53,451 nucleotides of DNA from Calothrix membranacea FACHB-236 (GTDB lineage: Bacteria > Cyanobacteriota > Cyanobacteriia > Cyanobacteriales > Nostocaceae), in contig NZ_JACJPX010000057.1 of NCBI RefSeq assembly GCF_014696315.1, positions 1 to 53,451 of the forward strand, written 5' to 3'. Within the stretch, counting starts at the first letter, position 1; each line of letters opens with the position of its first letter. Below, piece by piece: positions 1 through 53,451 of this stretch. Below the pieces are notes generated by a model. That model had not been told where the DNA came from, did no database searches, and was given only the letters and a program-made list of their open reading frames with translations. The translations under genes and the position numbers were made by a program.

Positions 1-1
1 A

Positions 2-1241
2 TCCGTTCTTGTTTCTCTTGGTTCATTGTCAGCGATCGCACAGGGTTATTTCCCTTTACATTTTCCCAGAAACGGTAAATCTTCCAAAACTGGATGCTCC
101 CGACAATTAGATGGAAGAATTGATGCTGGTATTATAGACCCTCGCAACGGTAGACCACCTAAAGGAAAAGGTGGAAATTTGACAATTGAAACCAGAACAT
201 TAAGTTTAAGAAATGGTGCTGAAGTTTTTGCTCAAACTACAGGAGAAGGTGATGCAGGAAAAATCTTTATCCGTGCTAACGAATCTGTAAATGTTACAGG
301 TATATCTACAGGTTCTCTAGAAAGGCAAAGAACTAGTAAAATTACTGCTTCTGCATCTGAAACAAGTACAGGTAATGGTGGAAGTTTAACAATTGAAACT
401 CCACTATTGAATGTCGCAGAGGGTGGTTTTATCAGTAGTAGCAGCGATGGCAAAGGAATAGCAGGTGATATCAATATTAGTGGTGATATTACCCGCCTCA
501 ATAACGGTAAAATTATCGCTCAAACAGCTTCTACCGATGGCGGTGACATCAATTTCAACCTTTCTCAATACTTACTTCTACGCAACGGTAGCCAAATTTC
601 CACCACCGCAGGCACAGCCCAAGCCGGAGGCAATGGCGGTAACATAACTATAAATACACCATTCATCGTTGCTGCACCCAACGAAAACAGCGATATTACA
701 GCTAACGCCTTCTCTGGTGCAGGTGGTAATATTAACATTTTTACTCAGAATATTTTCGGTATTAATTCACGCCTCAAACCATCACCACAAACAAATGATA
801 TTACTGCGAGTTCTGAATTAGGGGTACAAGGACAAATTGAGATTCAGCAACCAGAAGTCCAACCAACGCAAGAACTAATTCAACTACCTAACGAATTCAT
901 TGACGCGAGTACTAAATTTTCGCAAATCTGCCCCACAGATCCCCAACCCGAAACCTTTAGGTAAATTTATTGTGACCGGACGTGGTAATTTACCACCTAG
1001 CCCTCTGGAATGGATGACAGGTACAAGTATTCACATTCCCCTAGCAACCCTAGAAGAGCAAAAAGCTACGTCAATAGATGGTGTAGTTGCGATAAGTAAC
1101 AATGGAAGCCCGGAAATTATCGAAGCACAAGGTTGGATAAAAACTGCTACTGGTGAAATAGCTATGGTTACCAATACACCTCAAGCTACACCAACATCTC
1201 GCCTTGGTGCTGTTGTGTGTCCTGTGTCTAGGGAAAACTAA
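2..1241 (+). pseudogene. Haemagglutinin-like surface protein, C-terminal part, frameshifted
   Basis: This is the C-terminal part of a large secreted beta-helix protein of the filamentous-haemagglutinin/S-layer-like type that cyanobacteria export by two-partner secretion. It reads in one frame from the window edge to a stop at 962-964. It shows the repeated Gly/Asn-rich strands of the family (GNGGSLTIET, GNGGNITINT, GAGGNINIFTQNIFG) and then the usual tail 'NEFIDASTKFSQICP'. The family's next segment (NPKPLGKFIVTGRGNLPPSP through EAQGWIKTATGEIA) is present, but in the +1 frame, ending at 1241. Removing one C from the CCCC run at 941-944 restores CPTDPNPKPLGKF. The gene is therefore either broken by one base or carries a homopolymer sequencing error. 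The first roughly 45 residues are not recognisable as beta-helix, and the true start lies outside the window or is damaged. Family confident; functional state unknown. Confidence 0.8.
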
Positions 1242-1390
1242 GCACTTATACACTCAATCAGGTTCGGTGTTGAAAATTGTTGATTACAACCAGATTGAGT
1301 GTGTTATTGGAGTATATTAAAGTACCATCGATGGATACAGGTGCGTTAGCCTACGGCATAACACACGCTACGTCTTATGAAGAATTACGA

Positions 1391-3172
1391 ATGAACCTGT
1401 TGAACGATCGCTATCAAGTTATTCGCACTTTGGGTGCTGGTGGGTTTGGCGAAACCTTTCTAGCAGAAGATAGCTATATGCCTTCTAAGCGCCGTTGTGT
1501 AGTCAAACAGCTGAGACCTATTCAAAATAATCCGCAGATTTACCAACTAGTCAAAGAACGGTTTCAGCGGGAAGCGGCGATTTTAGAAGAACTCGGCGGT
1601 GCAACTGACCAAATACCCACGTTATATGCTTATTTTGAAGCAGCAGGGCAATTTTATCTGGTTCAAGAATGGGTAGAAGGTGATACCCTCACAGCAAGGT
1701 TACAGCAGCAGGGATTATTTAGCGAAAAAGCTATACAGGAATTATTGCTAAATTTGTTACCTGTGTTGGAATATGTCCACGGTAAGTATATTATTCATCG
1801 GGATATTAAACCAGATAACATTATTGTGCGACATCGAGACGGCAAACCTGTATTGATTGATTTTGGTGCGGTGCGTGAATCGATGGGAACGGTGGTGAAT
1901 TCTCAAGGTTTACCTACCAGCTCGATTGTCATTGGTACACCCGGCTATATGTCCAGCGAACAGGCGACGGGGAGACCAGTTTATTCCAGCGATTTATATA
2001 GTGTGGGGATGACAGCAATTTATTTACTGACTGGGAGACAACCACAACAAATAGAAGCAGATCCCCAGACGGCGGATATTATGTGGCGACAATATGCTCC
2101 TCATCTGAGTCCAATGATGGCAGATATACTCGATCGCGCGATCGCCTATCATCCACGAGATCGCTTTCCCACAGCTAGAGCCATGCTGGATGCTTTGCAG
2201 AGTATAGCCAGTCCTATTCCACCAACACAACCAGTTTTCCATCAGCCGCCTGTTGTTACTGTACCACCGCCTACTGTTCCTGTATCGCCTCGCCCCACTG
2301 AACCGCCAAAAACTGAACCACCGAAACCAGAAACTAATCATCGCAATAATGGTTTGGTGATGGGTGGTTTAATTGCAGGTGGGTTAATTGGTGCGGCTGT
2401 CATTATTAGTCAGGTGTTACCAAAACCGACACCAACATCTTTAAATCAATCTACGCCTTCTGCAACTTCTCCAGCGCCAACCGCCTCTGCAAACGACACT
2501 CCTGTACCTCAGCAAACAGAAGTCAATTCTACACAGCCTAGTGCGTTTTATTTCCTTTCAGATTCAGCCTATGCTAAATTACCTGGGGCGAATCTGCGAG
2601 TGAAAGCTTTATACAATCAAGGTTACTCTCAAGCTGGTAGCTTTTGGTTACCAGACTATGCCAATTTATCAGGGCAACAATTATATGTAGTGTATGTGAG
2701 TCAGTTTAGCGATCGCAACAGTTGCATAGACCAACTCAAAACTTACGGACAAGCTAATCCTAACGCTTATTGTGCTTTTGCTAGTAAAAATGCCAATGTA
2801 TCGGCGGATAGATTTTATTTTAAACAAATTGCTGGCACATCTACACCCGACCCTACGCCATCTACCGCAGCAGTTACTAATACTACAACCACTGATTACT
2901 CCTGGCTTTCCCAAAGATATGTCACCGATGCAGATTTGCAAGGTAAAGACGGGTTGGAATTAGATATTATGCGAAATTGGATATTTGCCGTTCATGGTCG
3001 GCGGTTTGACACTCCAGGTATACAGGATTATTTTAATCAGCAGTCGTGGTATGAACCAAGATATTCGCCTAAAGAATTTCCATCTAAATTACTTACAAAA
3101 TTAGAACAGCAGAATGTAGATTATATTGCCAAATATCAAGACCGTTATGGTTTAAGACATTTTAAAAAATAA
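1391..3172 (+). CDS. Membrane Ser/Thr protein kinase with C-terminal YARHG domain
   Basis: A Hanks-type kinase of 593 aa that phosphorylates proteins on Ser/Thr. The N-terminal kinase domain (about residues 6-275) has the Gly-rich loop LGAGGFGE, the ATP lysine in CVVKQL, the catalytic loop HRDIKPDN and the DFG motif (LIDFGAVRE). A Pro-rich linker follows (about 280-325), then one hydrophobic membrane segment (LVMGGLIAGGLIGAAVII), a Ser/Thr/Pro-rich linker and a C-terminal YARHG-type domain (WIFAVHGRRFDTPGIQDYF), presumably outside the cytoplasm. I chose the ATG at 1391 (MNLLNDRYQVIR), which is where related kinases begin. The frame is open back to 1277, but that stretch contains a repeat-like segment (gcgttagcctacggcataac) and no family sequence. 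The ligand of the outer domain is unknown. It stands alone, with no obvious operon partner. Confidence 0.88.
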   Translation: MNLLNDRYQVIRTLGAGGFGETFLAEDSYMPSKRRCVVKQLRPIQNNPQIYQLVKERFQREAAILEELGGATDQIPTLYAYFEAAGQFYLVQEWVEGDTLTARLQQQGLFSEKAIQELLLNLLPVLEYVHGKYIIHRDIKPDNIIVRHRDGKPVLIDFGAVRESMGTVVNSQGLPTSSIVIGTPGYMSSEQATGRPVYSSDLYSVGMTAIYLLTGRQPQQIEADPQTADIMWRQYAPHLSPMMADILDRAIAYHPRDRFPTARAMLDALQSIASPIPPTQPVFHQPPVVTVPPPTVPVSPRPTEPPKTEPPKPETNHRNNGLVMGGLIAGGLIGAAVIISQVLPKPTPTSLNQSTPSATSPAPTASANDTPVPQQTEVNSTQPSAFYFLSDSAYAKLPGANLRVKALYNQGYSQAGSFWLPDYANLSGQQLYVVYVSQFSDRNSCIDQLKTYGQANPNAYCAFASKNANVSADRFYFKQIAGTSTPDPTPSTAAVTNTTTTDYSWLSQRYVTDADLQGKDGLELDIMRNWIFAVHGRRFDTPGIQDYFNQQSWYEPRYSPKEFPSKLLTKLEQQNVDYIAKYQDRYGLRHFKK

Positions 3173-3708
3173 ACTTTTTTTAACATAATTAAAATATCAG
3201 GGGTTTTTGAGCAAATTTTGCCCATATAGTGTTTTTCAACTCTGCATCCCATCCCCATTATTAAAAGATTAGTTGCCTTCCAGAATTGAGAAATTTTAGT
3301 TAGGCTATCTATTAGATTCACTTTCTACGCTTTTGCCATAGCTTGGAGATATGGGACTCAGTGATGAGTTCCTTAATAAGCGTGCTTTTCCTTAACTAAG
3401 AATTGCATAACGCTGTTCGCTTAAACCAAATCCGCGTCTTTAGCTTGTTAAGAAATGCCAAAAGCCAATTGAAAAGGTATAAATAACCACTATTTATATC
3501 AGTGGTGGTTTTGTTTGTGCCTTGGTACTAATAGCTGTGGAGTTTGGCAGTGAATGATGTTTATGCTATCGAATTATTTCTGTGGATGGTTCGCTCGCTC
3601 AATTCAGTGTGCCAATTCGCACATCTACAGCAGTTGCAGCCAACCTGAGTCTATTGTGTAAGTCCGTCCGGAATTTCTTTGACCTAGCAAGAGAAGGAAT
3701 CAATAGTA
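3173..3708. other. Intergenic gap, no gene seen
   Basis: A 536-base gap without a credible coding frame. It holds one hairpin (3485-3510) followed by a T-rich stretch, listed separately. The last bases before the next gene (gagaaggaatcaatagta) supply a Shine-Dalgarno-like AAGGA for the ATG at 3709. Confidence 0.6.
3485..3517 (+). terminator. Hairpin with T-rich tail
   Basis: AACCAC (3485-3490) pairs with GTGGTT (3505-3510), followed by ttgtttg. It lies about 310 bases after the kinase stop, so it may end a long 3' UTR or an unseen small RNA. Weak stem. Confidence 0.35.
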
Positions 3709-4776
3709 ATGGCACACCTGTTTGAACCATTTAGTATTCGTGATGTGACATTTCGTAACCGCATTGCCGTTTCACCTATGTGCCAATATTCTAGTACGAA
3801 TGGTTTTGCTAATGATTGGCACAAAATTCATCTAGCTTCTCGTGCTGTTGGCGGTTCGGGGTTGGTGCTAACAGAAGCAGCAGCGGTAGAGGCGCGGGGA
3901 CGTATTAGTCCGCAAGATTTGGGAATCTGGTCAGATGAACACATCGAAAATTTAGCTCAGATTGTGGAATTAATTCATAACTTTGGTGCTGTGGCGGGAA
4001 TTCAACTGGCTCATGCGGGGAGAAAAGCCAGCACCGCCAAACCCAGCAAGGGAGGAAAATTTTTAGATGAATCCCAGGAGGGGTGGCGACCTCTTGTGTC
4101 CAGCAGTGCGATCGCTTTTAGTAAAGATGCTCCCATACCAGAAGCTTTGACTTTAGAAGGTATTCAACAAGTTACTCAAGCTTTTATCCAAGCGGCTCAA
4201 CGTTCTTTGAAAGCCGGGTTTAAAGTTATTGAAATTCATGCAGCTCACGGCTACTTGCTGCACCAATTTCTCTCACCGCTAGCGAACACTCGTACAGATG
4301 ATTACGGTGGTAGTTTTGAAAACCGGACTCGGTTGCTTCGGGAAGTAGTTCAAGGAGTACGAGAAGTCTGGCCGCAAAGCAATCCATTATTTGTACGAAT
4401 TTCTGCTACTGATTGGGTCGATAAAGGTTGGGATATAGAGCAAAGTATCGCTTTAAGTGACAAATTAAAGTCTTTGGGTGTGGATCTTATTGACTGCTCA
4501 TCTGGTGGTATTATCCCAGGAATTAATATTCCCTCAAAACCAGGTTATCAGACTCAGTTTGCCGAGCGTATCCGCCGAGAAGCCAAGATTGACACAGGAG
4601 CCGTTGGCTTAATTACATCTCCCGAACAAGCTGACAAAATTATTAGTACAGGAGCCGCCGACATAGTACTCTTAGGGAGAGAATTACTTCGCAATCCTTA
4701 CTGGCCACACCTTGCAGCCAAACAGCTAGGATACGAAAAACTTTGGCCTGTGCAATACGATCGCGCTTGGTTGTAA
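3709..4776 (+). CDS. Old Yellow Enzyme-family NADH:flavin oxidoreductase
   Basis: A 355-aa FMN-dependent ene-reductase of the OYE/YqjM class, which reduces activated C=C bonds with NAD(P)H in the cytoplasm. The fold starts at residue 3 (LFEPFSIRDVTFRNRIAVSP, then MCQYSS, the YqjM-like FMN-binding stretch). It continues with the AGIQLAHAGRKAS segment, the substrate-binding HAAHGYLLHQFLSP stretch and the DDYGGSFENRTRLLREVV signature, and ends with the phosphate-binding VLLGRELLRNPYWP. Length and motifs match the full-length family. MCQYSS and HAGRKAS point to the thermophilic-like/YqjM branch rather than classical yeast OYE. An AAGGA ribosome-binding site sits at a good distance from the ATG. 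The natural substrate cannot be read from the sequence. No co-transcribed neighbour. Confidence 0.92.
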   Translation: MAHLFEPFSIRDVTFRNRIAVSPMCQYSSTNGFANDWHKIHLASRAVGGSGLVLTEAAAVEARGRISPQDLGIWSDEHIENLAQIVELIHNFGAVAGIQLAHAGRKASTAKPSKGGKFLDESQEGWRPLVSSSAIAFSKDAPIPEALTLEGIQQVTQAFIQAAQRSLKAGFKVIEIHAAHGYLLHQFLSPLANTRTDDYGGSFENRTRLLREVVQGVREVWPQSNPLFVRISATDWVDKGWDIEQSIALSDKLKSLGVDLIDCSSGGIIPGINIPSKPGYQTQFAERIRREAKIDTGAVGLITSPEQADKIISTGAADIVLLGRELLRNPYWPHLAAKQLGYEKLWPVQYDRAWL

Positions 4777-5132
4777 TCAAGATTTAATCCGCTTAAATCA
4801 GTATAAATTAAGCACAAAACCCATCTCTAACTCTTTGTGTTAAACAGCAAGAAATTAGGGGTGGGTATTTTCAAATTTCATAATTCTTCATCACTGTATT
4901 CATGTACTCCAGATATGTCATTCCCGAAACATAACTGTCACAAAAATGTCATATCTATAATACTTCTCTAGATATATATTTAATAAATCTCTTCTGATAA
5001 TATTTTTCTTGACTTGTTCTTTCTCCAGCACAGTATGAAAAATTGGAGGATGAAAAGCTAGAAAATTTATCTCTAATTAAAGACTAAAACTACTTATTTA
5101 CTTTCACTGACTAAGGAAAGGTTATTGATGAT
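4777..5132. other. Intergenic gap with possible -10 box
   Basis: A 356-base AT-rich gap. A TATAAT at 4956-4961 is a possible -10 for the small secreted protein downstream, but I find no convincing -35 at the right distance. CTAAGGAAAGG just before 5133 gives a purine-rich ribosome-binding site. Confidence 0.35.
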
Positions 5133-5501
5133 ATGAATAAAAAATTCCTGCTCACTTTGCTTTCCAGCCCAACAGTATTTTCTATACTGATTCAGCCTGC
5201 TCATGCGGCGTTGCGGGTTACCCAAGTCATTTATACTCCAGATGGTCGTGCCTGTGTACATTCTCCTCATGGTAGCTATCCAACACCACTAGTTTGTATT
5301 CGCAGAACTAATAACAATAACAGTGTTGCTGCTAAATCTACACAAGTTTTAGCCTCAAATCAATCAACAGGTGGTGAGGCTGCCACTCTAGAATTTAGTG
5401 AAGAAGAAAGTAATGCAGCTATAAGTTTATTTGGTTGTGATTGCCCTGCTTGTGTCAGTGCTTTACGCAGTTTAAGAGGATTACCAGGCTTGCCAATGTA
5501 G
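5133..5501 (+). CDS. Small exported Cys-rich protein, unknown function
   Basis: I do not recognise the family. The 122-aa product starts with a typical Sec signal peptide (MNKK, hydrophobic core LLTLLSSPTVFSILI, then AHA|AL, cleavage likely after residue 25). A short beta-like segment follows (RVTQVIYTPDGRACVHSPHG), then a low-complexity Asn/Ser/Ala linker. It ends with a compact FGCDCPACVSALRSLRGLPG. The mature protein has five Cys, two in the N-terminal half and three in the CxCxxC cluster at the C-terminus. This suggests disulfides or metal/Fe-S or haem binding outside the cytoplasm, but that is inference. The gene has its own ribosome-binding site and is followed about 230 bases later by a strong terminator-like hairpin, so it is probably transcribed alone. 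Confidence 0.75.
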   Translation: MNKKFLLTLLSSPTVFSILIQPAHAALRVTQVIYTPDGRACVHSPHGSYPTPLVCIRRTNNNNSVAAKSTQVLASNQSTGGEAATLEFSEEESNAAISLFGCDCPACVSALRSLRGLPGLPM

Positions 5502-6062
5502 AGTTATTTAATAATGATTTTTCAAGGAAATACTCACACAGAATTTAGCATTGTTAAATCTGGTAGGTAACTGAATTTTGGCAAAGTTAGCAAAAATCAA
5601 AGTTTTCAGATGCTGGCTACAAAGAGTTGATATTAAAAATTAATAGCGCCAAAATTTAACTGTTCAATAAAGTATTCCAGAAAAATTGCAAAATTACAGC
5701 AGATTACAAAGCACTGAAGTACAGATAATCGTAGGGGCATAATATATTGTGCCCCTATTTATTTTTTTCTGTCATTGATTTTTCCCCTGCTCACCAACGT
5801 GATTGATTATTTGTTTATGTGGAAATCCTCTATTGGGGCTTTGACCAATTTTTTAATTACTTCTCCTACTTAAAGCTGATGAACTTTCGTTTTAACTTCT
5901 TTAATATTGCTTTAATCCGCTTTCGCGCTTTCTAGCAATACAGTTTAATATTTCCCTCTTTCCCCAAATTAATGGAAAAGAAAAATGCTGACCTGACAAA
6001 ACCTAGAACATCTGAATCAGCACAGGGAAAATTCTCAAAATCCCTTTTTGGAGGTAATAACG
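5502..6062. other. Intergenic gap with terminator
   Basis: A 561-base AT-rich gap. It contains the hairpin at 5733-5768 and, at its end, the strong Shine-Dalgarno GGAGGT (about 6050-6055) for the aldo/keto reductase. Nothing else recognised. Confidence 0.5.
5733..5768 (+). terminator. Rho-independent terminator-like hairpin
   Basis: AGGGGCA (5733-5739) and its inverted partner TGCCCCT lie about ten bases apart, followed at once by atttatttttttc. The GC-rich stem plus T tract is a classical terminator and probably ends the transcript of the small secreted protein. Confidence 0.7.
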
Positions 6063-7043
6063 ATGAGATCGCTAGTGAAACGAGAAACGCAAATGAAATA
6101 TCGCCAGCTCGGTAACAGCGATTTGCGCGTTTCGGAAATTAGCCTTGGCTCATGGCTCACTTACGGGGGTGCGGTGGAGCAGCAAAACGCCGAGGCTTGT
6201 ATTCACAAAGCTTTTGAAGTAGGAATCAACTTTTTAGATACTGCTAATGTTTACGCCACTGGTGGGGCTGAATCCTTTTTAGGCCAAGTCTTACAAGGAA
6301 TTGACCGTTCCTCCTATATCTTAGCTACTAAGGTATTTTTCCCCATGTCACCTAATGACAGAGGACTATCAGCAGCCCAAATCCACAAACAAATCGATGC
6401 TTCGCTGCAACGTCTACGTACAGATTACGTTGACCTTTACCAATGTCATCGTTACGATGTCAACACACCCCTAGAAGAGACAATGACGGCACTCACTGAG
6501 GTAGTACGTCAAGGAAAGGCGCGTTACATTGGCTTTAGCGAGTGGAGTCCTGAGCAAATTCAAGCAGCATTAAATCTTTCTGGTGTTGAGCGCTTTGTTT
6601 CCAGTCAACCCCAATATTCTATGTTGTGGCGCAAACCAGAAGCTGAGGTGTTTCAATTATGTGCAGATAACGGTATAAGTCAGATTGTTTGGTCACCACT
6701 AGCTCAGGGCATACTTACCGGCAAATACCGCCCAGGAGAAGCGCCACCATCAGATTCTCGTGCAGGTAACGAGAAGATGAATATGTTTTTTAGCAAAGAT
6801 TTATTTAGCGATCGCACCCTTTCTGCAGTACAACAACTCAAACCCATCGCCCAAGATTTAGGCTTGAGTATGCCACAGTTAGCTTTAGCTTGGGTACTGC
6901 GCGATCAACGCGTAGCTTCAGCAATTATCGGTGCTAGCCGTCCCGATCAAGTCGTTGATAATGCTGCTGCATCCGGTGTAGAACTAGATGCTGATGTACT
7001 AGCAGCGATTGATCAAGCACTTGCATCTGCGATTCAGAGGTAA
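6063..7043 (+). CDS. Aldo/keto reductase (K+-channel beta-subunit-like)
   Basis: A 326-aa NADPH-dependent TIM-barrel oxidoreductase acting on aldehydes or ketones in the cytoplasm. The catalytic Asp and Tyr lie in FLDTANVYATGGAESFLG, the Lys in ILATKVFFP and the His in VDLYQCHRYD. The nucleotide-binding end is typical (QIVWSPLAQGILTGKYRPG; AIIGASRPDQVVDN). Overall it resembles the YghZ/Kv-beta branch of the family. I chose the ATG at 6063 because GGAGGT lies 7 bases upstream. The frame is open five codons further, and many relatives begin at the internal MKYRQLG (6093). The KdpD-like gene follows 116 bases later on the same strand, separated by short repeats, so co-transcription is possible. 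The substrate cannot be told. Confidence 0.92.
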   Translation: MRSLVKRETQMKYRQLGNSDLRVSEISLGSWLTYGGAVEQQNAEACIHKAFEVGINFLDTANVYATGGAESFLGQVLQGIDRSSYILATKVFFPMSPNDRGLSAAQIHKQIDASLQRLRTDYVDLYQCHRYDVNTPLEETMTALTEVVRQGKARYIGFSEWSPEQIQAALNLSGVERFVSSQPQYSMLWRKPEAEVFQLCADNGISQIVWSPLAQGILTGKYRPGEAPPSDSRAGNEKMNMFFSKDLFSDRTLSAVQQLKPIAQDLGLSMPQLALAWVLRDQRVASAIIGASRPDQVVDNAAASGVELDADVLAAIDQALASAIQR

Positions 7044-7044
7044 G

Positions 7045-7159
7045 GTGGGAATGGGGCATTGGGCATTGGATAATGGGTAATTGGTAATTGGAATTTGTTA
7101 TTTTTTCTGTCTCCCTCATCCTCCTCATCTCCCTCATCCCCAATCCCCAATCCCCATTC
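7045..7159. repeat. Short heptamer-type repeats
   Basis: Between the two genes lie runs of 7-base-like units: gggcattgggcattgg and aatgggtaattggtaattgg on one side, atctccctcatccccaatcc and caatccccat on the other. They belong to the tandem-repeat (STRR) class scattered through this window. No ribosome-binding site is visible for the downstream ATG at 7160. Confidence 0.6.
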
Positions 7160-8281
7160 ATGTTTAATTCCTCTAATTCATCCCCTGACGCTTCTTATAC
7201 TCGCCCGCAGCGACGGGGAAAGCATAAAATATTCATTGGTATGGCTCCTGGTGTGGGCAAAACTTACAAAATGTTAGAAGAAGCACATCAGCTGAAGCAG
7301 GATGGTATTGATGTGGTAATTGGCATTTTGGAAACACACGGACGCAAAGATACTGCTCAGAAAGCCACTGGATTAGAGGTAATTCCTCGCAAAACCAGTA
7401 TCCGCCAGAATATTACCTTAGAGGAAATGGATACAGAGGCTATTTTAGTGCGATCGCCTCAACTGGTTCTAGTGGATGAACTGGCTCACACTAATATCCC
7501 AGGTTCCCCAAGGGAAAAGCGCTACCAAGATGTAGAAGTAATTTTAAACGCTGGAATTGATGTTTACTCTACTGTCAATATTCAACATTTAGAAAGTTTG
7601 AATGATGTTGTCGCCAGAATTACTAGTGTAGTGGTGCGCGAACGGATTCCCGATCGCTTGCTTGAGGAAGCTGACGCTGTTGTGGTGATTGATGTTACGC
7701 CGGAAACTCTAGAAGAGCGCTTGCGAGAAGGTAAGATTTATGGAGCTAATAAAATCGAGCAATCTTTAGAAAACTTCTTTCAGCGTCGCAATTTGATTGC
7801 TTTACGGGAACTAGCTTTACGAGAAGTCGCAGACACAGTTGAAGAAGAAGCCAACACCTCTATCGTAGTTGGACAAACTTGTAATGTTCACGAACGAGTT
7901 TTAGTTTGTATTTCTACTTATCCAAATTCAGTGCAATTGCTGCGCCGAGGGGCGCGCATTGCCAATTATATGAATGCGCGGCTGTATGTTGTATTTGTCG
8001 CTGATCCTGAACGTTTTCTTACTAAAGAAGAAAGCTTACACATCGATACTTGTGAGCAACTGTGCCGCGAATTTGGCGGAGAATTTTTGCACGTTAAAAG
8101 TCAAAGTGTTGCCCAAACAATTGCTCAAGTTGCAGCAGATTATCACATCACACAAATAGTCATTGGTGAAAGCCAACAACCCAGATGGAGAAGATTCTTT
8201 AAAAGACCTTTTACTCAACGGTTAATGGAATTAATTCGGCAACAAAATATCGATTTACATATCATTGCTACCAAAAATTAA
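7160..8281 (+). CDS. Stand-alone KdpD sensor: N-terminal domain plus USP, no kinase
   Basis: A 373-aa protein matching only the N-terminal cytoplasmic half of the K+ sensor KdpD. It has the KdpD domain with a Walker A-like loop (GMAPGVGKTYKMLEEA), then ETHGRKDT, LVLVDELAHTNIPGS (Walker B-like) and STVNIQHLESLND. A universal-stress-protein fold follows from about residue 240 to the end (RVLVCISTYPNSVQLL; QIVIGESQQPRWRRFF). It lacks the four membrane helices, the DHp domain and the ATPase domain. Truncated KdpD proteins of this kind are known from heterocystous cyanobacteria, where they accompany kdpABC. No kdp genes occur here; the upstream neighbour is an aldo/keto reductase. It probably binds nucleotide or a second messenger and acts through a partner, but this is inference. 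The ATG at 7160 is the first Met near the family start. Confidence 0.88.
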   Translation: MFNSSNSSPDASYTRPQRRGKHKIFIGMAPGVGKTYKMLEEAHQLKQDGIDVVIGILETHGRKDTAQKATGLEVIPRKTSIRQNITLEEMDTEAILVRSPQLVLVDELAHTNIPGSPREKRYQDVEVILNAGIDVYSTVNIQHLESLNDVVARITSVVVRERIPDRLLEEADAVVVIDVTPETLEERLREGKIYGANKIEQSLENFFQRRNLIALRELALREVADTVEEEANTSIVVGQTCNVHERVLVCISTYPNSVQLLRRGARIANYMNARLYVVFVADPERFLTKEESLHIDTCEQLCREFGGEFLHVKSQSVAQTIAQVAADYHITQIVIGESQQPRWRRFFKRPFTQRLMELIRQQNIDLHIIATKN

Positions 8282-8382
8282 TTAGCTGTTTATATTGATA
8301 AAAATAACCAGCTTCAATACTTGTTTATAAATATACATTTCATTTAAGAAAATTAATTGATAACAAAACCAAAAAACTAGTT

Positions 8383-8482
8383 ATACCAATTCAAATAATG
8401 TTTGCGACACATCAATATATTCTAGAGGGCAAGGCAGTGCCTTGCCCCTACAATCTGTCACGTTCTTTTTTCAAATTGGTAT
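8383..8482. mobile_element. MITE-like element, copy 1
   Basis: A 100-bp segment bounded by the inverted repeats ATACCAATT (8383-8391) and AATTGGTAT (8474-8482), with further symmetry inside (CAAA/TTTG). The centre is a near-perfect palindrome, GGGCAAGGCA g TGCCTTGCCC. A second copy differing at only two or three positions lies at 53189-53289. It has no coding capacity. The flanks are gtt and tac at both copies' edges or nearly so, consistent with a short TA-type target. Confidence 0.8.
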
Positions 8483-8834
8483 TACTAAACAAAAAAACAG
8501 AACAATAATTTTGGAGGGGGTTTGGGGGACGCAACCGTCACCCAATCAGGGGTTTGGGGGAGAATCTCCCAATGCTGCTGGCTTTTTTAATCAGTGACAA
8601 ATCAACCACTAAAGAGCTTAACCCAAGCGTATTGATTTATAAATGCAATCTCTTTACAGAAGATTGATATCAAGTCTGGCTAATTACTTACGGTATGCTT
8701 GGTCTTGTTGGTAATTGGTAAACTGTATTTTTCTTTCCTATTACTCATTACCCATTACCAACCCTCACAGATATGATAAGTGTTCAACCGGACATAATAT
8801 TAAAGCCTCTTTCAGCTTGAATTTCACACAATGG

Positions 8835-8853
8835 CGTACAAATGTACTATAAT
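8835..8853 (+). promoter_or_regulatory. LexA-box-like operator abutting a -10 TATAAT
   Basis: GTAC-AAAT-GTACT (8836-8848) fits the published cyanobacterial LexA box RGTACNNNDGTWCB at 13 of 14 positions if read from 8835 (the first base is C rather than purine). Its last base is the first base of TATAAT (8848-8853). A repressor bound here would cover the -10. The next gene starts about 80 bases downstream. No good -35 is visible. The match could be chance. Confidence 0.45.
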
Positions 8854-8932
8854 GATAGTATAGCGCCCACAAAGCCTGTTTAAGTGCAAAATGGCTCTGT
8901 AGCAGTTTTCTGGAAGATGGATTAAAAATTCT

Positions 8933-9196
8933 ATGATGAAGCACTACATTCTCAACCTCAATCCCACTGCTAAACATGAATGGGATCGGTGTATTTTGCG
9001 CGATCCACTCACTGCAAAACGTCCAGATATTGCCAAAATGATTGCTGATGCGGTTGGTGCTGATACAGGCAGTTATTTAGTGAGTGTGAACATCGAAGTA
9101 ACTGTTTTGGAACAAGCTGCTGTACCACAAGCTGAACAACTATCGCTCTCATTCTCAGAGATGAATAATCAATCGCAATTACGAGAAGTGGCGTAA
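8933..9196 (+). CDS. Small conserved-looking protein, unknown function
   Basis: I do not recognise this 87-aa protein (86 aa if the second of two adjacent ATGs is used). It begins MMKHYILNLNPTAKHEWDRC, is predicted soluble with no signal peptide or membrane segment, and mixes helix with a short strand-like segment (GSYLVSVNIEVTVLE). The reading frame has normal cyanobacterial codon use, which favours a real gene. The purine-rich ggaag is rather far from the start. It lies behind the LexA-box-like promoter and ahead of another small unknown gene on the same strand, so the two may form a DNA-damage-linked pair. That link rests on the operator match alone. Confidence 0.65.
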   Translation: MMKHYILNLNPTAKHEWDRCILRDPLTAKRPDIAKMIADAVGADTGSYLVSVNIEVTVLEQAAVPQAEQLSLSFSEMNNQSQLREVA

Positions 9197-9264
9197 TTAC
9201 TGCGAAAGGCAAAGTGCTGAATTTTTACCCCTCATTTCTAATTATATAACAAGCACAAATTCTC

Positions 9265-9300
9265 GGTGAAAATTGGAGTTTGCTACCGCATATTTTCACC
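9265..9300. repeat. Inverted repeat between two small genes
   Basis: GGTGAAAAT (9265-9273) and ATTTTCACC (9292-9300) form a perfect 9-bp stem with an 18-base loop. No T tract follows. It could be an attenuator, an RNA-processing site or an operator for the gene at 9371. Confidence 0.45.
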
Positions 9301-9370
9301 AATTTAGTAGTCAAGCTATAGCAATATAGCTAGCTTTTCGGTCAATATTTTTGGCAAGGAAGATTATTTG

Positions 9371-9742
9371 ATGATGCAACTGAGTTATTATCCAGATGCA
9401 ATAGTTCAAGCTGCCCAAAGAGTGAATGAAATAGACTCTCAGTTAATGGCAGTTCAACAGCAAATTAACCGATTTGAAGGCAATGCGGATCGTAGCGCCT
9501 CTTTTGATATGGATTTGAAAAACGATGCTCAACGCAAAGCGCGTCGCTTTGAAGTGCTGCTGGTAAATCAAGAATACCAAAAGGCAATCGATACCCAAAT
9601 TAGATTAACTGCTGACAAAGCAAATGCGATCGCTCATTTGGAATACTTGCGTAACCAGTTTAGTGTCGCTAAGTTGGAAGCGAGATTAGCTATTGCTCAA
9701 CAATTAACTGATTTTGAATCCCGCGAATTAGTTGGATTGTAA
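9371..9742 (+). CDS. Small coiled-coil protein, unknown function
   Basis: I do not recognise this 123-aa, highly helical protein. Heptad-like stretches (VNEIDSQLMAVQQQINRFEG; ALLANQ-type helices around residues 60-110, for example KAIDTQIRLTADKANAIAHL) predict a coiled coil. It has no signal peptide, Cys or membrane segment. The ATG at 9371 has AAGGAAG 9 bases upstream; the frame also offers TTG at 9368 and ATG at 9374. It follows the LexA-box gene by about 170 bases on the same strand with a hairpin between, and is closed by a strong terminator. A structural or DNA-associated helper role is possible but unproven. Confidence 0.7.
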   Translation: MMQLSYYPDAIVQAAQRVNEIDSQLMAVQQQINRFEGNADRSASFDMDLKNDAQRKARRFEVLLVNQEYQKAIDTQIRLTADKANAIAHLEYLRNQFSVAKLEARLAIAQQLTDFESRELVGL

Positions 9743-9802
9743 TTAATTCAGCTAAATCCATCTAATTTGTAGCAAAAAAATGTAGGTTTGTTTGACGTAA
9801 GG

Positions 9803-9836
9803 AAACCCAACACTAATAATCTATGTTGGGTTTATT
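9803..9836 (+). terminator. Rho-independent terminator
   Basis: AAACCCAACA (9803-9812) pairs perfectly with TGTTGGGTTT (9824-9833), followed by atta. It lies about 60 bases after the stop at 9742, between convergent genes, and its A/T-flanked stem can serve both strands. Confidence 0.7.
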
Positions 9837-9844
9837 AAAGCTTC

Positions 9845-9871
9845 GATGCGTTACGAACTTTGTAACGCATC
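9845..9871. repeat. Palindromic 'gatgcgttac' repeat
   Basis: GATGCGTTAC (9845-9854) and GTAACGCATC (9862-9871) form a perfect 10-bp stem with a 7-base loop. With its flank (ctac on the right) it is the reverse-complement form of the gtaggatgcgtta...gtaacgcat repeat seen at 16053 and 16182. Confidence 0.65.
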
Positions 9872-9881
9872 CTACTTTCAT

Positions 9882-11057
9882 TTATAAATTAGGTAGCAGT
9901 GATGGTGATATTTCTTGAGGAAATTTAGATGATAATAGTTGAGCGATTTGTTGATTAATATTTGCCACATCAAAACGCTGACTAGCAATATTTCTCGCAT
10001 GATTCGCCATAACTGTAATTTTATCTGTATCTTGCAGACAGATATGAATTACTTGTGCTAATTCCTCAACTTCCCCAGGATTAACTAAAAAACCATTAAT
10101 TCCCGGTTCTACTAATTCTATTGCACCCCCAGCTTTGGCTGCAACTACAGGTGTGCCGCATAGCATCGCCTCAACAATGACTCTGCCAAAAGGTTCTGCA
10201 AAAGTGGAAGTATGAGCAACCAAGTTACAAGCTGCCATTAATTGCGGAATATCAGCACGAAACCCTAAAAATTTGATGCGATTTTCTAGCCCTAAATTAG
10301 CAACTTGTTGGTGTAATTGTTGCACATAATCTTGTTCACCAAAAAGCGCATCGCCTACTAAAATTGTTGTTACTTCTTCAGGACATTTGGCAATGGCATC
10401 AATTAAAATATGTTGCCCTTTCCAAGGTGATAGACGGCTGAAATGTCCTACAACAAATTTTCCTGTTAGCCCTAATTCTGCTTTTAATTTTTGCCGATCA
10501 GACTCACAGGTTTGATAAATTTTTGAGTCAAAGCCGTTATAGACAACTGCGGTAATATCTTCACGTCCGCCTGCTTCTATAAATGCTTTCTGGCTTGCTT
10601 GAGAATTAGCAATAACTAAAGATGCAAAATAATTAGCTAAATTCACAGCAATGCTGCGGTTAGTTTGGCTGAAATGCTCTTTGGACAGAATATCATGCAA
10701 ATGATAGACCAGAGGACGACGAGCAAAAAAACTCGCGATCGCACCAATGACTAATGCCTTTTGAGTATTGGCATAAATAACATCATAATCTTGAGCTATC
10801 TTTACTACCTTCGCAATTAGAGGTATCAGTTGCTGGAAACTGGCTAATCCTTGCAGGAAACTGCTAGATTTTTGCACAGAGATAGCTTGATTGGTTAAAA
10901 CTTCCACCGGAATCTGGTTTTGCTGGAGTAAAGTTTTAAAAGGCCCATCAGCAAATAAACCAACAAGAGAGCGATCGCGGTAAGGTTTAGCAATATCTAT
11001 CAAACATAATTCTGCACCCCCTGGCTTACCACTTTGGTCTAAAAATAGAATTTTCAT
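9882..11057 (-). CDS. Glycosyltransferase family 4
   Basis: A 391-aa GT-B retaining glycosyltransferase that moves a sugar from an activated nucleotide donor to a growing polysaccharide or glycolipid at the inner face of the cytoplasmic membrane. The N-terminal acceptor half begins MKILFLDQSGKPGGAELCLI with the Gly-rich loop. The C-terminal half shows VVGHFSRLSPWKGQHILIDA and the nucleotide-sugar motif FAEPFGRVIVEAMLCGTPVV (E-x7-E type), then AGGAIELVEPGINGFLV. Length is normal. A second GT4 gene lies upstream on the same strand, 150 bases away across heptamer repeats, so they may be one transcription unit. Donor and acceptor cannot be inferred. The exopolysaccharide setting is supported by neighbours up to 24 kb. 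Confidence 0.92.
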   Translation of the reverse strand: MKILFLDQSGKPGGAELCLIDIAKPYRDRSLVGLFADGPFKTLLQQNQIPVEVLTNQAISVQKSSSFLQGLASFQQLIPLIAKVVKIAQDYDVIYANTQKALVIGAIASFFARRPLVYHLHDILSKEHFSQTNRSIAVNLANYFASLVIANSQASQKAFIEAGGREDITAVVYNGFDSKIYQTCESDRQKLKAELGLTGKFVVGHFSRLSPWKGQHILIDAIAKCPEEVTTILVGDALFGEQDYVQQLHQQVANLGLENRIKFLGFRADIPQLMAACNLVAHTSTFAEPFGRVIVEAMLCGTPVVAAKAGGAIELVEPGINGFLVNPGEVEELAQVIHICLQDTDKITVMANHARNIASQRFDVANINQQIAQLLSSKFPQEISPSLLPNL

Positions 11058-11061
11058 AATT

Positions 11062-11200
11062 GGGGTTTTTCATTTGTTATTTGTCATTTGTCATTTGTCA
11101 TTTGGTAATGGGTAATGGGTAATTGGTAATTGGTAATTGGGATTTTTCCCCTGCTTTCTCATCTCCATCTACTTCCTTATCCCCAGTCCCCAGTCCCCAA
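11062..11200. repeat. Heptamer-type tandem repeats
   Basis: The gap between the two glycosyltransferase genes consists largely of 7-base units (atttgtcatttgtcatttgt; taatgggtaatgggtaat; ccccagtccccagtcccc). This is typical STRR material and is not expected to code. Confidence 0.75.
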
Positions 11201-11207
11201 CCTTCCC

Positions 11208-12368
11208 TCACGCCAATAAAACTTCCCTCACTTGCTGGGCTATTTTTTGCCAGTTGAAATGCGTAGCGGCGTATTGGTGACAGGTTTCTCTTGAAGGGAT
11301 TGGTAGCTTTTGCAGTAGCGCTTGTTCTAATTTTTCAGCAATGGCTGAGGCTGCGGTGGAAGAGGTAATTAAATCTGGTGAGAAGGATGATAGAATTTCT
11401 GGCATTCCGCCAACTGGAGTACAGATAACGGGAGTACCACAGGCTAAAGATTCTACAACTGCTAATCCAAATCCTTCAAAAGATTGGCTAGGCATAATTG
11501 TGAAATCAGCAGCTTGGTAAGCTAAGGGTAAATCCTCATCAGGAATGAAACCTAAAAATTTAACGTTATTCTCTAACCCTAATTCCGTAGCTTGCTGTTC
11601 TAGTGCAGCTTGTATATGTCCGCGCCCAGCGATCGCTAACCACACATCAGGTATTCTAGGCTTAATAGTTGCGATCGCTTCCAATAATTTATCTACCCCC
11701 ACTCGATGAACTAAGCGACGGGATGTAAATAATATTGGACGGTTATCAGGCCAGCCTAATTTACTTCTAGCATCTTGCCGTGATAAATTGGCTTGAAATC
11801 GCTGAATATCCACGCCACCGGGAATAACGTGGATTTTGCTCCAGGGAATTTGATATTGTTGATGGAGAAGATTGCCAAAGGCTTTGCTGAGAACAATAAA
11901 GCGATCGCAACGTTTATATGTGCTTTGTTCTATCAGCCAGCGCTTTAATAAAACTCTCAACATTTGATTTCCTACTTCTTGCTGACTTTCAGAAGCCCAA
12001 GGCCCGTGAAAATTAAAAGTAATTGGTACTCCTTTTGGCAAAATATCTAAAATCGGAAAGCTATATAATGCAAAATGCAAATTAATAGCGTCCGGTTTGC
12101 CGATTCTAGTTTTGCGAAAATTAGTACGAATAGACCATAAACGTTGCCAAATTGGACTATCAGGTTCAGCTAAGTTAGTTAATTTTATAGGCAGATTTTC
12201 TGTATTTGGTAAACCAACTCCACATAATTCTACATTGTCTTGATTCGCTGCTAATTGATGAGTTAGTTCGTAAATATACCGTTCTAATCCTCCAGGTGTT
12301 TTGGGAAACCAGCCCATTCCCAGAGTGAGAATAGATGCTGAAGCGAAATTGTCTTTGTTACCTTCCAC
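11208..12368 (-). CDS. Glycosyltransferase family 4
   Basis: A 386-aa GT-B glycosyltransferase. It begins LTLGMGWFPKTPGGLERYIY with the family's Gly-Gly-x-Glu acceptor loop, has VIPGGVDIQRFQANL at the domain junction, LFTSRRLVHRVGVDKLLEAI at the start of the donor half and FEGFGLAVVESLACGTPVIC as the E-x7-E nucleotide-sugar site. It is most like mannosyl/glucosyl transferases of polysaccharide loci, but the sugar cannot be assigned. The start shown (MEGNKDNF) is the first Met. Homology starts about 12 residues later, so a slightly shorter product is possible. It is followed on the same strand by the GT4 at 9882-11057. Confidence 0.92.
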   Translation of the reverse strand: MEGNKDNFASASILTLGMGWFPKTPGGLERYIYELTHQLAANQDNVELCGVGLPNTENLPIKLTNLAEPDSPIWQRLWSIRTNFRKTRIGKPDAINLHFALYSFPILDILPKGVPITFNFHGPWASESQQEVGNQMLRVLLKRWLIEQSTYKRCDRFIVLSKAFGNLLHQQYQIPWSKIHVIPGGVDIQRFQANLSRQDARSKLGWPDNRPILFTSRRLVHRVGVDKLLEAIATIKPRIPDVWLAIAGRGHIQAALEQQATELGLENNVKFLGFIPDEDLPLAYQAADFTIMPSQSFEGFGLAVVESLACGTPVICTPVGGMPEILSSFSPDLITSSTAASAIAEKLEQALLQKLPIPSRETCHQYAATHFNWQKIAQQVREVLLA

Positions 12369-13216
12369 CTATGTTACTCCTGTGTTTTGTTGAACTGGCT
12401 TCCTCGCATTTTTATACCAAGCTCAACCCTGATTTTAAATTCAACAATAAATTGCTGCTGCTAGTACTGTTATTCGGTGCTTTAGCATATAATCAGTACT
12501 TTTCACTGCTATTAGCATGAAGATTTTTCAGCCAATTTATAACACAATTAAATTTGTTTTTAACAATTTTTTAAAAATCTGCCAATGATCAATCAAGAGT
12601 AATTTAGATAGAATTATCTGTTTTAAACTATATTGATTTTGCTGTCAATCAGTAAAATTTCATCGTGTTGTTATTAACTGTTTAACAGCATTGATGATGA
12701 ATCTTATACTTTTATGGCGCGTGTATAATTCATTGTAAACATCGCCCAGATTAGAATTTTGATTTTTATAATCTCGGCAATATGTCATATTAATCACAAT
12801 TAGAGTCAAATAACTTTGGGCTTGCGATTGCTTCTAAAGATAAATTTACTCATCACAGAATAATTACTCAATAGAGAAGTTATTTGCTATTTTTTGTATC
12901 TATTGATGCTTTTGTAAAAAATCTGTATTGGGTTTTACTAGATTTGCATCTAAAAGAGTAACTATTAATACTGCAAATAATTTGAGAAAATCACTGTTTC
13001 AATTAAATTAAAAAAATAATGTGTTTTTTATAAATTTTTGGTAAACCTCAAACTATTCTTGTCAGGTTTTCGTTATTTTTGTGTATATTCTTTTAAAGGA
13101 AGATTAATCATTATGCAGCAATAATCTATTCTTTATAGCTAAAGAAATTGAATTAATAGATTGCAAAATTAAAGAATCAATAATAGTTAATTTTCCACAC
13201 ATCTAAGTTAAACACG

Positions 13217-13375
13217 CCAGGGTTTTGACAATTAATTTTAATTGGTGCTGACCTATAACGCCGATTCAGCATTCGGGCAACCTTAGCAAATTTGAGAGTG
13301 GGTAATAATTCTTATCAGGGTGGGAACGAAATCTCTAGTTTTACCCAACAGATAATATGCCTGGGTTTTATTTAT
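13217..13375 (+). promoter_or_regulatory. Possible structured RNA leader
   Basis: CCAGG (13217-13221) can pair with CCTGG (13360-13364), which is followed by the T-rich gttttatttatt. Inside, TGGGTAA (13299-13305) pairs with TTACCCA (13341-13347), and TGCTG (about 13246) with CAGCA (13267-13271). The nested pairing plus a T tract resembles a riboswitch or attenuator layout. I cannot match it to a known class; it is a visual proposal only. Confidence 0.25.
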
Positions 13376-13543
13376 TAATCGGGGTTATAGTAGTCTGCCA
13401 ACCCAAATTTATAAGCTTATTGTAAGTCAATTTATTTGCACTGATAAGCCGTAACGTGCTGACTATATAAATTTGAAAATTTCGTTATTAGATTACTGAT
13501 TCAATATCTAATTATTTAGATAATTATGATTCAAAAAAGCAAT

Positions 13544-13557
13544 GTATGAAATAGTAC
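13544..13557 (+). promoter_or_regulatory. NtcA-like site GTA-N8-TAC
   Basis: GTAtgaaatagTAC fits the NtcA consensus. TAN3T-type -10 candidates lie 19 bases (TAAATT, 13577) and 25 bases (TAGGTT, 13583) downstream, against the usual 22-23. The site is 119 bases before the secreted propeller gene. Chance matches are expected in a window this size. Confidence 0.3.
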
Positions 13558-13675
13558 ATTGCAGTTAGCTAATTTATAAATTTAGGTTTTAATTGCTAAT
13601 TACTAGGTTGCAATATGTTCTGCCACGCTACAAATAAAACTTTATGCGCCAGCACAAGATACGATTGGAGATTTT

Positions 13676-15904
13676 ATGAACTTTAGCTTCATGCAGACAA
13701 TTAAACTCATCTGCTATCATTTTGCAAATTTTATTAAGACACTATTTCTACAACGTCATTCGCGACAGAGAAAAATGTTGACATTTTTACTCTGTCTCAC
13801 TATGGGAGTTGTTTTCGCTTCTTTTAGCATGACAACACGTTGGACTGTGAGTGGTTCGCCAACCAGCACTTACAAAACAACGTGGATTGGTAATACTTTT
13901 GGAGGTGGAAAATATTGGGTACAAAATAATATAGATGCAATGTATGTTGCTGCTAATGGCACTGTATATACCAATAGTATTTGGGACGAAGCAGCCAGAG
14001 AAGCAGGAATATATAAAGATGGCAAAATCGTGGGTATGCTTGATGATACCCACGGTTGGAGTCGTCTTGGTGGTAAAGCCATCACAGTTAATAACAAATA
14101 TATTTACTTAGCTATAACCCAAGGTTCTATAGGTAAAACTGAGAAAGATTATCCCCCAGATGGTACAAATTGGTACTGCGTTAGACGGTATGATTTATCT
14201 GGTAAACCTGCTCCATTTTCTGGGGGACGTGGTTGGGATAAAAGTATGCTAATTATCAGCCAAAAAGGCGAATTGACTGGATTAGCAACTTTTAAAAAAG
14301 AATTATATATAAGTGATGCTGCGGCAAATCGTATTCGCGTTTATAGTACCGAAACGATGAAAGAAATACGCAGCTTTAGCTTTGCTAGACCTGGTGGAAT
14401 AACTGTCAATCGCCAAGGAAATCTGTGGATTATTCAAAATAAAAATGGTAGTAATCCTGCCAAAATTTTGCATTATTCTCAAAATGGCAAAAAACTGCCA
14501 CAAGAAATTACAAAAGTTGTCGAACCAACTGCGATCGCACTCGATCCACAAGGCAGACTTTTAATAGCGGAAAATGGGCCACGTCAGCAAATATTGATTT
14601 ACAACGTTACTGGAAAGCCAGCGCAGGTTGGGACTTTCGGTGCTAAAGGGGGTATTTTTGCAGGTAATCCTGGGGAAGTTCAAGATTTGAAACTTTACGG
14701 GATTACCGCAGTGGGTACAGATGCAGCCGGAAATATCTACGTTAGCAATAATGGTTTTCACAGACCAGGGACTGATTTAAGGAAGTTTTCACCCTCAGGA
14801 AAACTAATGTGGCAATTGTTGGGATTGCTATTTGTGGATAATGCAGATGCAGATCCTCAAACTGATGGCGTTGATGTGTTCGCCAAGCAAGAACACTTTG
14901 TCATGGACTACAGCCAGCCGGCTGGGAAGAAATGGACTTTCAAAAATTACACTCTCAATCCCTTCAAATATCCTCAAGATCCACGTCTGCATACATCCCC
15001 AGATGGCACTTTTATCAGGCGCATCCAAGGTAAGCGCTTTATGTTCCTGACAAATATGTATAGCAGCTTTTTGCAAATTTATCGTTTTGATAATAGCGAC
15101 AAAAACAAAATCGCTATCCCATCGGGAATGTTGGTTGGGACTCACCCCGAAGGTAAACAATCAATTACTGGTAATTGGCCACCAAATCAACCGAAAAAAG
15201 GCGAATGGATTTGGCGCGATCGCAATGGTAATGGTGCCTTCGATTCAGGTGAGTATGATACTAGCGAAGATTATCCCTACTTTGGCGGCTGGTGGGTAGA
15301 CAGTAAAGGCGATGTTTGGAAAACCTTGCGGACTCAAGATGGTATTGGTATTCGCCACTATCCGCTACAGGGACTAGATGAGCATGGCAACCCCATCTAT
15401 ACTTATAGTTCCATGCAAAAGTACAAAACTCCCAGTCTATTTACCGATTTGCGGCGGATTGAGTATTTCCCCGATACAGATACGATGTATTTGTCAGGCT
15501 TTACCGCAGATCATCCCCCAGTTGGTGACGATAGTGGGGTGGTTGGTTCTGAAATTGTCCGCTTTGATAATTGGAGTCAACAAAAAGACAATCCTACTCC
15601 CCGATGGCGCACCGTAGTACCTCATGACACCACAGGGAAGCGCGAAGTTTCTACAATGTCTATGAGTGTAGCAGGAGACTATGTGTTTGCTGTGACATTC
15701 AAGACCGCAGAAGTCCATGTATACAACGCCGCCACGGGAGTGCAAGTAAAACAGTTCAAACCCGGCCCAGAAGTTGCGGGTGAAAGCGGTTGGATTGATA
15801 TACCCCACGGTATCCGAGCTTTTCGCCGTTCGGATGGTGAGTATTTAGTATTTGTGGAAGAAGATTGGAAAGGCAAAGTAATTATCTATCGTTTGCGCGG
15901 ATAA
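13676..15904 (+). CDS. Large exported NHL-type beta-propeller protein
   Basis: A 742-aa protein with a long basic N-terminus and a hydrophobic signal/anchor (MLTFLLCLTMGVVFASF, residues about 35-51), so it is exported or membrane-anchored. The rest is rich in NHL/SMP30-like propeller blades: LTGLATFKKELYISDAAANR, ARPGGITVNRQGNLWIIQNK, PTAIALDPQGRLLIAENGPR and ITAVGTDAAGNIYVSNNGFH. A second half has many Trp/Tyr and a Ca2+-loop-like DRNGNGAFDSGEYD. I do not know a named family for the whole length. A role in binding or shaping extracellular polysaccharide is suggested by flanking glycosyltransferases but is inference. GGAG five bases before the ATG fixes the start. The unusually long upstream region suggests complex regulation. 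Confidence 0.82.
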   Translation: MNFSFMQTIKLICYHFANFIKTLFLQRHSRQRKMLTFLLCLTMGVVFASFSMTTRWTVSGSPTSTYKTTWIGNTFGGGKYWVQNNIDAMYVAANGTVYTNSIWDEAAREAGIYKDGKIVGMLDDTHGWSRLGGKAITVNNKYIYLAITQGSIGKTEKDYPPDGTNWYCVRRYDLSGKPAPFSGGRGWDKSMLIISQKGELTGLATFKKELYISDAAANRIRVYSTETMKEIRSFSFARPGGITVNRQGNLWIIQNKNGSNPAKILHYSQNGKKLPQEITKVVEPTAIALDPQGRLLIAENGPRQQILIYNVTGKPAQVGTFGAKGGIFAGNPGEVQDLKLYGITAVGTDAAGNIYVSNNGFHRPGTDLRKFSPSGKLMWQLLGLLFVDNADADPQTDGVDVFAKQEHFVMDYSQPAGKKWTFKNYTLNPFKYPQDPRLHTSPDGTFIRRIQGKRFMFLTNMYSSFLQIYRFDNSDKNKIAIPSGMLVGTHPEGKQSITGNWPPNQPKKGEWIWRDRNGNGAFDSGEYDTSEDYPYFGGWWVDSKGDVWKTLRTQDGIGIRHYPLQGLDEHGNPIYTYSSMQKYKTPSLFTDLRRIEYFPDTDTMYLSGFTADHPPVGDDSGVVGSEIVRFDNWSQQKDNPTPRWRTVVPHDTTGKREVSTMSMSVAGDYVFAVTFKTAEVHVYNAATGVQVKQFKPGPEVAGESGWIDIPHGIRAFRRSDGEYLVFVEEDWKGKVIIYRLRG

Positions 15905-15930
15905 TATCAATTTGCATCTTCCACGTTTTT

Positions 15931-15963
15931 AGATACCCGACTTATTCCAAAAGTCGGGTATCT
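15931..15963. terminator. Perfect 13-bp hairpin after the propeller gene
   Basis: AGATACCCGACTT (15931-15943) and AAGTCGGGTATCT (15951-15963) with a 7-base loop, 27 bases after the stop. No T tract follows on the plus strand, so it may be a 3'-end stabilising hairpin rather than a textbook terminator. Confidence 0.55.
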
Positions 15964-16021
15964 AGACCCCGCTAAATTTTACAAATTATGTACGACTTTT
16001 ATATACATAATTTTCCCATTA

Positions 16022-16230
16022 TATAAAACCCATATTTAATTTTTGAAGTTCAAGTAGGATGCGTTAGCGATAGCGTAACGTATTAATTCCAAAGCTTTTC
16101 TAATATAGAAATTGTCATAATTATTACAAAATTATATTAATATTACACATTTTATAGGACTCATATTTGATTTTGAAGTTCATGTAGGATGCGTTAGCGA
16201 TAGCGTAACGCATTAATTCCAAAGCTTTTC
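16022..16230. repeat. Direct duplication of an interspersed repeat
   Basis: Two diverged copies about 131 bases apart (16022-16100, 16153-16230) share catatttgatttt-like text, gaagttca, gtaggatgcgttagcgatag with cgtaacg, and attaattccaaagcttttc. The start of the second copy, TATAGGACTCATATTTGATT, is identical to the left end of the element at 27637, so both probably derive from the same small-element family. Confidence 0.75.
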
Positions 16231-16750
16231 GTGCTGAGATTTTTTCATAAATCAAACCGCATTTAAGTAAGTCGGTGGAAATAAACCAAACTATGTTACG
16301 AAACGTAAATAGCCTTGAAACCTTTACCAATGACCAATGACCTAGACGCTTTAGCGGCTTCCCGCAGGGTAGGACAAATGACAGCCCTGGGCAGTTATCT
16401 TTAATTGCACCGCCCTACTTATATATATCTATACTTTATAGAAATTATTGTGCTTAATTAGCTATTTTAAATTTTCTAAAAATGAGTAATATAAATGTTT
16501 ATCATTTGCATTCAATATATTGATGTTTAAAATAACTTTATATTTTACTCTTTAGTAATTAAATTCTTTTTGAAAACAATAAATATATTTAATGACAAAT
16601 AATTTGTATTTGGATTATGATTTTATAACAACACAAGCGAGACATAAGGAGTAATAAATCCTCCTAAAATACGAGAGTATTGACTTAATAATAACCAAAT
16701 ACCCAAAACTGTAACCATGAATTATAAAAGCATAAATCGAGTAAATTATT

Positions 16751-17536
16751 ATGAGTATCAAAATCTATTTACAGCAATTACAAAAATTAATTCCCCATAC
16801 TTGGCTTGAGCATATTCAAGATATGCACTCTAGCTTACTACTTCGATGGATTCTGCGAAAAGGCAGCCAGCCACTCGCATTAAGCCAAAAATCCGCTATG
16901 GTGTTTTCTCCTCACCAAGATGATGAAACATTTGGCTGTGGTGGGATGATTGCTCTAAAACGAGAACATAATATTCCAGTAGTAGTGACTTTTCTCACTG
17001 ATGGGCAGGGAGCAGGAAATTCTGAGTTAAATACACCAGATAAAATTACCAAAATTCGCAAACAAGAAGCGGTAAAGGCATTAGAAATCTTAGGTGTTAA
17101 ATCTTCAGAAATTCATTTTCTAGAAAAGCCTGATGGCACTTTACCTTATTTAGATGATTGCGAAAGAGAACAGACAATTACACAGGTAGCAACACTACTA
17201 AAGCATTATCAACCTGAAGAGGTTTATGTTCCTCATCGTAAAGATTGCCACCGGGATCATGAAGCGACTTATGAATTAGTCAAAGCTGCGATCGCACAAG
17301 CTGGCATCACAGTAGATCTGTTGCAATATCCAATTTGGTTATTTTGGAGAGCGCCGTTATTTATTTTGCTCAAATTACAGGATATAGCAGCAGCTTATTA
17401 TCTCTCAATTGCATCAGTTCAGGATAAAAAGAATCAAGCAATCTCTTCATATTGTTCGCAAATCGAGCAACTTCCCCAAGGATTTATTCAGCGATTTTCT
17501 AGTTCGCATGAAATATTCTTTAAATCGGAATCCTAA
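16751..17536 (+). CDS. PIG-L (LmbE-like) deacetylase
   Basis: A 261-aa zinc-dependent N-acetylglucosaminyl-type deacetylase. The zinc motif is HQDDE in VFSPHQDDETFGCGGMIAL (family consensus HPDDE, so Pro is replaced by Gln, a common variant). The third ligand region is VPHRKDCHRDHEATYELV. FLTDGQGAGN lies between them. Such enzymes remove acetyl groups from sugar amides in glycolipid, cofactor or polysaccharide synthesis. A short helical N-terminal extension and a C-terminal hydrophobic stretch (LFWRAPLFILLKLQDIAAAY) suggest membrane proximity. A glycosyltransferase follows 160 bases later on the same strand; the pair probably works on the same glycan. No obvious ribosome-binding site. Confidence 0.9.
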   Translation: MSIKIYLQQLQKLIPHTWLEHIQDMHSSLLLRWILRKGSQPLALSQKSAMVFSPHQDDETFGCGGMIALKREHNIPVVVTFLTDGQGAGNSELNTPDKITKIRKQEAVKALEILGVKSSEIHFLEKPDGTLPYLDDCEREQTITQVATLLKHYQPEEVYVPHRKDCHRDHEATYELVKAAIAQAGITVDLLQYPIWLFWRAPLFILLKLQDIAAAYYLSIASVQDKKNQAISSYCSQIEQLPQGFIQRFSSSHEIFFKSES

Positions 17537-17700
17537 ACGCTGAGTATCAATATAGTTTTTAACTAAATACTACCCCTATTTTAATGGGTAGCAAACAATC
17601 ACCATCTTCAGCATCAAAGACTATTGTCGTCTTTGTGCTACTTTTTTGCGCCACAAAAATCATCAATCAGCAACTAACACTTTCTGTGGAGAAAACTTCT

Positions 17701-18810
17701 ATGCGGATACTACATATCACTAATCATGTACAACAAATCGGTAACGGAATTGTCAATGTTGCAGTAGACTTAGCTTGTTTACAAGCGAAAAATGGTCATT
17801 ATGTTGCTGTTGCGTCATCTGGGGGAGAATACGAAACCTTACTAGCAAATCACGACGTGCAACACTTTCACCTCGATCAATCGAGAACACCCATCAATAT
17901 AATTAAAGCGGCTTGGCGTTATCGCCAGATTATTCAAGAGTTTCAGCCCGATATTGTTCATGCACACATGATGACAGGAGTTGTATTAGCAGGACTTCTG
18001 AGAAAAGGTGCTGAATATAGTTTAGTTTCTACTGTACACAATGAGTTTCAGCGCAGCGCTATTTTGATGGGATTGGCGGATCGGGTAATTGCAGTTAGTA
18101 ATGCTGTAGCTGATTCTATGGTACGGCGTGGGATATCTAAGAGTAAGTTACGCGTAGTAGCCAACGGTACATTAAACAGTCCCCGAAATCGTAGTATTAA
18201 AGATTGTCAACCCATACCTTTATGCCATCCAGCAATTACTACTGTAGCTGGAATGTACACCCGCAAAGGAATTGTGGAATTAATAGAAGCCTTCATCAAA
18301 ATTGCTGCAGAAGTTCCGCAAGCACATTTATATTTAGTCGGAAATGGCCCCGATCGCGCTATGTTTGAGGCTATGGTACAAAATACCTCTTTTCGCCATC
18401 GCATTCATTTTGAAGGCTTCCAGTCAGAACCGCAACGCTATATGCTGTCCTCTGATATCTTTGTCCTCGCTTCTCACTGCGAATCCTTTGGATTAGTACT
18501 AACAGAAGCGCGAGAAGCAGGTTGTGCAATTATTGCTAGCGATGTCGATGGTATTCCAGAAACTTTGGATCGCGGACAAGCAGGTTTATTAGTACCACCA
18601 AAAGATAGTCAAACTCTGGCAAATGCTTTAATGTATTTGCTCAACGATCCACAACAACTACAAAAGTTGAAATCACAAGCCAAACAAAACCTCGAACGCT
18701 TCAGCGTTACGCGAGTTAATGAGGAAACGCTAAGTGTATACTATGAATTAATTAATAACTACAGTGCATTTAATTTTAGAACATCTCAAGAACTTGTAGT
18801 TAGTAAATAG
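17701..18810 (+). CDS. Glycosyltransferase family 4
   Basis: A 369-aa GT-B glycosyltransferase. The N-terminus MRILHITNHVQQIGNGIVNV is the usual acceptor-domain start. HAHMMTGVVLAG and VSTVHNEFQRSAILM follow, then the donor domain with GMYTRKGIVELIEAFIKIA and the site HCESFGLVLTEAREAGCAII. I chose the ATG at 17701 because it has ggagaaaa upstream and matches the family start. The frame is open 39 codons further back (17584), but that stretch shows no family sequence. It follows the PIG-L deacetylase, as in GlcNAc-transferase/deacetylase pairs, which hints at a GlcNAc-containing glycan; this is inference. Confidence 0.9.
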   Translation: MRILHITNHVQQIGNGIVNVAVDLACLQAKNGHYVAVASSGGEYETLLANHDVQHFHLDQSRTPINIIKAAWRYRQIIQEFQPDIVHAHMMTGVVLAGLLRKGAEYSLVSTVHNEFQRSAILMGLADRVIAVSNAVADSMVRRGISKSKLRVVANGTLNSPRNRSIKDCQPIPLCHPAITTVAGMYTRKGIVELIEAFIKIAAEVPQAHLYLVGNGPDRAMFEAMVQNTSFRHRIHFEGFQSEPQRYMLSSDIFVLASHCESFGLVLTEAREAGCAIIASDVDGIPETLDRGQAGLLVPPKDSQTLANALMYLLNDPQQLQKLKSQAKQNLERFSVTRVNEETLSVYYELINNYSAFNFRTSQELVVSK

Positions 18811-19000
18811 ATTCGTCAGACAATATTTGTCAAACATTTTTATGTTTTGTGTAACCCTTTCCTACCGAAAGCTACGCATCGTGTATTGCAGATAAAAGTT
18901 AGAGTTTGGCTTCCGACAATCTGAAATTTTTCAGCCTGATATTAAATTTACTCTACGGAACAATCCGGTGTTTTAGCCATTTGAAATTACTCATAAAAAG

Positions 19001-19045
19001 CAAGATTCCCAAGTTCGTCAATTGGGAATCTTGTAACTAAACTTA
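19001..19045 (-). terminator. Rho-independent terminator for the sugar transferase
   Basis: CAAGATTCCCAA (19001-19012) pairs perfectly with TTGGGAATCTTG (19022-19033). Read on the minus strand, the stem is followed by CTTTTTATGAG, a clear T tract. It lies directly after the sugar transferase stop and between convergent genes. Confidence 0.8.
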
Positions 19046-19075
19046 TCTGGGCTTAAATACCTGAATACAAACTTT

Positions 19076-19753
19076 TTAAAAAGCTCCAATTCTACCAAAT
19101 AGTACGTAGAATGTTTTGGCAATTAACAGCAAATCATACATTGGACTCCATCTGGCTTGATACTGTAAATCTAAGTCAACTATTTTCTCAAAATTAGTAA
19201 CTTGGGAACGTCCGTTAACTTGCCATTCACCAGTTAAACCAGGTTTTACATCTAAACGCTTCCAATGTCTTTTTGTATATCTATTTACTTCATCACCTGT
19301 AGGTGGTCTTGTACCTACTAAGCTCATTTCATTGAGTAACACATTCCAAAATTGTGGTAGTTCATCTAAACTACTGCTTCTTAAAAAGCGACCTACTTTA
19401 GTGACTCGGAAATCGTTTTTATTTTTAAATATCAGTCCATTCGCTTCATTATTAACTAAAGTCTTTAATTCCTCTGCATCACTAACCATTGAGCGGAATT
19501 TATAAAGAAGAAAAGGTTTTCCTTGCAATCCATACCGTTCTTGAACGAAGAAAATTGGCCCGGGACTATCGATTTTAATTGCGATCGCAATCGGCACAAA
19601 CAAGATGGCTAGAATCAACAGCCCTATCAAACTGCCTACAATGTCTAAACAGCGCTTAAATTTAGATTTTACTGAAGGATGGGGATTAGGCTCTAATTCC
19701 CAAGATAAAAAAGAGGGAGCTGGAAGAACTTTGTGTAATTGTGTTTGTTGCAT
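19076..19753 (-). CDS. Sugar transferase (ExoY/WcaJ-type phosphoglycosyltransferase)
   Basis: A 225-aa monotopic phosphoglycosyltransferase that starts polysaccharide chains by moving a sugar-1-phosphate onto undecaprenyl phosphate. It has the N-terminal re-entrant membrane helix (LDIVGSLIGLLILAILFVPIA), PGPIFFVQERYGLQGKPF, the KFRSM segment, the catalytic SLDELPQFWNVL (Asp-Glu) and SLVGTRPP, then KPGLTGEWQVNGRS. The short length without the extra N-terminal helices is ExoY-like. A close paralogue of equal length lies at 43667-44344. The upstream spacing gaggcaggataATG resembles the other copy. Its setting, among three glycosyltransferases and ExoD, supports a role as initiator of an exopolysaccharide. 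Confidence 0.93.
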   Translation of the reverse strand: MQQTQLHKVLPAPSFLSWELEPNPHPSVKSKFKRCLDIVGSLIGLLILAILFVPIAIAIKIDSPGPIFFVQERYGLQGKPFLLYKFRSMVSDAEELKTLVNNEANGLIFKNKNDFRVTKVGRFLRSSSLDELPQFWNVLLNEMSLVGTRPPTGDEVNRYTKRHWKRLDVKPGLTGEWQVNGRSQVTNFEKIVDLDLQYQARWSPMYDLLLIAKTFYVLFGRIGAF

Positions 19754-20077
19754 TATCCTGCCTCAAGTGATGAAGGTAGAATTATTAACTTCTAATCTAC
19801 GATTGTGAAAATTAACTTTTTTAAAAAGGAGAAAACCAAGTTTTTAATCTTTATGGGGATACAGAACTGTGTAGGGTAATTTCGGGAAATTGCTGAATAT
19901 CCATCTATTTTTTTTACCTCTATATTGATCTGTACATATGTGCGTTGTGAAATTCTCAATCAAAATACTGGTTAGCTCAGGATAAAAAGGCAGTAGGAAA
20001 TGGGGGAAACCTTTAACCTTTTCCCTATGCTAAATTCGGATCTGAAAAATCTTGAACCCAGCACTATTGGTTTTTAA
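19754..20077. other. Intergenic gap
   Basis: A 324-base AT-rich gap upstream of the sugar transferase and downstream of the caspase gene (both minus strand). I see no gene, hairpin or repeat that I would defend. Confidence 0.5.
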
Positions 20078-22288
20078 TCACCCTGTCTCTGAATCGCCCA
20101 ATTGACAAGTCTCAAGACGCAAAAACAGAGCCACACATAATTCCCACCACGAAGCTGTTGCGATCGCACTATGCCATTCCCAAACACCTAACAGCTTGAC
20201 ACGCCAAACCTGTTCTAAAAAACCGAAATAGGGTAAATGTCCTATAGGTGCATCTCCTTGCCAGACTAGATTTTCATAATCAACCCATGAGTCTTTCAAA
20301 CGCCAACCAACACGATTAGCAAAATCAATGCAGGTTTCGGAAGCAGCAACTTTGGCAGAGCCAATCATCAAAGCTAACAACGGATCGGTTGCAGAAGTAT
20401 CTTTAATACTTTGCCAGATAAGTTGTTGAACACTAAAGCCAAAGTGCCCATAACTATAATTTACCCACAGATTATCAATTGTATAAAGGTCTTTACAAGA
20501 AAAATTTATTACATCCTTAATTTCAAGAAAACTTTCTTCTTTTCTTCCGGATGCTTTGAGTATAAGTTTTGTAGTCTCTTGATCCGCCTCTAACCACCTT
20601 TTATTTTTAAGTAAATCTCGCAAGTAAGTGTAATCAATTCCTAATGCTGAACTCAAATCATCAGGTTTGAAATTGTCAGTATTTTCTGGTTTGGTATGTA
20701 AATTTTCAACAGAAAATAAAGTTTTTCCTGGTAATATTTCTATAATTCCTTGAGAACCAGATAACCAAAAATATAATTTAATGTCAGTTTGTGTTAACTG
20801 CATTTGCAATTGTGTAATCCAAGCTGCGGCGGTGAGTCCTGTTGGCTGCATTCCTTGATTGAGGGTTTCTAGCAAAGTATGAGCAAATACTTCACTATCA
20901 TTAGCTGGTACAGCAGCCGTAATTAAACACTGTCCTGCATCTAATCCAATTTGTAGTTCTTCTACCCAATCCCTTACTGATACTGTCCCAAACCCCTGCT
21001 GTTCTGGACAATCTAAAATAATAATTTGTTGCGATCTACATCGGCGGAGTTGTTTTCTTAACCATGAACGCTCAATAAAAATATCTTCGGACAGTACTAA
21101 TCTTGCTTCTCCTACTTCTGTCTCGCAAATTTGCCCACGCAGATATAACAATACTGTTGTGGCTGCTTCGGGTGTAGTAGATTCCGCAAAAGATGGCGAT
21201 AGCAAACACTTTTGGATAGCTTTGCGTACATCCGACTGGGGATTTTTGCCCCGCACAGTCCAATAATTAACTTCAAAGCTTCGCGTATTGCTGAGTATTT
21301 TACTCAAATCCAAGGAATGTTTACTTTTGGGGAGTCCTTCTACTATTAATGCTTGTCGCGGATGTTGGGAAAATGGTATTTGCTGAGGTTTTAGTCCTAA
21401 AATTACTTCTCCTACTCCTTCGACAATGCGCTTGGGTGTTTGTGAAGGATATTCGGAATGTATGGAATTGTCTCCCCGTCCTTTTTTTAGCTGATTAATG
21501 ACTCGCAACTGCTGATTAGCTTTATCTATATATGTCAGTGTTTGGTGGTAAACATAGCGATAAAGTCCATCGGCTTCGATAACACCAACAGAGTCAGCAG
21601 CTTCTCCCCTTAGCCCTTGAATTAAATAATATGTAAATACACCATGCCCTAATTGCGGAAATTCCCAAGATTGCTGGCCGCGATCGCAAGATAATAAAGC
21701 ATAAAATCCTTTTCTTTGGGCAGCTCGTTTTCGCAAAACTTCTACCAACTCTGGTGTCGGGTTGAGTTGGGGATCTGTTTCGCCTCTTGCACCCAACAGC
21801 GTCATTCCTCCGCTATGACAAGCATCTAATATTATTAGTTGCTGTTGAGCAGAACAATTTTCTAACAGTTGCAACAATTCCTGCAACTTTAAACCCGTGT
21901 CAGTTAATTGTTCTTTTTGAGTATCTTGGAGACACAGCACTACCTGCTGACTTAAAGAGTCCAGCATCCCATGCCCAGAAAAATAAAATATAACTGTGTC
22001 GATAGGTTTACTAGCCGCTGCAATTTGTTGAAGACTGGCGCGGATATTTTCTAATTTGGGTTGCTGTTCCCCAAAATCGTGATAAATCATCACCTCTTTT
22101 TGCGGAAATCCCTGTGTTGCGGCGTTTAATGCTTCCCCCAACCCTTGACAATCCAAAGCCGAATAATGCAAACCAGGTATTTGCTCATCCTCGTATTGGT
22201 TGACTCCCACTAGTAATAGCCAAAGTTTTGCTACACCAGTTTCTAAAGCATGAGTTGAGTGGCTAGTACGAACCCCAACAGGACACAT
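20078..22288 (-). CDS. Metacaspase / degenerate caspase-like / GUN4 fusion
   Basis: A 736-aa three-part protein. Residues about 21-245 are a caspase-fold peptidase (C14, metacaspase/orthocaspase): KLWLLLVGVNQYEDEQIPGL, the catalytic His106 in FYFSGHG and Cys157 in LIILDACHSGG. Residues about 310-530 repeat the fold's outline (ALIVEGLPKSKHSLDL, TTVLLYLRGQ, IIILDCPEQQG), but the His position holds Gln386 and the Cys (427) sits next to Asp426 without the usual Ala-Cys-His, so this unit is probably inactive. Residues about 552-690 are a GUN4 domain (LLKNKRWLEADQETTKLI, FGFSVQQLIW, FANRVGWRLKDSWVDY, APIGHLPY). GUN4 binds protoporphyrin and Mg-protoporphyrin. A tetrapyrrole-controlled protease is a reasonable but untested reading. 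No neighbour explains it. Confidence 0.9.
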   Translation of the reverse strand: MCPVGVRTSHSTHALETGVAKLWLLLVGVNQYEDEQIPGLHYSALDCQGLGEALNAATQGFPQKEVMIYHDFGEQQPKLENIRASLQQIAAASKPIDTVIFYFSGHGMLDSLSQQVVLCLQDTQKEQLTDTGLKLQELLQLLENCSAQQQLIILDACHSGGMTLLGARGETDPQLNPTPELVEVLRKRAAQRKGFYALLSCDRGQQSWEFPQLGHGVFTYYLIQGLRGEAADSVGVIEADGLYRYVYHQTLTYIDKANQQLRVINQLKKGRGDNSIHSEYPSQTPKRIVEGVGEVILGLKPQQIPFSQHPRQALIVEGLPKSKHSLDLSKILSNTRSFEVNYWTVRGKNPQSDVRKAIQKCLLSPSFAESTTPEAATTVLLYLRGQICETEVGEARLVLSEDIFIERSWLRKQLRRCRSQQIIILDCPEQQGFGTVSVRDWVEELQIGLDAGQCLITAAVPANDSEVFAHTLLETLNQGMQPTGLTAAAWITQLQMQLTQTDIKLYFWLSGSQGIIEILPGKTLFSVENLHTKPENTDNFKPDDLSSALGIDYTYLRDLLKNKRWLEADQETTKLILKASGRKEESFLEIKDVINFSCKDLYTIDNLWVNYSYGHFGFSVQQLIWQSIKDTSATDPLLALMIGSAKVAASETCIDFANRVGWRLKDSWVDYENLVWQGDAPIGHLPYFGFLEQVWRVKLLGVWEWHSAIATASWWELCVALFLRLETCQLGDSETG

Positions 22289-22653
22289 CTAAAAAATTTA
22301 AAACCTTGTATAGTAAAGCAATTTAACTACTGACTGATGGTAAATTATCAAGCCAGCAGCTTTGATAAAAATGGTATCAGATTAAACTAGACGCGTTGGT
22401 CTTCAACTTAGTTCCGCATCAAGGAACACCAAAAATCAATCATTGATGCGTAGGGTGCATTAATGAAGAGTAACGCACCATGCTTTTATTCATGTTTTGA
22501 GAGGTCATTTATAAAGTAAAAATACAACTATTGTAGGGGAGCCAGTCGCGTGGGCAGGTTTCCCAACTTGAGCGGACTGCTGTGGAAACCCGCGCAATGC
22601 AGTGGCTCCCCTGCTTAAGATTTACTTTATAAATGGTCTCTAACTCCTCCAAT
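22289..22653. other. Gap with palindromic repeat and MITE
   Basis: A 365-base gap between two minus-strand genes. It holds a gggtgcattaatgaagagta/acgcacc inverted repeat (about 22453-22480) and the MITE-like element at 22501-22640, which reaches within 14 bases of the ExoD stop. No gene seen. Confidence 0.6.
22501..22640. mobile_element. MITE-like element with 20-bp terminal inverted repeats
   Basis: GAGGTCATTTATAAAGTAAA (22501-22520) and TTTACTTTATAAATGGTCTC (22621-22640) are inverted repeats matching at 18 of 20 positions. Inside, GGGGAGCCA pairs with TGGCTCCCC and a GC-rich part (gcgtgggcaggtttcc / ggaaacccgcgc) forms a second stem, so most of the element can fold as one hairpin. No coding capacity and no transposase nearby. 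Confidence 0.8.
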
Positions 22654-23331
22654 TTACCTAAAAATAGATGGTATTAAACTAGGAGCTAACCACAATCCAT
22701 AACCAATAAATGCAAATAATCCCGTAATAAATACAGTAATTACGTAGCTAATACACATCAATAAACCATCAGATTCAACTGTGGCAATTGCCAACAGTAA
22801 AATTCCGATAGTTGGGATGGGATTAGTTAAAGGAATGGGCGAGATTAGTAATAGTGTCAACCATGAAATACAAAACCCATTAAATCGCCAAGCCCAAGAA
22901 CTCTTGGCAATTCTTGCTAACCGAGGCCGGGCAATTTTCTCTACTATTCTGGTGATTCGACGCAGGTTATGTAACAAAATATGGGCGAAGCGACGAGGAA
23001 ATTTGTAGTTCGCCATTTTTTTGGGTAACCAAGGCGATCGCCTTCCCAAAACCATCTGCATTGACAATAACAAGCAAGCAGCACCAAATGGCCCTGTTAA
23101 ACCCGGTGGCATAGGAAACAAAAAGGGCAAAACTAATAATGCAATGACCAAGCTAAAACCCCTCTCTGAGGTTTCTGCCAAAATATCTCCTAGAGTTAGC
23201 GGTTGTTCAGCTAAGTGTTGCAACAATGATTTAATTTCTTGAGAAAATCCTAAATGTATTTGGCTCGAGTCTATGCGATTTTCCACAATCCTCAGCTTTA
23301 TCTCAGTAAACTCTGTTATAGATGTATACAA
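22654..23331 (-). CDS. ExoD-family membrane protein
   Basis: A 225-aa integral membrane protein of the ExoD family (exopolysaccharide synthesis, exact biochemical role unsettled). After a soluble N-terminus with the family's LTLGDILAETSERGFSLVIA come hydrophobic segments (LLVLPFLFPMPPGLTGPFGA; ACLLLSMQMVLGRRSPWLPK), a basic stretch, then WLTLLLISPIPLTNPIPTIG and a C-terminal helix. The Pro/Gly-rich loops are characteristic. Its place next to a lipid kinase and close to glycosyltransferases fits envelope or exopolysaccharide metabolism. The gene ends 14 bases from a MITE, which could serve as its terminator hairpin. Confidence 0.88.
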   Translation of the reverse strand: MYTSITEFTEIKLRIVENRIDSSQIHLGFSQEIKSLLQHLAEQPLTLGDILAETSERGFSLVIALLVLPFLFPMPPGLTGPFGAACLLLSMQMVLGRRSPWLPKKMANYKFPRRFAHILLHNLRRITRIVEKIARPRLARIAKSSWAWRFNGFCISWLTLLLISPIPLTNPIPTIGILLLAIATVESDGLLMCISYVITVFITGLFAFIGYGLWLAPSLIPSIFR

Positions 23332-23432
23332 TAGCTCTGCAAGTAATTCCGTAAAAAATTAAATTATCTTTAATTGCACATATATCAAATTCTCCCAAAT
23401 CTATTACTTGTTATTAATTTAACAGCCACAAA

Positions 23433-24317
23433 TTAACTTTGTGGTGCTGGAGGGACAAAAACACTTACAGCCCCAGGAATAACACGGAAATGGGCTGGAG
23501 TATATGTGGTGATTTCCCCATCAGTATTAATAGGACGTGGTTTTCGGGTATAAACCTCCATTTCTTGACCCTGATAGGCACGTACTTCTCGCCATTTTAT
23601 GTGTTTTCCTTCCCGCATTGATGGCAGTAATAGTATAATTTGCCACCAATTTTTAATTTCTAAACTGTAGAGATCCAGCCTTTGATCGTCAATTGTCGCA
23701 TCATGGACTACTGCCATACCACCGCCATAGTAGCGACCATTACCCACCGCAATCTGAACGGTTTTTACGCGAATAGATTCCCCATTCATGCGGATTTCTG
23801 CGCTAAATGGTCGAGACTCCCATATTACCTGCAATGCCGTGGCTACGTAAGCAAATACACCCCAGCGACGTTTCGCTTCTTTGGTTAGTCGTTCAGTAAT
23901 TCTGACACTCAATCCCATACTCGCAACGTTGAAGAAATGCTTGCCATTCACCCACCCTAAGTCAATGCGTCGCTGTTCTCCAGCAGCAATGATTTTGCAG
24001 GCTTCAGGTAGGGAGTTGGGAATTCCTAAAGTTCTGGCTAAATCGTTAGCAGTTCCCAACGGTAAGATGCCTAAGGGCAATTGAGTATCAACTAAACCAT
24101 CTACAGCGGCATTGAGTGTACCATCACCACCGCCCACAATTACTAAGTCCACTTGATTTCGGTAATGTTGAATTATCTCTGTCAAGCGTTTGGGATTTTC
24201 TGTTGATTCTTCAATCAAATCTAAGCCCCTTTCCTGGAGACATTGAATTGCTTCCGTGAGGCGCTTTTGCCCTTGGCGAGCATGATGATTGACTAACAGC
24301 AGTGCGCGGGGACTCAT
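23433..24317 (-). CDS. Diacylglycerol/lipid kinase (YegS/BmrU-like)
   Basis: A 294-aa soluble lipid kinase of the DAGK catalytic family. MSPRALLLVNHHARQGQ begins the nucleotide-binding domain. VDLVIVGGGDGTLNAAVDGL is the GGDGT catalytic signature, LPLGILPLGTANDLARTLGI the second conserved block and RRIDLGWVNGKHFFNVASMG the third. The C-terminal beta-domain ends in PINTDGEITTYTPAHFRVIP. It likely phosphorylates diacylglycerol or a related lipid at the membrane, recycling lipid for the undecaprenyl or phosphatidate pools; the exact substrate is unknown. ExoD lies 100 bases downstream on the same strand, so co-transcription is plausible. The start is 88 bases from the divergent DUF2459 gene, a shared promoter region. 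Confidence 0.92.
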   Translation of the reverse strand: MSPRALLLVNHHARQGQKRLTEAIQCLQERGLDLIEESTENPKRLTEIIQHYRNQVDLVIVGGGDGTLNAAVDGLVDTQLPLGILPLGTANDLARTLGIPNSLPEACKIIAAGEQRRIDLGWVNGKHFFNVASMGLSVRITERLTKEAKRRWGVFAYVATALQVIWESRPFSAEIRMNGESIRVKTVQIAVGNGRYYGGGMAVVHDATIDDQRLDLYSLEIKNWWQIILLLPSMREGKHIKWREVRAYQGQEMEVYTRKPRPINTDGEITTYTPAHFRVIPGAVSVFVPPAPQS

Positions 24318-24405
24318 GGTGAGTACCTTTTATAGGTGAAATATGGCATTCTCAACGTAAAGATATTGTGCGTGGATTTCATGATCAATCCCTGTAATAT
24401 ATGTT

Positions 24406-25110
24406 ATGAAAGTTACCAAAAATACAACTTTTAACCGCTTTTTATGTAGTTGCCACCATTATTTATTTCGAGGATGTTTATTTAGCTTATCTTTGTTAGC
24501 AATTGCTGTCTTCATACCTAGGAAATGGGGAACTCAGCCAAAAGATAAATGTGATTTGGAGATTTGCATTTCTAATACAGGTATTCATTCTAATATTATA
24601 GTGCCAACTAAAAATGATATTTTTGATTGGCATAAATATCTGCCTATTGATGAAATTGGTATAGATAATTTCTATGATTACAATTACTTAAGTTTTGGGT
24701 GGGGTGACCGGGATTTTTATATGTCAACTGCTACTGTGGCAGATTTAAGATTGTCTACGACTTTCAAAGCTTTATTTTTACCAACCCCTTCTGCAATTTA
24801 TATTAAAGGTTATCAATTAATACCAAATAATCTCGATGTTAAATGTATTAATGTTGATAAAAATAACTATTTAAGTTTAGTCAAATTTATTCAATCTACT
24901 TTTAAGGTAGATGCCCAAGGTAAAGTAGTGCGTATTGGAAATGGTCATACTACTAATGCTGGCTTTTATGACGCAATTGGTAGTTATTCAATACTCAGAA
25001 ATTGTAATAATTGGACAGGAGAAGCCTTGAGACAAGCTGATGTAAATACTCCTGTTTGGGATGGATTATCTGCTGCGATTGTTTGGCATTTAAGAAGTAG
25101 TTGTAAATAA
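24406..25110 (+). CDS. DUF2459 (TIGR02117-like) protein, membrane-anchored
   Basis: A 234-aa protein of the DUF2459/TIGR02117 family, function unknown. The N-terminus has one hydrophobic segment (LFSLSLLAIAVFI, about residues 25-40) that anchors or exports it. The body has ICISNTGIHSNIIVP (family HS-x-I-x-x-P site), LSFGWGDRDFYMSTATVADL (GWGDR.FY signature), PSAIYIKGY and the C-terminal NCNNWTGEALRQADV, with a conserved Cys like that of the family. The Cys and the nearby His suggest an NlpC/P60-like (cysteine-hydrolase) arrangement, but I would not assert activity. It is divergent from the lipid kinase and stands alone. Confidence 0.8.
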   Translation: MKVTKNTTFNRFLCSCHHYLFRGCLFSLSLLAIAVFIPRKWGTQPKDKCDLEICISNTGIHSNIIVPTKNDIFDWHKYLPIDEIGIDNFYDYNYLSFGWGDRDFYMSTATVADLRLSTTFKALFLPTPSAIYIKGYQLIPNNLDVKCINVDKNNYLSLVKFIQSTFKVDAQGKVVRIGNGHTTNAGFYDAIGSYSILRNCNNWTGEALRQADVNTPVWDGLSAAIVWHLRSSCK

Positions 25111-25619
25111 TAAAAGAATCTAGTTTAGTTAAATTACTGAAATTACCTGTTTAGCTAAGAAACAGTAAAAACGAATAAAGTAAGAGTACGGTAATTAGAT
25201 AAATACAAAAAATACAGCGGATTGTATATTAACGATATATACCTATATTCTGCAAAATACCAACATTCCAAATTTCTCAAATTGCGTAAGTAATTTGAGT
25301 TTGTTTGAAGCTAACATCAAGCTGAGTGATGCATCAGAAAAAGGCACATATAATCAAATATAAATCTGTCTTAAGTCTGATGTAAAAAACCAGAATTAGT
25401 CATGCTCTCAGCTATACTATACGGTTAATAAAAATTAACAACATTTCTGTATAGCATCTCTAGTAATTTTGAAAAAACCAATTCATTTATAGATGCTTAT
25501 TTCCTGATATATTCTTGCCTAAACTAGTAATTTTAAAGCTTTGAATTATCATTTGCGATCGCTTTTGACGGCTCAATAATTTGGGAATACTGAGATGGTA
25601 ATCATATAAGGCCAAATCA
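25111..25619. other. AT-rich leader region, no gene seen
   Basis: A 509-base AT-rich gap before the ethylene-receptor-like kinase. I see no repeat or hairpin of note apart from one HIP1 octamer (gcgatcgc, around 25555-25562). AAGG eight bases before the GTG at 25620 could serve as ribosome-binding site. Confidence 0.45.
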
Positions 25620-27524
25620 GTGATTAATGCTATGATGTTGACGTTATTGAAAGACTTCTATTTAATCGGTTTCATTCCCCACGGACATTGTTATCTCTGG
25701 CAAACAGGGTTGGTATGGCTCAACATCATAGGTGATGCAACAATTGCTATAGCCTATTATTCAATTCCCTGCCTACTTGTTTACTTTATTTCCCAACGCA
25801 AAGATGTTCCTTTTAATGGAGTTTTTCTGCTGTTTGGTGCTTTTATTATTGCCTGTGGTACAGGACACCTAATGGATATTTGGACATTATGGTATCCAGA
25901 CTATTGGATTGCAGCCGGACTGAAAGCCTTCACAGCTTTAATTTCCATATACACAGCATTTGCGTTAGTTTATCTGATTCCCCTAGCTTTAAAAATACCC
26001 AGTCCTGCACAGTTAGAAGCTGCTAATCAAGCGCTAAAAAGTGAAATTGTAGAGCGTAAGCGAATAGAGCAAGAGTTACGTATAGCAGAAGAAATTGCTA
26101 CCAACTCTAGCCAAGCTAAAAGCGAATTTCTGGCTAATATGAGCCACGAACTACGTACACCTCTCAATGGCATTCTGGGTTATACACAAATTCTACAACG
26201 CACAGAATCCCTCACTGATAAGGGACACAAAGGGGTAGATATTATTCAGCAGTGTGGTTCCCACTTGTTGACTCTAATTAATGATGTACTGGATCTTGCC
26301 AAAATTGAAGCGAGAAAGCTGGAACTGAATCCAATTGATTTCTACTTTCCTGCATTTATTGACAGCGTGACAGAAATTTGTCGTATACGCGCAGAACAGA
26401 AAGGTATTGGTTTTAATGTGCAACTATCAGCAGATTTACCTGTAGGCATTCGTGCTGATGACAAACGTTTACGCCAAGTTTTAATCAACCTACTTGGTAA
26501 CGCTATTAAGTTTACAGAAAAAGGTAGTGTCACTTTCAAAATTGAGGTTAAAGCTACCCAAGAAGAATTTCAGCAATTACCAATTCACAAAATTAGATTT
26601 GAGGTAACGGATACAGGAGTTGGGATGAACCCTGAGCAACTGCAAAAAATCTTTTTGCCTTTTGAACAAGTAGGAGAACAGAAACGCCAAGTTGAAGGTA
26701 CAGGTTTAGGACTAGCAATCACCCACAAAATTATTACATTGATGGGTAGTCAAATAGAAGTACAAAGTGAGTTTGGTCAAGGTAGCAGTTTCTGGTTTGA
26801 GCTAGAAATACCAGAAGCTAAAGATTGGGCAAAAGCTTCGAGAGCAATTCGTCAAGGAACAGTTGTTGGCTATGAAGGGAAAAAGCGAACGATTTTAGTA
26901 GTTGATGACAAATGGCAAAACCGCTCGGTAGTTGTTAATTTACTAGAGCCAATTGGATTTGTAGTTATGGAAGCTAGTAACGGTAAGGAAGCACTGGCAC
27001 AAGTAAGCACTTATCAACCAGACTTAATTATTACTGACTTAATGATGCCTTTAATGAATGGATTTGAATTTATTAATCGGTTACGTCAGTCTTCACAATT
27101 GGAGAAAACCGCCATTATTGCCTCTTCAGCTAGTGTTTTTGAAACTGATCAATATAAAAGCATAGATGCAGGTGCAAATGCATTTTTACCAAAACCCGTA
27201 GATGCTGAAATGTTGCTAGAGCTATTGCGAAAATATTTGTTATTAGAATGGATATATGATGATAAAAGCAATAAAAATATTGCGGTCGGTGCTGCAAATT
27301 CAGATAATCAAGAAGATATAACGCCTCCTAATAGTGAAGTTTTACTTCAATTACTAGAACTAGTAAAAGATGGCGATGTCGAAGGAATTTTAGCTATAGC
27401 GCAGCAAATTTCTAAATTAGATGATAAATTAAATAAATTTTCCCAACAAATTACTCACTTCGCCAGTAATTTCCAAATCCAACTTTTAGAAGAATTTGTA
27501 CAACAATATCTACCTATAACTTGA
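25620..27524 (+). CDS. Ethylene-receptor-like hybrid histidine kinase
   Basis: A 634-aa hybrid sensor kinase. Residues about 15-125 form the three-helix ETR1-type ethylene-binding domain. Residues D39, Y46, I49, P50, C79 and H83 occur at exactly the spacing of ETR1 D25, Y32, I35, P36, C65 and H69 (the last two bind copper), within [13 protein letters not shown] and [15 protein letters not shown] coiled coil leads to the DHp domain ([16 protein letters not shown], phospho-His), the ATPase ([27 protein letters not shown]) and a receiver with Asp in [18 protein letters not shown] helical tail of about 70 aa follows. No GAF domain is present, unlike plant receptors. GTG at 25620 has AAGG; ATG at 25632 is also possible. 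A receiver-kinase gene follows after a small repeat element. Confidence 0.92.
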
Positions 27525-27636
27525 AAATGGGTATGGGGCATAGGTCATTGATAAGGAAGTTTTTCTCCCCTGCTCCATGCCCCCTGCTTTTTCTTGCCCC
27601 TAGTCTCCAGTTCTCCAATCCCAAGCAGATATATAG
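27525..27636. repeat. STRR-like low-complexity spacer
   Basis: Contains ggcataggtcattgataagg, then ctcccctgctccatgccccc and related C-rich units. This is STRR-like filler between the two kinase genes, immediately before the MITE. Confidence 0.5.
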
Positions 27637-27749
27637 TATAGGACTCATATTTGATTTCTAAAAAAAGTGAGTACACTCTTAATTCTTCTTATCTGTTCCC
27701 TGTATTCTCCCTATACAAATAATTTGATGAATCAAAACGGATTCCTATA
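27637..27749. mobile_element. MITE-like element ending at the start codon of the next gene
   Basis: TATAGGACTCATATTTGATT on the left and the inverted partner AATCAAAACGGATTCCTATA on the right (27730-27749) match at 16 of 20 positions. Total 113 bp, no coding capacity. The left end is identical to text at 16153. The right end stops two bases before the ATG at 27752, so the element supplies the 5' leader, and perhaps the promoter, of that gene. Confidence 0.7.
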
Positions 27750-27751
27750 GT

Positions 27752-29020
27752 ATGACAACAACTTCAGAAACTGGATTTATTTTGATTGTTGATGACAACC
27801 CAACAAACTTATCCGTTCTTTCTGCCGCTTTAAGTAGTGCTGGGTTTAAATTCCGAGTAGCAGTTAATGGAGAAAGTGCGATCGCACAAGTCGAACGCAA
27901 TCCTCCAGAGTTAATTTTGCTAGATGTCCAAATGCCAGGGATTGACGGATTTGAAACCTGTCGTCGCTTGAAAGCGAATCCGGCTAATCAAAATATTCCC
28001 ATAATTTTTACCACGGCTTTGGCAGATATAGAGAGCAAAACCAAAGGCTTTTCTTTAGGTGCAGTCGATTATATTCCCAAACCGTTTTCCCAAGAGGAAG
28101 TTCTCGCCAGAGTACGGGTACATTTGCAACTGAAACGACTCACCGAATCTTTGGAACAACAACTGAGCGATCGCACTATTGCTTTACAACAAGCTCAAAT
28201 TCAATTAGTGCAGCAAGAAAAACTTTCAACACTGGGAGAGTTAATCGCTGGAGTTGCTCACGAAATCAATAATCCGATTAGCTTTATCTCCAGCAATATC
28301 GAACATTTAGAAGAACATATTGCTGCTATTACCGAGATTTTGCGACTTTATCAACAAGAATATCTCCATCCCTCAGATCAAATTACGGATGCTAGTGAGG
28401 AATTGGATCTAGAATTTGCCCTGCAAGATATAGTAAAAATTATCGACTCATTCAAGTTAGGTACAGATAGACTGAGAAATCTTTCTTTCTCACTCCGCAA
28501 CTTCTCCCGTGCGGATGTTGATACCAAACAACCAGCGGATTTACACCAAGGGCTTGATAGTACGTTGCTGATTTTACAACATCGCCTGAAAAGTGTAGGC
28601 GATCGCCCTTGCATCGAAGTTATCAAATCTTACGGTCAATTACCAGAGGTAAACTGTTATCCAGGGCAAATAAACCAGGTTTTCATGAATATTTTGGCAA
28701 ATGCAATTGATGCCATTGATGAAGCTATGATGCATGGCAAAATGAGTGCTTCTATCCCCCAAATCCAAATTACAACAGAGATAGATGCTCAAAAGTGCGT
28801 CAACATCCGCATTGCTGACAATGGCATGGGTATCCCTGATTTAATTCAGGAGCGATTATTTGAACCTCTATTTACGACCAAGCCTGTCGGTAAAGGCACT
28901 GGACTGGGTTTATCAATCACCCATCAAATTATTGTAGAAAAACACAATGGCACGTTAGAAGTAAATTCTCAGCCCGGTCAGGGAACTGAATTTACAATCA
29001 AAATTCCTGTTAGGGACTAG
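27752..29020 (+). CDS. Response regulator-histidine kinase (REC-HisKA-HATPase)
   Basis: A 422-aa cytoplasmic protein. The N-terminal receiver (residues about 9-122) has IVDDNPTNLSVLSAAL, the phospho-acceptor Asp in ELILLDVQMPGIDGFETC, and KPFSQEEVLARV. A coiled coil joins it to a histidine kinase of the LGELIAGVAHEINNPISFIS type (phospho-His in VAHEINNP) and an ATPase domain with NILANAIDAIDEA, ADNGMGIPD and GKGTGLGLSI. No membrane or sensory domain is present, so input is probably phosphotransfer from another kinase. The ethylene-receptor-like hybrid kinase 230 bases upstream is the obvious candidate. There is no Shine-Dalgarno site; a small repeat element abuts the start. Confidence 0.92.
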   Translation: MTTTSETGFILIVDDNPTNLSVLSAALSSAGFKFRVAVNGESAIAQVERNPPELILLDVQMPGIDGFETCRRLKANPANQNIPIIFTTALADIESKTKGFSLGAVDYIPKPFSQEEVLARVRVHLQLKRLTESLEQQLSDRTIALQQAQIQLVQQEKLSTLGELIAGVAHEINNPISFISSNIEHLEEHIAAITEILRLYQQEYLHPSDQITDASEELDLEFALQDIVKIIDSFKLGTDRLRNLSFSLRNFSRADVDTKQPADLHQGLDSTLLILQHRLKSVGDRPCIEVIKSYGQLPEVNCYPGQINQVFMNILANAIDAIDEAMMHGKMSASIPQIQITTEIDAQKCVNIRIADNGMGIPDLIQERLFEPLFTTKPVGKGTGLGLSITHQIIVEKHNGTLEVNSQPGQGTEFTIKIPVRD

Positions 29021-29304
29021 GGATTGGGGATTGGTAATTGGCAATAATTTCTTCTTGTCTCCTTCTCCCTCATCTCCCTCATATCCAGTCCCCAGTACCC
29101 AGTCCCCAGTCCCCATTACCCAACCACTTGGTCATCATAAATAGACAACTGACTCCCAAGAACTACCAAACTAGCTGCAATTAGATCTAGGATCGTTTTA
29201 ACAAAGCTAAAAAATACAATTTTAGGAAGTAGCTTTATAGTAGTGAGTTAGCTCAACTATAGACTAATTCCCCATCCTCTTAGTTAACTTACAGGTCTGA
29301 AACT
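29021..29304. repeat. STRR-rich spacer upstream of nfu
   Basis: Opens with ggattggggattggtaattg and tccttctccctcatctccct, then ccccagtacccagtccccag. The last 200 bases are non-repetitive and should contain the nfu promoter, which I could not pin down. Confidence 0.5.
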
Positions 29305-29535
29305 ATGGAACTGACGATTGACAACGTGGAAACAGTGTTGGACGAAATGCGCCCTTATTTAATTTCGGATGGCGGTAACGTAGAGCTTGTAGAACTTGAT
29401 GGGCCTATCGTTAAATTGCGGTTGCAAGGAGCCTGCGGTTCTTGTCCCAGCTCTACCATGACTTTAAGAATGGGTATTGAACGTCGTCTGCGGGAAATGA
29501 TTCCCGAAATTGCTGAAGTAGAGCAAGTTATCTAG
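29305..29535 (+). CDS. nfu: NifU C-terminal-domain Fe-S scaffold (Nfu)
   Basis: A 76-aa protein consisting only of the Nfu domain, which assembles and hands over [Fe-S] clusters to apoproteins. It reads [33 protein letters not shown], then the ligand motif CGSC in [18 protein letters not shown], and ends in [11 protein letters not shown]. The length is that of the minimal cyanobacterial/chloroplast CnfU-type protein. Cyanobacterial Nfu is considered the main scaffold for photosystem I cluster supply, so this may be an essential gene. It stands alone; repeats follow and precede it. Identification is secure. Confidence 0.95.
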
Positions 29536-29537
29536 GA

Positions 29538-29665
29538 ATTAGGGGCTGGGGACTGGGGATTAGAAAAAGCAGGGGAGCAGGGAGCAGGGGAGAAAAACTT
29601 CCTTCCCAATGCCCAATGCCCAATTCCCCATGCCCCATTCCCAATTCCCAATGCCCATTACCCCG
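29538..29665. repeat. STRR-like repeats between nfu and the GH57 gene
   Basis: Composed of ggggctggggactggggatt, agcaggggagcagggagcag and ccaatgcccaatgcccaatt-type heptamers, filling nearly the whole gap. An antisense 62-codon frame here is low complexity and not a gene. Confidence 0.7.
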
Positions 29666-29674
29666 TAATTTCCT

Positions 29675-31909
29675 ATGACCCAACCTCTGTACGTTGCCTT
29701 TATTTGGCATCAACATCAGCCGCTGTACAAATCTCCTGACAGCGGCGTTTCTTTATCTTCTAGTCAACAGTACCGCTTACCTTGGGTGAGGTTACATGGT
29801 ACTAAAGATTATCTAGATTTGGTGTTACTTTTGGAGCGATATCCCAAGTTGCACCAAACTGTAAATTTAGTGCCATCTCTCATACTGCAACTGGAAGATT
29901 ACATTGCTGGCACGGCTTTTGACCCTTATCTCACTGCCAGTTTGACACCAGTGGAACAATTGACTCCACAACAACTGGAATTTGTTGTTAAACATTTTTT
30001 TGATGCTAATCACCACACCTTGATTGACCCCCATCCGCGCTATGCCGAGTTGTATTACCAAAAGCAGGAAAAAGGGGAAGCTTGGTGTTTAGAGAATTGG
30101 CAACACAATGATTACAGCGATTTGCTGGCTTGGCACAATCTGGCGTGGATTGATCCGCTGTTTTGGGATGATCCAGAAATTGCTACTTGGTTAAATCAAG
30201 GTCGCAATTTTACTTTAAGCGATCGCCAGCGGATTTATTCTAAACAGAAGGAAATTCTCAGCCGCATTATTCCCCAACACCGCAAAATGCAAGCGGCTGG
30301 GCAGTTGGAAGTCACAACCACGCCTTACACTCACCCGATTCTGCCCTTACTGGCGGATACTAATTCCGGTCGGGTAGCTGTGCCTCAAATGAATTTACCA
30401 CAGCAGCGTTTTCAGTGGGCAGAGGATATTCCTCGTCACTTAAATAAAGCCTGGGAGTTATATAAAGACCGCTTTGGACAAGAACCGCGTGGCTTATGGC
30501 CTTCGGAACAATCAGTTAGTCCAGCTATATTACCGTATATTATCAAACAAGGATTTAAGTGGATTTGCTCAGATGAAGCGGTTTTAGGCTGGACGCTGAA
30601 ACATTTTTTCCATCGCGATGGGGCGGGGAATGTTGAGGAACCAGAATTACTCTACCGACCTTATAGCCTCCAAACTCCGGTCGGCGATGTCTCAATAGTT
30701 TTCCGCGATCACAGATTATCCGATTTGATTGGCTTTACCTATGGGGCGATGCCGACAAAACAAGCTGTAGCAGATTTAGTCGGACACCTGCAAGCGATCG
30801 CTAAAATGCAAAGAGATCGGCAAAGCGAACAACCTTGGTTAGTGACTATTGCCTTGGATGGCGAAAATTGCTGGGAATTTTATCCTCAAGATGGCAAACC
30901 TTTCTTAGAGGCTTTATATCAAACTCTCAGTAACGAACCTCATTTAAAACTCGTCACTGTCTCAGAATATCTCGAAAAGTTTCCTGCTACAGCCACTATT
31001 CCAGGAGAACAACTACATAGCGGTTCTTGGGTTGATGGTAGCTTTACCACCTGGATTGGCGACCCTGTGAAAAACCGCGCCTGGGATTACCTGACACAAG
31101 CTAGAAACATGCTTGCTAGTCACCCAGAAGCCACAGAAGAAAATAACCCAGAAGCATGGGAAGCTTTATATGCAGCCGAAGGTTCCGATTGGTTTTGGTG
31201 GTTTGGCGAAGGCCATTCCTCAAATCAAGATGCCATTTTTGACCAGTTATTTCGCGAACACCTTTATGGCATTTACAAAGCATTAAATGAACCGATACCA
31301 CCTTATCTCAGACAACCATTAGAACTACACGCAGCCCGTACAGACCATAACCCCCAAGGGTTTATTCATCCCATTATTGATGGTAAGGGTGATGAACAGG
31401 ATTGGGATAAAGCCGGACGCATAGAAATCGGTGGGGCAAGAGGTACAATGCACAACAGCAGCACCATCCAGCGACTTTGGTATGGAGTAGACCACCTGAA
31501 TTTCTATTTGCGAATGGACGTAAAAAGCGGTGTTGCACCAGGGCAAGGTTTACCCACAGAGTTGAATTTACTGTGGTTTTATCCCAACAAAACCATGCAC
31601 AATAGCCCTATTCCGTTGGCAGACTTGCCAGATGTAGCGCCAGTTAATTACTTGTTTCACCACCATCTAGAAATTAATTTACTGACGCAATCAGTTCAGT
31701 TTCGCGAAGCCGGAGAACATCTTCAATGGTATCCCCGTTTTAGCCGCGCGCAAGTAGCGTTTCAAAATTGTTTAGAAGTGGCAGTACCTTGGGCAGATTT
31801 ACAAGTTCCACCCGATTATCCTCTGCGCCTAGTTTTTGTCTTGTCGGATGAAGGACGTTTCTGCAATTATTTACCGGAAAATGCTTTGATTCCGATTGAG
31901 GTTCCTTAG
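29675..31909 (+). CDS. Glycoside hydrolase family 57 (alpha-glucan-acting)
   Basis: A 744-aa GH57 enzyme acting on alpha-1,4/1,6 glucans such as glycogen, in the cytoplasm (no signal peptide). Family landmarks are the first conserved block FIWHQHQPLY, the HPxLPLL-like HPILPLLADTNSGR, and the block with the catalytic nucleophile Glu in RGLWPSEQSVSPAILPYI. The fourth block is VFRDHRLSDLIGFTYGAM, and IALDGENCWEFYPQDGKPFL follows. The C-terminal 180 residues (from about GFIHPIIDGKGDEQDWDKAG) form a beta-rich domain that may bind carbohydrate. Length is larger than branching-enzyme GH57 and closer to the amylase/amylopullulanase group. Precise specificity is undecided. Cyanobacterial relatives are often adjacent to glycogen genes, but none is seen here. 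Confidence 0.92.
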   Translation: MTQPLYVAFIWHQHQPLYKSPDSGVSLSSSQQYRLPWVRLHGTKDYLDLVLLLERYPKLHQTVNLVPSLILQLEDYIAGTAFDPYLTASLTPVEQLTPQQLEFVVKHFFDANHHTLIDPHPRYAELYYQKQEKGEAWCLENWQHNDYSDLLAWHNLAWIDPLFWDDPEIATWLNQGRNFTLSDRQRIYSKQKEILSRIIPQHRKMQAAGQLEVTTTPYTHPILPLLADTNSGRVAVPQMNLPQQRFQWAEDIPRHLNKAWELYKDRFGQEPRGLWPSEQSVSPAILPYIIKQGFKWICSDEAVLGWTLKHFFHRDGAGNVEEPELLYRPYSLQTPVGDVSIVFRDHRLSDLIGFTYGAMPTKQAVADLVGHLQAIAKMQRDRQSEQPWLVTIALDGENCWEFYPQDGKPFLEALYQTLSNEPHLKLVTVSEYLEKFPATATIPGEQLHSGSWVDGSFTTWIGDPVKNRAWDYLTQARNMLASHPEATEENNPEAWEALYAAEGSDWFWWFGEGHSSNQDAIFDQLFREHLYGIYKALNEPIPPYLRQPLELHAARTDHNPQGFIHPIIDGKGDEQDWDKAGRIEIGGARGTMHNSSTIQRLWYGVDHLNFYLRMDVKSGVAPGQGLPTELNLLWFYPNKTMHNSPIPLADLPDVAPVNYLFHHHLEINLLTQSVQFREAGEHLQWYPRFSRAQVAFQNCLEVAVPWADLQVPPDYPLRLVFVLSDEGRFCNYLPENALIPIEVP

Positions 31910-32363
31910 ACACTAACAATAAAAAAAATATCTAAATTTGAGGGGCACAGTCTAGAAAGACTTTCGGTGAAACTGAACCGATAAATCTAGACTGTGCCCC
32001 TACTGTGTAGGCTATTAAACTAATAACTGCTATGTTTTATTCGGTAATTACTGAAATAATCAGTGAATTTTAGCATTTTTATGAAAAACTCATAATAATA
32101 TAGGAATTTATTAAGTTATTTCTGGTAGGTTAATTGATTCATAGCTAGGACTTCAGTTTTGCAATTTTTAATCACTAAAGTGTTGTACCAAAATATCTGG
32201 AATTTTTCTCTTTTTCATCGGCTCTTTTTGAAATTTTTACGGGGTGTTTTGTATTTATACAGTGTCAAATATCATGATTTAGCAAAGATATAGTAATTCT
32301 ACTAGCGCTAAGTTGCCTTTATCTGTAAATTAAAGGCTAGCAGAAAGTATTAGTTCTTGAGAG
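31910..32363. other. Intergenic gap with a strong compound hairpin
   Basis: A 454-base gap. The only structure I defend is the 61-base hairpin 31941-32001. The remainder is AT-rich and precedes the kinase at 32364 (weak ribosome-binding site gagag). Confidence 0.5.
31941..32001 (+). terminator. Long perfect hairpin, terminator or repeat remnant
   Basis: AGGGGCACAGTCTAGA (31941-31956) pairs perfectly over 16 bases with TCTAGACTGTGCCCCT (31986-32001). The loop contains a second small stem (TCGGT/ACCGA). No T tract follows, but it lies 32 bases after the GH57 stop. It may be a terminator, or a small palindromic element of the kind scattered in this window. Confidence 0.6.
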
Positions 32364-33449
32364 ATGAATAAAATTTCCCCACAAATCAAGTATTTCCACG
32401 AGTCTATATTGCAGCAAACTCGGCTGAGTCAGATGTGCGGAACTCAAGAACTATTTTGCGATCGCTATGAAATTGTCAGAATTTTAGGTAGAGGTGGTTT
32501 TGGGATCACCTATTTAGCAAAAAATGCTATATTACCAGGTCAACCTTGGTGTGTAATTAAGCAACTTTCCCCTAAAGTAACTAACACTAGTATTTGGGAA
32601 AAAGCTTATCAGCGATTTGAAAAAGAAGCACAAACTTTGGCTAAACTGGGTAGTCATCCACAGATACCTATGCTGTTAGACTACTTTGAAGTTCATGGCA
32701 CATTTTATTTAGTACAAGAGTATATACATGGTTATAATCTGGCCTACGATGTGAAACGTAATGGTCTAAAAAATGAAGCTGAAGTTAAACAGTTTCTCAA
32801 GGAAATATTGCCAGTATTAGAGTATTTGCATGAAAATCAGATCGTGCATCGTGATATCAAGCCTCAAAATTTATTGCGTTGCAAATATGACCAGCGGTTT
32901 GTGCTAATTGATTTCGGTGCAGTCAAAGAAGAATTGGCTGATGTTTGTAAAAATTCTCTTGATAGCGATGCCACTTGTACTTTTGTGGGGACGATAGGAT
33001 TTGCACCGCCAGAACAGTTTTCTCTACGTTCCGTTTATGCTAGTGACATTTATGCACTAGGTATGACCTGTCTTTATTTATTAACTGGTAAAGGGCCTTT
33101 AGAATTTGCCTACGATCACAATACTGATGAAGTTTGCTGGCAAAAAGAAGTGAAAGTCAGCAACAGTTTTGCCAAAATTTTGGGTAAAATGCTGAAGATT
33201 TCCTTAAAAGAGCGTTTCCAAACAATTGACGAAGTGAAAAGAGCTTTAGATTTGGATGAGTATGTGCCATCTTTAACTCAATGTTTAACTATCCAATCGC
33301 CTAAAGTTAATAACAAAACTAAAGCACAAGAACCTAGTTCCCAGAGATATGTGCCATATATCCAAAGAACTGCGATCGCTATTCGTGAATGGAAAGAAAA
33401 GCGTCAGGCAAAAGAAGCATACAATAATTTCAAACAATACTTACATTAA
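32364..33449 (+). CDS. Ser/Thr protein kinase, soluble
   Basis: A 361-aa Hanks-type kinase. The domain spans about residues 33-300: LGRGGFGITYLAKN (Gly loop), CVIKQL (Lys), FYLVQEYIHGYNL, IVHRDIKPQNLLRC (catalytic loop), FVLIDFGAVKEE (DFG), FAPPEQFSLRSVYASDIYAL (activation/APE region) and SLKERFQTIDEV. No membrane segment or WD40 repeats follow; the C-terminus (about 300-361) is a basic helical tail ending in KQAKEAY-like text. The first of several kinases in a row, it has no zinc-ribbon N-terminus. It is probably activated by or acts with the WD40-kinases downstream, but this is inference. Separate transcription unit. Confidence 0.92.
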   Translation: MNKISPQIKYFHESILQQTRLSQMCGTQELFCDRYEIVRILGRGGFGITYLAKNAILPGQPWCVIKQLSPKVTNTSIWEKAYQRFEKEAQTLAKLGSHPQIPMLLDYFEVHGTFYLVQEYIHGYNLAYDVKRNGLKNEAEVKQFLKEILPVLEYLHENQIVHRDIKPQNLLRCKYDQRFVLIDFGAVKEELADVCKNSLDSDATCTFVGTIGFAPPEQFSLRSVYASDIYALGMTCLYLLTGKGPLEFAYDHNTDEVCWQKEVKVSNSFAKILGKMLKISLKERFQTIDEVKRALDLDEYVPSLTQCLTIQSPKVNNKTKAQEPSSQRYVPYIQRTAIAIREWKEKRQAKEAYNNFKQYLH

Positions 33450-34018
33450 TTTGAGTCGTGCGATATGGTTACTGAATTTACTTGTGTAATCAGTAAACAG
33501 GGATGCATGAAAAAGATGTATAAAATTTTTTCATCCAAATTTAAAGGATATCTGACAGGTATTAAATATTTATTCTGTCTGCTGGTTGTAGTAAATAGAG
33601 CAGATTTGGAACAGTAATAAGTCTTCAATAATACAGCAAATATTTTTCAGCTATCCTTTAATACATTTTAGACATAAAATTATTATCTACCCAAGTAAAA
33701 ACCGTTGTAACTTGTTTTCCTAAGAAAATAAAATTCTTAAGTAATCAAATATTGGCAAGTAAAAATTCTCTGACTTGCTTTTTTACAATATTGCAAAATT
33801 AGATTATTATATAATCGATAAATAATTCTGTTGGCTCTTGTAGTTTTCCCCAAATTGAGGAAAATTTACTATAATCTACAAACGCTGACTATATTAAGTA
33901 ATTCCCCATTCCCAACACAGGGATTTTCTACCACAAGTACAAAAGAGCCAATCTACCAACCAGGGAAACTGCGGGTCAAACTTAGCATAAATTGTCATGC
34001 AGTAGCGCCTGTCACATC
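33450..34018. other. Intergenic gap, no gene seen
   Basis: A 569-base AT-rich gap. Frames of up to 63 codons within it show no family features. I see no repeat or hairpin worth naming. Confidence 0.5.
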
Positions 34019-36052
34019 ATGATCTGCTGCTTAAATCCCGATTGTTCAAATCCTTTAAATCCTGATGAAAATAAGTTTTGCCAAGCTTGTAATACTCCAC
34101 TCATAAGCCTTTTAAGAAATCGCTTCCGTGTTATTCGAGTGCTTTCCGATGAGGGGGGATTTGGTAGAACTTACCTATCACAAGATGTAGATAAACTACA
34201 TGAACGTTGTGTGATCAAGCAATTAGCTCCGAAGTTCCAAGGAACTTGGTCACAAAAAAAAGCGATGGAGTTATTTGCAGAAGAAGCTAAGCGATTGCAA
34301 CAACTCGGAGAACATCCGCAAATTCCTACACTTTTAGCTTATTTTGAGCAAGATCACTGCCTATATTTAGTGCAGCAGTTTATCAATGGGCATAATTTGT
34401 TAACGGAGTTGCACAAACGCAAAACCTATAAAGATAAAGAAATTGTCGCAATTTTAACTGATTTACTCCCGATTCTGAAATTCATTCACGATCGCGGAGT
34501 CATTCATCGCGATCTCAAGCCAGAAAATATTATTCGCCGTCATCATGATGGACGCTTGTGTTTGATAGATTTTGGTTCCTCAAAGCAGTTAACAGCAAGA
34601 GTACAAAATAAAACTGGTACCTCTATTGGTTCTCATGGTTACTCACCAATTGAACAAATTAGAGATGGTAAAGCTTACCCAGCCAGTGATTTATTTGGAC
34701 TGGGAACTACTTGCTTTCATCTGCTAACAGGAATTTCTCCCTTTCAATTGTGGACAGAACATGGATATTCTTGGGTGACCAATTGGCGACAATATTTGCG
34801 TAATCCCCTGAGTCCAGAATTGGATCGCTTGCTAGATAAGCTGTTACAAAAAGACATTCGCTCCCGCTATCAATCAGTTGATGAAGTCATCAAAGATTTG
34901 TCTTTTAAACAACCACTGCGATTGCTACCTTCAGTTAAATTAACTGGTAAGACCCCCAAAACTCAAACACAATACCTTCCTAAAAAATATAACTTCCTGC
35001 GAATTCTTGTCTTAGCATCTGCTGCCACTCTACTGTTTGGATTTGGCGAATCTTGGTATAAACAATTGTACAAACTGCAAACCAATTTATCTTCGCGCCT
35101 GACTCAATCTCAGAATCATCGCGATCAGAGCGATACAGTTTTAGAGCAGCCAAAGATGACTTTGGGTAACATTACTTTAGCTAATACCTTGGAAGCCAGT
35201 GACAATGGAATTTCATCTGTTGCGATTAGCCCCAATGGTCGATTGCTAGCAAGTAATAGCGATCGCACAATTCAAGTATGGAATATAGTCACCGGAAAAG
35301 AAGTTTCCCACTTGAAAGGCCACTCCCAAAGGGTAAATGTGGTGGCCATTAGTCCTAATGGCAAAATTCTGGTGAGTGGTAGTGAAGACAGCACTATTAA
35401 AGTTTGGAATTTGTCCACAGGTAAATTAATTCGTACCTTGGAAGGACATACAGATTCAGTTCATGCTTTAACGATTAGTTCAGACGGTAAAACCCTTGCC
35501 AGTGGTAGTGATGATAACACCATCAAACTGTGGAATCTGGAAACATGCAGACACATCCGTACATTAGTAGGACATGAATTTTGGGTACGGTCAATTGCTA
35601 TGAGCCCAGATGGTCAAATTTTGGTGAGCGGTAGTTTTGATAAAACTATCAAAGTGTGGAATGTCTCGAAAGGATACGCAATTCGTACCCTTTTAGGAGA
35701 CGGAAAAACGATTACATCACTTGCCATTAGTCCTGATGGAAAAATTTTGGCTAGTGCCAACCGCGATCGCACAATCAAACTCTGGAATTTATCTAGGGGA
35801 GAAGTAATTCGCACCTTAGTTGGTCATGTCAATACAGTTACATCCCTAGCTATGAGTCCAGATGGTAAAACCTTGGCTAGTGGGAGTCGCGATCGCACAA
35901 TTAAATTGTGGAATTTATTTAATGGGGACAATATTTTAACACTAAAGGGGCATAACAATAACGTAAACTCTATTACTTTTAGCCCCAATGGTCAAAATAT
36001 AATTAGTGGTAGTGAGGACAATACTATTAAGATTTGGTATATACGTAAGTAA
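34019..36052 (+). CDS. Zinc-ribbon / Ser-Thr kinase / TM / seven-WD40 protein (paralogue 1)
   Basis: A 677-aa protein. A short N-terminal Cys cluster (CCLNPDCSNPLNP...FCQAC) is a likely zinc ribbon. The kinase domain (about 38-300) has LSDEGGFGRTYLSQD, CVIKQLAPKF, the HRDLKPEN loop, LCLIDFGSSKQL and GSHGYSPIEQIRDGKAYPAS. One membrane segment (FLRILVLASAATLLFGFG) separates it from seven WD40 repeats (about residues 390-677; example ISPNGKILVSGSEDSTIKVW), enough for one full propeller. By topology the propeller should lie outside the cytoplasm, while WD40 proteins are usually cytosolic, so orientation deserves a check. I chose the ATG at 34019 because it aligns with the start of its paralogue at 38918. 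The frame is open nine codons further. Confidence 0.92.
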   Translation: MICCLNPDCSNPLNPDENKFCQACNTPLISLLRNRFRVIRVLSDEGGFGRTYLSQDVDKLHERCVIKQLAPKFQGTWSQKKAMELFAEEAKRLQQLGEHPQIPTLLAYFEQDHCLYLVQQFINGHNLLTELHKRKTYKDKEIVAILTDLLPILKFIHDRGVIHRDLKPENIIRRHHDGRLCLIDFGSSKQLTARVQNKTGTSIGSHGYSPIEQIRDGKAYPASDLFGLGTTCFHLLTGISPFQLWTEHGYSWVTNWRQYLRNPLSPELDRLLDKLLQKDIRSRYQSVDEVIKDLSFKQPLRLLPSVKLTGKTPKTQTQYLPKKYNFLRILVLASAATLLFGFGESWYKQLYKLQTNLSSRLTQSQNHRDQSDTVLEQPKMTLGNITLANTLEASDNGISSVAISPNGRLLASNSDRTIQVWNIVTGKEVSHLKGHSQRVNVVAISPNGKILVSGSEDSTIKVWNLSTGKLIRTLEGHTDSVHALTISSDGKTLASGSDDNTIKLWNLETCRHIRTLVGHEFWVRSIAMSPDGQILVSGSFDKTIKVWNVSKGYAIRTLLGDGKTITSLAISPDGKILASANRDRTIKLWNLSRGEVIRTLVGHVNTVTSLAMSPDGKTLASGSRDRTIKLWNLFNGDNILTLKGHNNNVNSITFSPNGQNIISGSEDNTIKIWYIRK

Positions 36053-36156
36053 AAAATCCGAGCTTACAATATAATACTCTTTTATACAGTCAGTAATTCT
36101 ATCGAAATGCTTGCTATATTGTGCAGCATAAGGATAATGCCACTGGGAGATCTGCG

Positions 36157-37179
36157 ATGTCTGTAAATAAAACTAACTCCGCACTGCGAGTCTTAACAGC
36201 CACAGTCTTCCTACTTTCGGGAGTTGGGGGAGTGTTGTCTTCGGAAGTTCCCTCATCTGCAACCGGCGAGACATCTTCTCCCAATTTACCAGCATCAGAT
36301 GTCTTAACTCTCAAAGGAAATTCTGGATCGGTAAAGGGCGTTGCTGTCAGCCCCGATGGTCAAACCTTGGCTAGTGTCAGCACAGATAATCATATCAAAC
36401 TGTGGAATCTAGCCACTGGCAAAGAAATCCGTACCCTAGAAGGTCATAGTAACTGGGTCAATTCCGTAGTATTTAGCCCAGATGGTAAAACTCTTGCTAG
36501 TGGTAGTTTAGATAAGACGATTAAGTTATGGGATGTAGCTAGTGGCAGAGAAATTCGCACTCTCAAAGGACATCTCTTATCTATTGAATCTGTATCCTTC
36601 AGCCGAGATGGCACTAAGTTAGCAAGTGGTAGTTGGGATCAAACCCTCAAAGTTTGGGATGTAGCAACCGGAGAAGTTATACGTACACTCAAAGGGCAGT
36701 GCGATATATTTAATTCTGTAGCTTTTAGCCCAGATGGGAACACTATTGCTAGTAGCAATCATTTTGATAAGAATATCAAACTGTGGAATCTTTCAAATGG
36801 AGAAGTTATACATACCCTCAACGGGCATACTGATGTAGTTAATTCAGTAGCTATTAGTCCAGATGGTAAAACTGTGGCTAGTGGTAGTTGGGATGGCACA
36901 ATCAAACTGTGGAATGCCTCAACAGGCAGAGAAATTACTACCCTCAGGGGTGATAACAAAAGAGTTTGGTCTGTAGCCTTCAGTGCCGATAGTAAAAACC
37001 TTGTGAGTGGTGGCTGGGATGGTACTGTTAGAGTTTGGAATGTGCCTGAAAAGCAAGAAATACAGACTTTAACAGGACATAAAAGCAAAATTTGGGCTGT
37101 AGCCTTTAACCCCGATGGCAAGACTGTTGTTAGTGCTAGTAAAGACAAAACTATCAAAGTTTGGCCAGTAGTACAGTAG
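36157..37179 (+). CDS. Exported seven-blade WD40 propeller protein
   Basis: A 340-aa protein with a Sec-type signal peptide (MSVNKTNSALRVLTATVFLL, then SGVGGVLSS) followed by a spacer and seven WD40 repeats (example VFSPDGKTLASGSLDKTIKL), exactly one propeller. GGGAGA six bases upstream fixes the ATG at 36157; the frame is open twelve codons further from a GTG. It follows the WD40-kinase by about 100 bases on the same strand, and its repeats closely resemble those of both neighbouring kinases. It may therefore be an extracytoplasmic partner or decoy for their propellers. WD40 proteins carrying an export signal are uncommon. The partner is unknown. Confidence 0.88.
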   Translation: MSVNKTNSALRVLTATVFLLSGVGGVLSSEVPSSATGETSSPNLPASDVLTLKGNSGSVKGVAVSPDGQTLASVSTDNHIKLWNLATGKEIRTLEGHSNWVNSVVFSPDGKTLASGSLDKTIKLWDVASGREIRTLKGHLLSIESVSFSRDGTKLASGSWDQTLKVWDVATGEVIRTLKGQCDIFNSVAFSPDGNTIASSNHFDKNIKLWNLSNGEVIHTLNGHTDVVNSVAISPDGKTVASGSWDGTIKLWNASTGREITTLRGDNKRVWSVAFSADSKNLVSGGWDGTVRVWNVPEKQEIQTLTGHKSKIWAVAFNPDGKTVVSASKDKTIKVWPVVQ

Positions 37180-37270
37180 GAAGTTATTCTGGTTGGGTTT
37201 GGGTGTTAGGTATTGGTCATTTGCTGTTTAGTATTTGCACCTATCACCCATTACCCATTACCCAATCCCC

Positions 37271-38575
37271 TTAATACAGCGTTAAGCGATATCTACCACG
37301 TTCTTGGGGATTAGCAGAAACTACTACAACATAGTAAGTATCATCTCCAGGTAGCCTTGCTCGATCAATTAGTGCGCTATACTTACCATCTTTCGCATTA
37401 TCCGCAGCAACAATTTTTCCTTGCGAATTTAATAAGACTAGATAAGGAGAAAATTCTTCAAAGACGCTATCTACACGAATACTAACTAGCTGATCTTTTT
37501 TCCCCTCAAACTTAGAAATATTGTAGGGGCTTTTATTTTGCTTAAGGGTAAGGCTTTGAGCAGTTAGTTCGCCAGATTCGTCTAAATTATAGCTAGCTCT
37601 GTCATTTCTAAGTGCTAAGCTATAGCGGCCTGTATCTCCTGGGTTGCTACTAGTAACAGCTATTGTATATGTACCTTGAACAGGTAGCCTAACAAATACA
37701 AATGCATCTTTAATCCCACCTGTTGCCTGAGCGCTACTGCGTTTGACAATAACATTATTATCAGGGTCAAGCAGAAACATATAAGGAGTAAGACTCAAGT
37801 TATTGGAACGGCGTGTATCAGTACTACCACCCAAGCGAATTTGGATCAGTTGGTTTTCTCTCCCTTCAAATTGGTAGAAGTGAAAGTATCTACCTTGAGA
37901 CTGAAAATCACCTTTACCTAAAATACCAAAGGCAAAATCTACAAAGTTAATTGGCTTGTAATTCAGATTTTTGGGTAGAGAAACTGGTACTGGCTGACGA
38001 TTTGGCCTGTTACCTGTCGATGGTTGAGTCCTGGGTTGATAACCGCTTGGGCTAGGACGGGTAGAACCATTATTAGAGGGTTGAGGGGTTGTCCCTGAAT
38101 TCGTAGGTCTAGAAGGATTGGGAGTAGGTGCTGGTGTAGTATCTACTGGTTGGGAAGTCCTAGGTTTAGGAGTAGGTGCTGGTGCGGTATCTACTGGTTG
38201 AGATGGCCTAGGTTTAGGAGTAGGTGCTGGTGCGGTATCTACTGGTTGAGATGGACTAGGCTTAGAAGTAGGCGCTGGTACGGAATTTGTGGTTGCAGGC
38301 GGTACACGTGGAGGTATGGGTGAATCAATAGGTTGCTTAGGTTGTGAAGAAGATGCAGGTGGTGGAGTAGTAGGAATCTGTTCAATTCCTTGTTCTACAG
38401 CTTCTGGTTGCCTTTCATCTGGTGTTTTAGCAATGGTAAATTTTACTGTAGATTCGGGAATTGTTAAAGCACCAATAGGTAGAGAATAACTGGTTAGTAA
38501 CAAGCTACTACTCAGTGAAAAAATTACACCTAAGTGCGATCGCAAAAGATATTTTTTATGATTTTTTTCTAGCAT
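37271..38575 (-). CDS. Exported proline-rich protein with two PPC domains
   Basis: A 434-aa protein with a signal peptide (HLGVIFSLSSSLLLTSYSLP), a long Pro/Thr-rich linker containing a 16-residue repeat (PSQPVDTAPAPTPKPR, three near copies) and two consecutive pre-peptidase C-terminal (PPC) type beta-domains. The first has YFHFYQFEGRENQLIQIRLG, VFVRLPVQGTYTIAVTSSNP and GDTGRYSLAL; the second has ISKFEGKKDQLVSIRVDSVF and YYVVVVSANPQERGRYRLTL. PPC domains usually accompany secreted peptidases or bind surfaces; no catalytic domain is present here. I chose the ATG at 38575, which has AGGAG seven bases upstream; the ATG five codons earlier overlaps that site. It faces the WD40-propeller gene and diverges from the second WD40-kinase. 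Confidence 0.88.
   Translation of the reverse strand: MLEKNHKKYLLRSHLGVIFSLSSSLLLTSYSLPIGALTIPESTVKFTIAKTPDERQPEAVEQGIEQIPTTPPPASSSQPKQPIDSPIPPRVPPATTNSVPAPTSKPSPSQPVDTAPAPTPKPRPSQPVDTAPAPTPKPRTSQPVDTTPAPTPNPSRPTNSGTTPQPSNNGSTRPSPSGYQPRTQPSTGNRPNRQPVPVSLPKNLNYKPINFVDFAFGILGKGDFQSQGRYFHFYQFEGRENQLIQIRLGGSTDTRRSNNLSLTPYMFLLDPDNNVIVKRSSAQATGGIKDAFVFVRLPVQGTYTIAVTSSNPGDTGRYSLALRNDRASYNLDESGELTAQSLTLKQNKSPYNISKFEGKKDQLVSIRVDSVFEEFSPYLVLLNSQGKIVAADNAKDGKYSALIDRARLPGDDTYYVVVVSANPQERGRYRLTLY
38110..38285. repeat. 48-bp in-frame coding repeat
   Basis: Within the PPC gene lie three tandem copies (last partial) of a 48-bp unit that codes the PSQPVDTAPAPTPKPR repeat. Copies one and two are almost identical, a sign of recent slippage or unequal exchange. 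Confidence 0.7.
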
Positions 38576-38917
38576 CTTTTCACTCCTCATTTATTGTCTC
38601 AATAAGCTTAGGGTAGGCACTACACATGATCTAAAAATCATTGCTCAACCGAAAAAATCTGAACGGTATAATCCATTCAAAATGCAAAATTGGTTCACCC
38701 TGAAATATTGAGAGTATATATGCTCATCCATAACCAGCTATAATTCAGCATTGAGGATGCTACTGGTAGTACTCTAAAAAGAATTTATTTTTTAATTCTA
38801 AATTGCTAAGTTACTTATAGATTACTTTCTGATTGCAAAAAAATAATTTTGGCAACTTAATAGCAAAATTAGATGTCATGAATTAATATATACACAACCT
38901 GCAAATGGGTTTCCAGT
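38576..38917. other. Divergent promoter region
   Basis: A 342-base AT-rich gap between the PPC gene and the second WD40-kinase, which point away from each other. It should contain both promoters. I could not fix a -10/-35 pair. No repeat seen. Confidence 0.45.
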
Positions 38918-40936
38918 ATGATCTGCTGTCTGAATCCCGATTGCCCCAATCCTCAAAATCCAGATCGGCAAGAAGTTTGCCTGAGTTGTAATCATCCATT
39001 GATATCGCTTTTAAGGGGCCGTTATCGTGTAATTAAAGTACTATCTGATGAAGGCGGATTTGGTAGAACCTATCTAGCGGAAGATGCGGATAAGCTAAAC
39101 GAATGGTGTGTAGTTAAACAATTTGCACCTAAAATACAGGATACTTCTACATTAAAGAAAGCAGTTGAGCTATTTAAAGATGAAGCCAAACAACTGCAAA
39201 AATTAGGGGAACATCCGCAAATTCCTACGCTTTTAGCATACTTTGAACAAGATAATTATCTATTTTTAGTACAGCAGTATATCAATGGACATAATTTACT
39301 ACAGGAATTACGAACAGGGGTAACTTATAACAAAAGTAAAATTGTTGAACTTTTACTAGATCTACTTCCCGTTCTCAAGTTTATTCATGAGCGCGGCGTA
39401 ATTCATCGGGATATCAAACCACAAAATATTATTCGTCGTCAAAGTGATGGGCGATTAGTCTTAATTGATTTTGGTTCCTCAAAACAATTAACAGCAACAG
39501 TACATACTCAAATTGGCACAACCATTGGCTCACATGGTTATACTCCTATTGAACAAATGCAGGATGGTAAAGCTTATCCGTCCAGCGATTTGTTCAGTTT
39601 GGGTGTAACTTGTTTTCATTTACTCAGTGGGATTCGTCCCTCTCAACTGTGGATGCAAAAGGGGTACAGTTGGGTTAATTCTTGGCACGAGTATTTAGCA
39701 AATCAGGATAGGGATGGATTAGCTGCAAATGTAAATGTGGATATGGTTTTAGATAAACTGCTAAAAACAGAAATTCACCAGCGTTATCATTCTGCTGATG
39801 AAGTGATCAAAGACTTAACACATAAGCCTTCTCTAGTACCACCACCAACTATCATTGAACCATCTTCTCCTACCCGAAGTTTCTATTTTAAACATCGGTT
39901 ATTAATTAATACTGCTATTTTACTCCTGGGATTAGGAGGAATTTGGTATTTACAATCTCGTTCCCAAGAAGTAACTAGATTAGCTAACCCTAGTCAACCG
40001 GCAAACATTACAGAAAATGCTGACCAACCTACAACTCTCAAAGGTCATTCTAGTGATGTTAATGCTGTCGCCTTCGCTAGTGATAGTATGACTTTAGCTA
40101 GTGGCAGTGATGACAATACAATTAAAGTTTGGCATCTAAAAACAAATCAGAAAGTTAGTACTCTCAAGGGACACAAAAAATGGATTTGGGCTGTTGCTTT
40201 TAGTCCAGATGGTAAAACATTAGCTAGTGGTAGTGCAGATAAGACTATTAAACTTTGGAATCTTGCTAATGGACAGGAAATTAATACCTTTAAAGGGCAT
40301 AGTGAAGGAATCACATCTGTAGCTTTTAGTCCAGATGGAAAAACGCTAGCCACTAGCAGTATAGACAAGACAATTAACCTATGGAATCTCTCTAGTGGTC
40401 AGCTAATTCGCACCTTGAAAGGACATACACAAGCAGTTTCATCTGTGGCTTTTAGTCCCGATGGTAGCACCCTAGCTAGTGGCAGTTGGGACAAAAAAAT
40501 TAAACTTTGGAACGTGGCGACAGGAAAAGAAATTCGGACTTTTGTAGGACATTCAGAATTAATTATTTCTGTGGCCTTTAGCCCCGATGGTATGACGTTG
40601 GCTAGTGGTAGTAAAGATAAGTCAATTAAATTATGGAATTTGGTAACAGGAGAAGCAATTCGCACTTTAAAAGGTCATAAAGATAAGGTAAATTCTGTAG
40701 TTTATATACCTAAAGGAGAAGATAGCAAAACAGCAAATAATTTTACTGTTGTCAGTGGTAGTAGCGATAACACTATCAAATTATGGAATACAATAACAGG
40801 GAAAGAAATTCGGACTTTGAAGCGAGATTCTGGTTATATTTATTCTGTGGCAATCAGCCCTGATGGTAAAACTATTGCTAGCGGTGGTAGCGCTGATAAT
40901 ATTATTAAGGTTTGGCATTTATCTCAAGATAAATAA
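38918..40936 (+). CDS. Zinc-ribbon / Ser-Thr kinase / TM / seven-WD40 protein (paralogue 2)
   Basis: A 672-aa close paralogue of the protein at 34019-36052. It has a Cys-rich N-terminus (CCLNPDCPNPQNP...CLSC), a kinase domain with LSDEGGFGRTYLAEDADKLN, CVVKQFAPK, VIHRDIKPQNIIRR, LVLIDFGSSKQL and GSHGYTPIEQMQDGKAYPSS, one membrane helix (LLINTAILLLGLGGIWYL) and seven WD40 repeats (VAFSPDGKTLASGSADKTIK and others). The sixth repeat carries an insertion (PKGEDSKTANNFTVVSGSSD). The two kinases flank the exported propeller gene and the PPC gene and probably arose by duplication of one ancestral gene here. The product likely spans the inner membrane. Target proteins are unknown. Confidence 0.92.
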   Translation: MICCLNPDCPNPQNPDRQEVCLSCNHPLISLLRGRYRVIKVLSDEGGFGRTYLAEDADKLNEWCVVKQFAPKIQDTSTLKKAVELFKDEAKQLQKLGEHPQIPTLLAYFEQDNYLFLVQQYINGHNLLQELRTGVTYNKSKIVELLLDLLPVLKFIHERGVIHRDIKPQNIIRRQSDGRLVLIDFGSSKQLTATVHTQIGTTIGSHGYTPIEQMQDGKAYPSSDLFSLGVTCFHLLSGIRPSQLWMQKGYSWVNSWHEYLANQDRDGLAANVNVDMVLDKLLKTEIHQRYHSADEVIKDLTHKPSLVPPPTIIEPSSPTRSFYFKHRLLINTAILLLGLGGIWYLQSRSQEVTRLANPSQPANITENADQPTTLKGHSSDVNAVAFASDSMTLASGSDDNTIKVWHLKTNQKVSTLKGHKKWIWAVAFSPDGKTLASGSADKTIKLWNLANGQEINTFKGHSEGITSVAFSPDGKTLATSSIDKTINLWNLSSGQLIRTLKGHTQAVSSVAFSPDGSTLASGSWDKKIKLWNVATGKEIRTFVGHSELIISVAFSPDGMTLASGSKDKSIKLWNLVTGEAIRTLKGHKDKVNSVVYIPKGEDSKTANNFTVVSGSSDNTIKLWNTITGKEIRTLKRDSGYIYSVAISPDGKTIASGGSADNIIKVWHLSQDK

Positions 40937-41168
40937 ACAGCCAATTAAAGCTAATAAACGAAGCTTTCAGGGGTTTTTGCTATTAAATCAACTGCTATGG
41001 AATGAAATAGATTGGTACTAATGCACAAAATTCCTGTGTCAGCCAGCTTTTGGTGCCTTGCGCTGCGCGACAATACACCCTACATCAGATAACTAAAAGA
41101 CAATTCTCTTTAGTGCGCGTATAATCTGTGTGAAATGTAGACAAAAAATTATACTCAGTAGCACATCA

Positions 41169-42611
41169 ATGCTGGAATTATTGCAAAGCTTTTTTAGTGA
41201 TGGCTTATTTATCCCACATGGTCATTGTTACCTTTGGCAGCCGAAATTAGTATGGTTACACATCATATCTGATTCTTTAATTGCCATAGCCTATTATTCC
41301 ATCCCTATTACTCTTGTTTACTTTGTAAAAAAACGAGAGGATTTCCCATTTAAATGGATACTTTTATTATTTGGAACATTTATTGTTTCTTGTGGCACAA
41401 CCCATGTGATGGAAGTTTGGACACTATGGCATCCAACTTACTGGTTAGCTGGCGCTTTAAAATTTTTTACAGCTTCAGTTTCGGTTTATACAGCTATTAT
41501 CTTAGTGCCAATCATTCCTCAAGCATTGGCTTTACCAAGTCCAGCACAATTAGCAGCAGCTAATTCTCAACTTAAAATGGAAATTATTGAGAGAAAAACA
41601 GCAGAAGAAGCACTTTTAAAAGCTAAACAAGAGTTAGAAATTAGAGTAGAAGAAAGGACATTTGAATTAAAAGCAGCTATGACACAATCTCAGGAAAATG
41701 CTGCTGTAGCTCAAGAGCAAGCTGCAAAGTTGCAAATTGCACTTCAGAAACTAGCTAATACTCAAGCACAATTAGTGCAAACTGAAAAAATGTCTTCTCT
41801 GGGACAATTAGTTGCAGGTGTTGCCCACGAAATTAATAATCCAGTGAATTTTATTTATGGCAATACTATTATTGCTAATGAATATGCTGAAAGCTTGATA
41901 AATTTGATTTCACTTTACCAAGAAAAGTATTCTCAACCTACAATAGAAATTCAAGATTATACTGATGAGATTGATTTAGATTTTATTCAAAAAGACCTAC
42001 CCAGAGTCTTGTATTCTATGACTAATGGGGCAAACCGTATTAGTGAAATAGTTCAATCTTTAAGAACTTTTTCACGATTAGATGAAGCAGAACTCAAACA
42101 AGTTAATATTCATGATGGAATTGATAGTACACTGTTACTTTTAAAAAGTCACTTCAAAGGTAAAGCTGGCAAACCAGATATCCAAGTGATCAAACAATAT
42201 GGTGATTTACCAAAAATAGAATGCTACCCCGGGCAACTGAATCAGGTATTTATGTATATTTTAAATAATGCTATTTATGCTATAAATACAGTAATGAAAA
42301 CAACAATTAATGGTATAGAAACATATCAGGGAAAAATTACTGTGGCTACAGAAGCTTTAAATAGTGATGAGATTATAATTAGGATTATTGATAATGGTTG
42401 TGGCATGACCGAAGAGGTAAGACAAAAAGTATTTGATCCATTTTTTACTACTAAACCTGTAGGTTCGGGAACAGGTCTGGGAATGTCAGTAAGTTACCAA
42501 ATTATTCAGATGCATAATGGTCATTTACACTGCGTTTCAGTACCAGATGAGGGTACAGAATTCCAGATTCAGATTCCGATTCAGATGAAATCTCCGGTTC
42601 AAAATTTATAA
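41169..42611 (+). CDS. Ethylene-receptor-like histidine kinase, non-hybrid
   Basis: A 480-aa sensor kinase. The N-terminal 110 residues form the ETR1-type three-helix domain with D35, Y42, I45, P46, C75 and H79, at the exact ETR1 spacing ([27 protein letters not shown]); the Cys and His are the copper ligands. A long coiled coil (about 130-215) leads to the DHp domain (GQLVAGVAHEINNPVNFIYG, phospho-His) and the ATPase (YILNNAIYAINTV, DNGCGMTEE, GSGTGLGMSV). There is no receiver. I chose the ATG at 41169 (MLELLQSFF); the frame is open 13 codons further from a GTG. It shares its sensor domain with the kinase at 25620, but its kinase part is nearer that of the protein at 27752. The output regulator is unknown. 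Confidence 0.9.
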   Translation: MLELLQSFFSDGLFIPHGHCYLWQPKLVWLHIISDSLIAIAYYSIPITLVYFVKKREDFPFKWILLLFGTFIVSCGTTHVMEVWTLWHPTYWLAGALKFFTASVSVYTAIILVPIIPQALALPSPAQLAAANSQLKMEIIERKTAEEALLKAKQELEIRVEERTFELKAAMTQSQENAAVAQEQAAKLQIALQKLANTQAQLVQTEKMSSLGQLVAGVAHEINNPVNFIYGNTIIANEYAESLINLISLYQEKYSQPTIEIQDYTDEIDLDFIQKDLPRVLYSMTNGANRISEIVQSLRTFSRLDEAELKQVNIHDGIDSTLLLLKSHFKGKAGKPDIQVIKQYGDLPKIECYPGQLNQVFMYILNNAIYAINTVMKTTINGIETYQGKITVATEALNSDEIIIRIIDNGCGMTEEVRQKVFDPFFTTKPVGSGTGLGMSVSYQIIQMHNGHLHCVSVPDEGTEFQIQIPIQMKSPVQNL

Positions 42612-42937
42612 GGGGTTTGGTAATTGGTCATTGGTCATTGGTCATTGGTCATTGGTCATTGGTCATTGGTCATTGGTCATTGGTAATTGGTAATTGGTAA
42701 TTGGTAATTGGTCATTGGTCATTGGTCATTGGTCATTGGTCATTAGTCATTGGTAATTGGTCATTGGTCATTGGTAATGGGAATTTGTTCCCTTGTTCCT
42801 TGATTACTAAGCTCTAGTTTTCTATACCCAATCCCCGTACTATTACGGAAGTTGAAGAGAATTTTATAAATACCATGTTAACTTTTGGAGAAATTTGGGC
42901 AATATAAAGTACCAAAAAATTTATTTGGTATAAATTG
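42612..42937. other. Gap filled by a long STRR tract
   Basis: A 326-base gap, half of it the heptamer tract 42617-42780. The remainder is AT-rich leader of the HupE-like gene. Confidence 0.6.
42617..42780. repeat. Long STRR: about 23 heptamers of ttggtca / ttggtaa
   Basis: About 164 bases of back-to-back 7-mers (TTGGTCA, with blocks of TTGGTAA and one TTAGTCA variant), with almost no interruption. This is the classic heterocystous-cyanobacterial short tandemly repeated repetitive sequence. It does not code and has no spacer structure. Confidence 0.92.
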
Positions 42938-43588
42938 ATGTTAACAATTGAGTTATCAACATCTGCTACAGCCTTAAAGCGTCGTTATGCTGGAGCGATC
43001 GCAGCTTTAATATTACTTAGCTTACTGTGTTCCTTGAGTGGATTACCGATTCATCAGTCAATTTCTAATTGCTGGGAAGGCTTGCTTTGGGGAATCGCAG
43101 ATCCGGTAGTTAGTTTAAATAGTCTGGCTAGCCTTGTAGCCATTGGCTTATTCTGTGCTGGGATGAATCGTGGTGTATTGATTGCTGCATCTTTTTTGTC
43201 AGCATCAGTGTTGGGGATAGTGATTCATCTGTTCTATGTAAATTTAGTAGGTGCAGAAATCGGAATTGCAGCTTCCACCATTGCTGTTGGTACTATGTTA
43301 ATGATGTCAATTCAACCGAATTGGCTGTTACTTTCAGTGCTGGGTGCGATCGCAGGGTTATTTCACGGTTATGCTGGTGCTGAATCTATCATTAATACAG
43401 AAATACTACCCTTAATTATTTACGTACTGGGCTTTACTGTAACTCAATGTGCAGTAATAATGAGTGCCAGAGAAATTTACCCTATGTTACTAAATAAAAT
43501 TGGTTTCGTAGGATTAGCTGTTTGTGCCATCAGTATGGCATTTTTGAGCAATACATTTCACTCTGTAATTTTCTCATTCCTAGGCTAA
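42938..43588 (+). CDS. HupE/UreJ-family membrane protein, degenerate metal motif
   Basis: A 216-aa polytopic membrane protein with about six hydrophobic helices, resembling HupE/UreJ, proposed nickel or cobalt permeases. The C-terminal signature is present (GAIAGLFHGYAGAESI). The N-terminal signature, usually HPxxGxDHxxxM, reads ADPVVSLNSLASLVAIGLF here: the His and Asp-His that would bind metal are missing. It may therefore carry something else or be non-functional as a metal permease. Start at ATG 42938; a TTG precedes it. It is downstream of the STRR tract and convergent with a sugar transferase, separated by a strong hairpin. No urease or hydrogenase gene is adjacent. Confidence 0.75.
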   Translation: MLTIELSTSATALKRRYAGAIAALILLSLLCSLSGLPIHQSISNCWEGLLWGIADPVVSLNSLASLVAIGLFCAGMNRGVLIAASFLSASVLGIVIHLFYVNLVGAEIGIAASTIAVGTMLMMSIQPNWLLLSVLGAIAGLFHGYAGAESIINTEILPLIIYVLGFTVTQCAVIMSAREIYPMLLNKIGFVGLAVCAISMAFLSNTFHSVIFSFLG

Positions 43589-43592
43589 AGCG

Positions 43593-43632
43593 AGTAGCAC
43601 CTAAAAAATATTTTCATCTTTTAGGTGCTACT
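43593..43632. terminator. Perfect 14-bp hairpin between convergent genes
   Basis: AGTAGCACCTAAAA (43593-43606) and TTTTAGGTGCTACT (43619-43632) with a 12-base loop. It starts 5 bases after the HupE-like stop and lies 35 bases from the sugar transferase stop. The A/T-ended stem can give a T run on either strand, so it is probably a bidirectional terminator. Confidence 0.75.
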
Positions 43633-43666
43633 GAAGGACTGATAACTTTTACATCCTATCTGAAAA

Positions 43667-44344
43667 TTAGCAGGCTCCGACTTTATGGAAAATTACATAA
43701 AATGTTTTTCCAATCAAGAATAAGTCGTAGAATAGATGCCAATTTTCTTGGTAACGCAGATCTAAATCAACAATTTGTTCAAAATCTGTGACTTGAGAAC
43801 GACCGTTCACTTGCCATTCGCCAGTCAAACCAGGTTTGACATTTAAGCGTTGCCAATGGCGTGGTGTGTAGTTAACTACTTCATCATCAGTTGGTGGACG
43901 TGTACCCACTAAACTCATGTCACCAATGAGAACATTCCAAAATTGAGGCAATTCATCTAAGCTAGTACGTCTCAAAAAGCGCCCTACCTGAGTGACTCGA
44001 AAATCATTTTGATTTTTAAATATGAGTCCTTTTGCTTCATTTTTAACTAGAGATTTTAAATGTTCTGCATTAGTAACCATTGAGCGAAATTTGCGGATTA
44101 TAAATGGTTTACCTCGCAGCCCATAGCGTTTCTGGGCGAAGAAAATTGGCCCTGGGCTATCGAGTTTGATAGCAATTGCTATTGGTACAAATACAATTGC
44201 TAAAATCAATAGCCCAACTAAGCTACCTAAAATGTCTAGACAACGTTTAAATTTAGATTTTAAAGATGGGTGAGGAATAAATTGTAATTCCCAAGCTTTT
44301 AAATTGTCACTATGACCAATGCTGTGTGAGGGTGTGGGGTGCAT
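43667..44344 (-). CDS. Sugar transferase (ExoY/WcaJ-type), paralogue of 19076-19753
   Basis: A 225-aa monotopic phosphoglycosyltransferase, the same length as the enzyme at 19076-19753 and nearly identical in its catalytic core. It has the membrane helix LDILGSLVGLLILAIVFVPI, PGPIFFAQKRYGLRGKPF, KFRSMVTNAEHLKSLV, SLDELPQFWNVLI, SLVGTRPP and KPGLTGEWQVNGRSQVTDF. It should also start polysaccharide chains on undecaprenyl phosphate. No glycosyltransferase or polymerase is nearby, so it is an orphan, unlike its paralogue. It likely serves a different glycan or a different condition. ggcggga just before the ATG gives a weak ribosome-binding site. Confidence 0.93.
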   Translation of the reverse strand: MHPTPSHSIGHSDNLKAWELQFIPHPSLKSKFKRCLDILGSLVGLLILAIVFVPIAIAIKLDSPGPIFFAQKRYGLRGKPFIIRKFRSMVTNAEHLKSLVKNEAKGLIFKNQNDFRVTQVGRFLRRTSLDELPQFWNVLIGDMSLVGTRPPTDDEVVNYTPRHWQRLNVKPGLTGEWQVNGRSQVTDFEQIVDLDLRYQENWHLFYDLFLIGKTFYVIFHKVGAC

Positions 44345-44713
44345 GATCCCGCCTAATACCTAGGTAAATAAAAGTAGAATTACTTAACCTTTATTTGAAT
44401 ATATACTTAAGTGTCTTTCAAATTTGTATTTTCCCGTAAATTTACTTAATCTTTAATCAGCTCGCTGATATTCTGATTTTTTATATTTTTGGGATAAAGT
44501 TGATTAAATCTCTTGAGTGTAATTTGAATAAATAATTATTACAATCCGGAATCAAGTTAATTCTCCCTGAATTAACAACCGAGTAAATACGTAAAGATTA
44601 TCAATTATCTTTGAGAAAGTGGCTGATAGCTGGTGTTAATGCGTATATTAAATTATTCAATATCCGTAAGTATATGACGGTATTGGTTGATCAAAATTGG
44701 GGTGGTAAAGAAA
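44345..44713. other. AT-rich promoter gap
   Basis: A 369-base AT-rich gap between divergent genes (the sugar transferase leftwards, the coiled-coil gene rightwards). I find no repeat or hairpin. ggggtggtaaagaaa before 44714 supplies a ribosome-binding site. Confidence 0.45.
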
Positions 44714-45016
44714 ATGATTTCAACAAGTGTGGAAGTTAAAATAACTCGCTTAGAATCGATTGTTGAACAAATCGGTGAAGCAGTACTTTCTACAACAGAG
44801 ACAATTGAGAGTCTCGCGCAAAGACTGGAGACTCTCAGTGTACAAGTAGAAGAACAAGGAAAGCAGCTACAGCAACAGGGCTATCAAATTTTTGCATTGT
44901 GTGATGCTGTACAAACCTTGGCAGAATCTCAGGATGATTCCTTACAAAAACTCAGCCAACTGACACAAACTCTGGATAAACTTATGATTCTGTTACAAGG
45001 TTCAGATGATGAGTGA
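44714..45016 (+). CDS. Small coiled-coil protein, unknown function
   Basis: I do not recognise this 100-aa acidic helical protein. Almost the whole length is heptad-compatible (ITRLESIVEQIGEAV, TIESLAQRLETLSVQVEEQ, LQKLSQLTQTLDKLMILLQG), so it should form a parallel coiled coil or helical bundle. It has one Cys (LCDAVQTL) and no signal or membrane segment. The ATG at 44714 has a purine-rich site (ggggtgg) upstream; the frame is open nine codons more. It is followed by STRR-type repeats and is not obviously linked to either neighbour. Confidence 0.7.
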   Translation: MISTSVEVKITRLESIVEQIGEAVLSTTETIESLAQRLETLSVQVEEQGKQLQQQGYQIFALCDAVQTLAESQDDSLQKLSQLTQTLDKLMILLQGSDDE

Positions 45017-45025
45017 TTGGGGACA

Positions 45026-45116
45026 AAGAGGCAGGGGAGCAGGGAGCAGGGAGCAGGGAGCAGGGGAGAAATATCTATTACCCATTACCAATTACCCATT
45101 ACCCATTACCAAACCA
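45026..45116. repeat. STRR-like heptamer repeats
   Basis: Tandem agcaggg units (gggagcagggagcagggagc) and then attacccattaccaattacc-type units, filling the gap between the coiled-coil gene and surE. Confidence 0.85.
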
Positions 45117-45121
45117 CAAAA

Positions 45122-45802
45122 TTAAACTCTTAATTTGGTAACAGCAATGTTCCCAGAAAAACAGACATCGACATCGCTACCAGGGGTGCGATCGCGTTTG
45201 CCGTATTCGCCGACATAATAAAAATCGTCGCCTTCAGCTCGATAGTTAATTGGTAAAGCTTTGGTACAGGGTTGGCAAAAGACTACTTCTGGTTCTGGTT
45301 CTCCTGGTTGTAGATGTGGAAGATTAACGTTCCAAAAAGTTCCAGGTTCCAGGGGACGCTGGAGTAAATCAGCCAAAACTTCAGATGTTAACTTGGCTGC
45401 AAATTCCCAGTCAAAATTTTGCTTGGCTTTGCGATAGTGAGAAATTGCAATTCCCGGAATACCATTCATCGCCGCTTCGCGCACCGCCGCCACAGTACCA
45501 GAAATATAAGCATCTACGCCTAAGTTTCCCCCAGCATTGATTCCCGACAACACAAATTTAATATCTTCACTAATTTGTGATATGGCAATTCTCACACAAT
45601 CAGCGGGAGTACCTGCGATCGCATATTCAGTTTCCGAACGTCGCTGGAGGGTGATGGGGCGAGTTGTGGTAACTTGATGTCCACAGCCAGATTGATGATC
45701 TCTTGGCGCAGCAATAATTACATTTTTGTCTTTGACAGCTTTGTGCAGCGCTTTAATTCCAGGAGCATCGATACCGTCGTCGTTAGTGAGGATGATAGTC
45801 AT
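45122..45802 (-). CDS. surE: 5'/3'-nucleotidase SurE
   Basis: A 226-aa metal-dependent phosphatase that removes phosphate from nucleoside 5'- and 3'-monophosphates and short polyphosphate in the cytoplasm. The signature ILTNDDGIDAPGIKAL contains the Asp-Asp metal site. HQSGCGHQVTTTRP and AGTPADCVRIAI follow, then VLSGINAGGNLGVDAYISGT (Asn metal ligand and GxN motif), AVREAAMNGIPGIAIS and VNLPHLQPG. Length is typical. I chose the ATG at 45802, since SurE proteins start directly at the (M)xILxTNDDG strand; the frame is open seven codons further. No clear ribosome-binding site. Neighbours are unrelated. Confidence 0.95.
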   Translation of the reverse strand: MTIILTNDDGIDAPGIKALHKAVKDKNVIIAAPRDHQSGCGHQVTTTRPITLQRRSETEYAIAGTPADCVRIAISQISEDIKFVLSGINAGGNLGVDAYISGTVAAVREAAMNGIPGIAISHYRKAKQNFDWEFAAKLTSEVLADLLQRPLEPGTFWNVNLPHLQPGEPEPEVVFCQPCTKALPINYRAEGDDFYYVGEYGKRDRTPGSDVDVCFSGNIAVTKLRV

Positions 45803-45945
45803 AAAATTTATCTGATGAGCCAAGCATCAATTGCTATGGAATTTTATCGCCAACCGCCGCTAGAGTCTAATCATCTCCTGCAACCGATTCCATTGCCTTA
45901 CTTGTAAGCTATTCTGCTTTTAAGTTGCACAATCCATCGTGAGGG

Positions 45946-45983
45946 CTGTTGACGGTTGAGCGTTAACAGTCAACCGTCAACAG
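45946..45983. repeat. Inverted repeat of the gttgac/gttaac family
   Basis: CTGTTGACGGTTG (45946-45958) and CAACCGTCAACAG (45971-45983) pair perfectly over 13 bases; the loop adds gttaacagt, itself repeat-like. A related hairpin lies at 48072-48105. It is placed downstream of uma2, so it may also act as terminator. Confidence 0.65.
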
Positions 45984-46083
45984 TTAACAACCTTGATTAG
46001 TATTTATGCAATTTAGGCGCGCATTAGCTTATCAGTTTCTTCATTTCAGACTTTAGACTTGATACTTTAGCCTTTTTTATTAG

Positions 46084-46647
46084 CTAAACTTGCAACTCAA
46101 ACCCAGGTAATATATCTTCTCCAGAAAGAATTGCTGGCATTTGTAAAATTTCTACAGCTTGATTGAGGCGATAAATTTCTACTCTTGCGTCTTGAGGATT
46201 AATCAGCCAACCTAAACGCAAACCATTTTCTATGTATTCCTGCATTTTGTCTTGCAGAGTTTTTAGCCTATCTGTTTCAGAACGCAGTTCAATGGCAAAA
46301 TCAGGTACAAGTGGCGGAAATTTTTTTCGCTGTTCTGGTGTTAAAGTTTCCCAGCGTTCCAACTTTATCCAAGCCACATCAGGGGAACGTTTGGCACCAT
46401 TTGGCAGGATAAAAATAGTTGAAGAACTAAAAACTTTACCTAATTTAGCTTGACGGTTCCAATTATTCAAGTCTGTAATTAAGTCTGCTTCTTGATTTCC
46501 GCTTTCTCCTCCTACTGGTGGCACAATGATTAATTCTCCTGCTGCATTCATTTCTAAGCTTAAATCTTGATTAGCAATACATAATTGATAAAATTGCTCA
46601 TCAGTTAAATGAGCAATCGGTTCGAGATTGAGGACAACAGTATTCAT
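46084..46647 (-). CDS. Uma2-family protein (PD-(D/E)xK nuclease-like)
   Basis: A 187-aa Uma2 (formerly DUF820) protein, a very expanded cyanobacterial family with a restriction-nuclease-like fold and mostly unknown role. Visible features: HLTDEQFYQLCIANQDL, the Gly-rich turn ELIIVPPVGGESGNQEADL, TIFILPNGAKRSPDVAWIKL (the PD motif Asp), PDFAIELRSETDRLKTLQDK (the E-x-K-like strand) and WLINPQDARVEIYRL. Length is normal and all motifs are intact. A remnant of a second Uma2 gene lies 136 bases away on the other strand. Confidence 0.92.
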   Translation of the reverse strand: MNTVVLNLEPIAHLTDEQFYQLCIANQDLSLEMNAAGELIIVPPVGGESGNQEADLITDLNNWNRQAKLGKVFSSSTIFILPNGAKRSPDVAWIKLERWETLTPEQRKKFPPLVPDFAIELRSETDRLKTLQDKMQEYIENGLRLGWLINPQDARVEIYRLNQAVEILQMPAILSGEDILPGFELQV

Positions 46648-46782
46648 TAAACTTTTCCTCGTGCTTTTTTGCTAACGCTTAGTTGCCTTTAGCTACAAGT
46701 TTAGCAGTGTAAATTAATCTCTTTTTCTTCATTCACAGCTTTGCTAGAGTGAGGATGATTCGGCAACTTTGAGGATTGGCAA

Positions 46783-46890
46783 ATGGTTAGAGAGTACTCA
46801 CCCGAAATACAATCCAATTCGCCACAACGAAATCTACCACCGCTTCAAAGTGGAGATCGCCTGTCTCGCCCAGAATTTGAACGGCGTTAA
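46783..46890 (+). pseudogene. Uma2 gene remnant (N-terminus only)
   Basis: The plus frame from ATG 46783 reads MVREYSPEIQSN and then NLPPLQSGDRLSRPEFERR before a stop. PPLxxGDRLxRPEFERRY is the standard start of another Uma2 subgroup (normally followed by 'EAMP...AELIEG'). Nothing after the stop continues the family in any frame I checked. The gene is therefore a decayed or truncated copy, 136 bases from an intact but different Uma2 gene. Confidence 0.75.
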
Positions 46891-47117
46891 AAGAAGTAAA
46901 AGAGCGATCGCTTCTATGTTGCTTCTCAAGTTTTGTTTCAATGTTGTAGTGTTTTCTCAAAAACATAGCAAAAAAGCACAAATCCTCACTCTCAGCAAAA
47001 TGCAGATATTACATTGGTGAGGATTAAGCAGGCTAAAAGCCGCAAATATTAAATAAACTTAGCTATTTCACAATAAATGCCAATTACGTGATATTATGCC
47101 GTCATGGTTTGCAAATT

Positions 47118-47160
47118 CCGCCCAATTTTAGATAAATCCCTAAATTGGGCGGTGTTTCTT
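47118..47160 (+). terminator. Hairpin with T-rich tail
   Basis: CCGCCCAATTTTAG (47118-47131) and CTAAATTGGGCGG (47140-47152) form a 13-bp stem with one bulge, followed by tgtttctt. It could end a transcript from the Uma2 remnant or an unseen RNA, or act upstream of psb32. Confidence 0.5.
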
Positions 47161-47318
47161 GTTGGTAGTTAGCTCGTAACTAAGCCACAAAAATTTCCTC
47201 AATAAAATCTATCTTTGGGGTGTAGCGAAAACTTCCCTATATAAAAACCTATCAACCAGGTGATTTTGACATTGGTTGTGTAGTATTTTTGGTGCAAGTC
47301 TGTCTTAAGGTTTATCCA

Positions 47319-48062
47319 ATGAAACAGCTCCTCAACCAAGTACTTATCATCCAAAAATACCTGATTAGGCTACTTCTGCCACTAATTGCGATCGCTCTAG
47401 TTTCTTTTTTAGTTGTACCATCGGCGTTAGCTACTGGTGCATATCAAATACCTGATCTAGCTGCTGATAATAGCACCTGGGTAGTAGATGAAGCAGATGC
47501 GATTAGCCGGATCAATGAAGGTAAGATTAGCAGCACTTTATCGGATTTAGCAAAACAAACTGGATACGAAACCAGAATAGTCACCATCCGCCGACTTGAC
47601 TATGGGGAAACACCAGAAAGTTTCGCCAAAGCGTTGTTTGAAAAGTGGTTTCCCAGCAAAGAAGCACAGGCCAATCAAACTTTATTGGTCATTGACACTG
47701 TAACAAATGGTACAGCAATTATTACAGGCGATAAAGTCAAGTCTTTGCTGACAGACTCTATTGCTGAGAGTGTAGCTTCTGAAACCCTAATGGCACCATT
47801 ACGTGATGGTAACAAATACAACCAAGCATTTTTAGATGCGAGCGATCGCCTAGTCGCCGTTCTCTCTGGACAAACCGATCCCGGCCCGCCAAAAATCGTT
47901 GAGAATGTGCAGGTAGAAGGCACATTTAAGACAGCAGAAGAAACTAACAAAGATAAAGGTAATGCTACTGCTTGGGTGGTAGGGCTATTAATTGCCGCTA
48001 CTGTGATCCCAATGGCAACTTACTATCTTTACCAAGTTAATCAACCATCGAATAATGGTTAA
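47319..48062 (+). CDS. psb32: TPM-domain protein, Psb32-like (photosystem II repair)
   Basis: A 247-aa thylakoid-lumen/periplasm-facing membrane protein. It has an N-terminal signal/anchor (LLLPLIAIALVSFLVVPSAL, then ATGAYQIP), a TPM (TLP18.3/Psb32/MOLO-1) phosphatase-like domain of about residues 50-185 and a C-terminal membrane helix (WVVGLLIAATVIPMATYYLY). The TPM domain shows VVDEADAISRINEGKIS, LSDLAKQTGYETRIVTIRRL, PSKEAQANQTLLVIDTVTNG and AIITGDKVKSLLTD. The single-anchor layout is that of Psb32, which protects and repairs photosystem II under light stress in Synechocystis. I chose the ATG at 47319; the frame is open ten codons more. No neighbour of photosystem function is seen. Confidence 0.88.
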   Translation: MKQLLNQVLIIQKYLIRLLLPLIAIALVSFLVVPSALATGAYQIPDLAADNSTWVVDEADAISRINEGKISSTLSDLAKQTGYETRIVTIRRLDYGETPESFAKALFEKWFPSKEAQANQTLLVIDTVTNGTAIITGDKVKSLLTDSIAESVASETLMAPLRDGNKYNQAFLDASDRLVAVLSGQTDPGPPKIVENVQVEGTFKTAEETNKDKGNATAWVVGLLIAATVIPMATYYLYQVNQPSNNG

Positions 48063-48071
48063 TAGTTGACT

Positions 48072-48105
48072 GTTGACTGTTAACCGTCAATTGTTAACGG
48101 TCAAC
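48072..48105. terminator. Hairpin between convergent genes, gttaac repeat family
   Basis: GTTGACTGTTAAC (48072-48084) pairs with GTTAACGGTCAAC (48093-48105) over 13 bases with one T-G wobble. It is 10 bases after the psb32 stop and 16 bases from the next gene's stop, so it probably terminates both. Related in sequence to the repeat at 45946. Confidence 0.7.
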
Positions 48106-48120
48106 AATTAGCATTTTAGT

Positions 48121-48510
48121 TTAATCTTGAATGTACTCTTGCCCTGTCACTAAAGCGACCTCAGCGCGCACAAATTCTCTACCTAAATAGGCTGCATGGT
48201 CTAAAAAACTTACCGGACAGGGCTGAGTTTCTTCAAATATTTTGACGGAAAGTTCTTTGGCTGTTCTCCCACTAAATACAGTTGTATGAGTTCTTTGGAC
48301 TTTGCCTTTAGCCGGAATTACCTTCCCGGTTTCGGGATCTACAGCTAAACCACGCTCATCAATTACATTTGTAAAATGCTTGGCATAAATTAACTTTGCT
48401 TCCCGATCCAAGTAGATAATGAAATATCCGCTAGGGTCAAGGTCAATATGACGCTGAGAAAGCTGATCGTCAATTACAGCCAAGTCTTCTACCATCAAAT
48501 CCATAGTCAT
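48121..48510 (-). CDS. DUF4346-type protein
   Basis: A 129-aa protein that I place in the cyanobacterial DUF4346 group from its core: IDLDPSGYFIIYLDREAKLI, YAKHFTNVIDERGLAVDPET and GKVIPAKGKVQRTHTTVFSG. TAKELSVKIFEETQPCPVSF and DHAAYLGREFVRAEVAL follow. The fold is predicted alpha/beta and soluble, with one Cys, no signal and no membrane segment. The function is unknown. It is convergent with psb32 across a hairpin and sits upstream of the FemAB/GNAT-like gene in reverse order, 104 bases away on the same strand. The second ATG (48504) is an alternative start. Confidence 0.75.
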   Translation of the reverse strand: MTMDLMVEDLAVIDDQLSQRHIDLDPSGYFIIYLDREAKLIYAKHFTNVIDERGLAVDPETGKVIPAKGKVQRTHTTVFSGRTAKELSVKIFEETQPCPVSFLDHAAYLGREFVRAEVALVTGQEYIQD

Positions 48511-48614
48511 TTTTTAAATCAGATTTCTGCAAATTTTTTTCTACTTCATTTCCAGTGTAATTCTTCCGTTCATCACTTCCTGTAGATTCTGCGTAATTTT
48601 GCCATTTCTGATGG

Positions 48615-49796
48615 CTAATCATTTTGGTTACTAAAAGGTAACTCAGCATTCATCGCTTCAATTTCTTGCTGTTCGAGTTGATTAACTTCCCGAATATAAG
48701 GCAGTAAAATTTGCTCTAAACGGGCGTTGTAAAAGCGGTGCAAACTGTGATTTGGCTTGGCGGGAAAGCCGCGCCGTTTTTTGTGTCTTCCACCAGCGCC
48801 AGGATCAAACATTTGGATATCATGAGCGATCGCCCACTCAATCGGCGAGTAATAGCAAGCATCAAAATGTAGGCAATCTATCTCTTGAAAACTGCCCCAA
48901 TAGCGACCATATAATCTATCACCTTTATATAAACAAAAAGACATTCCTAGGGGGTGACGATTATCTTGCTCGCTATAAGCAGGGAAAAACACGACTCGAT
49001 GGCGATAATTGCTATGTAATTGCTCAAAAAAGCGTTTTGTCAGGTATTTACTACCCCACCAACCGAACTTATCACAGGTATCGGCATAGAACTGGTACAT
49101 CAAGGGAAACAAAGAATGGGGAATTTCATCACCCGTCAGTGGTTGCAGTATTAAACCAGCTTTTTCAACTGCTTTGCGTTCCCGCTTAATATTGCGGCGT
49201 TGATTGGCGTTGAATACAGCTAGGTAATCATCAAAATTCTTAAATCCATCATTTTCCCAAATGTAACTGTGATGCAACCAACTGCTAAAACCTTGCCGTT
49301 CTAGCACAGCACGCCATTCGGGATCGACATAGAGAAAATGACACCCAGAGATGCGATTTTGGGAACAGAAAGAATCAATCTCATGCACCATCATGGCTGT
49401 AATTTCATCTTCATCTTCGCCAGGTGCAATTAAAAAGCGATAGCCTTCAGCTGGAGTAAATGGTGTCATGCCCAACAATTTTGGGTAATAGTCTACCCCA
49501 ATACGTTCAGCTAAACTTGCCCACTGGTGATCGAAGACAAATTCCCCCGCACTATGTCCTTTCAAATAAAGTGGAGCTGCAGCAATCAGCGTTCTGTCGC
49601 GCCATAAAGTCAAGTGATTAGGTAACCAACCAGCTTTCCTGGTAGCGCTGTGGGATGTTTCTAGATTATTTAGCCACTCCCACTCTAAAAAAGGAGTTTT
49701 CAGTGGTAATGCTAAAGCATCCCAAGCTTCTTGAGGTATCTCAGCAATTTTGCTGATCCAAGCAATAGAATAGCGAGGTTTCAGTTTTTCTACCAT
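48615..49796 (-). CDS. FemAB/GNAT-like acyltransferase (PF04339 type)
   Basis: A 393-aa protein of the 'peptidogalycan biosynthesis' COG3146 family, predicted to have two GNAT-like folds. Typical segments are TPFLEWEWLNNLETSHSATR, AAAPLYLKGHSAGEFVFDHQ, FNANQRRNIKRERKAVEKAG, LMYQFYADTCDKFGWWGSKY, PLGMSFCLYKGDRLYGRYWG and FDPGAGGRHKKRRGFPAKPN. No signal peptide. The name suggests acyl or aminoacyl transfer onto cell-wall or lipid material, but no member has, to my knowledge, an established substrate, so I do not claim one. The gene is alone on its strand between STRR repeats and a DUF4346 gene. Confidence 0.88.
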   Translation of the reverse strand: MVEKLKPRYSIAWISKIAEIPQEAWDALALPLKTPFLEWEWLNNLETSHSATRKAGWLPNHLTLWRDRTLIAAAPLYLKGHSAGEFVFDHQWASLAERIGVDYYPKLLGMTPFTPAEGYRFLIAPGEDEDEITAMMVHEIDSFCSQNRISGCHFLYVDPEWRAVLERQGFSSWLHHSYIWENDGFKNFDDYLAVFNANQRRNIKRERKAVEKAGLILQPLTGDEIPHSLFPLMYQFYADTCDKFGWWGSKYLTKRFFEQLHSNYRHRVVFFPAYSEQDNRHPLGMSFCLYKGDRLYGRYWGSFQEIDCLHFDACYYSPIEWAIAHDIQMFDPGAGGRHKKRRGFPAKPNHSLHRFYNARLEQILLPYIREVNQLEQQEIEAMNAELPFSNQND

Positions 49797-49992
49797 CGTC
49801 TTAGGGAATGGGGACTGGGGGGTGGGGATTGGGGATCGGATACTGGGGACTGGGAACTGGGGATGAAGAAGATGAGGGAGATGAGGGAGATGAGGGAGAT
49901 AGGAAAATTACCATTAGCAATTACCAATGCCCTATGCCCCATGCCCTATGCCCCATACCCAATTTCCAATACCCAATCTTTTTTAGGGTAAT
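49797..49992. repeat. STRR-like heptamers
   Basis: ggggactggggggtggggat, tgagggagatgagggagatg and ccatgccctatgccccatac-type units fill the gap between the acyltransferase start and the RibD-like stop. Two overlapping plus-strand frames here are translated repeats. Confidence 0.85.
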
Positions 49993-50685
49993 CTAAGATG
50001 CTGGTCGTTGCAGGCGATAGTGTAAAAACACTTCCTGATCGACCTGGTTAACCTCTAGAAGTTCGAGGCGGGGTGCTAAATTAGCAGGAAATCCAGTACT
50101 TTCCGCAGGTGTGGGTGCGGTAGCACCAGCCAAAATCAGTGGACATACGGTTAACCATAATTCATCTATTAAATCTAATTCCAACATTGAAGCTACTAAT
50201 TCGCCGCCCCCCAGTATCACTAAGCGTGTTATATGTAGAAGTGCCAGGTGTTGCAACGCTGCCAGAAGGTCTATCTTGCCTTGTGGTGTTTCAAAAACTA
50301 AAATCTGCTCAAACTCTGAGCGTCCTCGCCAAAAACTTGCCCCGGCTGTAGTCGTGAGCAACCAACGTGGAACAGGTTGTTGAAAAAAGTGAATTTCCGG
50401 ATTCAGGTTACTTGATTGTGTAATGACTATATGAACTGGCTGGGTAGATTTGCCCGCTTGTGTTCGATTTTGCAGCAATGTTGGATGTGATACGGTTAAT
50501 GTAGTACCGTATGCACGGAGAGTCCCGGCACCGAAGAGAGTGGCATCAGAGGCAGCGATTTGTTTTTCCAGGTGTGCTTTATCAGCCTTTGAGCCGAAGC
50601 GAGCAGGCGATCGCCTAGAATCTGCTATCTTGCCATCTGCACTCATTGCCAAAACCACTGTGGTATGAGGACGATGTTGCACCAT
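49993..50685 (-). CDS. RibD C-terminal-domain reductase (dihydrofolate-reductase-like)
   Basis: A 230-aa soluble NADPH-dependent reductase with the RibD C-terminal fold. It begins TVVLAMSADGKIADSRRSPA with the SxDGKI start, has DATLFGAGTLRAYGTTLTV, LVILGGGELVASMLELDLID (the GGG nucleotide site) and ELWLTVCPLILAG. The deaminase half of RibD is absent. It may reduce the riboflavin precursor 5-amino-6-ribosylamino-uracil-phosphate or a folate-like substrate; the family is often used outside riboflavin synthesis. Length is normal for the stand-alone type. No riboflavin gene is near. Confidence 0.88.
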   Translation of the reverse strand: MVQHRPHTTVVLAMSADGKIADSRRSPARFGSKADKAHLEKQIAASDATLFGAGTLRAYGTTLTVSHPTLLQNRTQAGKSTQPVHIVITQSSNLNPEIHFFQQPVPRWLLTTTAGASFWRGRSEFEQILVFETPQGKIDLLAALQHLALLHITRLVILGGGELVASMLELDLIDELWLTVCPLILAGATAPTPAESTGFPANLAPRLELLEVNQVDQEVFLHYRLQRPAS

Positions 50686-50976
50686 TTAGTTGCTTTGAAA
50701 TTTAGAATTTTTTCTTGCTGTATGTTATTTACCAAAAATTCATATATGCAAGCTGTTGTTTAGTGATTTCCCTATTGTAGAGATATGCAACACAAGTCTT
50801 GTTTACATCTAACCTCCGGGGGTTTTGGTATACCAGGTTTCATTTTGCTGATGCGAACTTTGTTATTTTTAGAATTTGTCAATAAACTAGTCATAACTTA
50901 ATGCAATGTCTCATATAGCTGGTTTAATTGCATATCTTTGGCTGTTGTGGTTTGCAGATGCGAAGTGAGACGTTAG

Positions 50977-53103
50977 ATGGCTAAGTTCCGTCAATCATCC
51001 TTTCGGCGTATATTATTGACAAGAATTTTGCTGGTGTTTGTGCCAGTGTTGTTGATAGGTGAGATTGTCGCCTTAAATAAGGCGCGTAATAGCCTATTAA
51101 AAACTGCTAAACAAAATTTAACAGAAAGCGCTGTGATGAAAGGGGAGAAGATTGCAGATGCGATCGCTACCTTGAAGACTAGTTTGCTGATTATTAGCAA
51201 AACACAAGTTATACAGTCTGCTTTACCAATTGAGACGGAAGAATTTTTAACTAAAATATCACAACAACTACCAGCTAAAATTGATTGTATTCAATTAAAA
51301 AATGTGCAAACTAACAAAATAGTTGCTAGTAGTTGTGACGGCAAACCTATAGGAGAAGAAAATTTACTTGTACCTAGCCAAGGAGTTGATATTAAGGTAG
51401 TCTTACCGCCTAAGCTAGGAACAACTGGTACAAGAGATGCCAAAAATCAACTGCAACTATTACTGACCGCCCCAGTTTACGATAAAGGGGGTAAATTACT
51501 TTATAGCTTAAGTCTTCAGTCAGCATTGTACCAACAGACTGCTAATAAGCCGGGATCACTGACAGGCTCGATGGTAGTCATTGCTGAAGATGGCACAATT
51601 TTAGCGCACCCATCACCAGAAAGAGTGGGAAGTAATATCCAAGAGGATAGTAATGCGATCCAACTCCAAAACACAATCAAAAATGCTGCGATCGGGGAAA
51701 CAGGCTCTACAAATTTGTCATTTAAAGAAGGTAAAGAACTAGTAGGTGGTTATACAGCAATTAGCAATCCTCTCCAACAAGAATCGCCACAAAAATGGAT
51801 TGTTTTAGCTGTTACTACTACAGATAGCGCTCTTTTTGGTTTAGAAGAAATCAAACTTATCCTCATTGTTTTAACAGTTGGCTTAATAGGTGCCAGTTTA
51901 TTAGCATCATTATATTTAGCACCTTATCTCGCCAATCCTGTAGAAGAATTACGCGATTACGCACTCAATATTTATAGCCACCACACCGCCCAACCAGTTC
52001 CGCATAACTTTAAAATTCGAGAGTTTAATCAATTAGCCCAAGCCCTAGACCAAATGGTTGAGAGGCTGAAAGCTTGGGCAGAAGAATTAGAAAGTGCATG
52101 GAAAGAAGCAAAAACTGCTAACCAAGTTAAAAGCCAATTTTTAGCCACAACTTCCCATGAATTGCGAAATCCACTAAATATTATTATTAATTGTGTGCGC
52201 CTGGTTCACGATGGTTTGTGTGATAACCGGGAAGAAGAAATGGAATTTCTCAAGCGTGCCGATGAAACAGCGATTCATTTATTAGGAATTATTAATGATT
52301 TGCTCGACATCTCAAAAATTGAAGCAGGCAAACTTTCTGTAGTTACAGAACCGCTTGATTTGCGAAAATTACTGCTGGAAGTGATCAATATCCAATCAGT
52401 AAATGTGCAACAAAGAGGCTTGCAATTAAAAACTAATTTGGGTAGCGAACAGATTCCCGTCAAAGCAGACGCAGCAAAACTCAAGCAAGTACTAATTAAT
52501 GTTATTGGTAATGCTACTAAATTCACCGAACAAGGAAGCATTACTATCGCTTGTGAAATTCAATCAAGCAAAGACCAATCTCAAGTGTTAATTCATGTCA
52601 CAGATACAGGCATGGGGATTGATCCCGCCCAACAGCACAAGCTATTTCGCCCTTTTGTGATGGTAGATGGTGCCAGTACGCGCAAGATAGAAGGTACAGG
52701 ATTAGGGCTGGCAATTTCACGCAACTTAATCGAACTCATGAAAGGCAGCATTACTCTCACAAGTGCGGGACTTAATCAAGGTACAACAGTCACGATCGCG
52801 TTACCTTTAATTGATATTTCTCTATTATCTCCTCCAGAAGACAAAGGAAATTTAGAAGAGATTGAAATCCCCACCACAGATGAGGTAAAAAGCGAAGTCA
52901 ACGGTTATGCTAACCTGCAAGCGGAACCGCTACTTGACCCTACAGAAATTGAAGACTCTTCCGCAACAGAGATAGACGACACCGAAGATAAACTGCCGCT
53001 TTTAGAAAATACTTGCCAACTGACTCTCTTAACTCCACAAAGTATCTTTTCCACCATATCCGCGGGAGAAGCTTGTGCTAAAAGTACCGCTGGGGAAAGG
53101 TAG
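50977..53103 (+). CDS. Membrane sensor histidine kinase with Cache-like outer domain and HAMP
   Basis: A 708-aa kinase. It has membrane helix 1 (ILLTRILLVFVPVLLIGEIV) and an outer domain (about 35-285) of double-Cache/CHASE type (SLTGSMVVIAEDGTILAHPS is the PAS-like strand turn). Helix 2 follows (IKLILIVLTVGLIGASLLAS), then HAMP (YLANPVEELRDYALNIY), a short coiled coil, the DHp with TTSHELRNPLNIIINCVRLV (phospho-His) and the ATPase ([31 protein letters not shown]). An acidic tail of about 90 residues (TDEVKSEVNGY, EIDDTEDKLPLLE) follows and has no known domain. The ligand is unknown. ATG 50977 is the first Met before helix 1. A MITE copy lies downstream. Confidence 0.92.
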   Translation: MAKFRQSSFRRILLTRILLVFVPVLLIGEIVALNKARNSLLKTAKQNLTESAVMKGEKIADAIATLKTSLLIISKTQVIQSALPIETEEFLTKISQQLPAKIDCIQLKNVQTNKIVASSCDGKPIGEENLLVPSQGVDIKVVLPPKLGTTGTRDAKNQLQLLLTAPVYDKGGKLLYSLSLQSALYQQTANKPGSLTGSMVVIAEDGTILAHPSPERVGSNIQEDSNAIQLQNTIKNAAIGETGSTNLSFKEGKELVGGYTAISNPLQQESPQKWIVLAVTTTDSALFGLEEIKLILIVLTVGLIGASLLASLYLAPYLANPVEELRDYALNIYSHHTAQPVPHNFKIREFNQLAQALDQMVERLKAWAEELESAWKEAKTANQVKSQFLATTSHELRNPLNIIINCVRLVHDGLCDNREEEMEFLKRADETAIHLLGIINDLLDISKIEAGKLSVVTEPLDLRKLLLEVINIQSVNVQQRGLQLKTNLGSEQIPVKADAAKLKQVLINVIGNATKFTEQGSITIACEIQSSKDQSQVLIHVTDTGMGIDPAQQHKLFRPFVMVDGASTRKIEGTGLGLAISRNLIELMKGSITLTSAGLNQGTTVTIALPLIDISLLSPPEDKGNLEEIEIPTTDEVKSEVNGYANLQAEPLLDPTEIEDSSATEIDDTEDKLPLLENTCQLTLLTPQSIFSTISAGEACAKSTAGER

Positions 53104-53451
53104 GAATTGGGCATGGGGCATGGGGCATGGAATAAGAGTTGGAGAGACGCGATTAATCTTGTCTGTACTCAAAAGCCAAACAAAAGTTATACCAATTCAA
53201 ATAATGTTTGCGACACATCAATATATTCTAGAGGGCAAGGCAGTGCCCTTGCCCCTACAATCTGTCGCGTTCTTTTTTCAAATTGGTATTAGATAATCAT
53301 TCCAAGTTTTTCCCAATTACCAATTACCAATTACCAATTACCCAACAACATAGTACAGCACGGCGTAAATAAACCAACCATTATTGTGAGAAACTAAGAA
53401 AGTAGAGTCAAAACAGTTTAGGCGGAAAATAAGGGAACCGGGTGTGGCACG
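53104..53451. other. Downstream gap with MITE copy 2 and heptamers
   Basis: gggcatggggcatgg at the left, the MITE at 53189-53289, then attaccaattaccaattacc-type repeats (53314-53342). The last 100 bases show no gene that I can support. Confidence 0.6.
53189..53289. mobile_element. MITE-like element, copy 2
   Basis: Almost identical to 8383-8482: ATACCAATTCAAATAATGTT at the left and AATTGGTAT at the right. Differences seen are one extra C in the central hairpin and tctgtcgcg for tctgtcacg. 101 bp. It lies 85 bases after the kinase stop. Confidence 0.85.

What the first reader, a model, noticed from the sequence alone, without database searches (positions are those of the whole stretch)
20078..22288. 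One protein joins a live-looking metacaspase, a degenerate second caspase unit and a GUN4 tetrapyrrole sensor
Seen: His106/Cys157 are intact in the first unit. A second unit keeps the strand pattern (LLYLRGQ, IIILDC) but lacks the catalytic His (Gln386). A full GUN4 core follows at about 552-690. Known: GUN4 binds (Mg-)protoporphyrin IX; metacaspases are Cys proteases linked to stress and cell death. Inference: the GUN4 part could switch proteolysis on photosensitising tetrapyrroles, with the pseudocaspase as scaffold or inhibitor. That would tie pigment stress to regulated proteolysis or lysis in a cyanobacterium.
Basis: partly seen in the sequence, partly recalled or inferred. Interest (0 to 1): 0.78.

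Follow-up and report, generated by a model that had tools for sequence, protein, structure and literature searches.

The report
Protease–pseudoprotease module with swappable sensors
This cyanobacterial protein joins a working-looking caspase-type protease to a dead caspase copy and a pigment-protein-like domain; the protease and its dead twin form a conserved unit that different cyanobacteria couple to different C-terminal domains, which suggests a built-in relay.

Summary
On the minus strand, residues 24-231 are a caspase with His106/Cys157 (dyad kept in 77 of 77 aligned rows). Residues 303-521 fold as a second caspase (pTM 0.83; all 30 PDB matches at E<=0.001 are caspase-type) without either catalytic residue (His position His in 3 of 79, Cys position Cys in 0 of 79). 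Residues 547-698 are GUN4.

The dead caspase is not a GUN4 accessory: 43 of 46 clade caspase matches carry it, and of 79 loci 61 have an nSTAND1-like part, 16 GUN4, 2 neither. The GUN4 form is one clade. Its GUN4 lost the LxNxLR bilin-binding motif (Asn to Gly in 17 of 17, Arg to Glu in 15), so tetrapyrrole sensing is doubtful but not excluded. Caspase-GUN4 fusions, and GUN4 as allosteric regulator of such enzymes, were already published.

Best reading: the pseudocaspase relays signals from exchangeable C-terminal sensors to the protease, as in Csx29 or FLIP(L). Architecture well supported; mechanism inferred. New variant of a known kind.

The parts
20081..22288 (-). whole coding region, 736 aa (stop codon 20078-20080 not included); N-terminal MCPVGVRTS stretch, recurrent in relatives
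21419..22231 (-). unit 1: caspase/orthocaspase domain, residues 20-290, catalytic dyad intact
   Evidence: Pfam PF00656 E=6.6e-19 at 24-231; dyad 77 of 77
21971..21973 (-). catalytic His106 codon (FSGHG)
   Evidence: 77 of 77 rows
21818..21820 (-). catalytic Cys157 codon (DACHSG)
   Evidence: 77 of 77 rows
20726..21382 (-). unit 2: conserved pseudocaspase, residues 303-521
   Evidence: AF2 model and Foldseek, hhalign, NCBIfam on 66 of 79, 79-row alignment
21131..21133 (-). Gln386, at the position of the catalytic His (YLRG-Q)
   Evidence: alignment of units; variable across the family
21005..21007 (-). Pro428, at the position of the catalytic Cys (LDC-P)
   Evidence: alignment of units; 0 of 79 have Cys here
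20195..20650 (-). GUN4 domain, residues 547-698 (paralogue type)
   Evidence: Pfam PF05419 E=3.3e-38; own-genome search
20213..20230 (-). YFGFLE (687-692) in place of the LxNxLR bilin-binding motif
   Evidence: alignment to 1y6i; Gly689 17 of 17, Glu692 15 of 17
20114..20194 (-). Trp-rich C-terminal tail, residues 699-725 (GVWEWHSAIATASWW), strongly conserved in the GUN4 form and outside the Pfam GUN4 match
   Evidence: dN/dS

Best explanation
The protein is one member of a cyanobacterial protease family built on a two-part module: an active-looking orthocaspase followed by a tandem pseudocaspase. The C-terminus is exchangeable: an nSTAND1-type NTPase (with WD40 repeats in the three full proteins scanned), GUN4, or a part without a named domain. 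Shown by computation: the two caspase folds, loss of both catalytic positions in the second, conservation and near-constant pairing of the two units, and exchange of the C-terminus with a single GUN4 clade in the sample. Inferred: the pseudocaspase is the transmission element. It packs against the protease, holds it in a set state, and relays a conformational or oligomeric change from whichever sensor is attached, comparable to the pseudo-caspase CHAT1 and active CHAT2 of Csx29, or to FLIP(L) and caspase-8. In the GUN4 form the input is whatever this divergent GUN4 binds: possibly a porphyrin with altered affinity, probably not a bilin, or a protein partner. Output is inferred, from the family, to be limited proteolysis after a basic residue, not necessarily cell death.
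For: Fold and homology of the middle unit. Dyad conserved in unit 1 and lost in unit 2, with other residues fixed in unit 2 (Tyr382, Arg384, Asp426 each 79 of 79; Cys427 75 of 79). Module integrity: in one draw of 386 genomes, 43 of 46 scored clade caspase matches have a middle-unit match beside them (compared by hand). Exchange: 61 nSTAND1-like, 16 GUN4, 2 neither, none both, of 79 loci; PF20703 nSTAND1 and WD40 in 3 of 3 long proteins scanned. GUN4 form is one side of a branch, 17 of 77 rows, support 100/100. Purifying selection on the pseudocaspase, dN/dS 0.14-0.38 in 16 pairwise comparisons. Analogy: Csx29 with pseudo-caspase and active caspase and allosteric activation (PMC10028731, passages); FLIP(L), where His is replaced by Arg, the commonest residue at that position here (PMC7586951, passages).
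Against: No contact or PAE information was available, so the packing of the two units is unknown; there are no activity data. The full-length model is mediocre (pLDDT 71.0, pTM 0.60) and poor over 627-711 in GUN4. Homology of unit 2 to caspases is remote: no Pfam caspase match among the 25 families listed for A2, none in PDB sequences, moderate TM-scores. Three of 46 clade caspases lack a detectable middle unit, so the protease can exist without it; three of the 43 are weak, split or interrupted (G111, G091, G334). A purely structural or dimerisation role would give the same pattern. The 79 loci were picked by one peptide pattern (WLSGxQG[VI][IM]E) and capped at the best 80 of 93, so that stretch is conserved in them by construction.
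Confidence: 0.5

Rival explanations
1. Tetrapyrrole switch, as the first reader and Kaur et al. 2020 suggest: GUN4 binds a tetrapyrrole and this directly turns the protease on or off.
For: Clear GUN4 homology; GUN4 recurs with caspases, a kinase, a NACHT and an AAA_35-TPR part in this genome; Asn-to-Gly in Chlamydomonas GUN4 spared porphyrin binding (PMC10156173, section 7); proposal in PMC7159879 (passages).
Against: LxNxLR lost in 17 of 17 aligned proteins, Asn to Gly in all and Arg to Glu in 15. An Arg-to-Glu mutant of Arabidopsis GUN4 (R211E), which I equate with this position from recall, bound porphyrins 5- and 12-fold more weakly (PMC8967248, passages). Of this genome's 13 GUN4 matches only the protein on contig C91 shows the motif; in C84 the loop was not located (by pattern and eye).
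Confidence: 0.25
2. The C-terminal domain is the cargo, not the sensor: the caspase cleaves itself or a sister chain to release GUN4 or the nSTAND1 part as effector.
For: Autoproteolytic effector release is proposed for EACC1 caspase systems (PMC7159879, passages), and attached signalling domains as caspase targets in PMC2853523 (passages). Residues 523-539, between pseudocaspase and GUN4, have pLDDT under 50.
Against: No conserved cleavage site was looked for in that linker. That nSTAND1-WD40 and GUN4 are more usual as regulators than as toxins is general knowledge, not tested.
Confidence: 0.2
3. The pseudocaspase is only a structural or dimerisation scaffold, without a signalling role.
For: Caspase folds often dimerise (general knowledge); the unit is present with three kinds of C-terminus.
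Against: Residues fixed at the former active site (YLRG, LDC) and purifying selection suggest more, but do not exclude it.
Confidence: 0.25
4. The middle unit is a decaying duplicate with no function.
For: Both catalytic positions are gone; it evolves faster than unit 1; one relative (G334) has it broken between frames.
Against: dN/dS 0.14-0.38 in 16 comparisons, residues fixed in 79 of 79, present in 43 of 46 scored clade members.
Confidence: 0.03

Closest known systems
Cyanobacterial caspase-GUN4 proteins (orthocaspases with GUN4; PMC2853523, PMC8283722, passages)
   Same: Caspase N-terminal, GUN4 C-terminal; 29 of 473 surveyed orthocaspases carry GUN4.
   Different: Four other caspase-GUN4 proteins of this genome (frames of 512-579 aa) have no match to the pseudocaspase profile. 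The second caspase unit is not mentioned in the passages read.
Csx29 / TPR-CHAT (and, by its resemblance, separase)
   Same: Active and inactive caspase folds in one chain with an attached regulatory part (PMC10028731, passages).
   Different: There the inactive unit (CHAT1) is listed before the active one (CHAT2); here it follows. Here no TPR family was found in the protein by Pfam and the first unit is of C14 type.
FLIP(L) and caspase-8
   Same: Pseudocaspase with the catalytic His replaced by Arg (commonest here too) and the Cys lost, partnering an active caspase (PMC7586951, passages).
   Different: Separate chains; here one chain. The window's copy has Gln, not Arg, and its Cys position is mostly Pro, not Tyr.
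EACC1-caspase two-gene systems (PMC7159879, passages)
   Same: Caspase at the N-terminus with variable C-terminal domains; P0001 and most middle units score against NCBIfam NF047832.
   Different: P0001 falls just under that model's cut-off (138.2 against 140 bits); the four neighbours scanned are ExoD, DAGK/YegS, a sugar transferase and DUF2459, and no neighbour recurs in more than 7 of 17 GUN4-form loci.

Membership tests
Caspase family C14 / orthocaspase (unit 1) | C14 fold by profile | tested here: met
   PF00656 E=6.6e-19, 69 bits against cut-off 21.4
Caspase family C14 / orthocaspase (unit 1) | His-Cys catalytic dyad | tested here: met
   His106, Cys157; 77 of 77 rows of A4
Caspase family C14 / orthocaspase (unit 1) | proteolytic activity, basic P1 preference | not testable with these tools
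   inferred from family; Ser200, Cys201, Asp202, Gln205 and Ser207 fixed in 77 of 77, their role in an S1 pocket is recalled
Pseudocaspase (unit 2) | caspase fold | tested here: met
   all 30 PDB matches with E<=1e-3 are caspase-type; hhalign E=2.5e-5 to unit 1
Pseudocaspase (unit 2) | catalytic residues absent, across the family | tested here: met
   His position His in 3 of 79, Cys position Cys in 0 of 79
GUN4 domain family | PF05419 match above cut-off | tested here: met
   131.4 bits against 29.2
GUN4 orthologue (Mg-chelatase cofactor) | LxNxLR bilin-binding motif | tested here: not met
   YFGFLE by alignment to 1y6i; Asn replaced by Gly in 17 of 17
GUN4 domain family | porphyrin binding | not testable with these tools
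   needs a binding assay; Arg replaced by Glu in 15 of 17 suggests weaker binding
EACC1-caspase system | adjacent 5' EACC1 gene with a single TM helix | tested here: not met
   5' neighbour is ExoD by Pfam; no model of EACC1 itself was run; neighbourhood not conserved
Csx29/separase tandem | inactive caspase fold before the active one, with helical repeats | tested here: not met
   order reversed; no repeat family in P0001 by Pfam

The most novel reading that the evidence does not exclude
An undescribed family of single-chain regulated proteases in cyanobacteria in which a covalently linked pseudocaspase is the general adaptor between an orthocaspase and interchangeable sensors (an apoptosome-like nSTAND1-WD40 part, a GUN4 paralogue, others). 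It would be a bacterial, one-chain counterpart of the FLIP-caspase-8 or Csx29 relay.
Probability: 0.4. Interest if true: 0.72.

Novelty: new variant of a known kind. Interest (0 to 1): 0.5.

Why it matters
Hundreds of cyanobacterial orthocaspases are catalogued (473 in PMC8283722), but the passages read here do not say how the multidomain ones are switched. A conserved, built-in pseudocaspase between protease and sensor is a specific, testable regulatory part, and comparing the GUN4 and nSTAND1 forms would separate sensor from relay. It also warns that 'GUN4 domain' in a multidomain protein should not be read as 'tetrapyrrole sensor' without a binding test, because these paralogues have lost the known bilin-binding residues.

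Tried and rejected
Rejected: some other Rossmann-like fold for the middle unit. Pfam gave only scattered weak hits on A2 members (e.g. ATP_bind_1 in 7 of 79, best E=4.3e-4), while the fold search and NCBIfam point to caspase. Rejected: decay of the middle unit. Rejected: a conserved operon; the most widespread neighbour, the downstream sugar transferase, is in 7 of 17 loci, and some loci have short flanks. PADLOC: unit 1 matches its 'caspase' model (E=9.8e-20), and the GUN4 end matches PD-T4-6 (E=2.2e-38) over positions 297-448 of 450 only; I do not take this as evidence of phage defence. A weak middle-unit match in G372 (E=5.6e-4) was set aside: no frame of the fetched stretch matched the profile at E<0.1. 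A PDB sequence search with the middle-unit profile found nothing. The full-length model's fold search lists 50 of 141 matches at E<=0.001: caspase, paracaspase and metacaspase entries and an unnamed Geobacter protein (3bij), no GUN4 structure among them. A GUN4 tree of 18 rows had only two well-supported branches and is not used.

Rows dropped or chosen before counts: L136 (cut, no caspase part) left out of A2 and A4; L135 (cut at its N-terminal side) and L085 also not in A4; L058 (fragment) left out of A1; A5 uses 18 chosen first units. Genome-search loci are in A1 only, not in A2-A5. Rows of A3 and A4 other than the window run from stop to stop, so some carry residues before the real start. 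One search scored at most 6 candidates per genome, so its 46 matches are a lower bound; pairing them was done by hand from the two tables.

Full report
OBSERVATION. The window 20078-22288 encodes one 736-residue protein on the minus strand. Pfam finds Peptidase_C14 at 24-231 and GUN4 at 547-698, and no family between them.

THE MIDDLE UNIT IS A PSEUDOCASPASE. A 79-row alignment (A2) gave an AlphaFold2 model with mean pLDDT 81.4 and pTM 0.83. Foldseek against the PDB returned 30 matches at E<=0.001, all caspases, plant or yeast metacaspases or the MALT1 paracaspase; TM-scores on the query are moderate, 0.45-0.59, and the next ranks are other clan CD relatives such as a C11 protease, legumain and Raptor. 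Profile-profile comparison with 18 first units (A5) gave E=2.5e-5 (probability 75 per cent, 74 columns) and pairs Gln386 with His106, Asp426 with Asp155 and Pro428 with Cys157. NCBIfam's caspase model NF047832 matches 66 of 79 middle units at E<=0.1, best 3.2e-6; the window's copy scores 16.7 bits against a cut-off of 140. Against this, no caspase family is among the Pfam families listed for A2 and a profile search of PDB sequences finds nothing: the homology is remote. The His position is His in only 3 of 79 (Arg 43, Gln 16, Lys 7, Glu 5, Thr 2, Ile 2, Ser 1) and the Cys position is never Cys (Pro 64 of 79). Other residues are fixed: Tyr382, Arg384 and Asp426 in 79 of 79, Cys427 in 75 of 79. 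The unit is under purifying selection: dN/dS 0.14-0.38 in 16 comparisons of the window gene with its orthologues, against 0.04-0.12 for unit 1 and 0.15-0.27 for GUN4. These are pairwise Nei-Gojobori values with some synonymous distances above 1, so only their order of magnitude is meant.

IT BELONGS TO THE PROTEASE, NOT TO GUN4. In an even draw of 386 cyanobacterial genomes the middle unit has a match in 32, one of which (G372) was not confirmed. In a search of 386 genomes drawn the same way, caspases of this clade (E<=1e-40; at most 6 candidates scored per genome) gave 46 matches in 32 genomes. Comparing the two tables by hand, 43 of 46 have a middle-unit match beside them, counting one weak (G111), one in two pieces (G091) and one interrupted (G334). 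The three without (G185:C8, G289:C17, G060) show no match to the middle-unit profile at E<0.1 in the fetched DNA; the first two run into long Gln/Glu-rich repeats and, by eye, WD40-like repeats. A scan of the genome collection with one peptide pattern returned the best 80 of 93 confirmed stretches, 79 distinct loci; two of them are cut on the N-terminal side (L135, L136). Of the 79, 61 carry an nSTAND1-like region, 16 a GUN4, 2 neither, none both. Pfam on three of the long ones gives nSTAND1 (PF20703) and WD40 in each. Six shorter proteins with another C-terminus (L049, L054, L055, L057, L075, L109) were scanned: five give the caspase domain and nothing beyond it, L055 gives no family at all at E<=0.01 although it aligns through the middle unit. 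The tree of the two-unit module puts the 17 GUN4 proteins, window included, on one side of a branch with 100/100 support: in this sample GUN4 was attached to this module once, in Nostocales. Eight of eight genomes of the window's genus have the middle unit in a 736-745 aa frame.

GUN4. The genome has 13 GUN4 matches and 21 C14 matches. Five GUN4 domains lie in caspase proteins; four of these (frames of 512-579 aa) give no match to the middle-unit profile even at E<=10. Others are joined to a protein kinase, a NACHT and an AAA_35-TPR part. Rockwell and Lagarias (PMC10156173; outline, passages and section 7 seen) define LxNxLR as a bilin-binding motif and find that the paralogue clade has lost its Asn. 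By alignment to 1y6i, whose numbering fits theirs (L209, N211, L213, R214), the window protein reads YFGFLE. Gly replaces Asn in 17 of 17 and Glu replaces Arg in 15 of 17 aligned proteins, with one Ala and one Asp. In this genome only the protein on contig C91 shows the motif (LSNQLR); in the window protein and ten others it is absent by pattern and eye, and in the C84 protein the loop was not found. The same paper reports that N219G in Chlamydomonas GUN4 loses bilin but keeps porphyrin, so porphyrin binding is not excluded. In Arabidopsis, R211E raised the Kd 5-fold for protoporphyrin and 12.2-fold for Mg-protoporphyrin (PMC8967248, passages); that R211 equals Synechocystis R214 is my recollection. 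Trp192 of Synechocystis, named there for porphyrin binding, aligns with Tyr671, which is Tyr in 17 of 17. The 27 residues after the Pfam GUN4 match (699-725) form a Trp-rich tail, strongly conserved in the GUN4 form.

MECHANISM. Shown: two tandem caspase folds, the first with an intact dyad, the second without, and interchangeable C-termini. Inferred: the pseudocaspase, which lies between protease and C-terminal part in each form seen, is the relay. In Csx29 (PMC10028731, passages) an inactive caspase fold contacts the RNA-sensing complex and the active one is repositioned allosterically. In FLIP(L) (PMC7586951, passages) a pseudocaspase with His replaced by Arg partners caspase-8. The order of the units is reversed relative to Csx29. 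No inter-domain confidence was available, and the full-length model is moderate (pLDDT 71.0, pTM 0.60) and unreliable over 627-711, so I make no claim about packing. The 50 PDB matches listed for it (of 141 at E<=0.001) are caspase-type entries and one unnamed Geobacter protein, with no GUN4 structure among them.

PRIOR ART. Caspase-GUN4 proteins: PMC2853523, PMC8283722 (29 of 473), PMC5756287 (MaOC3 and MaOC5 of Microcystis). GUN4 as a tetrapyrrole-dependent allosteric regulator and sensor of photosynthetic state: PMC7159879. These were seen as passages. I found no description of the tandem pseudocaspase; the searches behind that statement are (pseudocaspase with cyanobacteria, 0 papers; listings) and the term searches inside PMC7159879 ('inactive caspase' 0 times) and PMC8195603 (once, about cFLIP). 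The library holds open-access papers only, so this is a limited negative.

VERDICT. Confirmed observation. The stronger finding is the protease-pseudoprotease module with swappable C-terminal parts.

Noticed in passing
L150 (G185:C8) and L151 (G289:C17): Two clade caspases lack a detectable pseudocaspase and instead run into long Gln/Glu-rich repeats and, by eye, WD40-like repeats.
   Followed up: partly
L049, L054, L055, L057, L075, L109: A further C-terminal class of the module (720-881 aa) has no Pfam domain after the pseudocaspase; several end in a similar 'GPIA'-type stretch seen by eye.
   Followed up: partly
window:20114-20194 (-): Trp-rich tail GVWEWHSAIATASWW after GUN4 is strongly conserved in the GUN4 form; role unknown.
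   Followed up: partly
L143-L146 (own genome contigs C143, C90, C80, C2): Four more caspase-GUN4 proteins in the same genome, without the pseudocaspase.
   Followed up: partly
L156 (G334): A relative with the caspase in a 352-aa frame and the middle unit split between frames: an interrupted copy.
   Followed up: no
window:22654-24317 (-): ExoD-family and diacylglycerol/YegS-type kinase genes upstream on the same strand; found in only two of the 16 other GUN4-form loci compared, some of which have short flanks.
   Followed up: partly
L139 (own genome contig C57): A NACHT-GUN4 frame and a solo GUN4 frame lie about 5 kb apart on the same strand of one contig.
   Followed up: no
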